Source: Solidesulfovibrio sp. (GTDB lineage Bacteria; Desulfobacterota; Desulfovibrionia; Desulfovibrionales; Desulfovibrionaceae). Taken from it: a stretch of 64,000 bases of DNA. A program made the translations under genes and the position numbers. The stretch covers positions 1 to 64,000 of the forward strand of contig NZ_JBCFBA010000019.1 of the NCBI RefSeq assembly GCF_038562415.1. The letters are read 5' to 3'. How positions within the stretch are numbered: the first letter of the stretch is position 1; every line of letters begins with the position of its first letter. Under the pieces are notes generated by a model. The model was not told the origin of the DNA. It searched no databases and saw only the letters and a program-made list of their open reading frames with translations. Shown in pieces: positions 1 to 64,000 of the stretch.

Positions 1-57
1 GGAAATGGGCCTGGCGTGCTGGCCGGCTTTGCGGCCAGTGTCGCCAGGCCCATTTCC
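1..57. repeat. Large two-tier inverted repeat at the window edge
   Basis: Bases 1-16 (GGAAATGGGCCTGGCG) are perfectly complementary to 42-57, and inside them CTGGCCG (19-25) pairs with CGGCCAG (32-38). The RNA would form a long hairpin with a small internal loop. No U-tract follows on the plus strand, so it is not a standard intrinsic terminator in that direction. The repeat may continue left of the window. Confidence 0.6.
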
Positions 58-124
58 GCCTCCATAACGACCGACGCCCCGCCGCCCGACGTTGTCTCCG
101 CCGTTCCGCTCACCCCGTCGGGGA

Positions 125-165
125 GGGTCCGGGAGGGGATCATCCCCTCCCGGCCGCCGGAGGCA
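125..165. repeat. Dispersed intergenic hairpin element, copy 1
   Basis: A GGGTCC lead is followed by the palindrome GGGAGGGGATCATCCCCTCCC and then the tail GGCCGCCGGAGGC. The same architecture recurs at 14297-14336 and 52976-53014. This copy lies 12 bases beyond the stop of the minus-strand gene ending at 177, where it could serve as a transcript 3' end. It looks like a REP-type family; its function is unknown. Confidence 0.65.
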
Positions 166-176
166 TTCCCACGCCT

Positions 177-1037
177 TTATCCCTTCATCCCAGCCTCGGC
201 GAACGCTTCCCGAAGCGTTGTCAACCCGTTCAAGGCCGCCGGGAACCCCGCGTACACGGCCATCTGGATGACCACCTCGACGATCGCTTCCCGCGTCATG
301 CCCACGGCCAGGGCGGCTTTGGCGTGGACTTTGAGCTGCGGCGCCATGGTGCCCCGGGCGGTGGCCGCCGCGAGCATGGCGATTTCCTTTTGGGCCGGCG
401 TGAGCACGGTGCGGGCGATGACGTCGCCGTAGGAGAAGTCCAGGATGAAGCCGGCCATGTCCGGGGCGATGTCGGCCAGGGCGTCGAGGACGGCCTGGCC
501 GGCGTTTCGGCTGGTGGTGGCCAGGGCGGCCAGGCCGTGGGCGCGGCGGTCGGCCGGGGCGGGGGTTGGGGGCGGCGTGAAGGCGAGGTGTTTTTCGGCG
601 AACACGGTGCGCGCGGCGCTGATGGCGTTGAGCCCGGCCGGGAAGCCGGCGAAGACCGTGGTCACGTAGATGACGTCGATGACCTGCTGGGGGGAAAGGC
701 CGGCGGCCAGCCCGGCTTCGATGTGGAAGCGCAGTTGCGGCGCGGCGTTGCCGAGCGCCGTCAGGGCGGCGATGGTGGCGACCTGGCGCGAGGCCGCGTC
801 GAGTCCGGGCCTTGTGAAGATGTCGCCGTAGCCGAATTCCACGACGAAGCGCCCCATGTCCGGGGCGATGTCGGCCAGGCCGTCCTGGACGGCCTGGGCC
901 TTTTCCGGGGCCAGGGCGGTCAGTGCCCGCCAGCCGCGCGTGTAGCGGTCGTTCATGGTGTCTCCTCCGAGGGCTGCGGTTGCGGTCAGGGCCAGGGCCA
1001 GGACGGCCAGGGGGCCGAGGAGCCGTATGCGGGTCAT
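177..1037 (-). CDS. Secreted carboxymuconolactone decarboxylase (CMD) family protein, two domains
   Basis: This 286-residue protein starts at the ATG at 1037, preceded by a GGAGG site. Residues 1-24 are a signal peptide ending in ALG. Two tandem CMD/AhpD-like halves follow: about 40-145 (ending in a VTTVFAGFPAGLNA motif) and about 165-280 (ending in QMAVYAGFPAALNG). CMD proteins are small helical enzymes acting as decarboxylases or peroxidases. The AhpD CxxC pair is absent here, so a thiol peroxidase role is unlikely. Export and duplication suggest a periplasmic enzyme with unknown substrate. It is divergent from the LysR-family gene at 1134, which is the obvious candidate regulator. Confidence 0.8.
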   Translation of the reverse strand: MTRIRLLGPLAVLALALTATAALGGDTMNDRYTRGWRALTALAPEKAQAVQDGLADIAPDMGRFVVEFGYGDIFTRPGLDAASRQVATIAALTALGNAAPQLRFHIEAGLAAGLSPQQVIDVIYVTTVFAGFPAGLNAISAARTVFAEKHLAFTPPPTPAPADRRAHGLAALATTSRNAGQAVLDALADIAPDMAGFILDFSYGDVIARTVLTPAQKEIAMLAAATARGTMAPQLKVHAKAALAVGMTREAIVEVVIQMAVYAGFPAALNGLTTLREAFAEAGMKG

Positions 1038-1108
1038 GATCGCCTCCAGGTGTTTGGCGGGAGCATAGGGCGGGTTTATCGATAGGGGAAATATGAATTT
1101 GCATGATG

Positions 1109-1131
1109 ATTGATAGTGAAATAGTATCAAT
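1109..1131. promoter_or_regulatory. LysR-type operator candidate in a divergent promoter
   Basis: A perfect dyad ATTGATA-N9-TATCAAT lies in the 96-base gap between the divergent CMD and lysR-type genes. It contains the T-N11-A core typical of LysR boxes. On the plus strand it overlaps TTGCAT (1099-1104), 17 bases and TAGTAT (1122-1127), a plausible promoter for the regulator. Binding here would give autorepression and control of the divergent gene. This is inferred from sequence only. Confidence 0.6.
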
Positions 1132-1133
1132 CC

Positions 1134-2027
1134 ATGGAATTGCGGGATTGCCAGTGTTTCGTGGCCGTGGCCGAGGAGTTGCATTTCGGTCGGGCGGCGG
1201 CCCGGCTGGGCCTGGCCCAGCCGCCGCTGAGCCAGCGGATCAAGGCGTTGGAGGCGGAGATCGGGGCGCGGCTTTTCGCGCGCACGAGCCGCAGCGTGGC
1301 CCTGACCCCGGCCGGCGAGGCTTTTTGGCGCGAGGCCCGGTTGGTGCTCGACGGCGCGGCGCGGGCCGCCGAGACGGCCAGGCGCGTGGCCCAGGGGCTG
1401 GCCGGGCGGCTGACGGTGGGGTTCGTCAATCCGGCCATGGATGCCTTTTTATCCGTTGTGCTGGCCGATTTCCGGCGCCAGGCCCCCGAGGTGGAGTTGG
1501 TCTTGCGCGAGATGTCCAGCCGGGAACAGATGGCGGCCTTGGCGACGGGCCGGCTGGAGGCGGGTTTTTTGCGCCATGTCGGCCAGGACGTCCCGGGCGC
1601 GGCGGTAACGGTCGTTTCGCGCGAGCCCTACATCCTGGCCCTGCCGGCCGGGCATGGGCTGGCCGGCCGCCGTCGGGTGGCCCTGGCCGACCTGGACGGC
1701 CAGCCGCTGATTTTCCCGCCGCGGGCCGGGGCGCCGAGTCCGCGCCCGGCCATCGAGGCGGTCCTGGACAGGGTTGGCGCGTCTGTGGTGGTCGCCCAGG
1801 AGGCGGCCTCGAAATTCACCATGCTGTCGCTGGTGGCGGCCGGGGTCGGGCTGGCGTTTTTGCCGGCCTCGGTGCGGGTGTGGCGGCGGGCCGGGGTGGT
1901 GTGCCGGGAGCTTTCGCCCGGGCTGCCGCCGGTGGAGTTGGCCGTTGCCGTGCCGGCCGGGCGGGAAAACGCGGCCGTGTCCCGGCTGGTGGCCCTGGCG
2001 GTCCGGGCGGGAGGCGTTTCTCAGTAG
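1134..2027 (+). CDS. LysR-family transcriptional regulator
   Basis: This 297-residue protein has the usual family length. Residues 1-60 form the winged helix-turn-helix, with the diagnostic stretch LHFGRAAARLGLAQPPLSQR and then a linker helix. Residues 88-295 are the LysR substrate-binding domain. The inducer is unknown. The divergent CMD-family gene and the dyad at 1109-1131 suggest it controls that gene and itself. No Shine-Dalgarno site precedes the ATG, and the predicted promoter would place transcription at or next to the start codon, so the mRNA could be leaderless. The end overlaps the convergent YitT gene by 7 bases. Confidence 0.92.
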   Translation: MELRDCQCFVAVAEELHFGRAAARLGLAQPPLSQRIKALEAEIGARLFARTSRSVALTPAGEAFWREARLVLDGAARAAETARRVAQGLAGRLTVGFVNPAMDAFLSVVLADFRRQAPEVELVLREMSSREQMAALATGRLEAGFLRHVGQDVPGAAVTVVSREPYILALPAGHGLAGRRRVALADLDGQPLIFPPRAGAPSPRPAIEAVLDRVGASVVVAQEAASKFTMLSLVAAGVGLAFLPASVRVWRRAGVVCRELSPGLPPVELAVAVPAGRENAAVSRLVALAVRAGGVSQ

Positions 2028-2872
2028 ACCTTGCGCCGGGCAAAGCCCTCGCCGAGGACGTTGAAGGTGTTCTCCACCACGAAAAAGGCGTTGGGGTCGT
2101 GGGTGAAGACCAGTTCTTCCAGGCGCTTGATCTGCACGGTATTGGTTATGGTGAGTATCACTCTTTTTGATTTTCCGGTGTAAGCACCGGCGCCATGCAG
2201 GAACGTCGCCCCGCGCTTGAGGCTGTGGATGATGTCGTGGGCGATGGCGTCGGCTTTGTCCGAAATGATGAAAACCATCTTTCTTTGGTTGAAAAGCGAC
2301 AGAAAATAGTCCATCACCTTGGCGTTGGTATAGGACAGGATGATGGAGTACAAAACGAGGGTCGGCTCGTAAAAGGCCAGCCCGGCGGCGAATACGGCCA
2401 GATTGAAGAAGAAGTTGAACTGACCGATGCGCAGGTCGTATTTCTGGTTGAGCCAGATGGCCAGGATGTCCGTGCCCCCGGCCGAGCCCAGGGTGCGCAG
2501 CATGATGCCCGAGCCGGCGCCCATGACCGCGCCGCCGAAGATGGCGGCCAGCAGCGGATCGGGAATGAGGGTGCGCTGGGGCAGGTACTGCATGCAAAGG
2601 CTGACCATGCCCATGCCGAACAGGGTGTAGAGGATGAACCGGCGCGACAGGCTGCGCCAGCCGAGGACCATAAGCGGCACGTTGCACAGGAAATAGAGCA
2701 GGCCCGGCCCGAAAAGGCCCGTGAGGTAGTAGCCGAGCAGGGCCACGCCCGAGACGCCGCCGGCCATGAGCCCCTGGCCGAGGACGATGGTGTTGACGCC
2801 GCCGCTGTAGACGACCGCCCCGAAGGCGAGAAGGGTCAGGTTCCAGGAGACGGAACGGATGGTGCTGGTCAT
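2021..2872 (-). CDS. YitT family membrane protein with C-terminal DUF2179 domain
   Basis: This 283-residue protein has about six hydrophobic segments in residues 10-200, including GGVSGVALLGYYLTGLFGPG and the conserved GSAGGTDILAIWL turn of the YitT family. A cytosolic DUF2179 domain (about 215-275) follows, ending in FFVVENTFNVLGEGF. YitT proteins are uncharacterised inner-membrane proteins with weak links to transport or stress. It is convergent with and overlaps the lysR-type gene, and no other partner is evident. Confidence 0.9.
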   Translation of the reverse strand: MTSTIRSVSWNLTLLAFGAVVYSGGVNTIVLGQGLMAGGVSGVALLGYYLTGLFGPGLLYFLCNVPLMVLGWRSLSRRFILYTLFGMGMVSLCMQYLPQRTLIPDPLLAAIFGGAVMGAGSGIMLRTLGSAGGTDILAIWLNQKYDLRIGQFNFFFNLAVFAAGLAFYEPTLVLYSIILSYTNAKVMDYFLSLFNQRKMVFIISDKADAIAHDIIHSLKRGATFLHGAGAYTGKSKRVILTITNTVQIKRLEELVFTHDPNAFFVVENTFNVLGEGFARRKVY

Positions 2873-3006
2873 AGGGGTGTGGTAGACCGGCGCGAAGGGC
2901 CGGGCAAGGGGATTGTTGCCAGGTGGGCGCGCCGGGTGTAGCCCAAGGGCTGCGGGTGCGCAAGGGCTGTTGCGACAGGTGGACCGTTTGCGGGAGGTGC
3001 GCTGGT

Positions 3007-3717
3007 ATGGACGACCTCGTCAGCCATCTGGAAGCCGCCTTGTGGTCGTTTCTGGGCAAGGCCGCCGATTTCTGCCTGGAGGTGGCCGCCGCCGCCGGGC
3101 GCAAGGCCGTGGAGCTGGCGGCCGTGGTCGCCGGCTGGGTCAACGCCCTGGCCGCCAAGGTCGCGGCCGTGCCCTTGTGGCTGTCCATCCCCGGGGGCCT
3201 GCTCGTGGCCGGCCTTGTCGCCGCGTATCTCCTGCGCCAGCGCCTCTACGACCGGCTGCTGGTCTATCACGACATTTTGCTGCGGCGCCGGGGGTTTGCC
3301 CGCACGCTTTTCACGGTGGCCCGGGGAGCGGTGCATGAAGAACACCAGGTCATGGCCCGACAGGTGCCGCTATCGGCGCGTTTTGCCGGGCTTGCCGTCT
3401 ACGAGGCCGTGCCCGGGCGCTATGCCGTGGCCTACGGCCTGACCGACGGGACGGCGCGGGACGTGCGGTTTTACCGGCGCGACCGCCGGGCGGGGCTGGC
3501 GGCCATGGGCGAGGACCTGGTGCGCCATTTCCGGGCCAATGTCCGCATGCTCCACGCCGATGGGGAATTGCGGGCGCTTTTCGCCATCCTCGACGCCCGG
3601 GATGCCGATTTCGCCGCCTGCCGGCCGGCTCTGCCCGGCGAGACGGACAAGCCGGCGGCCCGCGGGCTCGTGCGGGCCGCCGGGACGGGCAAACGTTCCT
3701 GCCGGACTACGGCGTGA
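3007..3717 (+). CDS. Hypothetical single-pass membrane protein
   Basis: This 236-residue protein starts at the ATG at 3007, behind a GGGAGG site. An amphipathic Ala-rich N-terminal region is followed by one clear membrane segment (about 58-78, SIPGGLLVAGLVAAYLL) and a basic soluble domain to the C-terminus. I do not recognise a family. The end overlaps the convergent SH3-like gene by 11 bases. Codon bias matches the neighbours, which supports a real gene. Confidence 0.6.
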   Translation: MDDLVSHLEAALWSFLGKAADFCLEVAAAAGRKAVELAAVVAGWVNALAAKVAAVPLWLSIPGGLLVAGLVAAYLLRQRLYDRLLVYHDILLRRRGFARTLFTVARGAVHEEHQVMARQVPLSARFAGLAVYEAVPGRYAVAYGLTDGTARDVRFYRRDRRAGLAAMGEDLVRHFRANVRMLHADGELRALFAILDARDADFAACRPALPGETDKPAARGLVRAAGTGKRSCRTTA

Positions 3718-4105
3718 GCTGGCGTAGCGCAACCCAACCCTCGAGGGGGGAGCCGGGCACGCGCACCAGCACGAAGGGCCCCTCGAAGGCCTGGATACGT
3801 ACGGGCGTGCCCCGCGACAGGGTGGTCACCGGCGGGCAGCCGTCGCCGGGACAGGTGCGCAAGGTGACGAAGCGTCGGGCCACCTGCTTGAGATTGGGAT
3901 CGTAGGGCGGCGCCACGACCACCGGCGGCGGCACCACCACGGGCGGCGGATAGGCCGGCCTTGGCGGCGGTGGCGGCGGCAGGGGCCGGCAGGCGCCGGC
4001 CGACCAGAAGTAGCCCGGCGGGCAGATCGGCTGGGCGCCTGCCGGCCCGGGCAGGGCGGCCAGGGCGGCCAGCAGGAGCGCAAGGCGCGTGAGACGGCGC
4101 GTCAT
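3707..4105 (-). CDS. Secreted SH3b-domain protein
   Basis: This 132-residue protein has a signal peptide (1-24, cleaved after AGA), a short Cys-containing stretch (CPPGYFWSAGACRPL), a proline-rich linker (42-68) and a C-terminal bacterial SH3-like domain (about 72-130). The domain contains the typical VTLRTCPGDGCPPVTTLSRG and PLEGWVALRQL pattern. SH3b domains usually bind cell-wall peptides, so a periplasmic peptidoglycan-associated role is likely. It lies just downstream of another small secreted proline-rich protein (4136-4597) on the same strand, probably in one transcript. Confidence 0.72.
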   Translation of the reverse strand: MTRRLTRLALLLAALAALPGPAGAQPICPPGYFWSAGACRPLPPPPPPRPAYPPPVVVPPPVVVAPPYDPNLKQVARRFVTLRTCPGDGCPPVTTLSRGTPVRIQAFEGPFVLVRVPGSPLEGWVALRQLTP

Positions 4106-4135
4106 GGGATTCCTCGGCGGTTTGCGGTGCGTCCC

Positions 4136-4597
4136 TTAGCGGGAATTGGCCCGGGCCGTGCAGTTGACGAACTGGGCGTTGCAGCTGTTGTAGCACATGT
4201 TGCGGGCTTGGCCGTAGGTGCGGGCGTTGCAGTTGCTCGAACACACGGCCTGGCGCTGGTTGCAGCGGGCGATGGCGTTGGCCCTGGACCGATCGGAGCG
4301 CCCGGGGGGCGGCGTCACGGCCGGGGGCGGCACGACCACCGAGCCCGGGGGTGCCACCACGGGCGCGCCGGGTCGGACCACGGCCGGCGGTGGCATGGTG
4401 GCCGGCCCCTTGGGCAGAGGCTGTCCTTGGGGCGGCTTCGGGGGTTTTTGTCCCTGCGGCGGCATGGGCTGTCCCTGCGGCGGCATGGGCTGGCCGGGGG
4501 GCGGCATCTGGGCCAGGACGAGAGGCTCGGCGGCCAGGGCCGCGGCCGGCAGGGCCAGGATGGCCAAAACGGCCAGGACGGAAACGGAACGTCGCAT
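4136..4597 (-). CDS. Secreted proline-rich, cysteine-containing hypothetical protein
   Basis: This 153-residue protein has a clear signal peptide (1-23, ending AALAA). Residues 28-100 are low-complexity, with repeats of the type MPPQGQP and VVxPPxAV. Residues 105-150 form a compact region with four regularly spaced cysteines (CNQRQAVCSSNC, CYNSCNAQFVNC), suggesting a disulfide-bonded helical hairpin. No family is recognised. The gene is 31 bases upstream of the SH3b gene and likely co-transcribed with it. Confidence 0.6.
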   Translation of the reverse strand: MRRSVSVLAVLAILALPAAALAAEPLVLAQMPPPGQPMPPQGQPMPPQGQKPPKPPQGQPLPKGPATMPPPAVVRPGAPVVAPPGSVVVPPPAVTPPPGRSDRSRANAIARCNQRQAVCSSNCNARTYGQARNMCYNSCNAQFVNCTARANSR

Positions 4598-4715
4598 GAT
4601 CCTTGACCTCCTGTGTCGGATGGGAACGCCCGATGGGCATTAGGCAGCATACGCCAAGGCCGGGGAAAAGACAGCCCGTTTTTCCGGCCCGGCGAAAGCC
4701 GGGGGAGCTTCGCGC

Positions 4716-5462
4716 GTGAACGAGGCCTTGCAAAAAGCGGCCCACCTTCTGGCCCGGGCCAGCTGCGTCGTGGCCATGACCGGGGCCGGGGTTTCCGTGG
4801 CCAGCGGCATTCCGGATTTCCGCAGCCCCGGCGGGCTGTGGGACCGCTACGATCCCATGGAGGTCGCCTCGGCCCGGGCCTTGGCCCGCTCGCCCCGGCG
4901 GGCCTGGGAATTCCTGCTGGACGCCATCGCGGTGATCGGCCCGGCCCGGCCCAACCCGGCCCATCTGGCCCTGGCCCGGCTCGAGGCCGCCGGCAAGCTG
5001 GCCGGGGTGGTGACGCAGAACATCGACGGCTTGCACCAGGCGGCGGGCTCGCGCAACGTGGTGGAATTCCACGGCGGCCTGGGCCGTTATTTCTGCAACG
5101 GCTGCGGCCGGGACCATGATCCGGCCCGGGCGCCGGCCCTGACGGCGGCCGATATTCCCTGGCTTTGCCGGGACTGCGGCGGGGTGGTGCGGCCGGACAT
5201 CGTGTTTTTCGGCGAGGCCATTGCTCTTGACGCCCTCACAAAAAGCGGTCAATTGGCCTTGGCCGCTGATTTGATCCTCGTGGCCGGGACATCGGGGGAG
5301 GTCGCCCCGGCCAATCTCCTGCCTCGGGAGGTCAAGGCCAGGGGCGGGGCCGTGGTGGAAATCAATCTCGTGGAAAGCGCCTACAAGGGCCTGTCCGACG
5401 TCACGATCGCCGCGCCGGCGGAGATCGCCCTGCCGGCCTTGGCCGACCTCGCGCTCTCCTAA
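4716..5462 (+). CDS. NAD-dependent protein deacylase, sirtuin (SIR2) family
   Basis: This 248-residue protein starts at GTG 4716 behind GGGAG. Sirtuins remove acyl groups from lysine side chains using NAD. The NAD-binding motifs GAGVSVASGIPDFRS (24-37) and TQNIDGLH (100-107) are present. His119 in the FHG motif is the catalytic base, and Cys127/130 and Cys151/154 are the structural zinc ligands. The Tyr-x-x-Arg pair that marks desuccinylase-type sirtuins is not evident where expected (AWEFLLDA), so acetyl-lysine is the likelier substrate. It lies 28 bases upstream of tolQ on the same strand. Confidence 0.92.
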   Translation: MNEALQKAAHLLARASCVVAMTGAGVSVASGIPDFRSPGGLWDRYDPMEVASARALARSPRRAWEFLLDAIAVIGPARPNPAHLALARLEAAGKLAGVVTQNIDGLHQAAGSRNVVEFHGGLGRYFCNGCGRDHDPARAPALTAADIPWLCRDCGGVVRPDIVFFGEAIALDALTKSGQLALAADLILVAGTSGEVAPANLLPREVKARGGAVVEINLVESAYKGLSDVTIAAPAEIALPALADLALS

Positions 5463-5490
5463 CCTTCTTACATTCCCGCAGGTGGGTGCA

Positions 5491-6243
<753 letters not shown>

Positions 6244-6246
6244 GCC

Positions 6247-6687
<441 letters not shown>

Positions 6688-6724
6688 GAGCGGGGGACCG
6701 CCCGGCCCCCGCAACGAGTGCCCC

Positions 6725-7933
6725 ATGCGCGTTCTCGGCTGGATATTTTCCATCTTCCTGCACCTGACCGTGGTGCTGGCCAGTCTCGTCTTCGTCAATC
6801 TCGAGCCGGTCAAGTTCCAGCTCAACGTGCCGGTCTACGAAGTGGACCTGGTGTCTTTGGGCGCGCCCGGGCTGCCGCCCGGGGAGGCCGGCCTGCCGCC
6901 GGGACCCAAGGGGCCGGGCGACCGGCCCGAACTCGGTCCCCCCGAGCCGGCCGGCGGCGACGACGGCGGGCCGGCCGAGGCCGAATTGCCCGAACCGGCC
7001 CAGGCGCCGCCCACCCCGGCCAAGCCGGCCGCCCCCGAGCCCGTGGCCGCCATCCCCCGCGCCCCCGAGCCCGAACCCAGCCGGCCCGAGCCCAAAAAGC
7101 CCGAACCCAAGCCGGAACCCAAGCCCGAGCCCAAGGCCACGCCCATTCCCACGGAACAGGCCAAGCCCGAGCCCAAGCCGGATTTCAAGAAGCTCGAGGA
7201 GGCCACGAAAAAGGCCGAGGACGCCAAGAAGAAGATCGAAGAGGCCAAGAAGCTCGAGGAAGCCAAGAAGGTCGAGGAGGCCAGGAAGAAGGCCGAGGAG
7301 ACCAAGAAGGCCGAAGAAGCCAAAAAGAAGGCCGAAGAGGCGAAAAAGGCCGAGGAGGCCAAGAAAAAAGCCGAGGACGCCAAGAAGGCCGAGGAGGCGA
7401 AAAAAGCCGCCGAGGCGGCCAAGGCGGCGGCCGCGGCCAAGGAGGCGTCGGACAAGAACACCCTGGCCCAGGCCCTCAAGGACGCCAAGGCCAAGGCCGG
7501 ATCGGGTTCCGGCTCCGGCTCCGGCTCCGGCTCCGGCAAGGGCGAGGCCGGCGGCGATCCCCTGGCCAAGGCCCTGGCCGATGCCCGGCGCCTGGCCGGC
7601 GGCGGCGGTGGCGGCGGCACGCCCGGCGGCACCGGCGGCGGCGGTGGCGGCGGCGTGACCATGGGGGTCTACGCGCAAATCGTCAACCGCGAGGTCAAAA
7701 AGAACTGGCGTTTCCCCCAAAGCGGGGCCAAGCAGCAATTGCTCGCCGTGGTGGAGGTCCATATCGACAAGGACGGGCGCATCCAGAACTACCGCCTGAT
7801 CCAGTCCTCGGGCCAGCCGAATTTCGACGCCTCCACCGTCAAGTCCGTGGCCGAGACCGACACGCTGCCGCCGCCGCCGACGGGGCTTAACGTGCTGCAA
7901 CTGCGGTTTAGCTCCCAGGAGCTCGGGCATTAG
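6725..7933 (+). CDS. tolA: TolA-like energy transducer (TonB C-terminal domain)
   Basis: This 402-residue protein has an N-terminal membrane anchor (5-24) and a proline/glutamate-rich stretch (48-155) of PEPKPEP-type repeats. A long Ala/Lys/Glu coiled coil (158-245, KKAEEAKKAEEAK repeats) follows, then Gly-Ser linkers (around 258-270 and 290-315), and a C-terminal TonB/TolA domain (about 318-400, with REVKKNWRFPQSG and VEVHIDKDGRI). This is TolA architecture: the anchor contacts TolQR, the helix crosses the periplasm and the C-terminus contacts TolB/Pal. The repeats are purine-rich low-complexity DNA. Position after tolR supports the call. Confidence 0.88.
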   Translation: MRVLGWIFSIFLHLTVVLASLVFVNLEPVKFQLNVPVYEVDLVSLGAPGLPPGEAGLPPGPKGPGDRPELGPPEPAGGDDGGPAEAELPEPAQAPPTPAKPAAPEPVAAIPRAPEPEPSRPEPKKPEPKPEPKPEPKATPIPTEQAKPEPKPDFKKLEEATKKAEDAKKKIEEAKKLEEAKKVEEARKKAEETKKAEEAKKKAEEAKKAEEAKKKAEDAKKAEEAKKAAEAAKAAAAAKEASDKNTLAQALKDAKAKAGSGSGSGSGSGSGKGEAGGDPLAKALADARRLAGGGGGGGTPGGTGGGGGGGVTMGVYAQIVNREVKKNWRFPQSGAKQQLLAVVEVHIDKDGRIQNYRLIQSSGQPNFDASTVKSVAETDTLPPPPTGLNVLQLRFSSQELGH

Positions 7934-8064
7934 GAGGCGTCGCGTTCCGATGCGGCCGGCATTGCCCCGCTCCCGGTATCGGGCTATAGGGCAACCCAGG
8001 GGCGGCCCCGCCGGGCGGGGCGAAATCCAGCAACGATCAACGGGTTTTCGTTAGGATTGTGACA

Positions 8065-9390
8065 ATGACCATGCGCGTGAACATGCGGATCATCGGTTTT
8101 CTGGGGGCCTTGGCCCTCGTTGCGTGCCTTGGGGCCGGCCAGGCCTTGGCGCAGCAGTCGTCCCTGGCCGTGGACATCCAGGGGCCGGGGCAGGCCAAGA
8201 TGAACCTGGTCATGGCCCGGCCGTTCGCCGGCGGCGGCCAGCTCAGCCCGGCCGACAAACTCCAGGACCTCATCAACAAGGACTTGCAGTTCCTGCCCTT
8301 TTTGCAGCTCGTGCCGCCGTCGAGCATTCCCGGCCAGGTGAACGGGGCCACGGCCGACCAGATCGACTTCAAGCCCTTCGCCATGGGCAAGATCGACGTG
8401 CTGGTCACGGCCAACTGGAAGCCCGGGCCCAACCTCGGCAGCGTGGAACTGCGCGCCTTCGAGGTCTACACCCAAAAGGTCCTGGTGGGCAAAGGCTACG
8501 ACGGTGTCACCGACGCCCAGCTGCCGGACATCGCCGACCGGTTCTGCATGGAGCTCATGCTGGCGCTCACCGGCCAGGGCGGATTTTTCAATTCCCAGAT
8601 CGCCTTCGTCAAACCGAGCTCGGGCAAGGGCACGGACATCTGGACCGTGCGGCCCACGGGCCGGGGACTCACCCGGGTGACCAGCTACAACGAGCTGGGC
8701 ATGGCCGTGAGCCCGGCCTGGTCCTTCGACGGCCGGCGCATCGCCTTCACGCTGATCGGCTCGCGTTCCCATTATCTGGGCGTGTGGTCCGGCGGCGGCA
8801 AGCCGCAGGTCTACACCCTGCCGAGCACCAACGTGGTCAGCCCGCGTTTCATGCCCGACGGCCAGATCGCCGTGAGCCTGGCCCTGCACGGCAAGGCCGA
8901 CATCTATGTCCTCGGCGCCAACTACCAGCCCGGCCGGGCCATCGCCACCAGCCCCGGCATCGACGTCTCGCCGACCTTCGACGCCTCGGGGCGGCTGATG
9001 GCCTACGTCTCCGACGAGACCGGCAGCCCCAACATCTACGTCAAGGACGTCTCCGGCGGTTCGCCCCGGCGGCTGACCTCCTCGGGCTACAACACCAACC
9101 CGAGCATGAGCCCCGACGGCAAGCTCGTGGCCTTCACCAAGCAGCTCGGCGGCGCCCAGAAGGTCTTCGTCCACGACCTGTCCACGGGCCAGGAGACGCA
9201 GGTGACCTCGGGCGGCGGTTCGGACGAGAACCCGTCGTTCTCGCCCGACGGCTACTTCATCGCCTTCTCCTCCACCCGCAGCGGCCAGAAGAAGATCTAT
9301 GTGACCACGCGCCACGGCGCGCCGCCGGTCATGATTCCCACGGGTGACGGAGCGGCGCAGATGCCGGCCTGGGGGCCCCTGCCACAGTAG
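8065..9390 (+). CDS. tolB: Tol-Pal periplasmic beta-propeller protein TolB
   Basis: This 441-residue protein has a signal peptide (about 1-30, ending in GQALA). The TolB N-terminal domain (35-165) is followed by a six-bladed propeller (about 180-440) made of repeated YVSDETGSPNIYVKDV-type and SPDGKLVAFTK-type blades. TolB interacts with Pal and TolA at the outer membrane. AGGA at 8053-8056 is best spaced for the ATG at 8065; an upstream GTG (8059) sits too close to it. The 131-base gap after tolA holds a GC-rich hairpin (GGGGCGGCCCCG) that could modulate expression between tolA and tolB. Confidence 0.93.
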   Translation: MTMRVNMRIIGFLGALALVACLGAGQALAQQSSLAVDIQGPGQAKMNLVMARPFAGGGQLSPADKLQDLINKDLQFLPFLQLVPPSSIPGQVNGATADQIDFKPFAMGKIDVLVTANWKPGPNLGSVELRAFEVYTQKVLVGKGYDGVTDAQLPDIADRFCMELMLALTGQGGFFNSQIAFVKPSSGKGTDIWTVRPTGRGLTRVTSYNELGMAVSPAWSFDGRRIAFTLIGSRSHYLGVWSGGGKPQVYTLPSTNVVSPRFMPDGQIAVSLALHGKADIYVLGANYQPGRAIATSPGIDVSPTFDASGRLMAYVSDETGSPNIYVKDVSGGSPRRLTSSGYNTNPSMSPDGKLVAFTKQLGGAQKVFVHDLSTGQETQVTSGGGSDENPSFSPDGYFIAFSSTRSGQKKIYVTTRHGAPPVMIPTGDGAAQMPAWGPLPQ

Positions 9391-9506
9391 GGCCGGGCCA
9401 TGACGATTGTGTAAGAGAGGTGCTGTCTCAGGAGTCCGAACGGCGTCAATGGAGTCGGGGAGTTCCATTGAGGGCAAAGCGTCCTGAAACGGTCCGCAAT
9501 TCCCTG

Positions 9507-9534
9507 TTGCTTTTTATTGCAAGAGGCGTAATTG
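9507..9534 (+). promoter_or_regulatory. Possible promoter upstream of pal
   Basis: TTGCTT (9507-9512), a 16-base spacer and TAATTG (9529-9534) resemble a vegetative promoter in the 249-base gap between tolB and pal. A perfect hairpin CCAGGGG-TAAAG-CCCCTGG (9581-9599) lies in the predicted pal leader. Both suggest that pal can be expressed separately from tolQRAB. Low certainty. Confidence 0.3.
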
Positions 9535-9639
9535 GGGGCGCGTTCCGGTTGGCGCATCGCCAGCGCCGTCGAGAACAAGGCCAGGGGTAAAGCCCCTGGT
9601 TTCGTAAAGCCCGGGCGGGCAATGTGAGGAGGAAGAAAA

Positions 9640-10155
9640 ATGATGCGTTCGAGGATTCTGGTTTTGTCGATGCTGGTGCTTATGCTGTCCCTGACGGGAT
9701 TTGGCTGCGCCAAGAAGGCCGGCGGCCCCGGCGACGGTTCCGGCTCGAGCTGGGAGGAACAGGAGCGGGCGCGCCTGGAGCAGGAGCGGGCTCTGCGCGA
9801 AAAGATGGGGCAGGCGGCCAATGAACTGGCCCAGATGATCCACTTCGCCTTCGACAGTTCCAACCTGACTCCCGAGGCCCGGCAGATCCTGACCCGCAAG
9901 GCCGAGATCATGCGCCAGTACCCCCAGATCAAGGTGATCGTGGAAGGCAACTGCGACCAGCGCGGCACGGCCGAGTACAACCTGGCCCTTGGTGAACGCC
10001 GGGCCCAGGCCGCCGCCCAGTACCTGAGCAACCTGGGCATCGGCGCCGACCGCCTGTCCACGGTCAGCTACGGCAAGGAGCGCCCCCTGGATCCGTCCAA
10101 TTCCGAGGCGGCCTACGCCAAGAACCGTCGCGACGAATTCCGCGCCACCTACTAG
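9640..10155 (+). CDS. pal: Peptidoglycan-associated lipoprotein Pal
   Basis: This 171-residue outer-membrane lipoprotein has a signal peptide ending at LTGFGC, with Cys23 as the lipidation site. A charged helix (38-65) is followed by an OmpA-like peptidoglycan-binding domain (about 68-171). This contains the hallmark FDSSNLTPEARQIL, VEGNCDQRGTAEYNLALGERRA and C-terminal AKNRRDEF motifs. Pal tethers the outer membrane to peptidoglycan and is the outer partner of TolB/TolA. A strong GAGGAGGA site lies 6 bases upstream, and an intrinsic terminator follows. Confidence 0.95.
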   Translation: MMRSRILVLSMLVLMLSLTGFGCAKKAGGPGDGSGSSWEEQERARLEQERALREKMGQAANELAQMIHFAFDSSNLTPEARQILTRKAEIMRQYPQIKVIVEGNCDQRGTAEYNLALGERRAQAAAQYLSNLGIGADRLSTVSYGKERPLDPSNSEAAYAKNRRDEFRATY

Positions 10156-10172
10156 CTTTCACACCGCATCGC

Positions 10173-10209
10173 GGAAAGCGGCCGTCGGGGACTCCCGGCG
10201 GCCGCTTTT
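10173..10209 (+). terminator. Intrinsic terminator after pal
   Basis: The arm AAAGCGGCCG (10173-10182) pairs with CGGCCGCTTT (10197-10206), with extra G:C pairs in the loop, followed by TT. It ends the Tol-Pal transcription unit. Confidence 0.8.
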
Positions 10210-10566
10210 TCGTTGCGGGTCCGTCGCGCGGCAACAGCCAAAAAAGATTCGCCGTGGTCGCGTCTTGCCGGTAACCGGCCCTATCCGTCGTCATGTTTGC
10301 GGATCGTTCACGCGCTCGGGCGAATCGGGGGGGCGCTCAATCGCCCGGTATGGGGGTGGTGATTAACGGGAGCTACCCTCCGTTGCGGTGGCGGCCGGTC
10401 TGCCTCGGACCTTCCAAGGCATTACCGTCCCCATATCGCCCGGGCCATGGCCTGGCAAGTGAAATCCGCCGACACCCCGGGGCTTCGCGCGAGCCCGCCC
10501 GGGGTGCCGGCGGAGATGGCCGGGACAGGCCGAAAAGGGGCCCGGATGCGACGGGAGCGCGACACT
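10210..10566. other. Non-coding stretch with nothing recognised
   Basis: This 357-base gap lies between pal and the 3' end of the chemoreceptor. No open frame resembles a protein and no known riboswitch or small-RNA signature was found. A GC-rich hairpin (ACCCCGGG near 10475 pairing with CCCGGGGT near 10499) could close the minus-strand chemoreceptor transcript, but it has no U-tract. Confidence 0.5.
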
Positions 10567-12372
10567 CTAGCCGTCGGCGTTGCCCAGCCGCTGGATGAGC
10601 CCCGAGAGCGCCCCGGTCTGGTCGGTCAGGTTCCGGAAGTGCTGGGAGGCGTCCTGGGCCCGGTCGGCGTTGTCCCGGGCGATGCCGCTGACCTGGCCCA
10701 TGCTGTCCATGATGGCCCGGGCCGAGGCAGCCTGCTGTTCGGCGGCGGCGGCGATGGCCCGGACCTGGGCGGCGGCGGCGTCGGCCGCGCCGAGGATGCG
10801 GCGCAGCCTGTCGCCGGACTCCCCGGCCAGGCTGGCCGTGGCGTCCACGGCTTCCATGGTCTTGTCCATGGCCTCGGTATTATCCCGGGTCATGGATTGG
10901 ATGGTCTTGATGTTGTCGCCGACTTGGCCCGTGGCGGCCATGGTCTTTTCGGCGAGTTTGCGGACCTCGTCGGCCACCACGGCGAACCCCCGCCCGGCTT
11001 CGCCGGCCCGGGCCGCCTCGATGGCGGCGTTGAGGGCCAAGAGGTTGGTCTGGTCGGCGATGTCGGAAATCACCTGGATGACGGCGCCGATGCCCTCGGA
11101 GCGCGCGTCGAGTTGGCCCATGTTGGCCTTGAGCGACTCGGCCATGGCCTTGAGCCGGCCCATGGCCGCCACCGTGTCCCTGACGATGGCCTCGCCGCCG
11201 AGGGCCGTCTCCCGGGTCTGGCCCGTGGCCTCGGCGGCGTCGGCGGCGTTTTGGGCCACCTCGGCCACGGCGTCGCGCATCTGCGCCATGGCGTCCACGG
11301 TCGCTTCCAGGCTTTCCTGCTGCTGCCGGGCGCCCTGGTGGATGTCCTGGCCAAGCCCGGTCAGGTCGCGGGTGGCCGCGCCCACCTGTCCGGCCACCCG
11401 GGTCAGGCCCGAGACGGCCTCGCGCAGGGTGGCGTTGGCCGCCGCGACACGCGCGGCCGCTTCCCGGGCCTGGCTGGCGGCCAATGCCGAGCGCTCGGCC
11501 TCGCGCGTGGCCTCGGCCTCCTTGGCGGCCAGGGCGTCGAGGTTGGCCTTGAGTGCGCCGGCCATGTCTTCCAGGGCCCGCTGAAGCCGGCCCACCTCGT
11601 CGGTGCCGCGGGCTTGCAGATGCACGTCGAGGTCGCCGGCGGCGATGCGCCGGGCCGCCTCGGTGGTTTCGCGGATGGGCCGGACAATGCCCCGGGAAAT
11701 GGCCAGGCCGAGGGGCAGCAGCACCAGCAGGAACATGACCGCGAACACCGCGCCGTCGATCAGGTTCATGCGGTCGCCCATGGCCCGCATGCGCGCGGTG
11801 ATCCCCGCCGCCACCTCGTCCACGTTGTCCACGTACACCCCCGTGCCGATCCAGTAGTCCGTGCCGGGGATCATGGCGGCATAGCCGATCTTGGGCACTT
11901 CGCCCTTGCCGGGCTTGTCCCAGACGAAGGTGACGAAGCCGCCGCCGCCGGCCGCCGCTCTGGCCAGTTCGCGCACCGAATACACGCCGTCGCTGCCCCG
12001 CAGATCGCCCAGGTCCTTGCCCGGCAGGGTGGGATTGACCGCATGGGCCACATTGGTGGTGCCGGTGTAGACGAAGAAGTAGCCCGAGCGGTCCTCCTCG
12101 AAAAACACGTCCTGTATGGCCCGGCGCAAAAAGGCCTCCCGGGCCTTCCCGTCGAGGCCGGCCAGGGGTTTGGCCAGGGCCAGGGCCAGGCTGTCGGTGG
12201 CCGTCTTGATCTTGGCCTTCTCGCCGTCGAGCATGGCCTGCTTGGCCTGCGTCGCCCCGGCGTCGGTCAGGCGCCAGGAGGAGTAGGCGCCCACGCCGAA
12301 GATGATCGCGGCCGAAATGATGGAAATGCCGCAAAGGAGGAAAAGCTTCCTGCTGATGGACAGATTGTTCAA
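10567..12372 (-). CDS. Methyl-accepting chemotaxis protein with Cache sensor domain
   Basis: This chemoreceptor signals to CheA/CheW. I place the start at TTG 12372, 8 bases after AAGGAG, giving 601 residues; the in-frame ATG at 12396 lacks a well-placed site. Membrane segment 1 is at about 10-30. A single Cache-type periplasmic domain (about 45-190) contains [14 protein letters not shown] and [20 protein letters not shown], and membrane segment 2 is at about 205-225. HAMP follows (225-280), then the signalling hairpin, whose tip includes [24 protein letters not shown] and [16 protein letters not shown]. No NWETF-type C-terminal CheR-binding pentapeptide is present. The ligand is unknown. Confidence 0.93.
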
Positions 12373-12532
12373 GGCGAAAACTCCTTGCCTTGTCATGAAA
12401 GGGAAGTGCCGCGAATGCGGTCGCCTGGCCGGCGAAGAGGTTGTGGCCCGTGCCGCGTCCGCGAAAGACGGTCAGGCGAAGGACGCCATGACCCGCTGAA
12501 GAAATAAATCGCCAGCCAATCGGGAGGTTGCC

Positions 12533-12826
12533 TCAGGCCGTCGCGCCCAGGATCAGCAGGGCCGCGTAGGCGGCGGTGGCGGCGAACACGAAATGACGCA
12601 GGCACCGGACAAACTGCTTACGCTTGGCCAGCATGAACTCGACCATGCCCAGGCGCTCGTCGGGACGGTCACAGATGTGCGGCAATCGGTCGACATAGTG
12701 GTCCATGTAGGCCGGTTCCGACAGCAGCAGCAAATAGAGGCGGGGCCGGAAATAAAACCGGTAGTAGAGGCAAAAGAGAAGGAAATAGGCGACAAAGAGC
12801 ACCAGGGCGTAGCGCAGGCTGAGCAT
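12533..12826 (-). CDS. Small hypothetical membrane protein
   Basis: This 97-residue protein starts at ATG 12826, preceded by AAGGACGG. Two hydrophobic segments (about 5-22 and 78-95) flank a basic and aromatic middle containing CDRPDERLGMVEF. No family is recognised. It is divergent from pgpA and upstream of the chemoreceptor on the same strand, with a 160-base gap. Membrane topology and codon bias support a real gene. Confidence 0.55.
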   Translation of the reverse strand: MLSLRYALVLFVAYFLLFCLYYRFYFRPRLYLLLLSEPAYMDHYVDRLPHICDRPDERLGMVEFMLAKRKQFVRCLRHFVFAATAAYAALLILGATA

Positions 12827-12980
12827 CGAGACCGTCCTTTCCGTTGGGGATCGCCCCGTGGGGCCGGCCCTCTTTTTCCACACTTCGCGGCCGAACTCAA
12901 GACGGCGCGCCCCTTGCCCCCGGCCCGGCCCCCGGTGTAGCTTCGCCCGCGCCAACCCCGCATCCCTGGAGGCTTCGACC

Positions 12981-13454
12981 ATGATGACCACGGGCGACCG
13001 CCTGTCCCTGCTCGTTTCGGGCCTGGGCCCCATCGGCAAGATCCGCCACGCCTCGGGCACCTGGGGCTCGGCCGCCGCCGCCCTGGCCGCGCCGGCGCTT
13101 TTCATGCCCCTGCCCTTTTTCGGGCGTCTGCTCGTGTTGGCCGCGGTGTTTTCCATCGGCGGCGTCACGGCCGGCCGGGCCGAGGTCCTGCTTGGCCGCA
13201 AGGACCCGGGCCACGTCGTCATCGACGAGCTGGCGGGCCAATGGATCACCTACCTGCCCTTTGCCGCGTTGCCGCCTCTGGAACTGGCGGCCGGATTTTT
13301 CCTGTTCCGTGCCTTCGACATCCTCAAGCCGCCGCCCGTGCGCGCCTCGGAGAACTGGCTGCCCGGCGGCTGGGGCATCATGATCGACGATGTGCTGGCC
13401 GGGGTCTATGCCGCCGCGTGCCTGGCCGTGCTGCATTGGCTGCGCGGTGCCTGA
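12981..13454 (+). CDS. pgpA: Phosphatidylglycerophosphatase A
   Basis: PgpA removes phosphate from phosphatidylglycerol phosphate to make phosphatidylglycerol in the inner membrane. The start is ATG 12981 with TGGAGG 8 bases upstream, giving 157 residues, the normal family length. The conserved acidic motifs GHVVIDELAGQW, RAFDILKPPPV and IMIDDVLAGVYA are all present, with three or four membrane segments. The DUF6125-like gene begins 17 bases downstream and is likely co-transcribed. Confidence 0.9.
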   Translation: MMTTGDRLSLLVSGLGPIGKIRHASGTWGSAAAALAAPALFMPLPFFGRLLVLAAVFSIGGVTAGRAEVLLGRKDPGHVVIDELAGQWITYLPFAALPPLELAAGFFLFRAFDILKPPPVRASENWLPGGWGIMIDDVLAGVYAAACLAVLHWLRGA

Positions 13455-13471
13455 CCGCGAAAGGGACGTTC

Positions 13472-14266
13472 ATGAAAGACGCATCGAGTCCGAGCTCCGT
13501 CCAGGATGCCGTCGCCGCCGATCGGCCGGCCGCGACGGAACAGGTTCCGATCGCAACCGCCCTGGCCGACCAGGTCGTCCAGGCCGTGCGCCAGATCGCC
13601 GTGCACTACGGGTTGTGGCTGGCCGAGGCCGCCCACCAGTTCGGCCCCGAGGCGGCCGTGGCCATGGAGGCGCGGGTGGGCGAGGCCTACCTGCCGCTGC
13701 TTGCCCGGCGCATCGAACGGGCCCTGGGGCTGCCCGGTGCGGTGCCGGACGTCCTGGCCGGCCTTGGCCGGGAGCGCCTGGAGAGCCTGCTCGACGCCTT
13801 GTCCGTCTCCTGGCTGGCCGCCGACGGGGTCTGGTTTCGCCAGGTCGAGGACGACAAGGGCCTGCACGACGCCAAGCGGGTCAACGACACCTGCTGGTCG
13901 CGCCTGGGGCGGCTGGAGGCGGTCTGGGCCAAGGGCGCCCTGGGGCTGGCCGAGGCGGGCGGGCTGGCGACGCTTCGGGCGGCGCTGGGGCAGCGGCTGG
14001 TCGGGCGCGTCAACGCCTGGGACATCGTCGAGGACGGGCCGGACGGCTTCGTGCTGCGCATGCTGCGCTGCCGGGTCCAGTCCTCGCGCACCCGCCAGGG
14101 GCTGCCGCCGTATCCGTGCCTTTCCGGCGGCACGGTGGAATTTACCGCTTTCGCCGCCGGCATCGATCCGGCCATCCGAGTGGCCTGCGTCAGCTGTCCG
14201 CCCGAGGTCACCCGGGACGATTGCGCCTGCGCCTGGCGCTTCTCGCTGCCGGTCGCCGGGGCCTAA
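13472..14266 (+). CDS. DUF6125-like conserved protein
   Basis: This 264-residue soluble protein resembles an uncharacterised family of anaerobes that I associate with DUF6125. An N-terminal helical segment (HYGLWLAEAAHQFG) is followed by WLAADGVWFRQVED and KRVNDTCWSRLGRLEAV. The C-terminal half has CRVQSSRTRQGLPPYPC, a cluster CVSCPP and a final CAWRFSL. The conserved cysteines (DTCW, LRCRV, PYPC, VSCPP, DCAC) suggest a metal or cofactor site, but no function is established. Family naming is from memory of characteristic motifs. Confidence 0.6.
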   Translation: MKDASSPSSVQDAVAADRPAATEQVPIATALADQVVQAVRQIAVHYGLWLAEAAHQFGPEAAVAMEARVGEAYLPLLARRIERALGLPGAVPDVLAGLGRERLESLLDALSVSWLAADGVWFRQVEDDKGLHDAKRVNDTCWSRLGRLEAVWAKGALGLAEAGGLATLRAALGQRLVGRVNAWDIVEDGPDGFVLRMLRCRVQSSRTRQGLPPYPCLSGGTVEFTAFAAGIDPAIRVACVSCPPEVTRDDCACAWRFSLPVAGA

Positions 14267-14296
14267 TTAAAGCAAAGCTGACACGTTTTCCGCAAA

Positions 14297-14336
14297 GGGA
14301 GTCCAGAGGGCGAAAGCCCTTTGGCCGCCGGAGGCG
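14297..14336. repeat. Dispersed intergenic hairpin element, copy 2
   Basis: GGGAGTCC is followed by AGAGGGCGAAAGCCCTTTGG and GGCCGCCGGAGGC-type sequence. It is almost identical to the copy at 52976-53014, with one substitution in the stem (CCCTTT versus CCCTCT). The preceding bases (TTTCCGCAAAG) also resemble the flank of that copy. It lies 27 bases beyond the stop of the minus-strand flavoprotein gene. Confidence 0.75.
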
Positions 14337-14363
14337 TTCACCTCCACCACTTCCGCAAAACCC

Positions 14364-15533
14364 TCAGGCGCACTCCCCGGCCGCCGCCGCCGAGGCGAAG
14401 GCCCAGTGGAGGTTGAAGCCGCCCAGGCGGCCGGTGACGTCGAGCAGTTCGCCGATGACGAAGAGCCCCGGCACGGCGGCCGCTTCCATGGTTTTGGAGG
14501 AGATGCCCCGAGTGTCCACGCCGCCGAGGGTCACTTCGGCCTTGTCGTAGCCGGCGGCCCGGGACGGGGCGAAGGGAAAGGCGGACAGCGCCTCGGCCAG
14601 ATCGCGTCGGGCCTTGGCCGAAAGCCCGGCCGCCGGGCCGGCCACGCCCAGGCGCGCGCACAGCGCCCCGGCCAGGCGTTTGGGCAGGAGTCCGGCCAGG
14701 GCGTTTTTCACTTCCTGGCGTCCGGCCCCGGCGAGCACCTCCTCGATCCCGGCGACGCCCCGGCCGGGCAGGAAATCGAGGTGCACGGTCTGCCCTTCCC
14801 GCCAGAAAAGCGAGGCATCGAGGACCACCGGCCCCGACACCCCCTTGTGGGTGAACAGCAGGTCGCCGCGCAACTGCGCCGGGCCGCTCAGGCCGACAGG
14901 CAGGGACACGCCGGCCAGTTCGCGGCACAGCGCCGCCGTGTCCGGTCCGGCCAGCAGGGGCGTAAGCCCCGGGCGCAGGGGCGTGACCGCAAGGCCCAGG
15001 CGTTTGGCCAGGTCGTAGCCCAGCTCCGTCGCCCCGAGCCCCGGCCAGGACCGTCCGCCCAGGGCCAGCACCAGCGCCTCGGCCGCAACCGGGCCGGCGC
15101 TCGTCTCCACCACGAAACGCTCCCCGTCCCTGCGGGCGTCGGCGATGGTCGTCCCGAGCAGCAGCCGCGCGCCGGCCTCCCTGGCGGCGTCCACGAGGAA
15201 TCGGGCCACGCCGGCCGCGCCGCCCGGGCAGAAGATTTTGCCGCCGTCCTCCTCGACCGTGGCCACACCGGCCCGGTGGAGCCGGTCAAGCAGGTCGTGG
15301 GGCGTCAGGCGGGCCAGGGCGGATTTGACGAAGTGGGGGTTGGCGCAACGGTAGTCGGCGGCGGTCGCGGCCGTGTTGGTGACGTTGCAGCGGCCGCCGC
15401 CGGAGGCGAGCACCTTGCGGGCGGCCCGCCGGCCGTGGTCGAGCACGGCCACGCGGCGTCCCCGCGCGGCGCAGGCCGCGGCGCAGGCGAGCCCCGAGGC
15501 CCCGGCGCCCAGGATGACGACATCGAACGTCAT
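14364..15533 (-). CDS. BaiN/HI0933-type NAD(P)/FAD-dependent oxidoreductase
   Basis: This 389-residue flavoprotein has the N-terminal dinucleotide motif GAGASGLACAAACAARG (8-24) and the family signature KVLASGGGRCNVTN. The C-terminal FAD contact is GLFVIGELLDVTGRLGGFNLHWAFASA. Members are predicted reductases of unknown physiological substrate; BaiN itself acts on bile-acid intermediates, which cannot be assumed here. A 29-base palindrome (15629-15657) sits 96 bases upstream of the start. A GGGGAGG site precedes the ATG. Confidence 0.9.
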   Translation of the reverse strand: MTFDVVILGAGASGLACAAACAARGRRVAVLDHGRRAARKVLASGGGRCNVTNTAATAADYRCANPHFVKSALARLTPHDLLDRLHRAGVATVEEDGGKIFCPGGAAGVARFLVDAAREAGARLLLGTTIADARRDGERFVVETSAGPVAAEALVLALGGRSWPGLGATELGYDLAKRLGLAVTPLRPGLTPLLAGPDTAALCRELAGVSLPVGLSGPAQLRGDLLFTHKGVSGPVVLDASLFWREGQTVHLDFLPGRGVAGIEEVLAGAGRQEVKNALAGLLPKRLAGALCARLGVAGPAAGLSAKARRDLAEALSAFPFAPSRAAGYDKAEVTLGGVDTRGISSKTMEAAAVPGLFVIGELLDVTGRLGGFNLHWAFASAAAAGECA

Positions 15534-15628
15534 GGACTTCCTCCCCGGGGCTGCCTACACGCAAATGCCCCGAAGGGCCAGGGAGCGGGGCTGGTGTCGT
15601 GTTTCGGAAATTCGGGCATGCGAATTTT

Positions 15629-15657
15629 GACAACAATCGTTTGAAACGATTGTTGTC
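15629..15657. promoter_or_regulatory. Perfect 14-1-14 palindrome, probable operator
   Basis: GACAACAATCGTTT, a single G, and AAACGATTGTTGTC form an uninterrupted dyad in the 160-base gap between two minus-strand genes. The one-base centre makes it unlikely as an RNA hairpin terminator, and no U-run follows on either strand. Size and symmetry fit a dimeric repressor site. On the minus strand its end provides TTGTCA, a possible -35 for the flavoprotein gene. Confidence 0.6.
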
Positions 15658-15693
15658 CTGTAGAACTATTGCCATGCTTCTGCAGGATGCGGC

Positions 15694-18600
15694 CTAGGCC
15701 GGGCCGATGGCCAGCCAGGCTTCCAGGACTTCCAGCAGGTGCGGCTTGGAGATGGGCTTGACCTGGAAGTCGTCGCAGCCGGCGGCCAGGCCTTTTTGGC
15801 GGTGTTCCTCGAAGGCGTGGGCCGTCAGGGCCACGACCGGCGTCCGCGGCCGGCCCAGTTCCGCCTCCAGCCGGCGCAGGGCCTCGGTTGCGGCCAGGCC
15901 GTCGAGCCCGGGCATCTCCAGGTCCATGAGCACGATGTCGAAGGGGTGTTCGCGGAAAAGCGCCAGCCCGGCCACGCCGCTGGGAGCCCAGGCGAGGTCG
16001 AAGCGCGTCTCCTCGAGCATCAGCCGGATCACTTCGGCGTTGCTCGGGCTGTCCTCGACCAGGAGCACCGACCCGCGCTTGGCCGGCGAGGCGGCCGGCC
16101 GGCCGGGCAGCGGCCGGGGCACCTCGGGGGCGGGCGGGGCCGGGCGCAGGGGGAGGGTGACCGTGAACACCGACCCCTGGCCGGGAATGCTGTCCACGAG
16201 GAGGCTTCCGCCCATGTGCCCGACGAGCTTTTTACAGATGGCCAGGCCCAGGCCCACGCCGCCGAACTGGCGGCTGGTGGAGCCGTTGACCTGGGTGAAG
16301 CGCTCGAAAATGAACTCGCGTTTTTCCGGTTCGATGCCGATGCCGGTGTCGCGCACGGCCAGGCGCAGCAGGGGGCCGGCCGGCGGCGTCTCCAGGCGGC
16401 CGACCTCCAGGGCGATGCGGCCTTTTTCGGTGAACTTGACGGCGTTGCCGAGCAGGTTGACCAGCACCTGGCGCAGGCGGTCGGGGCTTATAAGCAGGCG
16501 CGGCGGAAGCGCTCCTCCCACCGGCTCCAGGGCGATGGCCAGGTTTTTGCGGGCCGCGTCGGGCCGCATCATCTCCACGAGTTCGGCGGCCATGGCCGCC
16601 ACGTCGCAGCCCCGTTCCTCCATGATGAACCCGCCGGCTTCGATCTGGGACAAGTCGAGGATGTCGCCCAAAAGGCTCATGAGGTTGGCGCCGGCGATCT
16701 CGATGGCGGCCCGGGCCCGGGCCTGGGCGGGAGGCAGGTCGGCCTCGGCCAGCACCGAGGCCATGCCGAGGATGGTGTTCATGGGGGTGCGGATCTCGTG
16801 GCTCATGGTGGAGAGGAAGTCGCTCTTGGCCCGGTTGGCGGCTTCGGCGGCCTCCTTGGAGCGGCGCAGCGCCTGCTCCATGGCCTTGCGTTCCGTGATG
16901 TCCACGAGCACGGACAGGATGCAGGATTCGCCATAGGCCTGGATGGGCACGGAGGAGACCAGGGCGATGACGGTGGAGCCGTTCTTGTGGCGCATGGCCA
17001 GTTCCTTGCCCACCACCGCGCCGGCCTGGGCAAGCTCTTCCACGAAGGCCTGCCGCTCCTGGGGATTGTTCCAGACCTCGATGCCCAGGGTCGTCTGGCC
17101 GGTGACGTCGCCCTTCTCGAAGCCGAACATGCGGGCGCCGGCCTCGTTGATGTCGAGGATGTGGCCGTCGCGGCGCGAGGTGACGCACAGGCCGACCAGG
17201 GAGAAGCGGAAGATCTTGGCCAGCTGGTCCTGGCTTTCGCGCAGGGCGGCCTCGTCTTTCCTGCGCCGGGTGATGTCCGTGAGGCTGCCGGCCATGCGTA
17301 CGACCCGGCCCTTGGCATCCCGCAGGCTGCCGCCGCGGCCGATGACGTGGCGGTAGTCGCCGTCGGCGTGGCGCAGGCGGTATTCCACGGAAAACGTGTC
17401 GATCTCGCCGTCGGCGCACCGTTTGTACTCGCGGATGACGGCCTCGGCCTCCTCGGGATGCAGCCGGCTGGTCCAGGCGTCCATGCGCGGCTCCACGGCC
17501 TGGGGGGCCAGGCCGAGAATGTCCAGGTAGCGTGGGGAATAGTAGACCACGTCGCGCGGCAGGTCCCAATCCCAGATGCCGTCGTTGGAAGCCCGGGCCA
17601 CCAGGGCGTAGCGGGCCTCGCTGGCGGCCAGGGCCTCGGTGGCCCGCAAGCGTTCGGTGATGTCGCCGCCCACGCACAAAAAGGCGGCGTTTTCCCCGGG
17701 GGACGCGTCGATGCGGCGGATGGACCAGGCGATCCAGAGCGTTTGGCCGTCGCGGCTGCGGTGGCGCCTGTCCAGGGAACCGGTGCCGTCGGCGCCGTCG
17801 GCCACGGCGGCCAGGATGTCCGGCCAGGGCCTTTGCGTGTCCTCGCCGGGGGCGTCGGTAAGCTGGCCGAACTCGCGGCCGAGCAGCTGTTCCTGGGTGT
17901 GGCCGAAGACGCGCTGGGCGAAGGTGTTGCAGAAAACGACCCGGCCCAGGCTGTCCAGGCGCACGATGACGCTGGCCGCGCTTTCCACCAGCTCGCGGTA
18001 GCGTCGTTCGCTTTGGCCGGCGGCCGCGAGCAGGTCGCGCAGCCGTTCGGTCTGGCGGCGAACGGTGCGGCGCAGCAGGGCGTTTACGGTCAGCAGCACG
18101 GCGGCCGCCACGGCCAGGCCGGCCACGGCCAGCAGGGCGTAGCGGAACTTCTCCGCGGGAAAGAGGATCTCGCCGCGCCATCTTCGTTCGATCTCCTCGT
18201 ACTGCCTGGGCGTGAGGCGGGCGAAGCCGTTCTCGACGAAGTGCAAAAGCGCCTCGTCGCCCTTGCGCACGGCGCGATGGAACTGGCCGGAATAGAGGCT
18301 GAAGGCCAGGCGGAAATCCTGTTCCAGGCCGAATTTGTAGAGATAGTGCAAGGCCGGCGGCTTATCCACGCAAAAGACCTTGATCCTGCCGTCGCCGGCC
18401 GCCCGGATCACGGCCTCGTAGTCGTCGAAATAGACCAGCGGGCCGACGCCCTGGGCGGTGAGGCGCTCGACGCTGGCGTCGCCGCGCTTGACGCCCACGG
18501 GAAAGCCCCGCAACGAGGCGGCGTCGCGGATGCCGCCCAGGTCCTTGTGCACGAACACCGGGACGTCGATGGTCGCCGTGGCCGGCGAGAAGGCGTAGTC

Positions 18601-19017
18601 CTTGCGGCGATCCTCGGTCTCGAACAGGGTGTCGATGACGTCGGCCTTGCCCCGCCGCATGAGGTCCTGGGCGGCGTTCCAGTCCATGGCCACGATGGTG
18701 ACGGGAACCCCGGTGCCCTTTTCCCACAGCCGCCAGGAATCCACCAGGATGCCCTGGGCGATCCCCTTGTCGTCGCGGAAGACATAGGGCGGGTAGTCGT
18801 GGTCCATGACCACGGAAAGGCTCCGGGGCGGTGTCGGTGTCGGTTGGGCCTGGGCCTGGAGGACGCCGAGGGCCAGCAGGGCCAGCAGGAACAACAGTCC
18901 GCGCCGGATTGGCCGGCGCCCGGCCCGGGCCGGCCTGACGCCGGTGCCGCGAACTTCCCGGCAAGCGCCGCAAAGCGGAGGGACGGGGCCTTGGAGGGCG
19001 ATCGCGCGCGGCTGCAT
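15694..19017 (-). CDS. Hybrid sensor histidine kinase with periplasmic SBP_bac_3 domain and three PAS domains
   Basis: This 1107-residue membrane kinase begins with an N-terminal signal or anchor (40-58). A periplasmic solute-binding-type domain follows (about 68-290, with MDHDYPPYVFRDDKG and GFPVGVKRGD), then a membrane segment (about 298-318). PAS domains lie at about 345-465, 470-600 and 605-730, and HisKA has the phospho-acceptor in DFLSTMSHEIRTPMN. The HATPase (LLGNAVKFTEKG, DTGIGI, GVGLGLAI) is followed by a C-terminal receiver (about 985-1105) with phospho-acceptor DIVLMDLEMPGLDG. The periplasmic domain probably binds a small solute. No dedicated response regulator is adjacent. Confidence 0.93.
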   Translation of the reverse strand: MQPRAIALQGPVPPLCGACREVRGTGVRPARAGRRPIRRGLLFLLALLALGVLQAQAQPTPTPPRSLSVVMDHDYPPYVFRDDKGIAQGILVDSWRLWEKGTGVPVTIVAMDWNAAQDLMRRGKADVIDTLFETEDRRKDYAFSPATATIDVPVFVHKDLGGIRDAASLRGFPVGVKRGDASVERLTAQGVGPLVYFDDYEAVIRAAGDGRIKVFCVDKPPALHYLYKFGLEQDFRLAFSLYSGQFHRAVRKGDEALLHFVENGFARLTPRQYEEIERRWRGEILFPAEKFRYALLAVAGLAVAAAVLLTVNALLRRTVRRQTERLRDLLAAAGQSERRYRELVESAASVIVRLDSLGRVVFCNTFAQRVFGHTQEQLLGREFGQLTDAPGEDTQRPWPDILAAVADGADGTGSLDRRHRSRDGQTLWIAWSIRRIDASPGENAAFLCVGGDITERLRATEALAASEARYALVARASNDGIWDWDLPRDVVYYSPRYLDILGLAPQAVEPRMDAWTSRLHPEEAEAVIREYKRCADGEIDTFSVEYRLRHADGDYRHVIGRGGSLRDAKGRVVRMAGSLTDITRRRKDEAALRESQDQLAKIFRFSLVGLCVTSRRDGHILDINEAGARMFGFEKGDVTGQTTLGIEVWNNPQERQAFVEELAQAGAVVGKELAMRHKNGSTVIALVSSVPIQAYGESCILSVLVDITERKAMEQALRRSKEAAEAANRAKSDFLSTMSHEIRTPMNTILGMASVLAEADLPPAQARARAAIEIAGANLMSLLGDILDLSQIEAGGFIMEERGCDVAAMAAELVEMMRPDAARKNLAIALEPVGGALPPRLLISPDRLRQVLVNLLGNAVKFTEKGRIALEVGRLETPPAGPLLRLAVRDTGIGIEPEKREFIFERFTQVNGSTSRQFGGVGLGLAICKKLVGHMGGSLLVDSIPGQGSVFTVTLPLRPAPPAPEVPRPLPGRPAASPAKRGSVLLVEDSPSNAEVIRLMLEETRFDLAWAPSGVAGLALFREHPFDIVLMDLEMPGLDGLAATEALRRLEAELGRPRTPVVALTAHAFEEHRQKGLAAGCDDFQVKPISKPHLLEVLEAWLAIGPA

Positions 19018-19276
19018 GGGGATGCGCCGGTCAGGTCGCGGTGTTCGGGCCGCGCCTGACCGCGGCCCGACGGCGCGGGCGGCGGTTGTGACCTGGGCGG
19101 TACGGTGGGTTGTCGAACAGCTGGCGAGCCATGGGGGACTTCCTTAGAACAGGGGAAGGCCCGCTTGTCGGGGCCGTGCCCGGAGCGCACTATAGCCATG
19201 AGCCGGGGCCCGGAGCAAGCCTTCCTTGACGGGGGAGGCGGACGAAGCCCGGCCTGGAGGCGGCCCGGAAAAGCGA

Positions 19277-19304
19277 AACGCCGCAGGCGGCTGCCTGCGG
19301 CGTT
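19277..19304 (-). terminator. Intrinsic terminator of the tRNA-Val/tRNA-Asp transcript
   Basis: A perfect 12-base stem AACGCCGCAGGC / GCCTGCGGCGTT encloses a 4-base loop. On the minus strand it is followed by TCGCTTTTCC. It lies 26 bases beyond the tRNA-Asp 3' end. Confidence 0.8.
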
Positions 19305-19330
19305 CATTAAGGGGACTTCCCCTTGGAATC

Positions 19331-19407
19331 TGGCGGGGCCGACGAGACTCGAACTCGCGCCCTCCGACGTGACAGGCCGGCGTTATAACCAGCTTAACTA
19401 CGACCCC
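19331..19407 (-). tRNA. tRNA-Asp (anticodon GTC)
   Basis: The 77-base cloverleaf has a GGGGTCG/CGGCCCC acceptor stem, a D arm, anticodon loop CTGTCAC, a T arm with TTCGAGT, discriminator G73 (an aspartate identity base) and encoded CCA at 19331-19333. It is second in the minus-strand tRNA pair, 9 bases after tRNA-Val. Confidence 0.96.
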
Positions 19408-19416
19408 GCATATCTC

Positions 19417-19492
19417 TGGTAGGCGGAACAGGACTCGAACCTGTGACCCTCGGCTTGTAAGGCCGATGCTCTCCCAGCTGAGCTACCCGCCC
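19417..19492 (-). tRNA. tRNA-Val (anticodon TAC)
   Basis: The 76-base cloverleaf has anticodon loop CTTACAA, D arm TAGCTCAGCTGGGAGAGC, T stem ACAGG/CCTGT and encoded CCA at 19417-19419. The acceptor stem has G:U pairs at both ends. It is the first gene of the tRNA-Val/tRNA-Asp transcript. Confidence 0.96.
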
Positions 19493-19508
19493 GCCCGGCG
19501 AGACACGT

Positions 19509-19537
19509 TATCTACGCATCACCGACCCCACCGTCAA
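19509..19537 (-). promoter_or_regulatory. Vegetative promoter of the tRNA pair
   Basis: On the minus strand TTGACG (19537-19532), a 17-base spacer and TAGATA (19514-19509) lie about 17 bases upstream of the tRNA-Val 5' end. This is a near-consensus sigma-70 spacing and a natural position for a tRNA promoter. Confidence 0.75.
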
Positions 19538-19564
19538 CGACTTTTTGCGCAGCTGGCAATTTTT

Positions 19565-19592
19565 TTGATTTAAAAAGAAATTTCAGTATGAT
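19565..19592 (+). promoter_or_regulatory. Promoter candidate for the alpha/beta hydrolase
   Basis: TTGATT (19565-19570), 16 bases and TATGAT (19587-19592) lie in an AT-rich stretch that stands out from the GC-rich surroundings. It is divergent from the tRNA promoter and about 30 bases upstream of the predicted start codon at 19629. Confidence 0.55.
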
Positions 19593-19628
19593 AGGATGAT
19601 CGACAAGAGACCGTTGCGAGGCGCTCCC

Positions 19629-20495
19629 ATGCTGATGCTCGAACTGCTCCTGTGGCTCGTGGCCGGCGGCATCTGTGTGTTCTCGTTGATAACATATGTA
19701 TTTTACATAATTTTTAGATTAAGGCGGCCTCCGCCGGCGCTGCTGGAGGCGGCCTGCCGCGGCCGTCGGGCCGCCTGTCTGGCCCGGGGGCTGGCCAGCT
19801 CGCTTTTCGCCCTGGCCTGCGTCTGCCTGGCCTATCCCCTGGGGCCGCTGTTCGGGCGCCTGACCTGTCGGCTCGCCACGGGCCGGGGGCCGACGGTCGT
19901 GTGCCTGCACGGGCTTTACCACAATCCGACGGCGTTTTTGGGCCTGCGCCCGGCCCTGGTCCGGGCCGGGCTGCCCCGGGTGGCCTGCCTGGGCTATGCC
20001 AGCCTGGGCGGGGATTTCGAGGCGCTGGCCCGCGGGCTTGCGGCGCGGGTGCGCGCCATGGTCCCCGGGGATACCCCCCTGTGTTTCGTGGGCCACAGCC
20101 TGGGAGGCCTGCTGGCCAGGCGGCTGGCCGCCGAGCCGGACCTGGCCGGGCGCACGTGCGCCGTGGCCACCCTGGGCGCGCCCCACGGCGGCAGCGTCCT
20201 GGCCGCCCTGGCCGTGGGCCGGCTGGGCCGGTCCCTGGCGCCCCGGGGCCCGGTGGCCAGGGCCGTGGCCGGCCTGCCCGATCCGCCGGGCGCGGCGCTG
20301 CTTTCCCTGGCCTCGCCCGTGGACAATCTGGTCGTGCCCCTTTCCGGCCTTTGCCTCGGCCGCGCCGCCTGGCGCGAGGAGGCCACGCCGCCGGTCTCGC
20401 ACATCGCCATGCTCTACCATCCGGCCGTCATCGCCCGGGTCGCCGCCTTCCTGCGGCCCGTGGCCGCGGCGCAATCCGGAGCCGGCAATCCCTAG
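19629..20495 (+). CDS. Membrane-anchored alpha/beta hydrolase (lipase/PGAP1-like)
   Basis: This protein of about 288 residues starts at ATG 19629, 7 bases after GAGG; an upstream in-frame ATG (19596) has no usable site. Two hydrophobic segments (about 3-28 and 50-75) precede the hydrolase core. That core has VVCLHGLYHNPTAF (oxyanion loop), nucleophile elbow FVGHSLGGLLARR, a later acidic region (SPVDNLVV) and a terminal His (PVSHIAML). The family cleaves ester bonds, often lipids. Substrate unknown. A diguanylate cyclase follows 96 bases downstream. Confidence 0.8.
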   Translation: MLMLELLLWLVAGGICVFSLITYVFYIIFRLRRPPPALLEAACRGRRAACLARGLASSLFALACVCLAYPLGPLFGRLTCRLATGRGPTVVCLHGLYHNPTAFLGLRPALVRAGLPRVACLGYASLGGDFEALARGLAARVRAMVPGDTPLCFVGHSLGGLLARRLAAEPDLAGRTCAVATLGAPHGGSVLAALAVGRLGRSLAPRGPVARAVAGLPDPPGAALLSLASPVDNLVVPLSGLCLGRAAWREEATPPVSHIAMLYHPAVIARVAAFLRPVAAAQSGAGNP

Positions 20496-20591
20496 GGGCG
20501 GCGGCAACGGCAACGGCGTTGCGCGCGACGGCCGAGTCGGGGTAGGAAGGATGACGCCCGCCGTTACGGGGCATCCCCGCAAGGAGAGCCC

Positions 20592-22139
20592 ATGACGCAT
20601 CACGGACCGCCGCGTATCGGCTTCCGCTCGTGGCTTGTGCTGTTGGCCCTGCTGGCCGCCGTGCCCATGACGCTTTTTTCCGTGCTGACCTTGCTGATCG
20701 TCATGGAGCGGCAGCGCGAGGCGGAAAATGTCGCCCTGACGCACCGGGCCGAGGCCGTGGCCGGGACCCTGGACCGGCACCTGGCGGCGCGGGCCTCTTT
20801 GCTGGCGGCCATCGCCCATGGCGACGCCGCCCGGCAGGGCGACATCCAAGGGCTGTACGCCCATGCCGCCCGCCTGGCGCCCTATGAAGCGGGGCTCGAG
20901 GCCATCGCGCTGATCGACCGGACCGGGGCCATCCTTTTCAGCACCCAATACCCTTACGGCGAAACACTGCCCGACAGCCACGATTCGGCCGGGGTCAGGC
21001 GGATCATCGAAACCGGCCAGGCCATGGTATCGGGGCCGTTCGTGGGGGCGCTTTCGCCGCAACCCCTTGTCGCCCTGGGCGTTCCCGTGTTCGTGGCGGG
21101 CAGGCCCCGCTACGCCCTGCGGGCCATGACCCCGGTGAGCGAACTGAAGGCCTTGCTGGAACAGCAGCGGCTGCCCCGGGACTGGTCCGTGTCCGTCATG
21201 GCCGGTGAAACGGTGATCGCTTCCCGCGATGCCGCCGGCGAGGACGGAGCGCCGGGGCGGGGCGAGGCCGTGACGGCCGACGAGGGTGGGGCGGACCCGG
21301 ACGACGCGGCGGCTTTTCCGCCGCTGGTCCTGACGCGGGCCGCGGTGGGGGATTGGGGCTGGACGGTGGTGGTGGCCGTGCCGGAGGAGGCTTTTGTCCG
21401 GCCGCTGCGCCAGATGCTGGGGCGCTTCGGCGTGGGCGGGCTTTTGTGTCTGCTTTTCGGGCTGGCCGCGTCGCTGTGGCTGGCCCGGCGGCTCGATCGC
21501 GACGTCAACGCCCTGGCCGTGGCCTCGGCCGCCCTGGCCACCGGCGAACGCCCGTACGACGAGGGCGTCATCATCCGGGAAATGGGCGAGGTCCGGGCCT
21601 GCCTGCTGGCGGCCCGGGACCGCGAGGAGCAGGCGCTCACCGATCCCCTCACCGGCCTGCCGGCCCGGGCCAGGTTCAAGGAACTGGCCGAAAAGCTGGA
21701 GAGCCAGGCGCGAAACGACCCCGGGCTCGGCCTGGCGGTCCTTTTTGTCGATCTCGACGGCTTCAAGCGGGTCAACGACGTCCACGGCCACGAACAGGGC
21801 GACCGGGTGCTGGCCGAAACGGCCCGGGTGCTGCGCCGCAACATCCGCGAAACGGACGTGGCCGGCCGGATCGGCGGGGACGAATTCGTGGTCTGCCTGG
21901 TAGCGCCCGTCGGGCAGGTGCGCGAGGCGGCCGAGGCCCTGGCCGGCCGTCTCGTTCCCGGCGTCGCCGCCATCGGCTACGGCCTGGGGTGCAGCCTCGG
22001 CGTTTCGGTCTGCCGCACCTGCACCCCCAGCCTCAAGCGCGCCCTGGAGCTGGCCGACGCGGCCATGTACGAGGCCAAGCGCCTGGGCAAGAACCGCTAC
22101 GTCCTGCACGAGGACACGACCCGGGAGGGGCCGGCTTAG
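20592..22139 (+). CDS. Diguanylate cyclase with periplasmic Cache domain
   Basis: This 515-residue membrane enzyme makes c-di-GMP from two GTP. Membrane segment 1 is at about 14-38. A periplasmic dCache-like sensor (40-265) has GLEAIALIDRTGAILFSTQYP, and membrane segment 2 is at about 278-298. The C-terminal GGDEF domain (about 345-505) starts with DPLTGLPARARF and has an intact active site GGDEF. The inhibitory RxxD site (RETD) lies five residues before it, so product feedback inhibition is likely. Its 3' end overlaps the convergent PilT-type gene by 4 bases. Confidence 0.93.
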   Translation: MTHHGPPRIGFRSWLVLLALLAAVPMTLFSVLTLLIVMERQREAENVALTHRAEAVAGTLDRHLAARASLLAAIAHGDAARQGDIQGLYAHAARLAPYEAGLEAIALIDRTGAILFSTQYPYGETLPDSHDSAGVRRIIETGQAMVSGPFVGALSPQPLVALGVPVFVAGRPRYALRAMTPVSELKALLEQQRLPRDWSVSVMAGETVIASRDAAGEDGAPGRGEAVTADEGGADPDDAAAFPPLVLTRAAVGDWGWTVVVAVPEEAFVRPLRQMLGRFGVGGLLCLLFGLAASLWLARRLDRDVNALAVASAALATGERPYDEGVIIREMGEVRACLLAARDREEQALTDPLTGLPARARFKELAEKLESQARNDPGLGLAVLFVDLDGFKRVNDVHGHEQGDRVLAETARVLRRNIRETDVAGRIGGDEFVVCLVAPVGQVREAAEALAGRLVPGVAAIGYGLGCSLGVSVCRTCTPSLKRALELADAAMYEAKRLGKNRYVLHEDTTREGPA

Positions 22140-23371
22140 GACATGCCCCGGCGCATCTGTTCCACGAGTTCCTCCAGGGGCATTTCGTCGTCGATGCGGT
22201 AGGGGCCGGCCGCGCCCGGGTCCTCGTGGGCCGGGGGCGGCGGCGGGGGCGCCGCGGCGGACAGCGGGGGCTGCCGCGTTTCCATGGGCCGCCCCTGTGG
22301 CGGCTGGGGCGGCATTTCCACGGGGCGTACGTGCGGCGGCGCGCTCTGGCCCGGCCGGAAGGCCACGGTCGGCGGCGTGAGGTGGGTTTTTTTATCCAGG
22401 AAATCCTCGCGGTAGCGGTCGAAGGTGAACATGCCCTCGCCCCGGCCGGCCTGCATGATGCTTTCGAGTTGGTTGAGGCGGCTTTCCCGGATGAGGTTCT
22501 TGACCGAATTGTTGGTGCGCAAAATGGCCATGACCGGGGCGCGAAAGCCCACCCGGGGCAGGACCTCCATGCGCTGCACCACCACCGCCCCCAGGCTCGA
22601 GGCGATCTGCGCCCGGGCGAAATCCTGGGACCCTTCGCCGAAGGCGTTGCACAGCCGCAGGATCGCCTCCTCGGGCGTGCCGGCGTGGAGCGTGGCGATG
22701 ACCAGGTGGCCGGCCTCGGCGGCGTTGATGGTCAGGCGCATGGTTTCCGGGTCGCGCAGCTCCCCCACCATGATCACGTCGGCGTCCTCGCGCAGCACGT
22801 CCTGCAACCCCTGCTCGAAGCTCGGGAAATGGGCGTCGAGCTCCCGCTGGTCCATCAGCGCCTTGTCCGAGAAGAAGCGGTATTCGATGGGGTCTTCCAG
22901 GGTGATGACGTGGGCCGAGCGGGTCTGGTTGATCTCGCGGATCATGGCCGCGATGGTGGTGGACTTGCCGTTGCCCGTGGGGCCGCAGATGAGGATCAAG
23001 CCGTGGTGCAGGGAGCACAGCTCGCGAAGCGACGGATGGATGTTTAAGGACTCGAAGTCCGGCACCCGCGACGGCAGGAAGCGCACGGCCAGGCCCAGGC
23101 CGTCGGCGGAGTAGAAGGCGTTGAGGCGCATTTGCGCGTCCTGGAGGTAGGTGGAGAAGTCCACGGACCAGCGCTCGGCCAGCTGGCGGCGCTGGCGCTC
23201 GGTGGTGATGCGGCGCATGAGCTCTTCCATGTCGGCGGCGTCGAAGATGATCTCCCGCTGGAAGTGCAGCTGGCCGTTCTTGCGCACGGCCACGGGCTGG
23301 CCGGTGCGGATGTGCAGGTCGGTGATGCCGTTTTTGACGCAGGTGCTGACGAGTCGGGCGAATTTTTCCAT
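22136..23371 (-). CDS. PilT/PilU-type twitching motility ATPase with proline-rich tail
   Basis: This protein of about 411 residues is a hexameric secretion-type ATPase related to those that retract type IV pili. It shows Walker A GPTGNGKSTT, an Asp box ITLEDPIEYRF, Walker B DADVIMVGELRDPE and His box GHLVIATLHAGTPEEAI. Residues beyond about 325 form an unusual proline/glutamine-rich extension ending in EELVEQMRRGMS. No other pilus gene is nearby. The start may be ATG 23371 or GTG 23386; the latter overlaps the stop of the macroglobulin gene as GTGA, which would couple translation. Confidence 0.85.
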   Translation of the reverse strand: MEKFARLVSTCVKNGITDLHIRTGQPVAVRKNGQLHFQREIIFDAADMEELMRRITTERQRRQLAERWSVDFSTYLQDAQMRLNAFYSADGLGLAVRFLPSRVPDFESLNIHPSLRELCSLHHGLILICGPTGNGKSTTIAAMIREINQTRSAHVITLEDPIEYRFFSDKALMDQRELDAHFPSFEQGLQDVLREDADVIMVGELRDPETMRLTINAAEAGHLVIATLHAGTPEEAILRLCNAFGEGSQDFARAQIASSLGAVVVQRMEVLPRVGFRAPVMAILRTNNSVKNLIRESRLNQLESIMQAGRGEGMFTFDRYREDFLDKKTHLTPPTVAFRPGQSAPPHVRPVEMPPQPPQGRPMETRQPPLSAAAPPPPPPAHEDPGAAGPYRIDDEMPLEELVEQMRRGMS

Positions 23372-23382
23372 GGGTGTCTTGG

Positions 23383-26300
23383 TCACTTGACCGCGGTCGT
23401 GACGGCCAGCTTGGAGATGGGGCCGCCGGCGCGCAGTTCCGGGGCGTACATGGCCTCGGCCTGGGCTGGCGGCACGGTGAAGCTGCCCGGCGTGACGGCC
23501 CGAAGCAGGGCATAGGACACGTGCCATTTGTCGTCCGGCAAGTCGAGGAAGGACAGCGTGCGGTCGTCGCGCATGTCGAGGTAGGCCGGCGCGGCGTCCT
23601 CGCCACCCGACTCCATCCAGGGCAGGCGTTCGGTGGTGGCGAGCCTCGGGTTTTCCACCTCGAGCCCGGCCGGCAGCAGGTTTTCCAGCACCACGTTGGC
23701 AACAGGCCCCTTGGTCGCCCGCACGGCCAGCCTGGCCACCACCAGCGCCCCCTGGGGCAGGGTGACGTCGGCGGGAAGCGGCGTGCCGTCGCGGGAAAGA
23801 AACGTCCGCTCCACGGCCAGGCCGGCCGACTGGGGCGCGTAGGCGGCCGGGGTGGGCACGGCCCGGGTGCGTACGCTATAGGAGCAGGCCCCGGGTTCGA
23901 AGCCCTCCTCCACGGCGATGCGCAGGTCGCCCGCTTGCGGCAGGCCGCGAAGGCTGAGGACCTTGTCGCTGGAGAAATCCGACAGCAGGCCCGTGCCGGC
24001 GTAGAGCAGGCCCGAGAAGGGTTTTTTCGCCTGCTGGCGGGCATAGAACTTGCCCAGGGCCAGCAGCGCGAAGGCGTTTTCCTGGGTCGAGGGATAGGGT
24101 TCGCCCTCGAGCAGCCGGCCCACCTCCACGGCCAGGCTGCCGAGGCGCGGATCGGACGGCGCGGCGTCGAGCAGGGCGGACAGGAACAAGGCCTTGTCGC
24201 GCAGCGGCGAGGACAGGTTGCCGCCGGTCTGCTTGGGCGTCTCCCCGGCCGGGATGGGGCCGGAGACCAGGGTGTCGGCGGCCCGGGCGTTGCCCACGGC
24301 GGCGTAGGCCGCGCCGAGCAACCCCCTGGCCTCGGGCGGCAGGGACTTGGACCGGGTGTCGCGCAGGTTGTCCATGGCCCCGATGTCGGCCCGGCCGGCC
24401 TTGGCCTGGACGAACAGGGCATAGGCGGCCAGCGTCAGGCCGTCCGGGCTGGCCAGGTCGGCCTGGCGGCCGGTCTCGCCGGCGAAGGACAGGGCCTGGG
24501 ACAGCACGCCCTGGTCCACGGGATGGCCGGCCCCTCTCGCCTCGGCCAGGAAATGGGCGGCGTAGAGGCTCATCCAGGCTTGGGGCGTGTCCCCGCCGGG
24601 CCACATGGAAAAACCGCCGTTGTAGAGCTGCATGCCGGTCACGCGCCGGATGGCCGACTGGGCCATGGCCTGCGGCGTCTGGCCCTCGAAGGCGCCGGGG
24701 TCGAGGGCCCGGGCCAGGTCGGCGAAATAGAGCAGCGGAAAGGCCCGCGAGACGGTCTGCTCCAGGCAGCCGTAGGGATAGGCCAGAAGGGCCTTGAGGT
24801 TGCCGGTGAAGCGGATGAGCGGGAACCGGCCCACGGTGACGTCGAGTTTGGCCGTGCCGGGCACGAATTCGCCCGAGACCAGTTCCGGCACGGTGAGGCT
24901 GGCCGTCTCCAGGGCGCCGGAACGCACGGTGGTGCGGGGGGGAAGCGGCGAGCGCACGGGGATGCGGGCCGTGTCGGCCGAGGCCTCGCCGTTGCCGGAA
25001 ACGGCCACGGACAGTTCGGCCACGCCTTCGGCCTCGCCGGCCGTCACCGGAAAGGACACCGTGGCGGCGGCGCCGGCGGCGATGGTGGGGCTGCGCGTGG
25101 GTTCGGCCACGCGCACCGGCCCGGCGGCGGTCAGGGACACCGTGAAGGTGCCGGGTTTGCCGGTGTCGTTGCGCACCGTGACCGGGATGTCGGCCGCGTC
25201 GCCGAAGGCCAGGAAGCGCGGGAAGGACGGCAGGAGCACCAGCGGGCTTTTGACGAGCGTTTTGGCCTCGGCCGCGGCGAACCGGCGGCCGGACAGGCCG
25301 GCGGCCATGAGCCGGACCTGGCCCTGGAATTCCGGGATGTCGAAGGAGATCCTGGCCTTGCCCGAGGCGCCGACGGTCACCGGGCCGGACCAGAAGGCCA
25401 CGGTGCGAAGGGCCGGGCTCTGGGAGCGCACGAAGTTGGACAGGTCCTCCAGCGAATCGCCGCCGCCGGCCAGGGCCTTGCCCATCACGGGCGGCACCTC
25501 GGGCAAAAGCAGCGAGAAGGTGTCGAAGGTCTCCACCTGCAACTGGCGCTTGGCATAGAAAAAGGCGAAGGGGTCGGGCGTTTTCTGGGCCACGAGCTGG
25601 AGGATGCCCTCGTCCACGGCGGCGACCGTGACGATGCTGCCGGCCGGAGCCGAGACCTCGGCCGTGAGCTTGCCGCCCGGGCGCATGGAGGCGGGGGCGG
25701 CGATGGCCAGGGGCAGTTTGCCCGAGGCCCGGTCCACGGCCATGGGCGCCGCGCCGTACGCCCGCGAGGGCGATTCGGGCGTGACGTCGCCGACCTTCTT
25801 GACCAGGGTGGCGGTCACGTAGACCCCGGGCATGTATTCGGGCTTGACCGGAATGGCGATCTCGCCGGTGTTGCCGGCCAGGGGCACGACCTGGACGTCG
25901 TGGACGCCCGAGCCCTCCACGGTCACCAGCAGCTTGCCGGCGAACGGGGCGCGCACCTGGAAGCGGGCGGTCTCGCCCGAGGCGTATTCGGCCTTGTCGG
26001 GCTTGAGTTCCAGCCGGGCCGGGTTCTCCACGGCCCAGGGCGAATAGCCGAAACCGCCGGCGTAGAATTCCAGTTGGGTGGAGGCGCCGGTTTCCGGGTC
26101 CGAAAGGACCAGCCGGTAGCTGCCGAAGGTGGGCGCGGTGAAGTTGGCGTTGCCCTTGCCGCCCTTGGCCGCAAGCGTCCTGGTTTCCACGACCTTGGGG
26201 TCGCGCACGGATTCGTAGGTAAACGCGCCGTCCGGGTTTTTGCGCAGCACCGTCTGCCAGGCGTCGCGGTACAGCGTGGCCGACAGTTCCGCCGTGTCCA

Positions 26301-28848
26301 CGAGCTTGCCGTCCGGGGCGACGACCACGTAGTCGAAGCGCATGGGCTTGCCGGGCGTGGCCGCGTCGCTGGCCAGGCGCTTGAGGCCGGGATAGGCGGC
26401 GTAGACGTGGACCGGCAGGCGCGCCAGGCCGGTCACGCCCCGGCCGCCGCCCTCGCGCACCCGGGCGGTGAAGATGGCCTCCAGGGCCGCCGGGGGCGAG
26501 AGGTCCTCGGGCAGGCCGGCCTCGAAACGGGCCAGGCCCTCGGCGTCGAGGTTGCCGGTTTCCTGGAGGATTTCCGTGTCCTCGAAGCTGCGCTCCGGGT
26601 CGCCGAAGACGTAGTCGGCATAGCCCTTGGGGGCGAACGGGGCCTTGATGAGGCGCACCTTGGCCTCCACGGGCAAATCCGCGCCCGGCGCGCCGAACAG
26701 GTAGCGGCCGTTGACCGTAAACGGCAGGCTCTGGCCCGGCTCGGCCGCTTCCTCGCCGGCCTTGACCGCGACGCTCACGCGGTCGGGCACGAACTCCTCG
26801 ACCTGGAAGCGGTACTGGCCGATGACGGTTTCGCCGACCACGAGTTCCAGGGTGTAGGCGCCGGTCAGGGACTGGGTCGGCAGGGCCTGGCGCAGGCTGA
26901 CCATGCCCTCGGCCCCGGTGACCACGGCCTGCTCGCCGATCTTGCGGCCCTGGGGATCGTTGAGCTTGATGGTCACGGGCATGGACGGCGGCAGGCCCAG
27001 GCGGGCGTCGCGCACCACGGCCAGGCCTTCCAGGGTTTCGCCCGGGCGGTAGATGTCGCGTTCGCCGTAGAGAAAGGCCGTGTAGCCGGCCGTGGGCAGG
27101 ACCGCGCCCGAGACGTCCAGGCCCGTGGTGTCCACCCGGAAGCGTTCGTAAAGCAGGTAGCTGACGTCGGCGCCTTTTTGCACGACGATGAGGTAGGGCC
27201 GCTTGTCGCCGAGGATCTTGGGCGGCACCTTGGCCGTGAACAGCCCGCGTTCGTCGGTCGTGCCGGCGGCCAGTTCCTGGTTCTGGTAGGACAGCACCTT
27301 GACGCCGGCCCCGGCCACGGGGGCCAGGCTGGTGTAGGAGGCGGCCCAGACGAGCAGGTCGCCCTGGCCCTGCTTGGCCACGAGGCCGATGTCCGTGACC
27401 AGGACGTAGCGCTGGGCGCCCTGGAACTTGCCGGGCACGGTCAGGGCGACGCGGTACAGGCCCGGCTCGTGGCCCTGGATGTACTTCTCCAGGTTGACGG
27501 GGGTGGTCACCGAGGCATTGTTCTTGTAGCGCAGGGGAATGCGTTCGCTGACGATGCGGTCGCCGAAGCTCGTATTGACGGAGCCGCCGCCGTAGTCGTC
27601 GTCGAAGACGGAATAATCCGTGGCGAAGAAGGGAAAGAGGTTGTTGAAATAGACCCGGTCGATGGACAGTTCCGCCGCGTTGGTGTTGATGCTTTTGATC
27701 GCCAGGTTCTTGTAGCCGTTTCGCGACAGGAACATGCCCTGGTCCTTGAAGTCGACCGTCGGCTCCAGGTCCGGGATGCGCACGACGCGGCTGGCCGTTT
27801 CGTCCAGAACCGCGCCGTCGCCGGCCGTGAGCCCCTTGTCCACGGTGACGGTGTATTCCCGGCCGGGCTCGAATTCGCCGCTGACCAGCAGGTCCGCGCC
27901 GTCGGCGGAAAGGGTCGTCTCCACCCCGGGGTCGATGGTGATACGGCCGGCGGCCGCGTCATCGGCCGGCACGGGCGTGGAAAAGGCCAACCGGATCGTG
28001 GCCGCGCCTTCCTCGGAGGCGGCCTTGACGTCGCGCAGCCGCAGGTGCGGGTCCAGGGCCACGGGAATGACGGCCACGGCCTCGCGGGCCAGGGGCACGT
28101 CGCCTTTTTCCGGCCGCAGCCCCGTGGTGACGGCCACCTTCACGTCGCGCTGCTGGGCGGTCTTGGCGATGGGGTCCGAGACGAAGCCGATCTTTTTGGA
28201 GGGATAGGTGGTGGTGAGCGACACGGCCACGGGCTTGTCCGGCGAGTTCGGGTCGAGCAGGGCGATGTGGTCGGCCAGGGCCTTGGGGTCCACGTTGCGG
28301 TTGAACACCGCCTCGCCCCGCACCACGACCATGGCTCCGCCCTCGGGAGCCGGTTCGAGATGGGCGGTCAGGCGCGTGGCCTCGAAGGCGCCGAAGGCGG
28401 TCTTCCAGACGTCCTGGCCGGTGAGCGCCTGGGGCGGGGACAGGAAATCGGCGCCCGTAAAGGACAGCGTGTAGGTCGTGGCCTGGGCGAAGCCGTCCTT
28501 GGGCGTGAACCGCAGCATCCAGGGCGACACCCAGGTCCATTGGCCGGCGATGGCCGGTTCCAGCCTGGCCGGCGGGGCCTTGGGCGCGGAGCCCTCCACC
28601 GCCCCGGCCACGGGACGGTCGAAGGCCGCCAGGAGGTAGCGGCCGCGCTCGGGGTCCATGCCCACGCCGATGACGCGCACGGCCTCGGCGCCCGGGGCCG
28701 GGGCCGCCGCCTGGGGCGTGGCCGGCGCCGGGGCGGGCGCGGGCCGTCGGACCAGCAGGACGAATTCCCCCAGGGCGATGCACAAAAGGACAAGGATCAG
28801 AATGTCTTTGAGGCGCGAGCGCGGCGTGCCGGGTTGCGTGTTGTCCAT
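23383..28848 (-). CDS. Bacterial alpha-2-macroglobulin with thioester motif
   Basis: This 1821-residue protein starts at ATG 28848 behind GGGAGGG. One membrane segment (about 15-35) anchors it in the inner membrane instead of a lipobox. A proline/alanine linker is followed by macroglobulin repeats and an MG2-like domain with YLFGERDIYRPGETLEGLAVV. A bait-like region follows, then the A2M domain and the thioester helical domain with CLEQ (Cys1361, Gln1364) in the motif YPYGCLEQTVSR. Such proteins trap proteases in the periplasm. A pbpC gene, the usual partner, is not present; a PilT-type gene follows instead. Confidence 0.92.
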   Translation of the reverse strand: MDNTQPGTPRSRLKDILILVLLCIALGEFVLLVRRPAPAPAPATPQAAAPAPGAEAVRVIGVGMDPERGRYLLAAFDRPVAGAVEGSAPKAPPARLEPAIAGQWTWVSPWMLRFTPKDGFAQATTYTLSFTGADFLSPPQALTGQDVWKTAFGAFEATRLTAHLEPAPEGGAMVVVRGEAVFNRNVDPKALADHIALLDPNSPDKPVAVSLTTTYPSKKIGFVSDPIAKTAQQRDVKVAVTTGLRPEKGDVPLAREAVAVIPVALDPHLRLRDVKAASEEGAATIRLAFSTPVPADDAAAGRITIDPGVETTLSADGADLLVSGEFEPGREYTVTVDKGLTAGDGAVLDETASRVVRIPDLEPTVDFKDQGMFLSRNGYKNLAIKSINTNAAELSIDRVYFNNLFPFFATDYSVFDDDYGGGSVNTSFGDRIVSERIPLRYKNNASVTTPVNLEKYIQGHEPGLYRVALTVPGKFQGAQRYVLVTDIGLVAKQGQGDLLVWAASYTSLAPVAGAGVKVLSYQNQELAAGTTDERGLFTAKVPPKILGDKRPYLIVVQKGADVSYLLYERFRVDTTGLDVSGAVLPTAGYTAFLYGERDIYRPGETLEGLAVVRDARLGLPPSMPVTIKLNDPQGRKIGEQAVVTGAEGMVSLRQALPTQSLTGAYTLELVVGETVIGQYRFQVEEFVPDRVSVAVKAGEEAAEPGQSLPFTVNGRYLFGAPGADLPVEAKVRLIKAPFAPKGYADYVFGDPERSFEDTEILQETGNLDAEGLARFEAGLPEDLSPPAALEAIFTARVREGGGRGVTGLARLPVHVYAAYPGLKRLASDAATPGKPMRFDYVVVAPDGKLVDTAELSATLYRDAWQTVLRKNPDGAFTYESVRDPKVVETRTLAAKGGKGNANFTAPTFGSYRLVLSDPETGASTQLEFYAGGFGYSPWAVENPARLELKPDKAEYASGETARFQVRAPFAGKLLVTVEGSGVHDVQVVPLAGNTGEIAIPVKPEYMPGVYVTATLVKKVGDVTPESPSRAYGAAPMAVDRASGKLPLAIAAPASMRPGGKLTAEVSAPAGSIVTVAAVDEGILQLVAQKTPDPFAFFYAKRQLQVETFDTFSLLLPEVPPVMGKALAGGGDSLEDLSNFVRSQSPALRTVAFWSGPVTVGASGKARISFDIPEFQGQVRLMAAGLSGRRFAAAEAKTLVKSPLVLLPSFPRFLAFGDAADIPVTVRNDTGKPGTFTVSLTAAGPVRVAEPTRSPTIAAGAAATVSFPVTAGEAEGVAELSVAVSGNGEASADTARIPVRSPLPPRTTVRSGALETASLTVPELVSGEFVPGTAKLDVTVGRFPLIRFTGNLKALLAYPYGCLEQTVSRAFPLLYFADLARALDPGAFEGQTPQAMAQSAIRRVTGMQLYNGGFSMWPGGDTPQAWMSLYAAHFLAEARGAGHPVDQGVLSQALSFAGETGRQADLASPDGLTLAAYALFVQAKAGRADIGAMDNLRDTRSKSLPPEARGLLGAAYAAVGNARAADTLVSGPIPAGETPKQTGGNLSSPLRDKALFLSALLDAAPSDPRLGSLAVEVGRLLEGEPYPSTQENAFALLALGKFYARQQAKKPFSGLLYAGTGLLSDFSSDKVLSLRGLPQAGDLRIAVEEGFEPGACSYSVRTRAVPTPAAYAPQSAGLAVERTFLSRDGTPLPADVTLPQGALVVARLAVRATKGPVANVVLENLLPAGLEVENPRLATTERLPWMESGGEDAAPAYLDMRDDRTLSFLDLPDDKWHVSYALLRAVTPGSFTVPPAQAEAMYAPELRAGGPISKLAVTTAVK

Positions 28849-28972
28849 GCGACCCTCCCATGGCGACAGTAATACGCCGCCGGCGTTTTTTTTCAACCAT
28901 GCCCCCGTAAAGGGCGCATTTGCAAAACCGCCGCCGTCTGATACCCGAAGTCACCCCAGCCAAGGAGCAACC

Positions 28973-29839
28973 ATGCGTCGCCCGTTCTCCCGGATACTGT
29001 CCCTCGTCCTGTTCTCCCTTTTCCTCGGCGCGCAGCCGGCCCAGGCCGCGTCCGAACCGGAAGGCAACAAGAAAACCCTCTACGGCATGTTCCGTCAAAG
29101 CGCCGAAGGCGGCATCAACTTCATCGATCCCCAGGAACCCGACGTCGTCTACATTCCGTTCGATGCCAAAGCCATATTGAGCGACGACCTGAACATCAAG
29201 GTGCAGGTGCAAGGCGCCGTCGTGGAGTCCTTCAGCCGCAACGGGAAAAACTATCGCCTCATCACCGTGGACAGCGTCAAGCCCATGACCGCGGAATACG
29301 GCGCCACCACCATCGCCCCCGGCCAGCACCCCGGCCTGCCCGGCACCGATGCCGCCACGGTGCACGCCTACCACAACAAGACCTGCTACCTCTACGACCG
29401 CTACGCCATCCTCGAGCGCCTCGCCCCCTATTCCGACGGCCACAGCCTGCGCGTGCTGGCCCGCAGCGCCGCCGACAACCCGGACGCGGTCTGTGAGAGC
29501 CTGGAGGGCGCGCCGCTGTTTGAAATCCCCAACGGCGGCGACTTCGCCTTCGCCGGCCTGTCGGGCGACACGCTGTTTGTCCAAAACGGCCGGGCCGAGG
29601 CCGTCCACGGCCTGCTGGCCGTCAACCTCGCCCTGCGAAAGCAGACCCTGGACGCCACCGTCTTGCCCGGCGCGAGCGTGGCCAAGGGGGTGGTGCGCTA
29701 CGCGGAAGTGGTGAAGGCGGAAGCGGGCAAGGCGAAGGCGCCCGCGGCCTGTCCGGCCGGGAAGACGGCGGCGCGGGACATGACCCTGGAATTGCGGACG
29801 GGCAAGGCCACGGCCGTCGGGAAGGTGACGTGCCGCTAG
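28973..29839 (+). CDS. Secreted hypothetical protein
   Basis: This 288-residue protein starts at ATG 28973 after AAGGAGC. The signal peptide (1-24) ends in PAQA. The mature part has a beta-rich N-terminal region, a middle containing Cys in HNKTCYLYDRYAI and DAVCESLEG, and two late cysteines (AACPAG, VTCR) that may form disulfides. No family is recognised. It is divergent from the macroglobulin gene across a 124-base gap, so the two promoters are neighbours. Confidence 0.65.
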   Translation: MRRPFSRILSLVLFSLFLGAQPAQAASEPEGNKKTLYGMFRQSAEGGINFIDPQEPDVVYIPFDAKAILSDDLNIKVQVQGAVVESFSRNGKNYRLITVDSVKPMTAEYGATTIAPGQHPGLPGTDAATVHAYHNKTCYLYDRYAILERLAPYSDGHSLRVLARSAADNPDAVCESLEGAPLFEIPNGGDFAFAGLSGDTLFVQNGRAEAVHGLLAVNLALRKQTLDATVLPGASVAKGVVRYAEVVKAEAGKAKAPAACPAGKTAARDMTLELRTGKATAVGKVTCR

Positions 29840-29998
29840 GAGCGGCGGGCTTTGGGCATTGAGGCTTGCAACGGACGCCGTCCCCATTCTAGTGTCGGCC
29901 ATGGCGACCCGCGGCAATCCGTATCGGGCGCGGGCAGCCATCGAAGAGGCGGCGTTCCCGTCAATCCAATCCCGTAACCGATCCGATGGGAGAAGGGC

Positions 29999-31459
29999 AT
30001 GAAAAGAACCCCGATACAAGTGCTCCTGCTCGTGTGTTGCCTGGCCACGCTGCTCCTGGCCGGCTGCGCCAGGCGGGGCGACGTGATCGGCCAGGCCGCG
30101 GCGAAAGAAAAAAACGCCCCCGACCTGGCCGCAGTCCGGGCCATCGCCGAGGAGGGCTTCATCTACGGCCTGCCGATCGTCATGAACTACGCGGTGGTGT
30201 ATGAGAATGCGGTCGATCGTACCTCCGGGCAGTACAAGGGGCCGATCGGTACGCTCTACAACGAGGCGCGGGTCTTCACCTACGAGGATACGACCGTCGT
30301 CACGCCCAACAGCGATACGCCGTATTCGTTCGTCTTCATGGACCTTCGCGCCGAACCCTTCGTCATTTCCGTGCCGGCCGTGGAGAAGCGACGCTACTAC
30401 AGCGTGCAGCTCGTCGACGGCAATGTCTTCAATTACGGCTATATCGGCAGCCGGGCCACGGGCAACGGCCCGGGCGACTACCTGGTCGCCGGCCCGGACT
30501 GGAAGGGCGAGGTGCCGGCCGGCATCAAGAAAGTCTTCCGGTCGAGCACGCAATTTTCCATGGGGCTGTTTCGGACCCAGCTGTTTGACGCCAAGGACAT
30601 GCCCAACGTGGTGAAGGTGCAGGCGGGCTACAAGGCGCGGCCGCTGTCGGCCTACCTGGGCAAGCCGGCCCCCGCCGCCTTGCCCCTGCCGGCCTTCCCG
30701 AAAATCGACAAGGAGCTCGTCAAGGTCGATTTCTTCGAATACCTGGATTTCGCCCTGCAGTTCGCCCCGGCCGGGCCCGAGGAGGCGGCCATCCGGGAAA
30801 AGCTCGCCCGCATCGGCGTTGGCCCGGGCAAGACCTTCGACTTCAAGGACCTGTCCCTGGCCCACAAGGCGGAAGTGCTGCTCGGCATGAAGGACGGCGC
30901 GGCCAAGGTCGACGGGAAGGTCGGGGCCATCGGCGCCGAGATCGACGGCTGGCGCCTGGCCTCGGCCTTCGGCGACCGGGCCTTCTACCACGGCGACTGG
31001 CTGCTGCGGGCCGCGGCGGCCAAGGCCGGCATCTACGGCAACGACGCGGTGGAGGCGGTCTACCCCATGGCCAAGACCCTGGCCGACGGCGAACCCCTCG
31101 ACGGCGGCAAGCACGACTACGCCATCACCTTCGCCCCCGGGCAACTGCCCCCGGTCAACGCCTTCTGGTCCATCACCATGTACGACGGCAAGACCCAGCT
31201 GCTGGTGAAAAACCCCATCGGCCGCTACCTCGTCAATTCCCCCATGCTGCCGCAGTTGCGCAGGAACCCGGACGGGTCGCTGACGATGTACATCCAGAAG
31301 GACAGGCCGGCCGGCAACAAGGCGGCCAACTGGCTGCCCGCCCCGGACGGCCCCATCTACCTGGTCATGCGCCTGTATTGGCCGAAAACGCAGGCCCCGT
31401 CGATCCTGCCGGTCGGGTCCGGCGACTGGCAGCCGCCGGCCATCGTGAAGACGCGATAA
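29999..31459 (+). CDS. DUF1254/DUF1214 lipoprotein
   Basis: This 486-residue protein has a lipoprotein signal peptide with lipobox LLLAGC (Cys22). An N-terminal DUF1254 domain (about 50-190) has FIYGLPIVMNYAV and TVVTPNSDTPYSFVFMDLRAEP. A C-terminal DUF1214 domain (about 370-480) has PPVNAFWSITMYD and PDGSLTMYIQ. Both are uncharacterised domains found together in exported proteins. The start has GGGAGAAGGG directly upstream, and an intrinsic terminator follows the stop. Confidence 0.9.
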   Translation: MKRTPIQVLLLVCCLATLLLAGCARRGDVIGQAAAKEKNAPDLAAVRAIAEEGFIYGLPIVMNYAVVYENAVDRTSGQYKGPIGTLYNEARVFTYEDTTVVTPNSDTPYSFVFMDLRAEPFVISVPAVEKRRYYSVQLVDGNVFNYGYIGSRATGNGPGDYLVAGPDWKGEVPAGIKKVFRSSTQFSMGLFRTQLFDAKDMPNVVKVQAGYKARPLSAYLGKPAPAALPLPAFPKIDKELVKVDFFEYLDFALQFAPAGPEEAAIREKLARIGVGPGKTFDFKDLSLAHKAEVLLGMKDGAAKVDGKVGAIGAEIDGWRLASAFGDRAFYHGDWLLRAAAAKAGIYGNDAVEAVYPMAKTLADGEPLDGGKHDYAITFAPGQLPPVNAFWSITMYDGKTQLLVKNPIGRYLVNSPMLPQLRRNPDGSLTMYIQKDRPAGNKAANWLPAPDGPIYLVMRLYWPKTQAPSILPVGSGDWQPPAIVKTR

Positions 31460-31480
31460 CATCCCGGACAGACGCGAAAA

Positions 31481-31510
31481 AGGGGGTCGCTAAGGCGGCC
31501 CCCTCGTTTT
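31481..31510 (+). terminator. Intrinsic terminator after the DUF1254 gene
   Basis: A 10-base stem (AGGGGGTCGC with GCGGCCCCCT, one G:U pair, loop TAAG) is followed by CGTTTT. Confidence 0.75.
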
Positions 31511-31537
31511 GGCGATGTCCCGCCGTCCGGGGCCTGC

Positions 31538-32359
31538 TCAGGGCGTCTCGCGGGCGAAGGCGGCGGCCTCCCGGACATGCGCCTCGCTCGGCCGGACCCC
31601 GGTGTAGAGCACGAACTGCTCCAGGGCCTGCAGGACGATGATGTCGGTGCCGGCGATCAGCCGTTTGCCGTGGGCCCGGGCCCGGGCCAGAAACGGCGTC
31701 TCGGCCGGCATGGCCACGACATCGAAGGCCGTGTCGCAGGCCTGGATCGTGTCCTCGGGAAAGGCCAGGGCATTCTCCTCGGGGCCGCGCATGCCCAGGG
31801 GGGTGGCATTGATCAAAAGCGGCGCGGACCGCTCCCCGAGGCCGGCCTGCCAGGCATAGCCGTAGGCGGCGGCCAGGGCCGGTCCCGTGGCCGTGTTGCG
31901 GGCCACGATGCGGCCGTGGTCGAAGCCCAGGCCCTTGAGGGCGGCGGCCACGGCCTTGGCCATGCCGCCGCTGCCGCGAAGGACAAAGGGTGTTGCGGGC
32001 GCGATGCCGGCTTGGGCCACCAGTTCGCGTACGGCCAGGTAGTCGGTGTTGTAGCCGGTAAGCACGCCCGCGTCGTTGACGATGGTGTTGACGGAAGCGA
32101 TGGCCGCGGCCGAGGCCGCAAGGCCGTCGAGCAGCGGGATGACCGCTTCCTTAAACGGCATGGAAATGGCGCAGCCGCGCACGCCCAGCGCCCGCACGCC
32201 GCCGATGGCCGCCGGCAGGTCCGTCGTCGTGAACGCCTTGTAGACAAAATCGAGGCCGAGCAGTTCGTAGAGGCGGTTGTGGAAGCGCGAGCCGAAATTG
32301 CCGGGCCGCGCGGCCAGGGACATGCACAGCGTGGTGTCGCGCCCGATGGGTGGTTTCAC
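31538..32359 (-). CDS. Shikimate dehydrogenase-like protein (AroE/SDH-L family)
   Basis: This 273-residue protein starts at GTG 32359, seven bases after GGGAGG. The substrate half has CAISMPFKEAVIPLLD, with the catalytic Lys, and SVNTIVNDAGVLTGYNTDYLA, with the catalytic Asp. The nucleotide-binding half has VLRGSGGMAKAVAAALKGLG, lacking the canonical GxGGxx order of true AroE. This and its isolated position suggest the SDH-L paralogue class rather than the main shikimate-pathway enzyme. It lies 12 bases downstream of the Smr gene, so the two form an operon. Confidence 0.8.
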   Translation of the reverse strand: MKPPIGRDTTLCMSLAARPGNFGSRFHNRLYELLGLDFVYKAFTTTDLPAAIGGVRALGVRGCAISMPFKEAVIPLLDGLAASAAAIASVNTIVNDAGVLTGYNTDYLAVRELVAQAGIAPATPFVLRGSGGMAKAVAAALKGLGFDHGRIVARNTATGPALAAAYGYAWQAGLGERSAPLLINATPLGMRGPEENALAFPEDTIQACDTAFDVVAMPAETPFLARARAHGKRLIAGTDIIVLQALEQFVLYTGVRPSEAHVREAAAFARETP

Positions 32360-32371
32360 CGGCGGCCTCCC

Positions 32372-33106
32372 TCAGCCGAAATCCGGCCAGTCCTTTTCGA
32401 AGCGTACCTTCCCCTTGGTCTTCTTGAATTTGCGCAGCAGCACGTAGAGGGCGCCGGCGCCGCCGTGGCGGGGCTGGGCCGTGGAAAAGGCCAGGACCAC
32501 GCGTTTTAAGGGGTCGCGGGTCAGCCAGGACTTGAGTTCTTCCTTGAGCACGGGGATGCCGCCGGGGGAATTGGCGCCGCGTCCGGGGATGACGAGCAGG
32601 CAGCGCTTGCCGGCAAGGTAGTGTTCGCGCACGAAGTGGAGCAGCGACAGCTGGGCCTGGTCGGCGTTGAGGCCGTGGAGGTCGAAGTGGGCCTCGGGGG
32701 AGAACTGGCCGGCGCGCAGTTGGCGGTAGACCTTGGGGTCGAGGTCGGTGACGAAGCCCTGGACGTATTCGTCGCTGTATTCCAGGGTGAATTCCACCTT
32801 GCCCGACACGAGGTCCTGGAGGGCGGCCAGGGCTTTCTGTTCCTCGTCGGCCGGCGTGGGGGGCGTGGGCGGCGGGGCGGCGGGGTGGACGTCGCGACCC
32901 TTGGTCTTTTCGCGGTCCATGGGGTCGACGCCGCTCATGGCCCGGAAAAAGGCGGTTTCGTCGGTGTCCGCCGGGGTGGCCGGCGCTTCGGCCTTGGCCA
33001 CGGCCTTGGCCACGATGTCCGGGACGTGTTTTTTCTTGGCGACCTTGAGGCCCTTGAGGGCGTCGGCGAAGGGACGGTTGGCGTCCGCGGGATCCTTTTT
33101 CGACAT
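32372..33106 (-). CDS. Smr domain protein
   Basis: This 244-residue protein has a basic, disordered N-terminus (1-90) with a proline stretch (PPPTPPTPADEE). The C-terminal Smr domain (about 140-240) has the hallmark HFDLHGLNADQA, LVIPGRGANSPGG and VVLAFSTAQPRHGGAGALYVLL motifs. Smr domains are nucleases or nucleic-acid binders; MutS2 and YdaL types are examples. This is a stand-alone YdaL-like member, so a ribosome-rescue or RNA-cleavage role is possible but unproven. It is divergent from cbpA. Confidence 0.88.
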   Translation of the reverse strand: MSKKDPADANRPFADALKGLKVAKKKHVPDIVAKAVAKAEAPATPADTDETAFFRAMSGVDPMDREKTKGRDVHPAAPPPTPPTPADEEQKALAALQDLVSGKVEFTLEYSDEYVQGFVTDLDPKVYRQLRAGQFSPEAHFDLHGLNADQAQLSLLHFVREHYLAGKRCLLVIPGRGANSPGGIPVLKEELKSWLTRDPLKRVVLAFSTAQPRHGGAGALYVLLRKFKKTKGKVRFEKDWPDFG

Positions 33107-33239
33107 GGCGGCGCAGGCTAGCGGCAAGGCCGGCCCTTGGCAAGCGGCCCTTGGGAAAACGGCGCGGAGACTGGCCTTTGGCCCCGCCCTGGTATAGGAT
33201 TGCAACGGCCGGGACCGCCGGGATAATCCGCCGGGATGG

Positions 33240-33267
33240 TTGACGGAATCACGGTGCGACTTATTAT
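33240..33267 (+). promoter_or_regulatory. Promoter candidate for the cbpA-cbpM-clpB operon
   Basis: TTGACG (33240-33245), 16 bases and TATTAT (33262-33267) lie 47 bases upstream of the cbpA start. Neither a CIRCE inverted repeat nor a convincing sigma-32 site (CTTGAAA with CCCCAT) is visible, so heat-shock control, if any, is not obvious here. Confidence 0.6.
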
Positions 33268-33314
33268 GTAAACTTGCCGGACAACCAGCCGGACCAACGG
33301 GAGAAGTTGCCACT

Positions 33315-34328
33315 ATGAGCGTGGAATATAAGGACTATTACAAGCTCCTCGGCGTCAGCAAGACTGCCGGCCAGGAAGAGATTTCCAAGGCTTTCAAGAA
33401 GCTGGCCCGGAAGCACCATCCCGACCTCAATCCCAACGATCCCGAGGCCGAGAAGAAGTTCAAGGAATTCAACGAAGCCTACGAGGTGCTCAAGGACCCG
33501 GAAAAGCGCAAGCTCTACGATTCCCTCGGTCCCAACTGGCAGCACGGCCAGAATTTCCAGCGTCCGTCCGGGTTCGAGGGCGGGGGCTACCATTTCAGCA
33601 ACGGCGGCCAGCAGTTCGACGCCGGCGCCTTCTCGGACTTTTTCGAGACGATCTTCGGCGGCGCGGGCGGGGGGGGCGGCCGGGGCCGGTTCGAGCGCGG
33701 CGGCAGCTTCAGCGACCTGGGCGGCGGGTTCGGCGGCTTCGGCGGCGGCTATTCGCCCGGGCCGACGCGCGGCTCCGACGCCAACGCCACCCTGGAGCTG
33801 ACCCTGGAGGAGGCCTACAAGGGCGGGGCCAAGGCCATCACCCTCCAGGAGCAGACCATCGGCCCCGACGGCTCGCCCCGCCTGGGCACCAAGACGCTCA
33901 ATGTCAACATCCCCTCCGGCGTGCGCGAGGGCGGCAAGATCCGGCTGTCCGGCCAGGGCAACCCCGGCCGGGCCGGCGGGCGGGCCGGCGACCTGTACCT
34001 CAAGGTCAAGATCCTGCCCCACGCCCTGTTCAAGCTGGAGGACGGCAACGTCATTTTGGACCTGCCGCTGGCCCCCTGGGAAGCGGCGCTGGGCGCCAAG
34101 GTGCGGGTGCCGACCCTCGACGGCGCGGTGGAAATGAACATCCCGGCCGGCTCCTCGTCCGGCCGCAAGTTGCGCCTTTCCGGCAAGGGCCTGGGCGGCC
34201 AGGGCAAGCGCGGCGACCAGCTGGTGCGCCTCATGGTGCAGGTGCCGCCGAGCGCCACGGACGAGCAGCGCGAGCTTTGGGAAAAGCTCGCCGCCGCGTC
34301 GTCGGATTTCAGCCCCCGGTCGTTTTAG
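33315..34328 (+). CDS. cbpA: DnaJ-like co-chaperone CbpA
   Basis: This 337-residue protein has an N-terminal J domain (7-73) with the DnaK-activating HPD in RKHHPDLN. A Gly/Phe-rich region (about 95-155) follows, and then two C-terminal substrate-binding beta domains (about 160-335). The zinc-finger domain of DnaJ is absent, which identifies it as a CbpA-type co-chaperone of DnaK. The immediate downstream neighbour is its modulator cbpM, followed by clpB, forming a protein-quality-control operon. Confidence 0.93.
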   Translation: MSVEYKDYYKLLGVSKTAGQEEISKAFKKLARKHHPDLNPNDPEAEKKFKEFNEAYEVLKDPEKRKLYDSLGPNWQHGQNFQRPSGFEGGGYHFSNGGQQFDAGAFSDFFETIFGGAGGGGGRGRFERGGSFSDLGGGFGGFGGGYSPGPTRGSDANATLELTLEEAYKGGAKAITLQEQTIGPDGSPRLGTKTLNVNIPSGVREGGKIRLSGQGNPGRAGGRAGDLYLKVKILPHALFKLEDGNVILDLPLAPWEAALGAKVRVPTLDGAVEMNIPAGSSSGRKLRLSGKGLGGQGKRGDQLVRLMVQVPPSATDEQRELWEKLAAASSDFSPRSF

Positions 34329-34347
34329 CGCCGCAAGCGAGGTCGCC

Positions 34348-34665
34348 ATGGACATCAAGCAAATCGTCACCATCGCCACCGTGCCCGCCCGGTCCGAGCG
34401 CCTGAGCTTCGCCCAGGTCCAGGAGCTGACGGGACTGCACCCGACCGTCGTCGGCGAACTGATCGAGCTGGGCTGGATCAATCCGGAACGCACCACGGCC
34501 GACGCCTATCTGTTCCGGCCGCGCGATATCTATCGCTTGCGCAAGTTCGACCGCATCAGCCGCGATTTCGACCTGCCGGTCCTGGGGGCGAGCATTGTGG
34601 TCGATCTTCTGGAGCGCATCGAATACCTGGAAGATAAGGTGCGCGAAATGAGCCGGCTTTTGTAG
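34348..34665 (+). CDS. cbpM: Chaperone modulator CbpM
   Basis: This 105-residue protein has a MerR-like winged helix fold with LSFAQVQELTGLHPTVVGELIELGWINPE, followed by RDIYRLRKFDRISRDFDLPVLGASIVVDLLERI. CbpM binds the J domain of CbpA and blocks its interaction with DnaK. It lies 19 bases downstream of cbpA, as is usual for the pair. Confidence 0.85.
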   Translation: MDIKQIVTIATVPARSERLSFAQVQELTGLHPTVVGELIELGWINPERTTADAYLFRPRDIYRLRKFDRISRDFDLPVLGASIVVDLLERIEYLEDKVREMSRLL

Positions 34666-34732
34666 GCCGACGCCATTGCATTTCAACACAAGGATATTAT
34701 CTCTGACGCACTGACGGAGGAGGTTGCCATAT

Positions 34733-37333
<2,601 letters not shown>

Positions 37334-37362
37334 TCCGGCCGGGCAAGGCGGCCATCGAAACG

Positions 37363-37397
37363 ACGGGGTTTCGCCGTGGGGCGGAACCCCGTTTTTT
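37363..37397 (+). terminator. Intrinsic terminator after clpB
   Basis: The arm ACGGGGTT (37363-37370), extended by CGCC/GGCG, pairs with AACCCCGT (37385-37392) and runs into a T tract. It abuts the 3' end of the convergent kinase gene. Confidence 0.88.
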
Positions 37398-38843
37398 TCA
37401 GGCGGCCGGACAGGGCGCGTCGGCGAGTTCGAAGGGCGCGGACAGGGTGAAGGTGGTGCCGTGGCCAGGCAGGCTCGTGGCGCCGAGGTTGCCGCCGAGG
37501 ATGGCGGTATGGCTCCGGGCGATGGCCAGGCCGACGCCGAGGCCGCCCTGGCTGCGGATGAGCACGTTGTCCTTCTCGGCAAAGGGCTCGAACAGGTGCG
37601 GCAGGCGCTCGGGCTCGATGCCCGGCCCGGAGTCGACGATGCCGGCGACGAGGAACAGCCGGCCCTTGTGCGGCGTGGTGGCCGAGAGGGTCACCGCAAC
37701 CTGGCCGGACGTGGTGAACTTGATGGCGTTGCCGACCAGGATTTCGACGACGCGCGCGAAACGGGCGCCATCGCCCCGCAGGAGGCAAGGCAGGTCCGGG
37801 CGCGCCTGGTAGGTGAGGCACAGGCCCTTGCGTTGGGCCTGTGCCTCGGCGGGTTTCAGGACGTCCTGCAGGAACGTCGCCGGGTCGAACAGGGCCACCT
37901 CCCGCCCCTCCAGGCCGCTGGTCAGGCCGGACAGCTCCAGGAGTTCCCTGACCTGGTCGTTGAGGGCCAGGCCCGATTTGCGGGCGTCCTCGAGGTAGGA
38001 GCGCTGTTCGGGCGAAAGCTTGGTGCCAAGCGTCAGGTCGAGCATGCCCAGCACCCCGTTTAAGGGGGTGCGCAGCTCGTGGCTGAGGATGGACAGGAAG
38101 GCGCTTTTGGCCTGGCTCGCCGCCTCGGCGCGCCGCCGGCCCCGGAGGATGGCCGCGGCGCCGTAGCCGATGGCAAGCGCCCCCACGGCCCAGATCACGG
38201 CGAAAAGCAGGCCGGCCTCGCCAAGGCTGGAGCCCTGGGTCGCCAGGTAGCGCCCGGCCGGCAGGGAAACGCTGATGCCGCCGCGCACGTCGCCGAGCTT
38301 GTAGCCCTGCTTGGCATGGCAGGGCAGGCAGGGCTCGGTCACGAAAAGCGGCGCCATGTACAGGAATTGCAGGGGCGAGGCGACGGTGTCGAGTTCCGCG
38401 ACTTCGCGCGTGCCGTTCTCGAAGCGTGTCAGGGCCTTTTTTTCCCAGTCCGAGGGGGCGTTTTGCGGCCGCAGCGGGGTCAGGCTCGTGATGTGCAGGC
38501 GCGGATGGTCTTCCCGCACGGCGAGTTCGGAAATCTGCCGGGTCATGAAGGCGGGATTGATGCGGGCCAGGGGCTGGCCGGCGGCGGTTTCCAGGCTGCG
38601 GCCTTCCGGGGGCAGGTAGGGGTTGGGGACGGTGTCCTCGTCGACGAACACGTACACGCCGCCGTGGCGGGCATTCCATTCGCGGGTGACGACGATCAGG
38701 TCGAAATAGGCCCGGGCCGCCTCGAGCATCATGTCCCGGACATGCCGATGGTGGGTGTGGGCCTGGATGACGAACAGGGTGGCGAGAAGCAGCGTCCAGG
38801 CGGCGATGGCCAGGGCGGGGATGCGGGCGTTGCTTCTCGTCAT
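37398..38843 (-). CDS. Histidine kinase with haem-binding (CxxCH) periplasmic domain
   Basis: This 481-residue membrane kinase has membrane segment 1 (10-27) and a periplasmic DUF3365/Tll0287-like domain (about 28-215). That domain carries a c-type haem site CLPCH (Cys172, Cys175, His176) in FVTEPCLPCHAKQGYKLGDVRGG. Membrane segment 2 (about 220-245) is followed by HisKA with H-box LSILSHELRTPLNGV and an HATPase domain (EILVGNAIKFTTSG, DSGPGIE, GLGVGLAIA). It has no receiver domain, and no response regulator is adjacent. The covalent haem suggests redox, oxygen or NO sensing. It is convergent with clpB and divergent from thiM. Confidence 0.88.
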   Translation of the reverse strand: MTRSNARIPALAIAAWTLLLATLFVIQAHTHHRHVRDMMLEAARAYFDLIVVTREWNARHGGVYVFVDEDTVPNPYLPPEGRSLETAAGQPLARINPAFMTRQISELAVREDHPRLHITSLTPLRPQNAPSDWEKKALTRFENGTREVAELDTVASPLQFLYMAPLFVTEPCLPCHAKQGYKLGDVRGGISVSLPAGRYLATQGSSLGEAGLLFAVIWAVGALAIGYGAAAILRGRRRAEAASQAKSAFLSILSHELRTPLNGVLGMLDLTLGTKLSPEQRSYLEDARKSGLALNDQVRELLELSGLTSGLEGREVALFDPATFLQDVLKPAEAQAQRKGLCLTYQARPDLPCLLRGDGARFARVVEILVGNAIKFTTSGQVAVTLSATTPHKGRLFLVAGIVDSGPGIEPERLPHLFEPFAEKDNVLIRSQGGLGVGLAIARSHTAILGGNLGATSLPGHGTTFTLSAPFELADAPCPAA

Positions 38844-38974
38844 GCTCGCTTCATACGAAAAAATGGGGAAAAGGAAAAGCGACAAACGGCCGCGTTGCCA
38901 ACCGTCTTCGGACCGGATAGGTTCGCGCCGCACCTGGAATACGACCAGGCAACCGCAACCGCACGGATACCGTC

Positions 38975-39775
38975 ATGACCTTCGCCGCCGCCGTTTTCCG
39001 CGACCTGGACCGCCTGCGCGCCGCCAAGCCCCTGGTGGTCAACATCACCAACAACGTCGTCACCAATACCACGGCCAACGCCCTGCTGGCCCTGGGGGCC
39101 TCGCCGGCCATGACCCATCATCCCGTGGACGCGGCCGAGCTGGCCGCCCTGGCCGGGGCGGTGGTGTGCAACATGGGCACCCCCGGTGAGGAGAACGTGG
39201 CCGCCATGCTGGCCGCGGCCGCCGCGGCCCGTGACGCCGGCGTGCCCGTGATCTTCGATCCCGTGGCCGCCGGCGTCACCTCGCGGCGCCGCGAAGTGGC
39301 CCGGGCCATGCTCGACGCCGGCCCCCTGGCCGCCATCCGGGGCAACGCCTCGGAGATCCTGGCCCTGGCCGGGGAAAAGGCCGCCGCCAAGGGCGCGGAC
39401 AGCCGCCACGACAGCCTGGAGGCGGCCGAGGCCGCCGCTCGCCTGGCCGGCCGGCTCGGCTGCGTGGTCTGCGTCAGCGGCGTGGTGGATGTGGTCACCG
39501 ATGGCGCCAGACGCCGGGACCTGGCCGGCGGCCACGCCCTGATGCCGCTGGTGACCGGCCTTGGCTGCACGGCCACGGCCTTTGTCGGCGCGTTCACGGC
39601 GGTTGCCGACGATTATTTCTCGGCCACGCTCCACGCCATGGCCGTCATGGCCGCCGCCGGCAGCCTGGCCGGGGCCGGCGCGGCCGGGCCGGGCAGCTTT
39701 TTCACGCGCTTCCTCGACGCCGCCTATTGCCTGACCGAGGCCGACATCGCCGCCGGGGCGCGGCTGACCGCATGA
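38975..39775 (+). CDS. thiM: Hydroxyethylthiazole kinase
   Basis: This 266-residue enzyme phosphorylates 4-methyl-5-(2-hydroxyethyl)thiazole for thiamine salvage. Characteristic segments are [52 protein letters not shown] and the ATP/catalytic motif [16 protein letters not shown] with its conserved Cys. It overlaps thiE by ATGA, so translation is coupled. No TPP riboswitch was found in the 131-base leader. Confidence 0.95.
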
Positions 39776-40410
39776 GCCGGCCCCCCTTCGACCTGGGCGT
39801 CTACCTGGTCACGGACCGGCCGGCGCTTCTGGGACGCGACCTGCTGGAGGTGGTGGCGGCGGCCGTGGCCGGCGGGGCGAGCCTGGTGCAGTTGCGCGAA
39901 AAGGCCGCGGCCACCCGGGAATTCGTGGAACTGGCCCGGGCGGTCCTGGCCGTCACGCGGCCGCGCGGCGTGCCGCTGCTGGTCAACGACCGCCTGGACG
40001 TGGCCCTGGCCGCCGGGGCCGACGGGGTCCACGTGGGCCAGGACGACATGCATCCGGCCGATGTCCGGGCGCTGCTCGGCCCCGATGCCCTTATCGGCCT
40101 GTCGGTGACGGGCGAGGCGGAAACGCGCGCCGCCGCCGGGTTGCCCGTGGACTATCTGGGCGCCGGGCCGGTCTTCGCCACGGCCACCAAGAAGGACGCC
40201 GGCGCGCCCCAGGGGCTTGCGGGCCTCTCGCGCATGGTCGCCCTGGCCCAGGTGCCGGTGGTGGCCATCGGCGCCATCACGCTGGCCAATGCCGCCTCGG
40301 TCCTGGCCACGGGCGTGGCCGGGCTGGCCGTGGTCTCGGCGGTGTGTTCGGCCGCCGATCCGGCCGTAGCGGCGGCGGCCCTGCGGCGCATCGTCCGGGA
40401 GCGGGCCTAG
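39772..40410 (+). CDS. thiE: Thiamine-phosphate synthase
   Basis: This 212-residue TIM-barrel enzyme joins thiazole phosphate with hydroxymethylpyrimidine diphosphate to form thiamine phosphate. Motifs are LYLVTDR-like [66 protein letters not shown] and [12 protein letters not shown]. Start and thiM stop share ATGA. ThiM and ThiE act consecutively. No thiD or de novo pathway gene is in the window. Confidence 0.96.
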
Positions 40411-40466
40411 GGCGTTGCGAAGCTGCGACACGGGGCCGTCAGGTTCCGCCGGGCTGGCCCATGAAA

Positions 40467-40501
40467 AACGGGGGCCGGGGAAACAATCCCCGGCCCCCGT
40501 T
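40467..40501. terminator. Strong bidirectional terminator between thiE and the DUF1566 gene
   Basis: A perfect 15-base stem (AACGGGGGCCGGGGA / TCCCCGGCCCCCGTT) encloses a 5-base loop. On the minus strand it is followed by TTTTT, ideal for the DUF1566 gene. On the plus strand only TCG follows, so it is weaker for thiE. Confidence 0.9.
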
Positions 40502-40522
40502 CGCGTTGGCGGCAGGTGGCTC

Positions 40523-42214
40523 TCAGTTGCCGTTGTCGAGCAGGAGCAGGTTGGTGGGCGCGCCGTTGTCGGCCGGGCTTTTCACCTCGATGACGTTGGA
40601 ACCGTTCGACGTGCTGTAGGCATCCTTGGCCTTCACGCCGTAGCGATACGTGTGGCCGGGGGTGAGGCCGGTCACGGCGTAGGTGGTGACGTTGCCGACA
40701 TCACGGCCGTTGAAGCCGCTGACGTACGCTTTGATCGTGGCATCATAAACATACAGCAGATAGGTGGTGGCCCCGTTGACGGCGGCCCAGTTGGCCGTGA
40801 AGCTGGTGGGGGTCACGTTGGTGGCCGCGGCGGCCACGGGCGCTGCGATGGCGGAGGCAACGCTGAAGGTGCCCTGGGTCATGCCCCAGTTCCCGGAATT
40901 GGACACCACGAGGATTTTGACCGTGGAGGCGTAGACGTTGAGGGCGTTGGGCGAGAAGGTGTGGGAGCCCGAGTTGGCGACGCCGCTGGCGAACTTGACG
41001 GCCGACAGGGTGGCGGCGAGGGCGGCATCCGGGCTTGTGTCGTCGATTTGGCCCAGGGAATCGTTGATGGCGTAGAGGTCGACCGTGGAGCCGGCGATGG
41101 CCGTAGCGTTCCATTGCAGGGTGGCATTGGTGGCGAAGTAGAGCGAGGCCCCGGCTGCGGGCGCGGTCACGGCGCCGGCGGCGTAGCTGCCGAGGGTCGG
41201 GGCCAGGGACGGGCCGGAGCGGACGCAGATGAGCATGGGCAGTGAGTCTTCGTTCGGTCCGATGCCGGTGGCTTTTTTCCCCCGGAAGGATCGGCCTTCG
41301 TTGTAGACCCCCATGACCATGGCGTAATCCGGCAAATCGTTCTCCGAGGTCGACGACCAGAAGACGGGCGGGTTGCCGACGTTGCCAAAACCGACCGGCA
41401 GGGCGGGGTTGGTCCTGGTATCGTCAAAAAGGCTGTAGAGCTCCGCGATGTTGGGCAGGCGCCAGTCCGTATGGCCGCCGGCCTCGAGGGTTTCGCAATA
41501 GCCGAGGGCCTGCTGCCAGGTCTTTCCCGTGGTGACGGAATTCTTGGTCCACATGGTGCCGGTGCTCGTGTCCGTGATGGTCGTGCCGTTATCCGTCGGG
41601 GTGAAGGCCGGCAGGGCATCGCCCCGGACGCACCGGGTGGCGAGGCTGGTGGACGCGGTGCCCTTGGAGCGCAGTTCCATGTAGGCGGTGCCGTTGGCCA
41701 AGGCATAGGCCTGGGTTGTGTCGACGATGTAGGTGGTCGAGGTCCAGAAGGATTCGTTCGACTTCGTACTTTGCAAGAGATTGGCAAAAGTCGGGATGTC
41801 CCTGTTGTAGCTGACGAGCGTGGCGATCTCCCGGCGGCTGGGCAGGCGCCAGTCGGTGTGGCCGCCCGTGTCCAGGGCCGCGCAGTAGGCGCCCGCGTTG
41901 TCCCAGTCAAGTCCCGTCCGGTCGGGCGTCTGCTGCCACACAAGGCCCGTATTGGTGTCCGTGACCGTGCCGTTGCCGTTGTCCGTCAAGGCCATGGGCG
42001 CGCCGAGGTAGTTGCCGTCCTGCCCGTAGAAATCGGCCGAAGGACTGGTGGGGCAGGGGATTTGCTGCGTGTTGTCGTAACATTTCGTTTGCACGGTGTC
42101 CGGCAGGATGAACGCTTGCGCCGAAACGGGGACGAGCAGACAGCCCAGGGCCGCGAGAAGCCGTGCAAGGCGGGCGAATCGCCCATGCTTCGCCAGGACG
42201 TTTGAAAATTCCAT
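40523..42214 (-). CDS. Secreted DUF1566 (Lcl-type) protein with C-terminal FN3-like domain
   Basis: This 563-residue protein has a signal peptide (1-34, ending SAQA). Two tandem DUF1566 repeats follow: about 70-200, with DTNTGLVWQQTPDRTGLDWDNAGAYC and GGHTDWRLPSRREIATLV, and about 205-320, with GTMWTKNSV and GGHTDWRLPNIAELYSLF. A beta-rich region (330-440) leads to a fibronectin-III-like module (about 450-545, VTPTSFTANWAAVNGATTYLLYVYD). DUF1566 domains occur in surface and adhesin-like proteins. Ser/Thr/Asn richness and lower GC than the neighbours suggest an exported, perhaps acquired, gene. GGAGAGGTG precedes the ATG. Confidence 0.85.
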   Translation of the reverse strand: MEFSNVLAKHGRFARLARLLAALGCLLVPVSAQAFILPDTVQTKCYDNTQQIPCPTSPSADFYGQDGNYLGAPMALTDNGNGTVTDTNTGLVWQQTPDRTGLDWDNAGAYCAALDTGGHTDWRLPSRREIATLVSYNRDIPTFANLLQSTKSNESFWTSTTYIVDTTQAYALANGTAYMELRSKGTASTSLATRCVRGDALPAFTPTDNGTTITDTSTGTMWTKNSVTTGKTWQQALGYCETLEAGGHTDWRLPNIAELYSLFDDTRTNPALPVGFGNVGNPPVFWSSTSENDLPDYAMVMGVYNEGRSFRGKKATGIGPNEDSLPMLICVRSGPSLAPTLGSYAAGAVTAPAAGASLYFATNATLQWNATAIAGSTVDLYAINDSLGQIDDTSPDAALAATLSAVKFASGVANSGSHTFSPNALNVYASTVKILVVSNSGNWGMTQGTFSVASAIAAPVAAAATNVTPTSFTANWAAVNGATTYLLYVYDATIKAYVSGFNGRDVGNVTTYAVTGLTPGHTYRYGVKAKDAYSTSNGSNVIEVKSPADNGAPTNLLLLDNGN

Positions 42215-42284
42215 GTTTCACCTCTCTCCCGGTACCATACTTTTGATGTATATAATCAAAACAAGAAACTGTTTGGGTTCGTAA

Positions 42285-42738
42285 TGAGTCCATGGAAAAA
42301 ATACAAGGGGCGCCCGTTGGCGCGGGAAGAGGGAGTTGCTTGGCGGGTAGGCAGTGCGTTTATGCTACTAAAGCAACGAAAAAAAATGGTGTTGTGGCAA
42401 TGGCTGGTTTGTAAGCAACGGAGGCCGGTGCCTACGGGGAAGCGATCGGAGCAGAAAAAAGATTGTTGATGGTTGTCGTTCGGCCGGGCCTGTTAGAGAG
42501 GAATGCCTTTCGTGAATGGATTTTCCGTTGTCGCAAGAGAGTGTTCGTGCCAACCTCGCAGTGGTTTGCCGCAAGTATGGCATCTCGGACGGACTGGCCA
42601 ACCGCCAACCAACCGAAAGGATTGGGCAGACGGCCGCTGCGTCGCCAGCGTGCCGGCGGCTTCAGGCCGGTGCCCCCGGGCCTGGCCGCCCGGGAGCAGC
42701 GCCGCCGCGCGACGGCGGGAGAATGACGCCGGCCGCCG
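42285..42738. other. AT-richer intergenic region with a possible transposase remnant
   Basis: This 454-base gap has runs of A and lower GC than the rest of the window. No intact gene is recognised. One short plus-strand frame from 42516 reads ESVRANLAVVCRKYGISDGL. This resembles the helix-turn-helix start of IS3/IS481-type transposase proteins (CRKHGIS-type motif), but the similarity stops at about 42590. Treat it as a possible decayed element only. Confidence 0.3.
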
Positions 42739-44505
42739 CTAGGCCGCCCAGGATCCCGACGGCCCCAGGCGGGCGTCGATTTCCCGGGTCTTTTCCAGCA
42801 CCCGGCGCCGGATGGCCTGGAACTCCGTCAATTCCTTGACTCCGTAGTGGGTCCGGGTCTGGATGATGCCGGCCAGGTCCATGATTTCGTTGTAGATGTA
42901 GGGCAGGTACAGCGGATCGTGGCGCAGGAAGAACTGGATCTGGGACAGGAGTTGGTGGATCTCGGCCTGGTGCTTGCGGGCCTTGCGGACGAGCTTTTCC
43001 AGCCGACGGGTGGCGTTGGCCAGGGATTTGGCCCACTCGCCGGCTTTTTGCGAGAAAACCGGCCGCACCCGGGGGCCGGCCGCCCGGCCAAGCGCCTCCA
43101 GGAACACCCGCCGGGCCGCGCCCTGGCCGTCGAAAAAGCCCGGCGCCGCCAGATCCTCGGGCGTGATGTTGACCGCGCCCTCGATGACCGCCCCGTCGCC
43201 GTAAAGATTGTAGAACCGGGCTCCGCTCGCGGCGATGTCCCGTTCCATGTCGCGCTTGGCCGCCAGGAAGGCCATGTCCGTGCGGATGGTTTCGCCGTGG
43301 AGGTTTTGCAGCGTCGCCTCGGACCGGGCGTCCGACCGTCCGGGGCTGGCGTTGTGGTGGCCCGGGGCGTGGGTGGAGTCCCCGGACCAGGCCAGGTCCT
43401 GGCCCACCAGCACGAAACGCCGGGCTCCGGCCCAGGTGAGGAAGCGCTCCAAGGTCACGCCCACGTTGCCCCCGGCGTCGAGCACCAGTTCCTGGTCCTT
43501 GAGCACGTAGGTGGCCAGGCCGCCCTCGGTCCAAAGCGGCAGCCGCGGCCCGGGATAGCGGGCCACCACGCCGGGCTGCATCTTGGTGGAATAAAGCAGC
43601 GGGATGTCGGCGGCGAACGACGGATCGCGCAGGTTGTCGATGCCAAGGCCCGTGACCGGGCCGTAGTCGATGGCCAGGCACAGGTGGGGCTTGAGCCCCA
43701 AGCGTTCCAGGGCCGGCAGGGTCTGCAAGGCCGTGGCGAACAGGGCCTTGTCCCGGTAGGGCGCCAAGGCCGGCCCGAACCGGGCCAGGGACGGGCCGGC
43801 CCCCAGGATCACCACCGTCAAATCCTTGGCCGCGCCGGCCACGCGCAAAAGGCTCCCGTCCTGCATGGCTCGGGCGTAGTTGTGCAGCTCGTTGCCGACC
43901 ATGACCTCCTGCTTGAAACGCAACGTGGACAGTTCCACGCCGAGGCTTTCGAGCCTGGCCCGCACATGGGCCGTGGCCCGGGCGTACTGCGGCCCCAGTT
44001 GCAGGCTCGGCCCGTCGGCCCGCAGGTTGATGCGGGCGTACAGGAAGCTCACGTCCAGGCCAAGCAGGGCCTGTTCCACCACCTGCTTGTCCGGCGGCAG
44101 AAATTGCAGTTGCCCCGAGGCCAGAAACGGCCGGTAGTCCGTTTGGCTTAAGCAGGCCAAAAGCATCTCGGGCAGCGGCTCGATGACCAGGATCTTGTGG
44201 GAGGGCGGCACGCCGGTCAGCACGTGGTTGAGGCCGTAGCCCAGGGCCGTGCCGATGATGACCGTGGCGCCGCCGGGGAGTTTTTCCGTGGGCCGCCAGT
44301 CCCGGTAGTGGGCGGCCGGCGGGAGGGCCTCGAAAAGGCCCCGGCCGTCGTCCATGCGCCAGTCCAGGCTGCCGTGGCGGTTTTGGAAGATGCGGGCATA
44401 GACGTCTTCGGGGCTGGGCGAGCCGCCGGCCAGCCAGCGGGCGGCCGGCGCGCCGGATCGGGCCAGGGCCATGAGGTTGTCGGCCAGAAACGAGGTGCTT
44501 TGCAT
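42739..44505 (-). CDS. DUF115 / motility accessory factor-type glycosyltransferase family protein
   Basis: This 588-residue protein starts at ATG 44505 after AAGGACGG. A variable N-terminal half (with GGATVIIGTALGYGLNHVL and KILVIEPLPEMLLACL) precedes the DUF115 core. That core has VVILGAGPSLARFGPALAPYRDKALFATALQTLPALERLG, LCLAIDYGP, and RFVLVGQDLAWSGDSTHAPGH. A helical C-terminus follows (about 480-588). The family includes Maf flagellin glycosyltransferases and MptE-like enzymes. No flagellar gene is nearby. It is divergent from the cysteine synthase fusion across a 120-base gap. Confidence 0.8.
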   Translation of the reverse strand: MQSTSFLADNLMALARSGAPAARWLAGGSPSPEDVYARIFQNRHGSLDWRMDDGRGLFEALPPAAHYRDWRPTEKLPGGATVIIGTALGYGLNHVLTGVPPSHKILVIEPLPEMLLACLSQTDYRPFLASGQLQFLPPDKQVVEQALLGLDVSFLYARINLRADGPSLQLGPQYARATAHVRARLESLGVELSTLRFKQEVMVGNELHNYARAMQDGSLLRVAGAAKDLTVVILGAGPSLARFGPALAPYRDKALFATALQTLPALERLGLKPHLCLAIDYGPVTGLGIDNLRDPSFAADIPLLYSTKMQPGVVARYPGPRLPLWTEGGLATYVLKDQELVLDAGGNVGVTLERFLTWAGARRFVLVGQDLAWSGDSTHAPGHHNASPGRSDARSEATLQNLHGETIRTDMAFLAAKRDMERDIAASGARFYNLYGDGAVIEGAVNITPEDLAAPGFFDGQGAARRVFLEALGRAAGPRVRPVFSQKAGEWAKSLANATRRLEKLVRKARKHQAEIHQLLSQIQFFLRHDPLYLPYIYNEIMDLAGIIQTRTHYGVKELTEFQAIRRRVLEKTREIDARLGPSGSWAA

Positions 44506-44625
44506 GGGTCCGTCCTTGGGCTCGATGGGGCTCGGAAAGCAATAATCCTGCCAGGCTTGCCGGTCAGCCGTTTTTTGCCTACCACGAACCGACCGGGATA
44601 CTGGCATTTCATCTGCGAGGCATGC

Positions 44626-46929
44626 ATGATCCACGACAACGTCCTTTCCCTGGTCGGCGGCACCCCGCTCGTGCGGCTTTCGCGCCTCTGCCCCAACCCG
44701 GCCGTGACCCTGGCCGCCAAGGTGGAAATGCGCAATCCCGGCGGCTCCATCAAGGACCGGGTGGCCCTGGCCATGATCGAGGCGGCCGAACGGGCCGGGG
44801 AGCTTGTCCCCGGCCGCACCGTCATCGAGGCCACCTCCGGCAACACCGGCATCGGCCTGGCCATGGTCTGCGCCGTCAAGGGCTACAAATTGAAGCTCCT
44901 CATGCCCGCCTCGGCCTCGGAGGAACGCAAGCGCATCATGCGGGCCTACGGCGCGGAAATCGTGCTCACCCCGGGCAACCTCGGCACCGACGGCGCCATC
45001 GAGGAGGCCTACCGCCTGGCCCGGGAAGAGCCCGAGACCTACGTCCTCATGGACCAGTTCAACAATCCGGCCAGCATCGAGGCCCACTACGCCGGCACGG
45101 CCGAGGAGATCTTCGCCGCGACCGGCGGCGCCGTCACCCACGTGGTGGTCGCGCTGGGCACCTCGGGCACGGCCATGGGCCTGGTCAAGAAGCTCAAGGA
45201 ATTGAATCCGGCCGTCAAGGTCGTGGCGGTGGAGCCCAACCCCGGGCACAAGATCCAGGGGCTCAAGAACATGCAGGAGTCCTATCCGCCGGGCATCTTC
45301 GACAAAAAGGCCCTGGATGCCATCGTGCCCGTGGAGGACGAGGACGCCTTTGCCATGGCCCGGCGCCTGGCCCGGGAGGAGGGGCTGTTCGTGGGCATGA
45401 GCGGCGGGGCGGCGGCCGCCGCCGCGGCCGAGCTGGCCGCGGCCCTGCCCGCGGGCCTTGTCGTGGTCATCCTGGCCGACGGCGGCGAACGGTATCTCTC
45501 CACCACGCTTTTCGCCGCGCCCGAGAAAAAGGGCGTGGCCCTCGGCGGCGTGGGCGCCGCCGAGCCGGTCTACCTCGACCCGGCCGGGGCGGCCCCCGGG
45601 CTTTTCACCTTCGGCCCGCCCCTGGCCGAGCCCGGCGACCTGGACGCCTGGCGGCGGGTGGTGACCCTCGACGTGCTGCGCCGGGCGCTGGCCCGGGGCG
45701 GCGCCCGGCCGACGTTGGCCGTGGGCCTGGCCGACCTGGAGGACACAAGCCTGGAGGCGGCCCGGGCGGCGGGTACGCCCTGCCGTCGGTTCGCCGCCGA
45801 GGCCCGGGACACGGTGGCGGCCATGGCCGCCTCCCTGGGCGTGACCGGCGCGGTGTTCCCCCTGGCCGGCGAATGCCTGGACGAGGCCCTGGCCATGACC
45901 CGCAAGCTCCTGGGCAAGGGCCTGGCCTACGAGAAGCTGCGCAGCGTCTATTTCGACGTGGCCCGCGACAAGGCCTACGGGGGGCTGCTCGGCCTGGACA
46001 TGACCAAGCTGGCGCTGGGCAAGACCGTGGACCTGCTGGCCTACACCAAGGACAATCCCCAGGATTTCACGCTGCTTAAGCGCGTGAGCCTTAAGGACCT
46101 CAAGGCCGGCGACGCCCTGTCCACGCCCTGGGGCAACGTGCGGCCGAGCTGGTTTTTGCAGATGGCGGCCACGGCGGCCAAGGCCTTGCCGGCCGTGACC
46201 GTGGTCGTCACCGACGAGGACAAGGTCTTTCCGCACCTGGAAAACCTGCGGGCCATCTGGTCGGTGGGCGCCGGCGTGTGCCCGGCGGCCTGGCTGGTGG
46301 GCGGGCGGGTTTCGACCCGGGAGGGCGAGGCGGGCCTCGGCGCCGGACTGGCCGGCTGCCTGGCCCTGGGCGTCCATCCCCTGGCCGTGCGGGCCTGGCT
46401 GCTCTCGGCGAGCTACAAGAAACCCCTGGCCGCCGCGGCCGAGGCCCTGCGCATGTGGGAGAAAAACCGCAACCGCGTCCAGGAGTTGGCGGCCAACCTC
46501 GGCCTCGTGCCCGAGGCTTCCGGCGAGCCTGCCGCCGCGGTCGCGGCCGAGGCCGAAGGGCTCGGGGAGACGCTGCGCGAGGCCGTGACGGACGACCTGA
46601 CGCTGTCGCGGTTCTGGCCGCGCCTGTTCGCGTTTTGCCGTTTCGCCAACGGCCTGCTGTCCACCGGCCGGCTGCGCGGGCCGGACGCCGCCCGCCTGGG
46701 CCGGGCCCTGGGCGAGGCCGACGCCGTGCTCGGGCTTTTGGACCCGACCCGGCTGCCCGTGGCCAAGGCCGACTGGCCGGCCGAGGCGGCCAGGCTCGTG
46801 GCCGAGCGCGTGGCGGCCAGGCAGGCCAGGGACTTCGCCCGGGCCGACAGCCTGCGCGCCGCCATCGAGGGGCTCGGCTACCGCCTGGAGGACGCCGCCG
46901 ACGGGTTGCGCCTGTTCCCCCTGGGCTGA
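44626..46929 (+). CDS. Cysteine synthase fused to a degenerate cysteinyl-tRNA synthetase-like domain
   Basis: This 767-residue protein starts at ATG 44626 after GCGAGG. Residues 1-300 are a complete PLP-dependent cysteine synthase with PLP lysine Lys43 (NPGGSIKDR), SGNTG (71-75), GTSGT and C-terminal GMSGG. Residues about 320-767 follow the layout of CysRS. FTFGPPLAEPGDLDAWRR replaces CGPTVYDxxHIGHAR, and DVLRRAL, DFTLLKR, TPWGNVRPSWFLQMAA, FPHLENL and a C-terminal ARDFARADSLRAAIEGLGYRLED follow. The HIGH motif, the KMSKS motif and three of the four zinc ligands are lost (only His537 remains), so it cannot charge tRNA by the usual chemistry. I infer a sensory, regulatory or channelling role. 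A methyltransferase gene follows after 11 bases. Confidence 0.9.
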   Translation: MIHDNVLSLVGGTPLVRLSRLCPNPAVTLAAKVEMRNPGGSIKDRVALAMIEAAERAGELVPGRTVIEATSGNTGIGLAMVCAVKGYKLKLLMPASASEERKRIMRAYGAEIVLTPGNLGTDGAIEEAYRLAREEPETYVLMDQFNNPASIEAHYAGTAEEIFAATGGAVTHVVVALGTSGTAMGLVKKLKELNPAVKVVAVEPNPGHKIQGLKNMQESYPPGIFDKKALDAIVPVEDEDAFAMARRLAREEGLFVGMSGGAAAAAAAELAAALPAGLVVVILADGGERYLSTTLFAAPEKKGVALGGVGAAEPVYLDPAGAAPGLFTFGPPLAEPGDLDAWRRVVTLDVLRRALARGGARPTLAVGLADLEDTSLEAARAAGTPCRRFAAEARDTVAAMAASLGVTGAVFPLAGECLDEALAMTRKLLGKGLAYEKLRSVYFDVARDKAYGGLLGLDMTKLALGKTVDLLAYTKDNPQDFTLLKRVSLKDLKAGDALSTPWGNVRPSWFLQMAATAAKALPAVTVVVTDEDKVFPHLENLRAIWSVGAGVCPAAWLVGGRVSTREGEAGLGAGLAGCLALGVHPLAVRAWLLSASYKKPLAAAAEALRMWEKNRNRVQELAANLGLVPEASGEPAAAVAAEAEGLGETLREAVTDDLTLSRFWPRLFAFCRFANGLLSTGRLRGPDAARLGRALGEADAVLGLLDPTRLPVAKADWPAEAARLVAERVAARQARDFARADSLRAAIEGLGYRLEDAADGLRLFPLG

Positions 46930-46940
46930 GGCCCGGCGCC

Positions 46941-47753
46941 ATGACCGCCTCTCTGGCCACGGGGTTCGCCGGCCTCGACCGCGAGGACGACCAGGCTCCC
47001 TTTGTCGCCTGCCTGCGCCTGCTCGGCCGGCTGCCGGGCATGGCCGCCATCAAGGCCGAGACGCTGGCCCGCCTGGGCCTGGCCCCGGGGATGCGCGTCC
47101 TGGAAGTGGGCTGCGGCCTGGGCGTGGAAGCGGCGGCCATGGCCGGGCGTGTCCGTCCGGGCGGCCTGGTCGTGGCCCTGGACGCGAGCCTGGGCATGCT
47201 GTCGCGCCTGGAACCGTCGAGCGTGCCCGGCGCGGTGCGCGTCCCCCTGGCCGGCGACGCCACCCGGCTGCCGCTGGCCGACGCGAGCTGCGACGCCTGC
47301 CGGGTGGAGCGCACCCTCCAGCATGTGGCCGACCCGGGCGCGGCCCTGGCCGAGATGGCCCGGGTCACCCGTCCCGGCGGCCGGGTCCTGGCTTTGGAGC
47401 CCGACTGGGGCACCTTCGTGTTCGATTCCGGGATGCGGGAGACGGCCCGGGCCGTGGGCGAGGCCTGGTGCGACAGTTTCCGCTCGGGCTGGGTCGGCCG
47501 CCGGCTGCCCCGGCTCATGGCCGAGGCCGGGCTGACGGTTGCGGCCGTTTCGCCCCGAAGCCTCGTTACGCGGGACCTGGCCGAAGCCGAGGCCGTCTAC
47601 AACCTGTTGGCCACCGTGCAGCGGGCCGTGGCGGCCGGGCGCCTGGATGCCTCGGCCGGCGCGGCGTTGGCGCGCGAGCAGCGCCGCCTGGACGCCGCCG
47701 GCCGCTTTTTCGCCAGCCTGACCTTTTTTCTGGTCGAGGGCGTCAAGGCCTAG
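46941..47753 (+). CDS. Class I SAM-dependent methyltransferase
   Basis: This 270-residue enzyme has the SAM-binding motif VLEVGCGLGVEAAAMA (motif I) and VVALDASLGML (acidic end of strand 2). LAGDATRLPLADASCDACRVERTLQHV and RVTRPGGRVLALEPDWGTFV follow, typical of UbiE/Coq5-like small-molecule methyltransferases. Substrate unknown. It begins 11 bases after the cysteine synthase fusion, so it is probably co-transcribed. The 3' end overlaps the convergent NlpC-like gene by 11 bases. Confidence 0.85.
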   Translation: MTASLATGFAGLDREDDQAPFVACLRLLGRLPGMAAIKAETLARLGLAPGMRVLEVGCGLGVEAAAMAGRVRPGGLVVALDASLGMLSRLEPSSVPGAVRVPLAGDATRLPLADASCDACRVERTLQHVADPGAALAEMARVTRPGGRVLALEPDWGTFVFDSGMRETARAVGEAWCDSFRSGWVGRRLPRLMAEAGLTVAAVSPRSLVTRDLAEAEAVYNLLATVQRAVAAGRLDASAGAALAREQRRLDAAGRFFASLTFFLVEGVKA

Positions 47754-48594
47754 GTGGGACGAAGGCCACGAGCAGGACCCATTTGTCGCCGAAGCGCGTT
47801 TCGGCGAATTCCTGCCGCAAGGCCGCCATGCCGGCCGGCGCGGAAATCTCCAGCCGATGGACGCCCCGGCCCGGGGTGGCGTGGTAGAACAAGGCCCGGC
47901 CCGAGGCGTCGCGCACGACAAGGGCCACGTGGTAGTAGTAGAGCCGCCCCTTGATGTTCTTGCTGAGCGCCGCCAGGGCCATTTCCCCGGGCCTGAGCCC
48001 GGCCAGGGCGGCCCGCCAGGCGGCGGCGTCGTGCAGGGGGAAGCCGCGCTGGCCGGCGGCGTCGAACCCGGCCGGATCGCCGGCCGGGCCGCCCGGTACC
48101 AGCACCCGGCGGGGCAGGCCCTCGGTGACGTTGCACACGAGGTCGTAGCCGAAGTCCCAATCCTCGCCGCGCGGGCTGTCCGGGCCGGAATCGCCCTTGC
48201 GGTCGCGCTTGACGGCTTCCAAGGGCAGGGGGCGGCGCAGCAGGGCCCGTGAGGCGGTGGTCACGAAGCCGCTGCAATTGTAGCCCGGCGTCTGGAACGT
48301 GGCGCCGGGATTGGCGAAAAGCGTATGCCGGCCGGCCGGGTCATCCACGCCGTCGTCGCGGTAGGGCTGCCCGAGCAGGGGCTGCAGGACCGCTGTCGGA
48401 TCGGCGGGTGCCGGCCCGGCCATGGCCGGGCCGGCGGCCAGGACAAGGCCGGCCAGGGCGAGGGCAAATTGACCGCGCGCGCAAAGCCGCGTAGTGGGGA
48501 CGGGATAGTCGGGCCGGAAAAACGGGGGCCGTTTCCCGGACGAGGCCGGAACACCACGGAATCTGCTCAGGAGGCGGAGGATGAAGTTCAACAT
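47743..48594 (-). CDS. Secreted NlpC/P60-like peptidase
   Basis: This protein of up to 283 residues has hydrophobic signal residues (about 38-58, LALAGLVLAAGPAMA) preceded by an unusually long basic N-terminus. The catalytic Cys107 lies in PGYNCSGFVTTA and a later His in YYYHVALVV, a Cys-His pairing like NlpC/P60 cell-wall endopeptidases. No start codon exists between ATG 48594 and the signal peptide, so the start is forced upstream and overlaps the 5' end of the divergent gene by 14 bases. The protein is otherwise family-like, and substrate is likely peptidoglycan. Confidence 0.68.
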   Translation of the reverse strand: MLNFILRLLSRFRGVPASSGKRPPFFRPDYPVPTTRLCARGQFALALAGLVLAAGPAMAGPAPADPTAVLQPLLGQPYRDDGVDDPAGRHTLFANPGATFQTPGYNCSGFVTTASRALLRRPLPLEAVKRDRKGDSGPDSPRGEDWDFGYDLVCNVTEGLPRRVLVPGGPAGDPAGFDAAGQRGFPLHDAAAWRAALAGLRPGEMALAALSKNIKGRLYYYHVALVVRDASGRALFYHATPGRGVHRLEISAPAGMAALRQEFAETRFGDKWVLLVAFVPPRP

Positions 48595-49138
48595 CGAGAT
48601 CAAGGGTTTCGGTCAGCGCGTCTTTTATTCCTACATCGAGAAGGAAGTGGTCCGGGAAGCCAGGGAAACCAACCGGGAACGCTACGTCGAGTACATCTTT
48701 CACGGCGTGGACAACAATCTGCATTCCTCGGGCGAGGATCTGCTGGAGAGCAACCGCCCCGTAGTCTACATCATTGTCAATGAAAAAGAAAAACTTCGGG
48801 TCAGCCTAAACAAGATCAATTGCGAGGTCAAGAGCTACCCGGCCAAGAAGATCTTTCAGCCTTTCGTGAAGAACAGCCTGCTTTACTGCTTCAGCTACAA
48901 CGAGGAATACATCCACACGTATTCGTTTAGCGACGTGGAGGAGATCGACATCGACAAGATCACCGCCCGCATCGTCGAGACGGAGATCCCCAAGACCATC
49001 GAGAACAACGTCTGGATGCAAAAGATCATTCACATCGAGAGCATGCTCTACGACGGCAAGGAGATCAAGCGGGAGGAGTTCCTGTCGCGACCCATGCCGA
49101 CCATTCTCGGCCCGGTCATCATCGACCTGGAGAACTGA
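48581..49138 (+). CDS. Hypothetical protein with lower GC than neighbours
   Basis: This 185-residue soluble protein starts behind the strong site AGGAGGCGGAGG. It is rich in Ile, Lys, Glu, Tyr and Asn, with visibly lower GC than adjacent genes. It contains beta-like stretches such as RPVVYIIVNEKEKLRVSL. Its end, PMPTILGPVIIDLEN, is unusual. I do not recognise the family. A good intrinsic terminator follows, so it is probably a single-gene unit. Composition suggests acquisition by transfer or relaxed codon use. Confidence 0.7.
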   Translation: MKFNIEIKGFGQRVFYSYIEKEVVREARETNRERYVEYIFHGVDNNLHSSGEDLLESNRPVVYIIVNEKEKLRVSLNKINCEVKSYPAKKIFQPFVKNSLLYCFSYNEEYIHTYSFSDVEEIDIDKITARIVETEIPKTIENNVWMQKIIHIESMLYDGKEIKREEFLSRPMPTILGPVIIDLEN

Positions 49139-49169
49139 TCCGGCGGACGGCGTTGCCGATGTTTTTTTC

Positions 49170-49200
49170 AAAGCCCGGTGCGTCGCATCGGGCTTTTTTT
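49170..49200 (+). terminator. Intrinsic terminator after the 48581 gene
   Basis: AAAGCCCG (49170-49177) pairs with CGGGCTTT (49189-49196), with inner TGC/GCA pairs and a T tract reaching 49200. Confidence 0.9.
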
Positions 49201-49284
49201 GCGGCGTCGCGGCCGTGTCCCGGCGGCGGGGTTTGGCCGGCCCGTTATCGGCGGGGCGGCGGGCCCTTGGGCGTCGCGTCCGGC

Positions 49285-49455
49285 TCAGCCGATGGCCGGC
49301 GGTGCGGCCGCCTGTTCGGTCAGGGCGTTTTCCAGAAGCTTGTCGGCCAGGTCCTTGATGGTGCTGCGCCGGGGATCGAGGCCGAGCGTCGCGGCCAGTT
49401 CCATGATCTTGTCCCCGGTTTTGACCGCGTGGCGAATCTTTTCGTAGTCCTGCAT
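49285..49455 (-). CDS. Small conserved-looking hypothetical protein
   Basis: This 56-residue protein starts at ATG 49455 with GCGAGG upstream. It is helical and charged (MQDYEKIRHAVKTGDKIMEL, then TIKDLADKLLENAL). The alternation of hydrophobic and charged residues and clean boundaries support a real small gene. No family is recognised. A PilZ gene lies 118 bases upstream on the same strand. Confidence 0.55.
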   Translation of the reverse strand: MQDYEKIRHAVKTGDKIMELAATLGLDPRRSTIKDLADKLLENALTEQAAAPPAIG

Positions 49456-49573
49456 GGGCCTCGCCGTGCCTTGCCTTGCGCCCCGGCCGCCGACCGGCTG
49501 GGGCTTTGGACGATGATAGCCCCTCGGCCGGCCGGGTGCAACGCCGGCGTTGCGGCGCGGGCCCGTTGCCGCT

Positions 49574-50008
49574 TCAGTTCTTGACGATGCGCGTGATATC
49601 CAGGCTCGACAGGGCCAGGGCGCGTTCGAAGCAGATGCCGAATTCGTCGCCGTTTTGCCAGCGCACGATGCTGGCCTGGTAGTGGGCCAGTTCGCCGAAG
49701 GGCTGGAGCTGGGGATTGAACAGCAGGCGCTGGCCCAGGTACACGCGCACGGGTAGGTCGGCGTCACTGCGCAGCCGGGCGCCGCGTCGGCTGATGTCCA
49801 CGATGAGCACGTCGGCGCAGATCTCTTCGGTCTGGACGCGGCCGCGATGCAACAGCGCCCCGCTGCCGACGCTGATGCGTTCGGCGTCGCGTCTTTCGCC
49901 GCAGTCGCGGCAACGCCAATAGGAATCGGCCGGCGGGGCCTGGGGGACGAATTCCTGCCAAGTCGCCTTGCCGCAGTGGGGACAACGTTTGAATTCGATC
50001 AGCGCCAT
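49574..50008 (-). CDS. PilZ-domain c-di-GMP receptor with zinc ribbon
   Basis: This 144-residue protein has an N-terminal zinc-ribbon (Cys9, Cys12, Cys33, Cys36) in KRCPHCGKATW and YWRCRDCGERR. The PilZ domain (about 40-140) follows, with the RxxxR-type contact RRDAER and DISRRGARL, the conserved c-di-GMP-binding motif. It probably binds c-di-GMP; the cyclase at 20592 is a possible but distant source. The zinc ribbon could bind a protein or nucleic acid. Confidence 0.85.
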   Translation of the reverse strand: MALIEFKRCPHCGKATWQEFVPQAPPADSYWRCRDCGERRDAERISVGSGALLHRGRVQTEEICADVLIVDISRRGARLRSDADLPVRVYLGQRLLFNPQLQPFGELAHYQASIVRWQNGDEFGICFERALALSSLDITRIVKN

Positions 50009-50171
50009 GGCGTTTGCCCTGGATACAACTGGCGAAAGGCACGCCTGCGAAGGCAACAGCACATACCATTCGCGGCGCCGGCCCGCAACCGTCCCGGCCC
50101 GGGGCGTCTTGACGGGCGCCCTGGCTGGGTTATTTCTCCAATGGCCGGCGATGGTCGGCGAAGGAGCACGC

Positions 50172-50576
50172 ATGGCGGGACTGCTGGCCAGGCTTTTCGA
50201 ATTGGCCGAAAAGCGACCCGACCTCAAGGTCACCGAGGTCGACGACATCGATAGCTGGGGTTTTTTGCTGTTTCGTGACGGCCGCTACCACATTTACATC
50301 AACCGCGCCGTGCGCGATTTCCGAAAGACCATGGCCCTGGCCGACGAATTGGGCCATTACGCCCTGCGACGGCGCATCGCCCGGCGCGAGGGCACGCCGC
50401 CGGCCGCCGCCACCATGGTGGAGCGCATCCGGGAGGACAAGGCCTGCGACGCCTGGGCGGCCAGATTCACCCGCCGGCTCCTCTACCTGATCCGCCGGGG
50501 CCTGCACGGCGCCACCTCGCGCCGGCCCAGGCAGGGGCGCTACGATCCGTCCTGGCGATTGCCGCAGAAAAGCTGA
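50172..50576 (+). CDS. Degenerate ImmA/IrrE-like protein
   Basis: This 134-residue protein starts at ATG 50172 after AAGGAG. It contains GRYHIYINRAVRDFRKTMALADELGHYAL. This resembles the ImmA/IrrE metalloprotease motif (xINxxxxxxRxxFTLAHELGHxxL), but the first zinc-binding His is replaced by Asp58 (DELGH in place of HELGH). The protein lacks an obvious helix-turn-helix partner gene. It may be inactive as a protease, or may use a different metal arrangement. The 3' end is one base from the convergent EcsC-like gene. Confidence 0.6.
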   Translation: MAGLLARLFELAEKRPDLKVTEVDDIDSWGFLLFRDGRYHIYINRAVRDFRKTMALADELGHYALRRRIARREGTPPAAATMVERIREDKACDAWAARFTRRLLYLIRRGLHGATSRRPRQGRYDPSWRLPQKS

Positions 50577-50577
50577 G

Positions 50578-51225
50578 TCAGGCCTCGGGGGCGGCCGGGT
50601 CTTCCTCGCCGGCCAGGAGGGCCATGGCCGCCTTGGCGATGCCGGCCGTGGCCGCCGCGTTCACGCAGGCGCCAGCGAGGCCGCCGATCACCGGCGCCAG
50701 CCGCGAGGCGCCCGTGGCGCCCGATTCCCCCAACGCGGCCAGAAGCCGCAGGCCCACCAGGGCGTTGAGCCGCTGGATGGTGTCGGGGCTGAGGCGGGCG
50801 AACAGCGCCGCCGTGGCCTTGCCGCCAAGGGCCGCGCCGCCGGCCGCCGCCACCTCCGCCGCCTTGGCCCCGCACAGGCACAGCCCGCACAAGGCCCGCA
50901 CCCGGGGATCGGCCAGGTCGTGGCCGCAGACGATGGCCATGGCCTGGACCATGCGCACCCAGAGAAACAGCGTCCCGGCCAGGTTGACGGCCAGGCCGGC
51001 CGGCAGCAGGGCCAGCCCGCCGCAATTGGCGGCGAAGCCCGTGACCGCCGCCCGCCGCTTGTGGCTTTTGGCCAGGGCGTGCAGGCGTTTTTTCAGGGGC
51101 TGACCCGGGTCCATGTGCCGGGCGGCCAGGGAAGCGGCCGATTCCTGGCCGGGCAGGCCCTTTTCGGCCCGGGACCAGGCCCAGTCCAGGGCGCGCAGCA
51201 GGCGGTCTTGGCTGATGACGGCCAC
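50578..51225 (-). CDS. EcsC family protein
   Basis: This 215-residue protein starts at GTG 51225, behind AGAGGA. A helical N-terminal region is followed by hydrophobic stretches (about 75-105, NLAGTLFLWVRMVQAMAIVCGHD, and about 170-200, RLAPVIGGLAGACVNAAATAGIAKAAMALL) that match EcsC-type domains. EcsC in Bacillus affects ABC transporter-related secretion; most homologues have no defined role. No transporter gene is adjacent. Confidence 0.62.
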   Translation of the reverse strand: MAVISQDRLLRALDWAWSRAEKGLPGQESAASLAARHMDPGQPLKKRLHALAKSHKRRAAVTGFAANCGGLALLPAGLAVNLAGTLFLWVRMVQAMAIVCGHDLADPRVRALCGLCLCGAKAAEVAAAGGAALGGKATAALFARLSPDTIQRLNALVGLRLLAALGESGATGASRLAPVIGGLAGACVNAAATAGIAKAAMALLAGEEDPAAPEA

Positions 51226-51359
51226 GATAAATCCTCTTTGATGAAGGCGCTTGTCGGGAGATAAGGCCTCCCGCGCGCCGGGCAAGGGGCGCCGCGCCGG
51301 AGCGACGGACGTCTTTTCCTTGAAACCTGTTTCGGATAACGGTATCCCGGGCAGCCGCC

Positions 51360-52010
51360 ATGAAAACGTACCGCGACCATTACTTCAAGAAGGCCAAACA
51401 GGACAACTATCCGGCCCGGTCGGTCTACAAGCTCGAGGAGATCGACAAGCCCGCGCGCCTGCTTTTTGCCGGCGCGGCCGTGCTCGATCTCGGGGCCTGC
51501 CCCGGCTCGTGGACGCTGTATGCCGCCGGCCGCGTCGGCCCCGCCGGCCGGGTGCTCGGCATCGACCTCCATCCGGCCGGCACGGCCTTTCCCGGCAATG
51601 TCACCTACCTGACCGGCGACATGCTCGACCCGGGGCCGGAGATCGCCGAGGCCTTCGCCCGCCTGGGGCCTTTCGACGTGGTGCTGTCCGACATGGCCCC
51701 CAAGACCACGGGCGTGAAATTCACGGACCAGGCCCGGTCGCTGGAATTGTGCCAGGCCGCCCTGTCCGTGGCCGTGGAACGGCTCAAGCCCGGCGGCGCC
51801 TTCGTGGTGAAGATTTTCCAGGGCCCCGACGCCCCGGCCTTTCAGAAGGGGCTGCGGGACTGGTTCGACAAGGTCAGGGTGGCCAAACCCAAAAGCTCCC
51901 GGGCCGAGAGCAAGGAAATTTTCTATGTGGCCACGGGTTTTCGGCCTCCGGCCGCCGAACTGCCCGAGCCCGATCCGCCGCCCTTGCCCCATGGCGCCGC
52001 AACGGCGTAA
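51360..52010 (+). CDS. rlmE: 23S rRNA (uridine-2'-O) methyltransferase RlmE/FtsJ
   Basis: This 216-residue enzyme methylates the 2'-OH of a 23S rRNA uridine in the peptidyl transferase centre. The SAM motif is VLDLGACPGSWTLYA. The KDKE catalytic tetrad is visible: Lys24 (RSVYKLEEI), Asp in VLSDMAPKTTG, Lys in FVVKIFQG and Glu in SSRAESKEIFYV. A weak promoter (TTGAAA 51320, 17 bases, TATCCC 51343) precedes it. It is upstream of yebC on the same strand. Confidence 0.94.
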   Translation: MKTYRDHYFKKAKQDNYPARSVYKLEEIDKPARLLFAGAAVLDLGACPGSWTLYAAGRVGPAGRVLGIDLHPAGTAFPGNVTYLTGDMLDPGPEIAEAFARLGPFDVVLSDMAPKTTGVKFTDQARSLELCQAALSVAVERLKPGGAFVVKIFQGPDAPAFQKGLRDWFDKVRVAKPKSSRAESKEIFYVATGFRPPAAELPEPDPPPLPHGAATA

Positions 52011-52083
52011 AGCGGACACGGAAACGGACGACGAAACGACAAGCAACCGGTGCGCCCGGTTTCGCATAAAGTGAGGACGCAAC

Positions 52084-52821
52084 ATGGCCGGACATAGCAA
52101 ATGGCACAACATCCAGGCCCGCAAGTCGGTGCAGGACGCCAAGAAGAGCAAGTTTTTCACCAAGGTCACGAAGGAGCTCATGCTCGCCGCCCGGGCCGGC
52201 GGGGCCGACACGGCCCTCAATACGCGGCTCAAATCCGCCATCGCCGCGGCCAAGGCCGTCAACCTGCCCAAGGACAAGATCGAGCAGGCCATCAAGAAGG
52301 GCACCGGCGAGCTTGCCGGCGAGAACTTCGACGAGGTCCTCTACGAAGGCTACGGCCCGGGCGGCGTGGCCATCCTCGTCGAGGCGGCCACGGACAACAG
52401 GAACCGCACCGTGGCCGAGGTGCGCCACATCCTGGCCAAGGGCGGCGGCGCCATGGGCGAGGCCGGCTGCGTGGGCTGGATGTTCTCCAAAAAGGGCGTG
52501 TTCTCCTTTCCCAAGGCGTCCTTCACCGAGGATAGCCTCATGGAGGTCGGCCTGGAGCACGGGGCCGAGGAGATCGCCGACGAGGGCGACGTCTGGGAGG
52601 TCCACTGCGCCCCCGAGGACTTCGATGCCTTGACCGCCGCCTTCGAGGCCGCCGGCATGGTGTCCGAGGACGCCGAGGTGGCCATGATGCCGGCCAACAC
52701 CGTGTCCCTGGACGTCGAGAACGGCCAGAAGCTGCTTAAGCTCATCGACATGCTCGAAGACAACGACGACGTGCAGAAAGTCCACACCAACGGCGACCTG
52801 CCCGACGAATTACTGGGATAA
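52084..52821 (+). CDS. yebC: YebC/PmpR family protein
   Basis: This 245-residue protein has the family signature MAGHSKWHNIQARKS and KAVNLPKDKIEQAIKKGTGEL. The C-terminal domain includes GGAMGEAGCVGWMFSKKGV. YebC/TACO1-type proteins act in translation of difficult sequences or as DNA-binding regulators. It lies upstream of ruvCAB, as in many bacteria, though a 226-base region with repeat elements separates them. GTGAGGAC precedes the ATG. Confidence 0.95.
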   Translation: MAGHSKWHNIQARKSVQDAKKSKFFTKVTKELMLAARAGGADTALNTRLKSAIAAAKAVNLPKDKIEQAIKKGTGELAGENFDEVLYEGYGPGGVAILVEAATDNRNRTVAEVRHILAKGGGAMGEAGCVGWMFSKKGVFSFPKASFTEDSLMEVGLEHGAEEIADEGDVWEVHCAPEDFDALTAAFEAAGMVSEDAEVAMMPANTVSLDVENGQKLLKLIDMLEDNDDVQKVHTNGDLPDELLG

Positions 52822-52832
52822 GGCGAAGATCT

Positions 52833-52895
52833 GGGAGGGGCGTCGCCCCTCCCAGGCCCTCCCCACCGGGGGGCATGATGCCCCCCGGACCCCCT
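52833..52895. repeat. Hairpin after yebC and inverted copy of the dispersed element core
   Basis: Two palindromes lie in tandem after yebC. The first is GGGAGGGGCG-T-CGCCCCTCCC (52833-52853), a possible terminator for yebC without a U-tract. The second, CCGGGGGGCATGATGCCCCCCGG, is followed by ACCCCC (52867-52895). Read on the minus strand the latter is GGGGGTCC plus a palindrome, the same lead and core as copy 1 at 125-165. Confidence 0.6.
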
Positions 52896-52975
52896 CGCAG
52901 GGGGAAAGGGGTATGCGTGACGCCGGTTCCCCTGGTATGAGGCGTCGCGGGAGGTTCTCTGTTTCCCCCCTTTGC

Positions 52976-53014
52976 GGGAGTCCAGAGGGCGAAAGCCCTC
53001 TGGCCGCCGGAGGC
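52976..53014. repeat. Dispersed intergenic hairpin element, copy 3
   Basis: GGGAGTCC, the stem AGAGGGCGAAAGCCCTCT and the tail GGCCGCCGGAGGC. It differs from the 14297 copy by one base and shares its upstream flank TTTGCGG. It lies in the leader of ruvC, 33 bases upstream of the start codon, whereas the other two copies lie at 3' ends of genes. Confidence 0.75.
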
Positions 53015-53047
53015 TTCCTCCCTGACCAGTATGGCGGACGTTACGAC

Positions 53048-53557
53048 ATGCAAGGCAGCGCGCAACAGATCGTGCTCGGGCTCGACCCGGGCTCCAGGGT
53101 CACGGGTTACGGCTTCGTGCGCGAACGTTCGGGCGTGCTGGAGCTGGTGGCCGCCGGCGTGGTGCGCACGGCGGCCGAGGCGGATTTCTGCCGCCGCCTG
53201 GGCGTCATTTATAGCGCCGTGGCCGAGCTGATCGCCACCCATGGGCCCGTCGAGGCGGCCGTGGAGAACGTGTTCGTGTCCAAGAACCCGGGCACGGCCC
53301 TCAAGTTGGGCCAGGCCCGGGGCGCGGCCCTGGCGGCTTGCGCCGTGGCCGGGCTGCCGGTATTTTCCTACGAGCCCACGGTCATCAAGAAGAGCCTGGT
53401 GGGCGTTGGCCGGGCCGAGAAATCCCAAGTGGCCTTCATGGTGGCCAGGGTGCTGGCATGCCGGGAAACCTTCGCCGCGGACGCGACCGACGCTTTGGCC
53501 GCGGCCGTGTGCCACCTGAACCAGAGGCGGTTGACCCGCCTGTGCGGGGCGCGATGA
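53048..53557 (+). CDS. ruvC: Crossover junction endodeoxyribonuclease RuvC
   Basis: This 169-residue enzyme cuts Holliday junctions. The catalytic acidic residues are in [38 protein letters not shown] and [14 protein letters not shown]. The ATG at 53048 gives the normal family length; translation upstream of it is in the repeat-rich leader. It overlaps ruvA by ATGA. Confidence 0.95.
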
Positions 53558-54165
53558 TCGGCTACATCGAGGGCCGGGTCGTGGCCCGGCGGGAACGCTT
53601 CGCCATCGTGCTTACGGCCGGGGGGGTGGGCTACGAGCTGGAGCTGCCGGCGCCGGCCGCCGCCGCCTTGCCGGCCACGGGCGGGGCTTGCTCCCTTTTC
53701 GTCCACACCGTGGTGCGCGAGGACGCCTTCGAGCTCTTCGGCTTCGCCAGCCTGGAGGACCGCGAGACCTTCCGGCTGCTGCTTGGCATCACCAAGCTCG
53801 GGCCGCGCACGGCCCTGGCCATCCTCTCGTGCTACTCCGCCGACGACCTGGCCCGGCTGGTGGCCACGGGCGACATGGAGGCGCTGACGCGGGTGCCGGG
53901 CATCGGCAAGAAAAGCGCCCAGCGGATTTTCATCGAGCTGACCTACAAGCTCGAAGGCAAGGCGGCCACGGCGGCTTCCTTGACCGCGCCGGCCGGGTTT
54001 GGCCCGGGCGTTGCCGCCGACGTGGTGGCGGGGCTGGCCAATCTGGGCTATCCCGAAGCCGACGCCCGGCGCGTGGCCACCGCCGTGCTCGAGGCCGAAC
54101 CCGACCTCGACGTGGCCGGCGCGTTGCGCCAGGCCCTCAAGCGCCTGGCCGCCGAGAAGTCATGA
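53554..54165 (+). CDS. ruvA: Holliday junction branch migration protein RuvA
   Basis: This 203-residue protein binds Holliday junctions as a tetramer. Domain I starts with [10 protein letters not shown]. Domain II has the helix-hairpin-helix motifs [13 protein letters not shown] and [19 protein letters not shown]. Domain III (about 150-203), which contacts RuvB, follows a flexible Ala/Thr linker. Its start and stop overlap ruvC and ruvB by ATGA on both sides. Confidence 0.96.
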
Positions 54166-55154
54166 ACGACGATTGCCAAGTATCCGCCGGCCCCGCCGCC
54201 GGCCCGGACGACAGCATCCGGCCGTCGAGGCTCAATGATTTCATTGGCCAGGACGACCTGCGGGCCAATTTGCGGGTTTTTTTGCGCGCCGCCCAGGAGC
54301 AGGGCCGGCCGTTGGACCATAGCCTGCTCTACGGCCCGCCGGGCCTGGGCAAGACGACCCTGGCCCAGATCATGGCTTCGGAGCTTGGCGTCAATTTGGT
54401 GACCACCACCGGCCCGGTGCTCGAACGTTGCGGCGACCTGGCCGCCATCGTCACCAACCTGCGCCGGGGCGACATCCTCTTTATCGATGAGATCCACCGC
54501 ATGCCGCCGGCCGTGGAGGAGATCCTCTATCCGGCCATGGAGGATTTCAAGCTCGACCTGATCATCGGCCAGGGGCCCGGGGCGCGCACGGTGCGCATCG
54601 ACCTCGAGCCCTTCACCCTGGTCGGGGCGACCACCCGCCTGGGGCTTTTGACCTCGCCCTTGCGCGACCGCTTCGGCGTGATCTTCCGCCTGGAATTCTA
54701 CTCGCCCGAGGAGCTTTCGCGCATCGTCACCCGGGCGGCCGGCATCCTCGGCATCGGCATCACGCCCGGCGGGGCGCTGGTGGTGGGGCAGCGCTCCCGA
54801 GGCACGCCGCGCATCGCCGGCAGGCTCTTGCGCCGGCTGCGCGATTTCGCCGTGGTGGCCGGCGCGGCCACCCTGGACGAGGAGCTCGCCCGCGAGGCCC
54901 TGGCCCGCCTGGACGTGGACCCCCACGGCCTGGACCAGATGGACCGCAAGATCCTGGAAATCCTCATCGGCCACTACGAGGGCGGCCCGGTCGGGGTCAA
55001 GACCCTGGCCGTGGCCTTAAGCGAAGAGGTCCGCACCATTGAGGAGATCTACGAGCCCTACCTCATCCAGTGCGGGCTTATAAAACGCACGCCGCGCGGC
55101 CGGGTGGCCACGGCCAAGGCCTATGCCCACATCAAGAAAGGAATGCTCGACTGA
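54162..55154 (+). CDS. ruvB: Holliday junction branch migration helicase RuvB
   Basis: This 330-residue AAA+ motor drives branch migration with RuvA. It has [14 protein letters not shown], Walker [16 protein letters not shown], Walker [12 protein letters not shown], sensor [18 protein letters not shown] and the C-terminal winged helix ([13 protein letters not shown]). thyX begins one base after its stop, so thyX may be co-transcribed. Confidence 0.97.
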
Positions 55155-55155
55155 C

Positions 55156-55902
55156 ATGCCCGCCATCAGCCAATCGGTGACCCTGCTCGCCCGCACCCCC
55201 GACGCCTTGTCGCTGATCTACGCCGCCTTTCGCCAATGCTACCATCCGGGCGATGTGGCCGACCTGTGGCCGCGGCTGCTGGCGGGCGAGGTCGCGCCGC
55301 AAAAGCAGGCCGATTTCGTCGGCCGCATCCTGGCCTCGGGCCACGAGTCGCCCATCGAGCACGTGTCGTTTAGCTTCGCCGTGGCCGGCGTGTCCCGGGC
55401 CCTGACGCATCAGCTCGTGCGCCACCGCCTGGCCAGCTACTCCCAGCAGTCCCAGCGCTACGTGGACGCGGCCGGCTTCGACTACGTCCTGCCGCCGGCC
55501 ATCGCCGCCATCCCCGAGGCCAAGGCGCGCTTCGAGGCGGCCATGGGGCAAGCCGGCGCGGCCTACGCCGAGCTCCAGGAGATCCTCACCCGCCACGGCC
55601 GGGGGGCCAAGGCCAACGAAGACGCCCGGTTCGTGCTGCCAAACGCCTGCGAGACGAAGATCGTGGTCACCATGAACTGTCGGTCGCTGCTGCATTTTTT
55701 CGAGTTGCGCTGCTGTCTGCGGGCCCAGTGGGAGATCCGGGCCCTGGCCCTGGCCATGCTGGGGTTGTGCCGGCAGGCTTTGCCGGTCATCTTCGACCGG
55801 GCCGGGGCGCGCTGCGAGCGGCTGGGCTACTGCCCGGAGGAGGAGCGGTTCAGTTGCGGCCGCTTCCCGCGCCTGGCGGAAATTCCGCGTAGTTCCGTGT
55901 AA
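55156..55902 (+). CDS. thyX: FAD-dependent thymidylate synthase ThyX
   Basis: This 248-residue enzyme makes dTMP from dUMP using FAD and methylene-tetrahydrofolate. The ThyX motif RHRxxSxxxxSxR is present as RHRLASYSQQSQR, with SPIEHVSFSFAV before it and RSLLHFFELRCC later. It is the alternative to ThyA, common in anaerobes. It closes the ruvC-ruvA-ruvB-thyX cluster and is followed by a strong terminator. Confidence 0.95.
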   Translation: MPAISQSVTLLARTPDALSLIYAAFRQCYHPGDVADLWPRLLAGEVAPQKQADFVGRILASGHESPIEHVSFSFAVAGVSRALTHQLVRHRLASYSQQSQRYVDAAGFDYVLPPAIAAIPEAKARFEAAMGQAGAAYAELQEILTRHGRGAKANEDARFVLPNACETKIVVTMNCRSLLHFFELRCCLRAQWEIRALALAMLGLCRQALPVIFDRAGARCERLGYCPEEERFSCGRFPRLAEIPRSSV

Positions 55903-55930
55903 ATCCCTTTTTTCGACCTTTACGCCCTTG

Positions 55931-55962
55931 AAAAAGCCCGCACCGTTGGTGACGGGCTTTTT
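55931..55962. terminator. Intrinsic terminator after thyX
   Basis: AAAAAGCCCG (55931-55940) pairs with CGGGCTTTTT (55953-55962), with inner CACC/GGTG pairs. A-rich and T-rich arms allow function in either direction. Confidence 0.92.
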
Positions 55963-55984
55963 GCGTTTTCCGTATCCAAGTTGC

Positions 55985-56215
55985 CATGTATACGGGAGAA
56001 ACTTTTTTTTATAATGAATTTATGGAGTTGTTCGTGACATGTGCATGACCGTCCAGGGGCCATGGGGCCGGATCGGCAAGGGCGGGGCGGGTTTTCCCGG
56101 CGGTCAACCCCAAAATAGACTGTTGGTAGATGAAAAAAATAAATCCAGAGTGCGTAAAATCGAGTAATCGAGAGATATGCCTGTGGAAAACGCTTCCACA
56201 AATGTGCATAAGGGC
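55985..56215. other. Origin-like region with DnaA-box-like sites upstream of dnaA
   Basis: The 502-base gap before dnaA contains two sites matching TTWTNCACA on the minus strand: TGTGGAAAA (56182-56190) and TGTGCATAA (56203-56211). A near match TGTGCATGA lies at 56040-56048. AT-rich stretches lie at about 56002-56024 and 56129-56160, and a tandem AATCGAG repeat lies at 56158-56172. This is the arrangement expected for an oriC or for dnaA autoregulation. It could be either, and only one to three boxes is few for an origin. Confidence 0.5.
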
Positions 56216-56404
56216 TGCCCTGGGCCGCAAAGCCTTGCCAGGAGCGGACCCGCGCCGGCCCCCGAAAAGCCCGCCATGGCTGGCTTCGCTGGAATGCCTA
56301 GGTATGCCGGAAGGTTGCGCTGTAGAGAACCGGAGGGGCCACCCCCTTATTCCGGCCCCTAATCCGCCTTTGCCCCGGGGCCGCCCCTCCGTAAGGTGCG
56401 CCCC

Positions 56405-57763
56405 ATGGAAACGATCTGGCCCAAAACCAAGCAGCTCCTGCAAACGACCCTCAGCCCCGGACTGTACAACCTCTGGATCAAGCCGCTCGCGGCCCGGGCT
56501 CGCGACGGCGTCTTGGAACTGGCCGCACCCAACGCCTTCGTGGCCTCCTGGGTGCGGGAGCGGCTGGCCGATGCCGTGGCCGACGCCGCCGCCGTGGTCA
56601 TGGGCGCCCGGCCCCGTGTGGAGGTGGTCGAAGCGCGCCCCGCCGCCCCTGCCGTCGCCGCCCCGACAACCGCCGCGCCGCGCGCGCCCCGCGTCCCCAA
56701 GTCCCTGACCCTGCCCATGGCCCCGAAAGCCCCGGACACCGATGCCGGGCGCTTTCGCTTCAGCTACGACGAATTCGTGGTCGGCCCGAGCAACGAACTG
56801 GCCTATGTGGCCAGCCGGGGCATCTGCGACATGTCCCTGTCGGCCGACCAGCTGTTCATCAGTTCCGCCCCGGGCCTGGGCAAGACCCATCTCATCCAGG
56901 CCATGGGCCGCCAGCTGTGCCAGGCAGGGCTGGAGGCCGGCCGCAATCTGCGCGTGGCCTACCTGTCGGCCGAGGAATTCGCCAACCGCCTGGTCCTGGC
57001 GCTTAAAACCAAGCAGGTGGAGCGGTTCAAGGCCGCCTTCCGCGAGAACGTCGACGTGCTGCTGCTCGAGGACGTGCACTTTTTCCGCGACAAGCCGCGC
57101 ATCCAGGACGAGCTGCTCAATACCCTCAAGGCCCTCAATTCCCGGGGCTGCCGCCTGGTTTTCACCAGCTCCTTCCTGCCCAAGGACTTGACCGGCCTCG
57201 ACGGGCAGCTGTTTTCCCGCATTTCCTCCGGGTTTCTGGCCGTCATCGACAAGCCCGACCTGGCCACGCGAAAGCGCATCCTCGAAAGCAAGGCCGCCAT
57301 CCACCAGGTGCTTCTGCCCGACGCCGTCTCGACGCTTCTGGCCGACAAGCTCCACGCCGACGTGCGCCAGCTCGAAAGCTGCCTGCAAAACCTGGTGCTC
57401 AAGGCCAGGCTCCTCAATTGCCGCATTTCCGTGGACCTGGCCTGGGACGTGCTGCGCCATTACGACGTGTCCGCCCGGCCGCTGTCCCTCGATGACATCG
57501 TGTCCTACGTCTGCGACGTCTACCGCCTCTCCCCGGACCAGCTCGTGTCCAAGTCGCGCAAACGCCAGTACGTGCTGGCCCGCAACACCGCCTTTCTGCT
57601 GGCCCGGCAGCACACCGACCTGTCCCTGGTGGACATCGGCAACCGCTTCAACCGTCGCCACTCCACGGTGGTCAAGGGCATCACCGCCCTGGAGAAGCAC
57701 CTGTCGCTCAAGACCCCCCTCGGCCGGGAGCTGGAACGGACCATCGAGAGCGTCCATGCCTGA
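56405..57763 (+). CDS. DnaA-family replication initiator, atypical
   Basis: This 452-residue protein starts at ATG 56405 with AAGG seven bases upstream. Its layout is full DnaA: N-terminal domain I, an Ala/Pro-rich linker (about 75-110), an AAA+ domain (115-330) and a C-terminal helix-turn-helix (about 360-452). Walker A is SSAPGLGKTHL (Lys160) instead of GGVGLGKTHL, Walker B is LLLEDVHFF instead of LLIDDIQFL, and the DNA-binding signature is NRRHSTVVKGI instead of RDHSTVLHA-type. No dnaN or gyrB flanks it. It may be a second DnaA paralogue rather than the main chromosomal initiator. Confidence 0.85.
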   Translation: METIWPKTKQLLQTTLSPGLYNLWIKPLAARARDGVLELAAPNAFVASWVRERLADAVADAAAVVMGARPRVEVVEARPAAPAVAAPTTAAPRAPRVPKSLTLPMAPKAPDTDAGRFRFSYDEFVVGPSNELAYVASRGICDMSLSADQLFISSAPGLGKTHLIQAMGRQLCQAGLEAGRNLRVAYLSAEEFANRLVLALKTKQVERFKAAFRENVDVLLLEDVHFFRDKPRIQDELLNTLKALNSRGCRLVFTSSFLPKDLTGLDGQLFSRISSGFLAVIDKPDLATRKRILESKAAIHQVLLPDAVSTLLADKLHADVRQLESCLQNLVLKARLLNCRISVDLAWDVLRHYDVSARPLSLDDIVSYVCDVYRLSPDQLVSKSRKRQYVLARNTAFLLARQHTDLSLVDIGNRFNRRHSTVVKGITALEKHLSLKTPLGRELERTIESVHA

Positions 57764-57900
57764 AATTTTCCGTCCCAACCCCGCAACGGACCGTCCCGCG
57801 CCGGGACCCGGCCGGTTACGCCGCGAGGCGCCGGCAACCAGGCGCGATACGACATGCCATTTGCCATAGCCAGCTAGGGGGAGGCCGCCATTGGCCGGGC

Positions 57901-57938
57901 GAACGCCGGACGCGCAAGCGCCCGGCGTTCGTTTTTTG
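57901..57938 (+). terminator. Intrinsic terminator after dnaA
   Basis: GAACGCCGG plus CGC pairs with GCG plus CCGGCGTTC around a GCAA tetraloop, followed by GTTTTTTG. It lies 138 bases after the dnaA stop, behind further GC-rich hairpins (57793-57807 and about 57810-57831), so the 3' untranslated region is unusually structured. Confidence 0.9.
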
Positions 57939-57961
57939 TGGGCCGGCCGCGGCTGCGGCGG

Positions 57962-59131
57962 TCACGGCCCGGGCGCGGCGGTCACGGCCCGGGGCAGGCG
58001 CACGGTCACGGTCGTGCCGGCCTCGGCCGAGGTCGTGAAGGTGATGTCCCCGCCGTGGGCTCGGGCGATCAGCCGGGCGCTGTAGGTGCCGAGCCCGGTG
58101 CCGTGGGATTTGCCCATGGTCACGTACTTGTCGAAGAACGTGGCCCGGATGGCCTCGGGGACCAGGCCCCGGTTGTGTATGGCGACGCGGGCCGTGTCCC
58201 CGTCGCGGCGGCAGGCGAGCCCCACGTCCGCCCCGGGCGGCGAGGCCTCGATGGCGTTTTTGAGGCAGTTGGCGAACAGCGTCTCCAGGAGCACCGCGTC
58301 GCCGGTCACGGTGCACGGCGCGGCCGCGTCGGGGAAATCCGGGCGCAGGGCCACCCCCGAGGCCGCGGCCAGGGGGGCCAGCGTCTCCACGGCGCCGCGC
58401 ACCACGCCCGCCAGGTCCAGGCGCGTGGCCGGCGGGGCGTACTGGCCGCGCTCGAGTTGCATGATCTTGTCCGTGGAATCCACGAGGTTGATGACGTTGT
58501 TGATGGCCCGGTAGAGCGTGGGCAAAAGGGGTGTGAGTTCCTCGTCGGTCACGTCGGCGAACAGGACCTGGGTCAGGGTCTTGAGGGAATGCAGCGGCGT
58601 CTTGATGTCGTGGCGGATGATGCGTTCCACGTCCAGGCGGAAGCGCTCGTCCGTCTTGCGCTGGGTGATGTCGTAGCAGTAGCCGATGTAGCCGCCGAAG
58701 GCGCCGCCGGGTTCCAGGAACGGGCAGCCGATGTCGAGGATCCAGCGGTATTCGCCGCCGCGGTGGCGCAGCCGGTATTCCATCTCGAAAAATTCCCGGG
58801 CGGCGAAGGCGCGCAGGTAGGTGTCCAGGCAACGGTCGAAGTCGTCGGGGTGCACGCCCAGTGCCCAGCCGTCGCCGATTTCCTGGTACATGGCCCGGCC
58901 GGTGAAGGCCAGCCAGGTGGCGTTGAACCAGTCGCACTTGGCGTCCGGGCCGGCCCGCCAGATGAGCGCCGGGGCGTCGTTGAGGATGCTCAGGTAGAAG
59001 TCCGCCGTGACGTTGGTCGGCGTGCAGTCGCTGTCCGGCGAGGCGTCGCGGGCTTCGAGCCGGGCGATGCGCCGGCGCGCGGCGGCGAGCTCGGCGAGGA
59101 GCTGCTCTTTGGTCTTGTCCGAATCGAGCAT
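57962..59131 (-). CDS. PAS-domain sensor histidine kinase
   Basis: This 389-residue soluble kinase begins with a coiled coil (1-32). A PAS domain with PAC follows (about 42-165, ALIWRAGPDAKCDWFNATWLAFTG, and YRWILDIGCPFLEPGG). The H-box is in ERIIRHDIKTPLHSLKT. The HATPase domain (about 280-385) has NCLKNAIEASPPGADV and GTGLGTYSARLIARAHGG. No membrane segment is visible, so it is cytosolic. It lies upstream of no response regulator, and its partner is unknown. It is convergent with dnaA. Confidence 0.9.
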   Translation of the reverse strand: MLDSDKTKEQLLAELAAARRRIARLEARDASPDSDCTPTNVTADFYLSILNDAPALIWRAGPDAKCDWFNATWLAFTGRAMYQEIGDGWALGVHPDDFDRCLDTYLRAFAAREFFEMEYRLRHRGGEYRWILDIGCPFLEPGGAFGGYIGYCYDITQRKTDERFRLDVERIIRHDIKTPLHSLKTLTQVLFADVTDEELTPLLPTLYRAINNVINLVDSTDKIMQLERGQYAPPATRLDLAGVVRGAVETLAPLAAASGVALRPDFPDAAAPCTVTGDAVLLETLFANCLKNAIEASPPGADVGLACRRDGDTARVAIHNRGLVPEAIRATFFDKYVTMGKSHGTGLGTYSARLIARAHGGDITFTTSAEAGTTVTVRLPRAVTAAPGP

Positions 59132-59199
59132 GGCGTGGCCAGCCGGTTGCGGTGCTGTTCGCCACCCCTATGGCACACATCGCGTGTCGTGGGAAGCGG

Positions 59200-59949
59200 T
59201 CAGGGCGCGATGGCCACGAGTTCCACATCCCCGACCACGCCGACCATCTCGCCGACCTGGACGAAGGCGCCGCGCACGCCGCGCCCCCGCAGGCCCTCGG
59301 CCGCCGCCAGCACGGCCTCGATATCGGCGCGGCTGGCCAGCCTGTTGCCCAGGGCCGTGGCCGCCGCGTCGGCCACCGCCCCCCGGTCGGCCACCACCGT
59401 CACCATGTCGGCCTGGCCGAGGCTTAAGGAATGGCCCACCGTGGCCGAGGAGGCGCACACCGCCGCCGGCAGTTTCGAGACGGGAAATTGCAGGGCCAGG
59501 CGCGTGCCCTCCACGGGCCGGGCCAGCAGGGCCACGGTGCGCGGCGTGGTCGAGCGCAGGAAGATGTCGCCGCCGTTTTCCACCACCAGGTTGGGCGAGC
59601 GGGCGGCGAAACGGTCGGCCACGGCCTGGGAAAAGGCCCCGGCCACGGCGGCGAAGGGGCCCACGCCGAAGCGCGCCGCGGCCTCGGCCATGTCCCGGGC
59701 GATGGCCGGCGCGTCCGGGCCGATGTCCACCGGAACCAGGGATTCGCGAAAATCCGGGCGCAGCAGGATGAAGGTGGAAAGCTGCGCCCGCAGGGCGGAG
59801 ACGAAATCCGCGATCTCCCGGGACAGGTCGCGCTCGGCCAGGACGAACAGGTCGGTCTGGGCCACCACCACCTGGAAGGCCGTCTCGCCGGGCCGGCCAA
59901 GCAGCCCCTGGCGATAGGCGCGCACGGGATCGGTGAAGACGGCGGACAT
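59200..59949 (-). CDS. UPF0280 family protein (ApbE-like fold)
   Basis: This 249-residue protein matches UPF0280, a family related to the FMN transferase ApbE. Features are RAYRQGLLGRPGETAFQVVVAQTDLFVLAE, MAEAAARFGVGPFAAVAGAFSQAVADR, VVENGGDIFLRSTTPRTVALLARP and the C-terminal GAVADAAATALGNRL. The function is unknown. It is divergent from the glycosyltransferase gene. Confidence 0.85.
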   Translation of the reverse strand: MSAVFTDPVRAYRQGLLGRPGETAFQVVVAQTDLFVLAERDLSREIADFVSALRAQLSTFILLRPDFRESLVPVDIGPDAPAIARDMAEAAARFGVGPFAAVAGAFSQAVADRFAARSPNLVVENGGDIFLRSTTPRTVALLARPVEGTRLALQFPVSKLPAAVCASSATVGHSLSLGQADMVTVVADRGAVADAAATALGNRLASRADIEAVLAAAEGLRGRGVRGAFVQVGEMVGVVGDVELVAIAP

Positions 59950-60057
59950 GGCGGGGCCTCCTTGGCGGCGCGGGTTCGGCCGGCACTATGCCCGAGGCCG
60001 TCCGGGCTGGAAAGGGCCGGCCTTGGCAGGCCGGGGCCGGGCATGTAGACTTGGGGC

Positions 60058-60945
60058 ATGGAGCGCCACAACGGTCGAAACGCCGACGCGCCGCTGGTCT
60101 CGGCCATCATTCCCACCCGGGACCGGGCCGGCCTGGTCGGCCGGGCCGTGGCCTCGGCCCTGGCTCAGACCCACGCACCCCTGGAGGTCATCGTCGTCGA
60201 CGACGGCTCCACCGACGACACGCCGGCGGTGCTGGCGGCTTTTTGCGAGCCCCGGCTGACGGTGGTGCGCCTCGATCCGGGCCGGGGGGTGTCGGCGGCC
60301 CGAAACGCCGGCCTGGCCGTGGCGCGCGGGGCCTATGTGGCGCTGCTCGACTCCGACGACGAGTGGCTGCCGGCAAAAACGGCCAGGCAAGTGGCGTTTA
60401 TGCGCGAAAAGGGCCTGGCCATCAGCCAGACCCGGGAGATATGGATGCGCGGCGGCAGAAGGGTCAACCCCGGCAACGCCCACGCCAAGCCGGACGGCTT
60501 TTTTTTCGAGAAGGCCCTGGAGCGCTGCCTGGTCAGCCCGTCCACGGTCCTGTGCACGCGGGAATTCTTCCAGGAAGTGGGCGGTTTCGACGAGGGCCTG
60601 CCGGCCTGCGAGGACTACGACCTGTGGCTTCGGGCCCTGCTGCGCCACCCGGTGGGCCTGCTCGCCGAGGACCTGGCCGTGCGCCACGGCGGCCGGCCCG
60701 ACCAGCTTTCGGCCATCCACGTCGGCCAGGACCTCTATCGCATCCGGTCCATGCTCGGGTTGCTTGGCCGGGACGACCTCTCCCCCTGGCACGTGTCCTG
60801 CATAAAAAAGGAACTGCGGCGCAAGGCCCTGTGCTACGCCAAGGGCTGCCTCAAGCGCGACAAGCCGGAAGAGGCCGCGCGCGTGCTGGCCCTGGCCGAG
60901 GCGGCGGCCGGGCCGCTCGGCCCGGCCGGGGAAACGGCGCCCTAG
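60058..60945 (+). CDS. Family 2 glycosyltransferase
   Basis: This 295-residue GT-A enzyme has VSAIIPTRDRAGLVGRAVASALAQTHAPLEVIVVDDGSTDDT at the N-terminus (nucleotide-sugar site), the DxD-type metal motif LLDSDDEWLP, and ACEDYDLWLRALL in the acceptor region. A helical C-terminus follows (about 220-290). It transfers sugar to an unknown acceptor, possibly a cell-surface polysaccharide. The end overlaps the convergent MoaE-like gene by 4 bases. Confidence 0.88.
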   Translation: MERHNGRNADAPLVSAIIPTRDRAGLVGRAVASALAQTHAPLEVIVVDDGSTDDTPAVLAAFCEPRLTVVRLDPGRGVSAARNAGLAVARGAYVALLDSDDEWLPAKTARQVAFMREKGLAISQTREIWMRGGRRVNPGNAHAKPDGFFFEKALERCLVSPSTVLCTREFFQEVGGFDEGLPACEDYDLWLRALLRHPVGLLAEDLAVRHGGRPDQLSAIHVGQDLYRIRSMLGLLGRDDLSPWHVSCIKKELRRKALCYAKGCLKRDKPEEAARVLALAEAAAGPLGPAGETAP

Positions 60946-61301
60946 GGCGCGATTTCCTTTTTCTTGATGGCCTCGGCCTTGACGCGCGACAGCGTGTAGG
61001 TGAGCCCGGCCAGGACGTTTTCGCGGATGTCCCCGGCCGCGACGATAAAAAGCAGGTCCTCGCCCGGGGCGAAGGTGCCGGCCCGGGCCTCGACCAGGAC
61101 CCGGAACATGCCGGGCATGGCCTGGCCCTCGCGGCGGATGGCCTCGACGAGGTCCTGGTCCACGGTGACCTCGAGGCGGCCCACGGGGGCACCGTTTCGC
61201 GACGTGGCCCGGGCCACGCCGTTGTGCACGAGCACCATGCCGACCTTTTCGAGAAAGCCCGGCTCGGCCTTGAGCATTGCGATGGTTTTCGAGATGTCCA
61301 T
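60942..61301 (-). CDS. Divergent MoaE-like protein
   Basis: This 119-residue protein starts at ATG 61301; an in-frame GTG at 61337 is an alternative. It has the MoaE-like sequence order VGMVLVHNGVARATSRNG at the N-terminus, a central helix ending near RVLVEARAGTFAPGEDLLFIVAAGDIRENVLAG and a terminal Lys-rich helix KAEAIKKKEIAP. MoaE is the large subunit of molybdopterin synthase. The match is weak, and the canonical lysine motif near the C-terminus is not clear. No moa genes are nearby. Confidence 0.5.
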   Translation of the reverse strand: MDISKTIAMLKAEPGFLEKVGMVLVHNGVARATSRNGAPVGRLEVTVDQDLVEAIRREGQAMPGMFRVLVEARAGTFAPGEDLLFIVAAGDIRENVLAGLTYTLSRVKAEAIKKKEIAP

Positions 61302-61329
61302 GGCCGCCAAGTAAGGGAGAAATGCGCCG

Positions 61330-64000
61330 TTGTCCACGCTTTACATCACCCACCTCCTGGATAAGCTCCCCCATGTCGCCACCTCGCGCATGGTGCACTC
61401 CGGCATCGGCGTCTGGGTGGCCTGGGAGGGCCAGCTCGACGCGGCCTTCGACGGCATGCTGCTCGACTACGGCGGCTTTCGCATGGCCGACGCCCTGGGC
61501 CAGGCCTTGTGGTTTTTTTGCGGCGACGAGGGCCTGCGCGCCCTGGCCCGCATCCATGTCTGGGGCCGGGTCAATCCCATGCCGATCTTCATCGAGGTTT
61601 TCCCGGCCTCGCTGCTCGTCGGCCAGAAGTTCGACCGCACCCTGTCGATCTCCGTGGAGCTTTCGCGCCAGCACACCATCCCGCCGGAAAACCTGGACAT
61701 CCTGATCCACCCGGCGCTCAAGCCCCAACTGGCCGGCAATCCCGGCCTGTCCAGCACCCCGGTCAAGCCGGCCTCGGGCCTGGCCCGGGTCGCCTTCGAA
61801 CGCTTCGAGGCCGACCCCGGGCTGTCCTACGAATCGGGGCTGTCCTGGCTGGGCGTGCTGCGCCCCCTGGGCGATCCCCTCAGTCGGGGCACGGCCGAGG
61901 GCTGGCGCAACATCGCGGCCGAGCTCCACGACATCATCGACCGGCTCGGCCTCAAGTTCCAGCGTCACGAGGGCTTTTTGCTCTTCGAGGCCGGGGGGTT
62001 GCGGGTTTTCCGGACCTGGTGCCGGGACACGGTCGCCCGGGTCATGCGCCTCAAGGAGGAGGGCGAGGCCGGGCATTACTGGCCGAGCGTCATGGCCGTG
62101 GTGCCGTCCAAGGGACGCACCTTCGGCAAGGACCTGCCGCGCCGGCTGGGCCTGGACTGGGACCGGCTGACCCCGGATTTCCCGCACATGAGCTATCGCT
62201 CGGCTTTTTTGTTGGGCGAGGAGTTCCGCATCCACGAGGCCCGGGCCCTGTCGCGGGGGAGCAACATCGACGACTGGTGCAACGTGAGCCTGGTGGACGC
62301 CGGGGAGGAGTCCCAGGCGACCGGTTCCCTGGCCGTGCCGCTGCCGTCACGCCTGTCCGTCACGGACGCGAAGCTCTGTTTCTACTGCGGGTTGAGTAAC
62401 CACGAGCCCCGGCACTGCCCGTCCAAGGCCCTGGCCGGGCCCAGGCCCGAGGTCTGGGAGCGCTTCGGCGGGCTGTCCGTCGGCGGCCTGGAGGAGCTTT
62501 CCGGCAAACTCGACGCCGCCTTGGCCGCGGACCCGGTGGGCGAGATGACCCGGCGCGTCGCCGGCAGGGAGGACATGGACACGCTTTTGGCCGCCATCTT
62601 CGAGATCGACCTGCCCTGCCAGCTGCGCATGCTGGAGGTGGTGTGGCGCTCCCGGGGCAAGGACCTGCCGGCGGGCCAGGAGCAGCTCGGCCCGCGCGAG
62701 GGCGATTATGTCTGGGACGCCCTGGCGGCGCTTAAGGAGCGCAACGACGAGAACTACGAAAACCTCATGGTCCAGGCCCTGACCAAGTATCCCCGGGCCT
62801 ACCAGCCCAAGTCCCTCCAGGGTTTCGCCGCCATGGAGGCCGGGGACTGGGTCAAGGCCGTCTACTACTGGCAGGAGTCGGGCCGGCTTTGCTACACCGC
62901 CCTGCAACGCGCCTATTTCCTGTGGCTCCAGGCCCGGTCCCTGGAGGTCCAGGGCGAGAGCCACAAGGCCATCGGGCTGTACCGGGAAGTCCTGCGGGAA
63001 AGCCCCAAATGGGCCGAGCCCGTCTACCGCCAGGGCGTGTGCCTGGTGAAGATGGGGTTCACCGACCAGGGCCTGCAGCTTTTCGGGCAGCTCCTGGCGG
63101 CCGATCCGTCCATGTTCAACCGGGTGATGATCGACCCCGAACTGGAGCGCGGCCGGCTGCACATCCTGTCGGCGCTGTGGCGGATATGGCGGCAGGCCCA
63201 GGAGGAGGCCGCGGCGCGCGTGGCCTCCCTGGGCGAGCTTTCGGAATCGCTGCGCGAACGCTTCCTGGCCGACGAGCCCTATCTGGTGGAAAGCGAGGCC
63301 CGCGTCCAGGCCCTGGCGGGCCTGGGCAAGGTCGGCAACTTCGTGGCCTTCAAGCGCCTGGAGGCCGGGGTGGCCGAAATCGAGGCGGCGGTACGCAAGA
63401 AGATCGAGGCCGAGGTCAAGGTCATGCAGCAGGCCCAGGCCCGGCAGTACGAGGATTTGAAAAGCGTGCAGCGCGAGGCGGCCTGGTTTCCCTTTCCCTC
63501 GCTTCTGCGCGAATTCAACAACGATTTCAACTTCAGCGCCACCAAGCTCAACTGGATGCGCACCAACTCCATGGATGTGCCGGCCAATTTCCACAAATGC
63601 CGCGAGTATCTGCCCGAGGTGGACGAGCGCATCCGCACCTTGCGCACGCGGCTGATCACGCTGCGCATCGTGCGGGATTCGACGTTTTTCTGCATGCTGC
63701 TCGGCCGCAACTTCATGTGGATGGAGGTGGCCGGCCTGGGGCTGTCGCTGGTGCTGGTGCCGCTGTTCGTCTATCTCTTCCAGCGTTCGGGCCAGGGCTG
63801 GATGGCGCAGATGATGGATCAGCAGAAATGGCAACTGCAAAAGGGGCTGGTGATCATCCTGTCGATTGCCGCCGTGGCCCTGGCCGCCATCAAGACGGCC
63901 CTGACCTTCGACTCGAAAAAGCGCAAGCTGTTCCAGCTCGCCGAGGAGGGCAAGCTGCCGGTCAAAAAGCCCAAACCCAGAAAGAAGCCCCGGGCCAAAC
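61330..64000 (+). CDS. TPR-containing membrane protein with CCHC zinc knuckle (3' truncated by the window)
   Basis: The open frame of at least 890 codons starts at TTG 61330 after GGGAG and runs off the window end without a stop, so the C-terminus is missing. The N-terminal half (1-345) is unrecognised and starts STLYITHLLDKLPH. A CCHC zinc knuckle follows, CFYCGLSNHEPRHC (Cys350, Cys353, His358, Cys363, spacing CX2CX4HX4C). Helical TPR-like repeats are next (about 450-610, YPRAYQPKSLQGFAAMEAGDW and HKAIGLYREVLRESPKWAEPVYRQGV). Two membrane segments (about 798-820, 838-858) and a Lys-rich tail close the visible part. CCHC knuckles are rare in bacteria. I infer a membrane-tethered adaptor. Confidence 0.75.
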   Translation, partial: MSTLYITHLLDKLPHVATSRMVHSGIGVWVAWEGQLDAAFDGMLLDYGGFRMADALGQALWFFCGDEGLRALARIHVWGRVNPMPIFIEVFPASLLVGQKFDRTLSISVELSRQHTIPPENLDILIHPALKPQLAGNPGLSSTPVKPASGLARVAFERFEADPGLSYESGLSWLGVLRPLGDPLSRGTAEGWRNIAAELHDIIDRLGLKFQRHEGFLLFEAGGLRVFRTWCRDTVARVMRLKEEGEAGHYWPSVMAVVPSKGRTFGKDLPRRLGLDWDRLTPDFPHMSYRSAFLLGEEFRIHEARALSRGSNIDDWCNVSLVDAGEESQATGSLAVPLPSRLSVTDAKLCFYCGLSNHEPRHCPSKALAGPRPEVWERFGGLSVGGLEELSGKLDAALAADPVGEMTRRVAGREDMDTLLAAIFEIDLPCQLRMLEVVWRSRGKDLPAGQEQLGPREGDYVWDALAALKERNDENYENLMVQALTKYPRAYQPKSLQGFAAMEAGDWVKAVYYWQESGRLCYTALQRAYFLWLQARSLEVQGESHKAIGLYREVLRESPKWAEPVYRQGVCLVKMGFTDQGLQLFGQLLAADPSMFNRVMIDPELERGRLHILSALWRIWRQAQEEAAARVASLGELSESLRERFLADEPYLVESEARVQALAGLGKVGNFVAFKRLEAGVAEIEAAVRKKIEAEVKVMQQAQARQYEDLKSVQREAAWFPFPSLLREFNNDFNFSATKLNWMRTNSMDVPANFHKCREYLPEVDERIRTLRTRLITLRIVRDSTFFCMLLGRNFMWMEVAGLGLSLVLVPLFVYLFQRSGQGWMAQMMDQQKWQLQKGLVIILSIAAVALAAIKTALTFDSKKRKLFQLAEEGKLPVKKPKPRKKPRAK

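Follow-up and report, generated by a model that had tools for sequence, protein, structure and literature searches.

A known precedent for synthetase-like control of amino-acid synthesis is HisZ, a HisRS paralogue without adenylation that is described as a separate subunit regulating HisG and histidine biosynthesis (PMC9437257). Also described there are MshC, the cysteine ligase of mycothiol synthesis, which is a working ATP-dependent ligase, and the CysRS* of Desulfobacterales, which is given as having no anticodon-binding domain and as charging SelC* (PMC9437257). The locus analyzed here resembles each of these in part. Like HisZ-HisG as outlined there, it attaches a synthetase paralogue, in which adenylation motifs are absent, to a biosynthetic enzyme of the same amino acid, but whereas HisZ is a separate subunit, here an apparently dead class I synthetase is covalently joined to the enzyme and keeps its C-terminal tRNA end. 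Like MshC, it holds a CysRS paralogue with a putative non-translational role, and it shares with CysRS* a broad bacterial group, although the latter is described as being without the anticodon-binding domain, whereas in the fusion the C-terminal module is present and the catalytic motifs are missing. The SepRS-SepCysS system has in common with it the theme of linking tRNA-Cys to cysteine making, but its proteins are presumably unrelated to the fusion. Among the literature matches listed, whose coverage leaves subscription journals and preprints mostly outside, none describes such a fusion.

In the window (the whole stretch of 64,000 nucleotides analyzed), a single genuine ORF spans positions 44626-46929 and encodes a product of 767 aa. 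The preliminary description had read it as a cysteine synthase fused to a catalytically dead CysRS-like domain, an observation confirmed by a family of 157 non-identical members that could be aligned, and on such sequence grounds the fusion is not a product of chance. Its features are the following.

44626..46929, + strand: whole gene, CysM-type cysteine synthase plus CysRS-like half, 767 aa (ORF, profile matches, 157-member family)
44647..45477, + strand: PALP/cysteine synthase half, residues 8-284 (Pfam PALP, E 1.8e-71)
44752..44754, + strand: codon of the PLP-binding lysine 43 (in 157/157 members)
45247..45297, + strand: substrate loop HKIQGLKNMQESYPPGI, residues 208-224 (K214 in 157/157; alignment to 2v03)
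45568..46926, + strand: CysRS-like half, residues 315-767 (profile, phmmer, AlphaFold2 model)
45610..45612, + strand: zinc ligand 1, lost, Cys replaced by F329 (alignment to genuine CysRS)
45637..45648, + strand: degenerate HIGH site DLDA, residues 338-341, near R344 (HxGH in 1/157)
46078..46134, + strand: family-specific CP1-region segment KRVSLKDLKAGDALSTPWG, residues 485-503 (family compared with genuine CysRS)
46162..46164, + strand: zinc ligand 2, lost, Cys replaced by M513 (alignment to genuine CysRS)
46234..46236, + strand: kept zinc ligand 3, H537 (alignment to genuine CysRS)
46246..46248, + strand: zinc ligand 4, lost, Glu replaced by L541 (alignment to genuine CysRS)
46303..46335, + strand: eroded KMSKS place, residues 560-570 (KMSKS pattern in 0/157)
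46807..46893, + strand: retained C-terminal module, residues 728-756 (R728, R732, F737, D741, R744, D756; RR[FWY]DRD pattern)

The CysRS likeness claimed for the C-terminal half was recovered by profile searches, in which Pfam tRNA-synt_1e, the CysRS catalytic family, matches residues 339-562 (E 6.2e-22, 78.8 bits vs a cut-off of 27), and NCBIfam cysS covers residues 342-762, nearly to the protein end, at 95 bits, the cut-off of 340 lying far above. In phmmer, this half aligns with residues 25-455 of the E. coli CysRS chain (E 2.1e-22). Structure prediction likewise gave a CysRS-like domain: for the AlphaFold2 model of residues 306-767 (pLDDT 94.4, pTM 0.93), the top PDB match by E-value is 1u0b chain B, a CysRS complexed with tRNA-Cys (E 1.5e-24, 465 columns, TM 0.72, rmsd 6.8), and in a viral structure search the named strong matches are synthetases. 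The C-terminal half is thus predicted to have a full-length CysRS fold; in the model of the full-length protein (pTM 0.72), the relative placing of the two halves is unsettled.

The fusion is conserved in sulfate-reducing bacteria and their relatives. It occurs in 107/297 genomes sampled across the window's phylum and its distribution is patchy, with 190/297 lacking it at the threshold used, including 7/7 genomes listed for one genus of the family to which the window belongs. A spread into planctomycetes, hinted at by one member (L103), was not borne out, as only 1/199 genomes of that member's phylum has the fusion, namely L103 itself. From the 107 fusion genomes, 60 regions were taken besides 7 loci. 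The 157 aligned members remain after 5 duplicates were dropped, and 84 of them were used for models; a 95-member set left out L001 (a genuine CysRS), L002 and L006 (the window itself), L022, L041 and exact duplicates. L074 and L076 were dropped, their apparent deletions being runs of unknown residues, L192 (broken frame) was excluded from counts over 156, and L145, cut off by the end of its contig, was left out.

Catalytic motifs were read from an alignment of fusion members against 15 genuine CysRS, which all (15/15) have HxGH, KxSKS and the zinc set. In the window's protein, the loss of HIGH claimed earlier stands, but the site reads DLDA (338-341) and not LDAW; the KMSKS place lies in a gap with RVSTREGEAG nearby, and three of the four zinc ligands are indeed gone (the positions read F329, M513, H537 and L541, with H537 kept). 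Conservation of HIGH and KMSKS in homologues, which the preliminary description had named, together with aminoacylation, as an argument against a dead domain, was not found: KMSKS occurs in 0/157 members and HxGH in a single one (L176), and in none (0/157) do two of the strict motif sets (HIGH, KMSKS, zinc set) occur together. KMSxS survives in 23/157 members, so erosion of the ATP site is uneven across the family. Together, these alignments support the view that the CysRS module has lost its aminoacylation motifs.

The opposite end of the domain is better preserved. The RR[FWY]DRD pattern is kept exactly in 147/157 members, the window included, and in 15/15 genuine CysRS, and position 737 is aromatic in 156/156 members scored; E. 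coli numbering of this module comes from the phmmer alignment to E. coli CysRS. We take its residues to be those that contact and read the anticodon, as in 1u0b; they are retained, but they could be kept for folding. Among six regions, the C-terminus has the top share of genuine-CysRS invariants kept in at least 90% of the family (6/11), the CP1 region keeping 14/32 and the helical region expected to lie beside the tRNA 1/10. This enrichment is modest (6/11 vs 34/130 in all other regions, Fisher p 0.075), a p of 0.006 holding only against the two weakest regions, chosen after the counts were known, and it is not relied on as support. The pattern seems to be the reverse of that in tRNA-independent CysRS paralogues: the genuine CysRS match to MshC (3c8z, 8hfm; 413-414 aa), described as a working ligase, runs no further than query residue 380 of 540, and the phylum has two further CysRS-like proteins in which HxGN and KMSKS are present but the chain ends ahead of the C-terminal module. 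The match also stops at 360-367 for the Plasmodium and Borrelia CysRS (9yru, 3sp1), which presumably charge tRNA, so the MshC control is weak alone. The combination that marks MshC and CysRS*, i.e., catalytic motifs kept and C-terminal domain absent, is not found in the fusion.

For the synthase half, the closest PDB chains by sequence are the CysM entries 2v03, 2jc3, 2bhs and 2bht; the fusion passes the NCBIfam cysKM subfamily cut-off (357 bits vs 344.15) and misses that of the cysM equivalog (347.7 vs 394.2). Lys43, which the preliminary description had noted in the synthase half, is the PLP lysine and is present in every member. With CysM/O-phosphoserine sulfhydrylase the fusion shares this lysine, the substrate loops and its best PDB sequence matches, but the matched chains are of ~300 aa, without a synthetase half, and the substrate of the fusion is predicted. 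The invariant K214 lies where CysM 2v03 has R210, an arginine that presumably plays a role in O-phosphoserine use. In 26/80 fusion genomes there is no cysK/M-type match besides the fusion itself, and a strong serine acetyltransferase (SAT) match (at least 143 bits) is present in 54/54 genomes with another cysK/M-type match and in 0/26 without. Hence, the synthase probably needs no acetyltransferase, and SAT, suggested earlier as a partner, is unlikely to be a required one. The SAT pattern and the invariant K214 point, indirectly, to O-phosphoserine as the probable substrate. Canonical SerC is over the cut-off in only 7/26 fusion-only genomes, and in just 4/14 control genomes, so the source of O-phosphoserine is not established.

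The best explanation, plausible but held with less than even confidence, is a SAT-independent synthase, most likely using O-phosphoserine, that is controlled by tRNA-Cys through its fused pseudo-CysRS. The synthase half would make cysteine without SAT, most likely from O-phosphoserine and sulfide, and the pseudo-CysRS would be its built-in control domain, having lost ATP-dependent cysteine activation early while keeping the end that reads the tRNA-Cys anticodon. By binding tRNA-Cys, the pseudo-synthetase would let synthase activity track the supply of (uncharged) tRNA-Cys, which would be a direct read-out of translational cysteine demand. The ancestral domain could also have bound cysteine via its zinc site, and the window's lineage, with that site lost, would depend on tRNA alone.

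If the domain bound free cysteine and thereby imposed feedback on the synthase, tRNA having no part in it, the precedent would be HisZ, which is described as mediating feedback inhibition although it is a synthetase paralogue that does not adenylate (PMC9437257). The cysteine pocket has its four zinc ligands intact in 63/157 members, and on a tree of the domain with genuine CysRS as the root, the zinc set is placed by parsimony at the family root, with losses later, and HIGH already broken there (family node support 0.575; deep nodes weak). The cysteine pocket thus appears to have outlived the ATP chemistry and to have disappeared afterwards, the window's lineage included. Nevertheless, the full set is absent in 94/157 members, including all those at least 50% identical to the window (54/54, window counted), and the C-terminal module persists in 147/157 although the zinc set is often lost, which makes control by free cysteine unlikely, if still worth considering. 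Of the ligands proposed in the preliminary description, tRNA-Cys is favored because the C-terminal residues are retained, and cysteine is a plausible ligand in the 63 members whose zinc set is complete, though sensing through this site is unlikely in the window's protein, where the set is lost. The family as a whole shows graded decay, of the ATP site throughout, of the cysteine pocket in part and of the tRNA end hardly at all; the order of loss can therefore be tested.

Could the domain instead dock tRNA-Cys or the genuine CysRS, so that new cysteine is handed directly to charging? The separate cysS whose presence was to be checked exists: the same genome has a genuine CysRS (G000:C2:203912-204808, 441.6 bits), as do 77/80 fusion genomes, the three without a match (G012, G049, G050) being assemblies of 490, 240 and 490 contigs. 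The fusion is thus not needed for charging in those 77 genomes, and a role as a CysRS replacement is rejected. A resident CysRS and the retained C-terminal module would suit such docking, but no gene neighbor is common to the 116 loci, so that no linkage with cysS is visible; the best, a thymidylate kinase-like protein (named by eye) directly adjoining upstream, occurs in 14/116, and a 331-aa protein, mostly downstream, in 13/116. Passing cysteine between separate proteins would moreover require contacts beyond the sequence view, and we consider a direct hand-over quite improbable. Similarly improbable is a structural relic that merely stabilizes or oligomerizes the synthase and binds no ligand. 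The eroded catalytic motifs fit a relic, as does the fact that the ~300-aa cysteine synthases of the PDB function without such a partner, but invariant charged residues and a family-specific segment would be difficult to account for if the half had neither a ligand nor an interface. In the CP1 segment, R486, L489, L492, K493, G495 and T500 are kept in at least 95% of members and differ from the genuine-CysRS residues, three of them facing gaps there; R344, family-specific and near the degenerate HIGH, is present in 157/157, and charged invariants in the 84-member alignment include R344, K475, R486, R589, R728, D741 and R744.

An aminoacyl ligase that still works through altered motifs, if only in part of the family, is very unlikely. 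L176 has HLGH, and the near form KMSRS occurs in 15/157 members (the window not among them), of which all 15 have the first His of HIGH and 8 a complete zinc set, but L176 has a broken KMSKS and one broken zinc ligand, two strict motif sets never occur together in any member, and the window has none of them. Least credible of all is a second invention of the SepCysS idea, in which the synthase would act on a seryl derivative on tRNA-Cys held by the dead domain, since, despite the retained C-terminal module and the 26 fusion-only genomes with neither a strong SAT match nor SepCysS over the cut-off (0/27 genomes searched, these 26 among them; weak matches in 24), a protein whose HIGH and KMSKS are both broken is not expected to charge tRNA on its own, 77/80 genomes have a genuine CysRS and free O-phosphoserine is the simpler substrate.

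If control by tRNA-Cys is true, a dead cognate synthetase fused to the synthase, its anticodon-reading end kept but catalysis and, in part, the amino-acid pocket lost, would be a metabolic tRNA sensor, and cysteine production would be coupled to translational demand within one polypeptide. An acetyltransferase-independent cysteine route is indicated in the 26/80 fusion genomes with the fusion as their only cysK/M-type match. More broadly, and as a tentative proposition to which we give clearly less than even confidence, about one third of the sampled Desulfobacterota-type genomes may have a cysteine synthase directly gated by tRNA-Cys via a fused dead CysRS.

The frame that the preliminary description had read as a cysteine synthase joined to an inactive cysteinyl-tRNA synthetase (CysRS) does carry both halves. 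It and its neighbours are arranged as follows:

44626-46929, + strand: fusion gene, a single open frame of 767 residues
46941-47753, + strand: gene for a class I methyltransferase, beginning 11 bases after the fusion ends
42739-44562, - strand: gene with an MptE-like domain (PF01973), upstream of the fusion on the other strand, start putative

The methyltransferase gene, which is possibly cotranscribed with the fusion, is absent from the frequent neighbours listed for other fusion loci. In the fusion protein, Pfam places a PALP domain at residues 8-284 (E 1.8e-71) and a CysRS catalytic family match at residues 339-562 (E 6.2e-22), and residues 342-762 match NCBIfam cysS at 95 bits against a cut-off of 340, as a diverged full-length CysRS would. 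The synthase half passes the NCBIfam cysKM cut-off (357 vs 344.15) and misses that of the cysM equivalog (347.7 vs 394.2). By sequence, it is closest in the PDB to CysM entries (2v03, 2jc3, 2bhs and 2bht), but the top structural match of the full-length predicted model is a CysK (2q3b), so that the label "CysM-type" is sequence-based. In the loop HKIQGLKNM, the lysine is invariant in 157/157 aligned members and aligns with an arginine in CysM 2v03; the matching arginine of mycobacterial CysM presumably serves O-phosphoserine (OPS).

The full-length model (pLDDT 93.0, pTM 0.72) predicts each half well and their mutual placement with less certainty; modelled alone, the CysRS-like half reaches pLDDT 94.4 and pTM 0.93. 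By E-value, its best PDB match is the tRNA-bound CysRS 1u0b chain B (E 1.5e-24; TM 0.72, rmsd 6.8, 465 columns), followed by tRNA-free CysRS forms and MshC with fewer columns and smaller rmsd, a ranking that may be due simply to a larger ordered part of the chain in 1u0b.

Across an even sample of 297 genomes of the window's phylum (the window's own included), the CysRS-like half had a match at E 1e-40 or better in 107, in open frames of at least 704 residues, and none at that threshold in 190, including all seven listed of one genus of the window's family. At least 80 loci in named genomes match most of the fusion protein, and these best 80 belong mostly, by record titles, to sulfate-reducing and related Desulfobacterota-type organisms. 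Among the matches listed, best-segment identity to the window protein is 76-84% for Solidesulfovibrio loci and 85% for Desulfovibrio sp. DV. The second phylum sampled was that of L103, a fusion locus labelled Pirellulales, whose genome alone carries the fusion among 199; mis-binning, transfer or incompleteness are possible. This genome has the fusion (G355:C8:155206-156513) and no separate full CysRS match. After removal of duplicates and damaged rows, the alignment held 157 non-identical members and 15 genuine CysRS from the same phylum. The PLP lysine is kept in all 157, and thus every aligned member is a fusion. Two loci, L041 (G013:C5) and L192 (G072:C1), have a frame broken near residue 545, one of them in a single-contig assembly, through either sequencing error or decay.

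Motif scoring found HxGH in 1/157 members, KxSKS in none and the four zinc ligands in 63, each being present in 15/15 genuine CysRS, and no member combines two of these three sets. The decay of the ATP site is uneven. Among 156 members scored for the HIGH histidines, 36 keep only the first, 18 only the second and 101 neither; KMSxS occurs in 23/157 and KMSRS in 15, all of which have the first histidine and eight the zinc set. The sole HxGH member (L176, with HLGH) has RTSKA in place of KMSKS and lacks one zinc ligand, and is either a reversion or an early branch. The zinc set is found in 0/54 members with at least 50% identity to the window protein (itself counted), 4/21 at 45-50% and 58/81 below 45%. 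In a FastTree phylogeny of the CysRS-like domain, where support is weak at several deep nodes, the 156 members group in a single clade that excludes the 15 CysRS (support 0.575), and parsimony places the zinc set, with five later changes, and an already broken HIGH at the family root. ATP chemistry thus seems to have been lost first and the cysteine pocket later. The main rival to a tRNA-reading role, a HisZ-type cysteine sensor, may hold for members with the zinc set, and residual ligase activity is less likely.

Aligned to E. coli CysRS, residues R423, R427, W432, D436, R439 and D451 correspond to R728, R732, F737, D741, R744 and D756 of the window protein. Of the 157 members, 147 match RR(F/W/Y)DRD exactly, eight carry K or Q as the second residue, and two, one being the frame-broken L192, have an incomplete pattern. 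We take the C-terminal module bearing it to be the one that reads the anticodon in the E. coli CysRS:tRNA-Cys structure (1u0b). Strong identity elements of tRNA-Cys include, in passages of a review, the anticodon G34C35A36 and U73 (PMC9976931). Residues invariant in genuine CysRS are kept by 90% or more of the family in 8/35 cases in the N-terminal catalytic region, 14/32 in CP1, 9/33 in the second catalytic region, 2/20 in the KMSKS/stem region, 1/10 in the helical region and 6/11, the highest share, in the C-terminal region. This last share differs from the two weakest regions (p 0.006) but not significantly from all others together (34/130; p 0.075), so the case rests on which six positions stay, nearly without exception. 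That the half is a structural relic is less likely. Near-invariant family-specific residues concentrate in CP1 (R486, L489, L492, K493, G495 and T500) and, with R344, which lies beside the former HIGH site in 157/157 members, mark a candidate ligand or interdomain site; a channelling role is less likely.

Other CysRS paralogues look like the fusion's mirror image. L207 (G192:C61) and L208 (G354:C32), frames of 423 and 476 residues from the same phylum, keep HxGN and KMSKS by eye, with two zinc positions altered, and end before the C-terminal anticodon module. They fit what passages of a review say of the Desulfobacterales CysRS*, described there as having no anticodon-binding domain (PMC9437257), and may be CysRS*-type proteins; the locus stretches searched around them showed no tRNA gene. 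MshC likewise is matched by genuine CysRS only before the C-terminal part (query residues 70-380 of 540), but matches to Plasmodium and Borrelia CysRS also end early, at 360 and 367, making MshC a weak control alone. A literature search of titles, abstract starts and passages found no published account of the cysteine synthase/pseudo-CysRS fusion. In the available passages, the review of synthetase paralogues gives MshC and CysRS* for CysRS (PMC9437257), and a study of class I synthetase-like proteins, the nearest earlier work, takes up MshC and, close to a gene of MetRS-like type, a cysteine synthase gene, without mentioning the fusion (PMC2922099). Likewise in passages, DVU0663 of Desulfovibrio vulgaris is named cysK (PMC3431258), and a genetic study of D. 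vulgaris Miyazaki F treats homocysteine, not the fusion gene (PMC5764234).

A separate CysRS occurs in 77 of 80 fusion genomes examined. In 75 of these it scores 426-481 bits; at G163:C11:33273-34211 and G219:C1:2515083-2516024 it scores about 320, perhaps as a different type of CysRS. Further cysK/M-type matches occur in 54/80 genomes, all with a serine acetyltransferase (SAT) match of at least 143 bits, and the window's genome belongs to this group:

C2:297611: canonical CysK
C2:298924: SAT
C7:85353: second CysK
C23:48540: second SAT

In the remaining 26, no cysK/M-type match apart from the fusion appears at E 1e-60, and a SAT match at 1e-20 is absent in 22 and weak (82-120 bits) in four. 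The association is strong (Fisher p 1e-21) among genomes that are related and, for some of the 26, fragmented (including G012 and G049, also without a separate CysRS match). A "strong" SAT match is a relative term, since the SAT family's own cut-off is reached in 0/80 fusion genomes vs 8/14 control genomes. The fusion's synthase therefore need not depend on SAT-made O-acetylserine (OAS), although cysteine uptake or another route may supply cysteine in these 26. OPS would be the simplest alternative substrate. Cysteine synthases using OPS exist, yet, in passages of one source, Campylobacter CysM takes OAS only (PMC9855970), so the substrate cannot be read off from a resemblance to CysM. Canonical SerC passes its cut-off in 7/26 fusion-only genomes. 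SepCysS stayed below cut-off in 27/27 genomes searched, and tRNA-dependent cysteine synthesis by the fusion is less likely.

The pattern of losses suggests tRNA reading, rather than cysteine binding or ATP chemistry, as the common function of the CysRS-like half. We tentatively propose, as the preferred reading of these sequences, that the pseudo-CysRS half would bind tRNA-Cys and that the bound tRNA-Cys would control a SAT-independent cysteine synthase; in members with the zinc set, tRNA-Cys and cysteine could both act as ligands.
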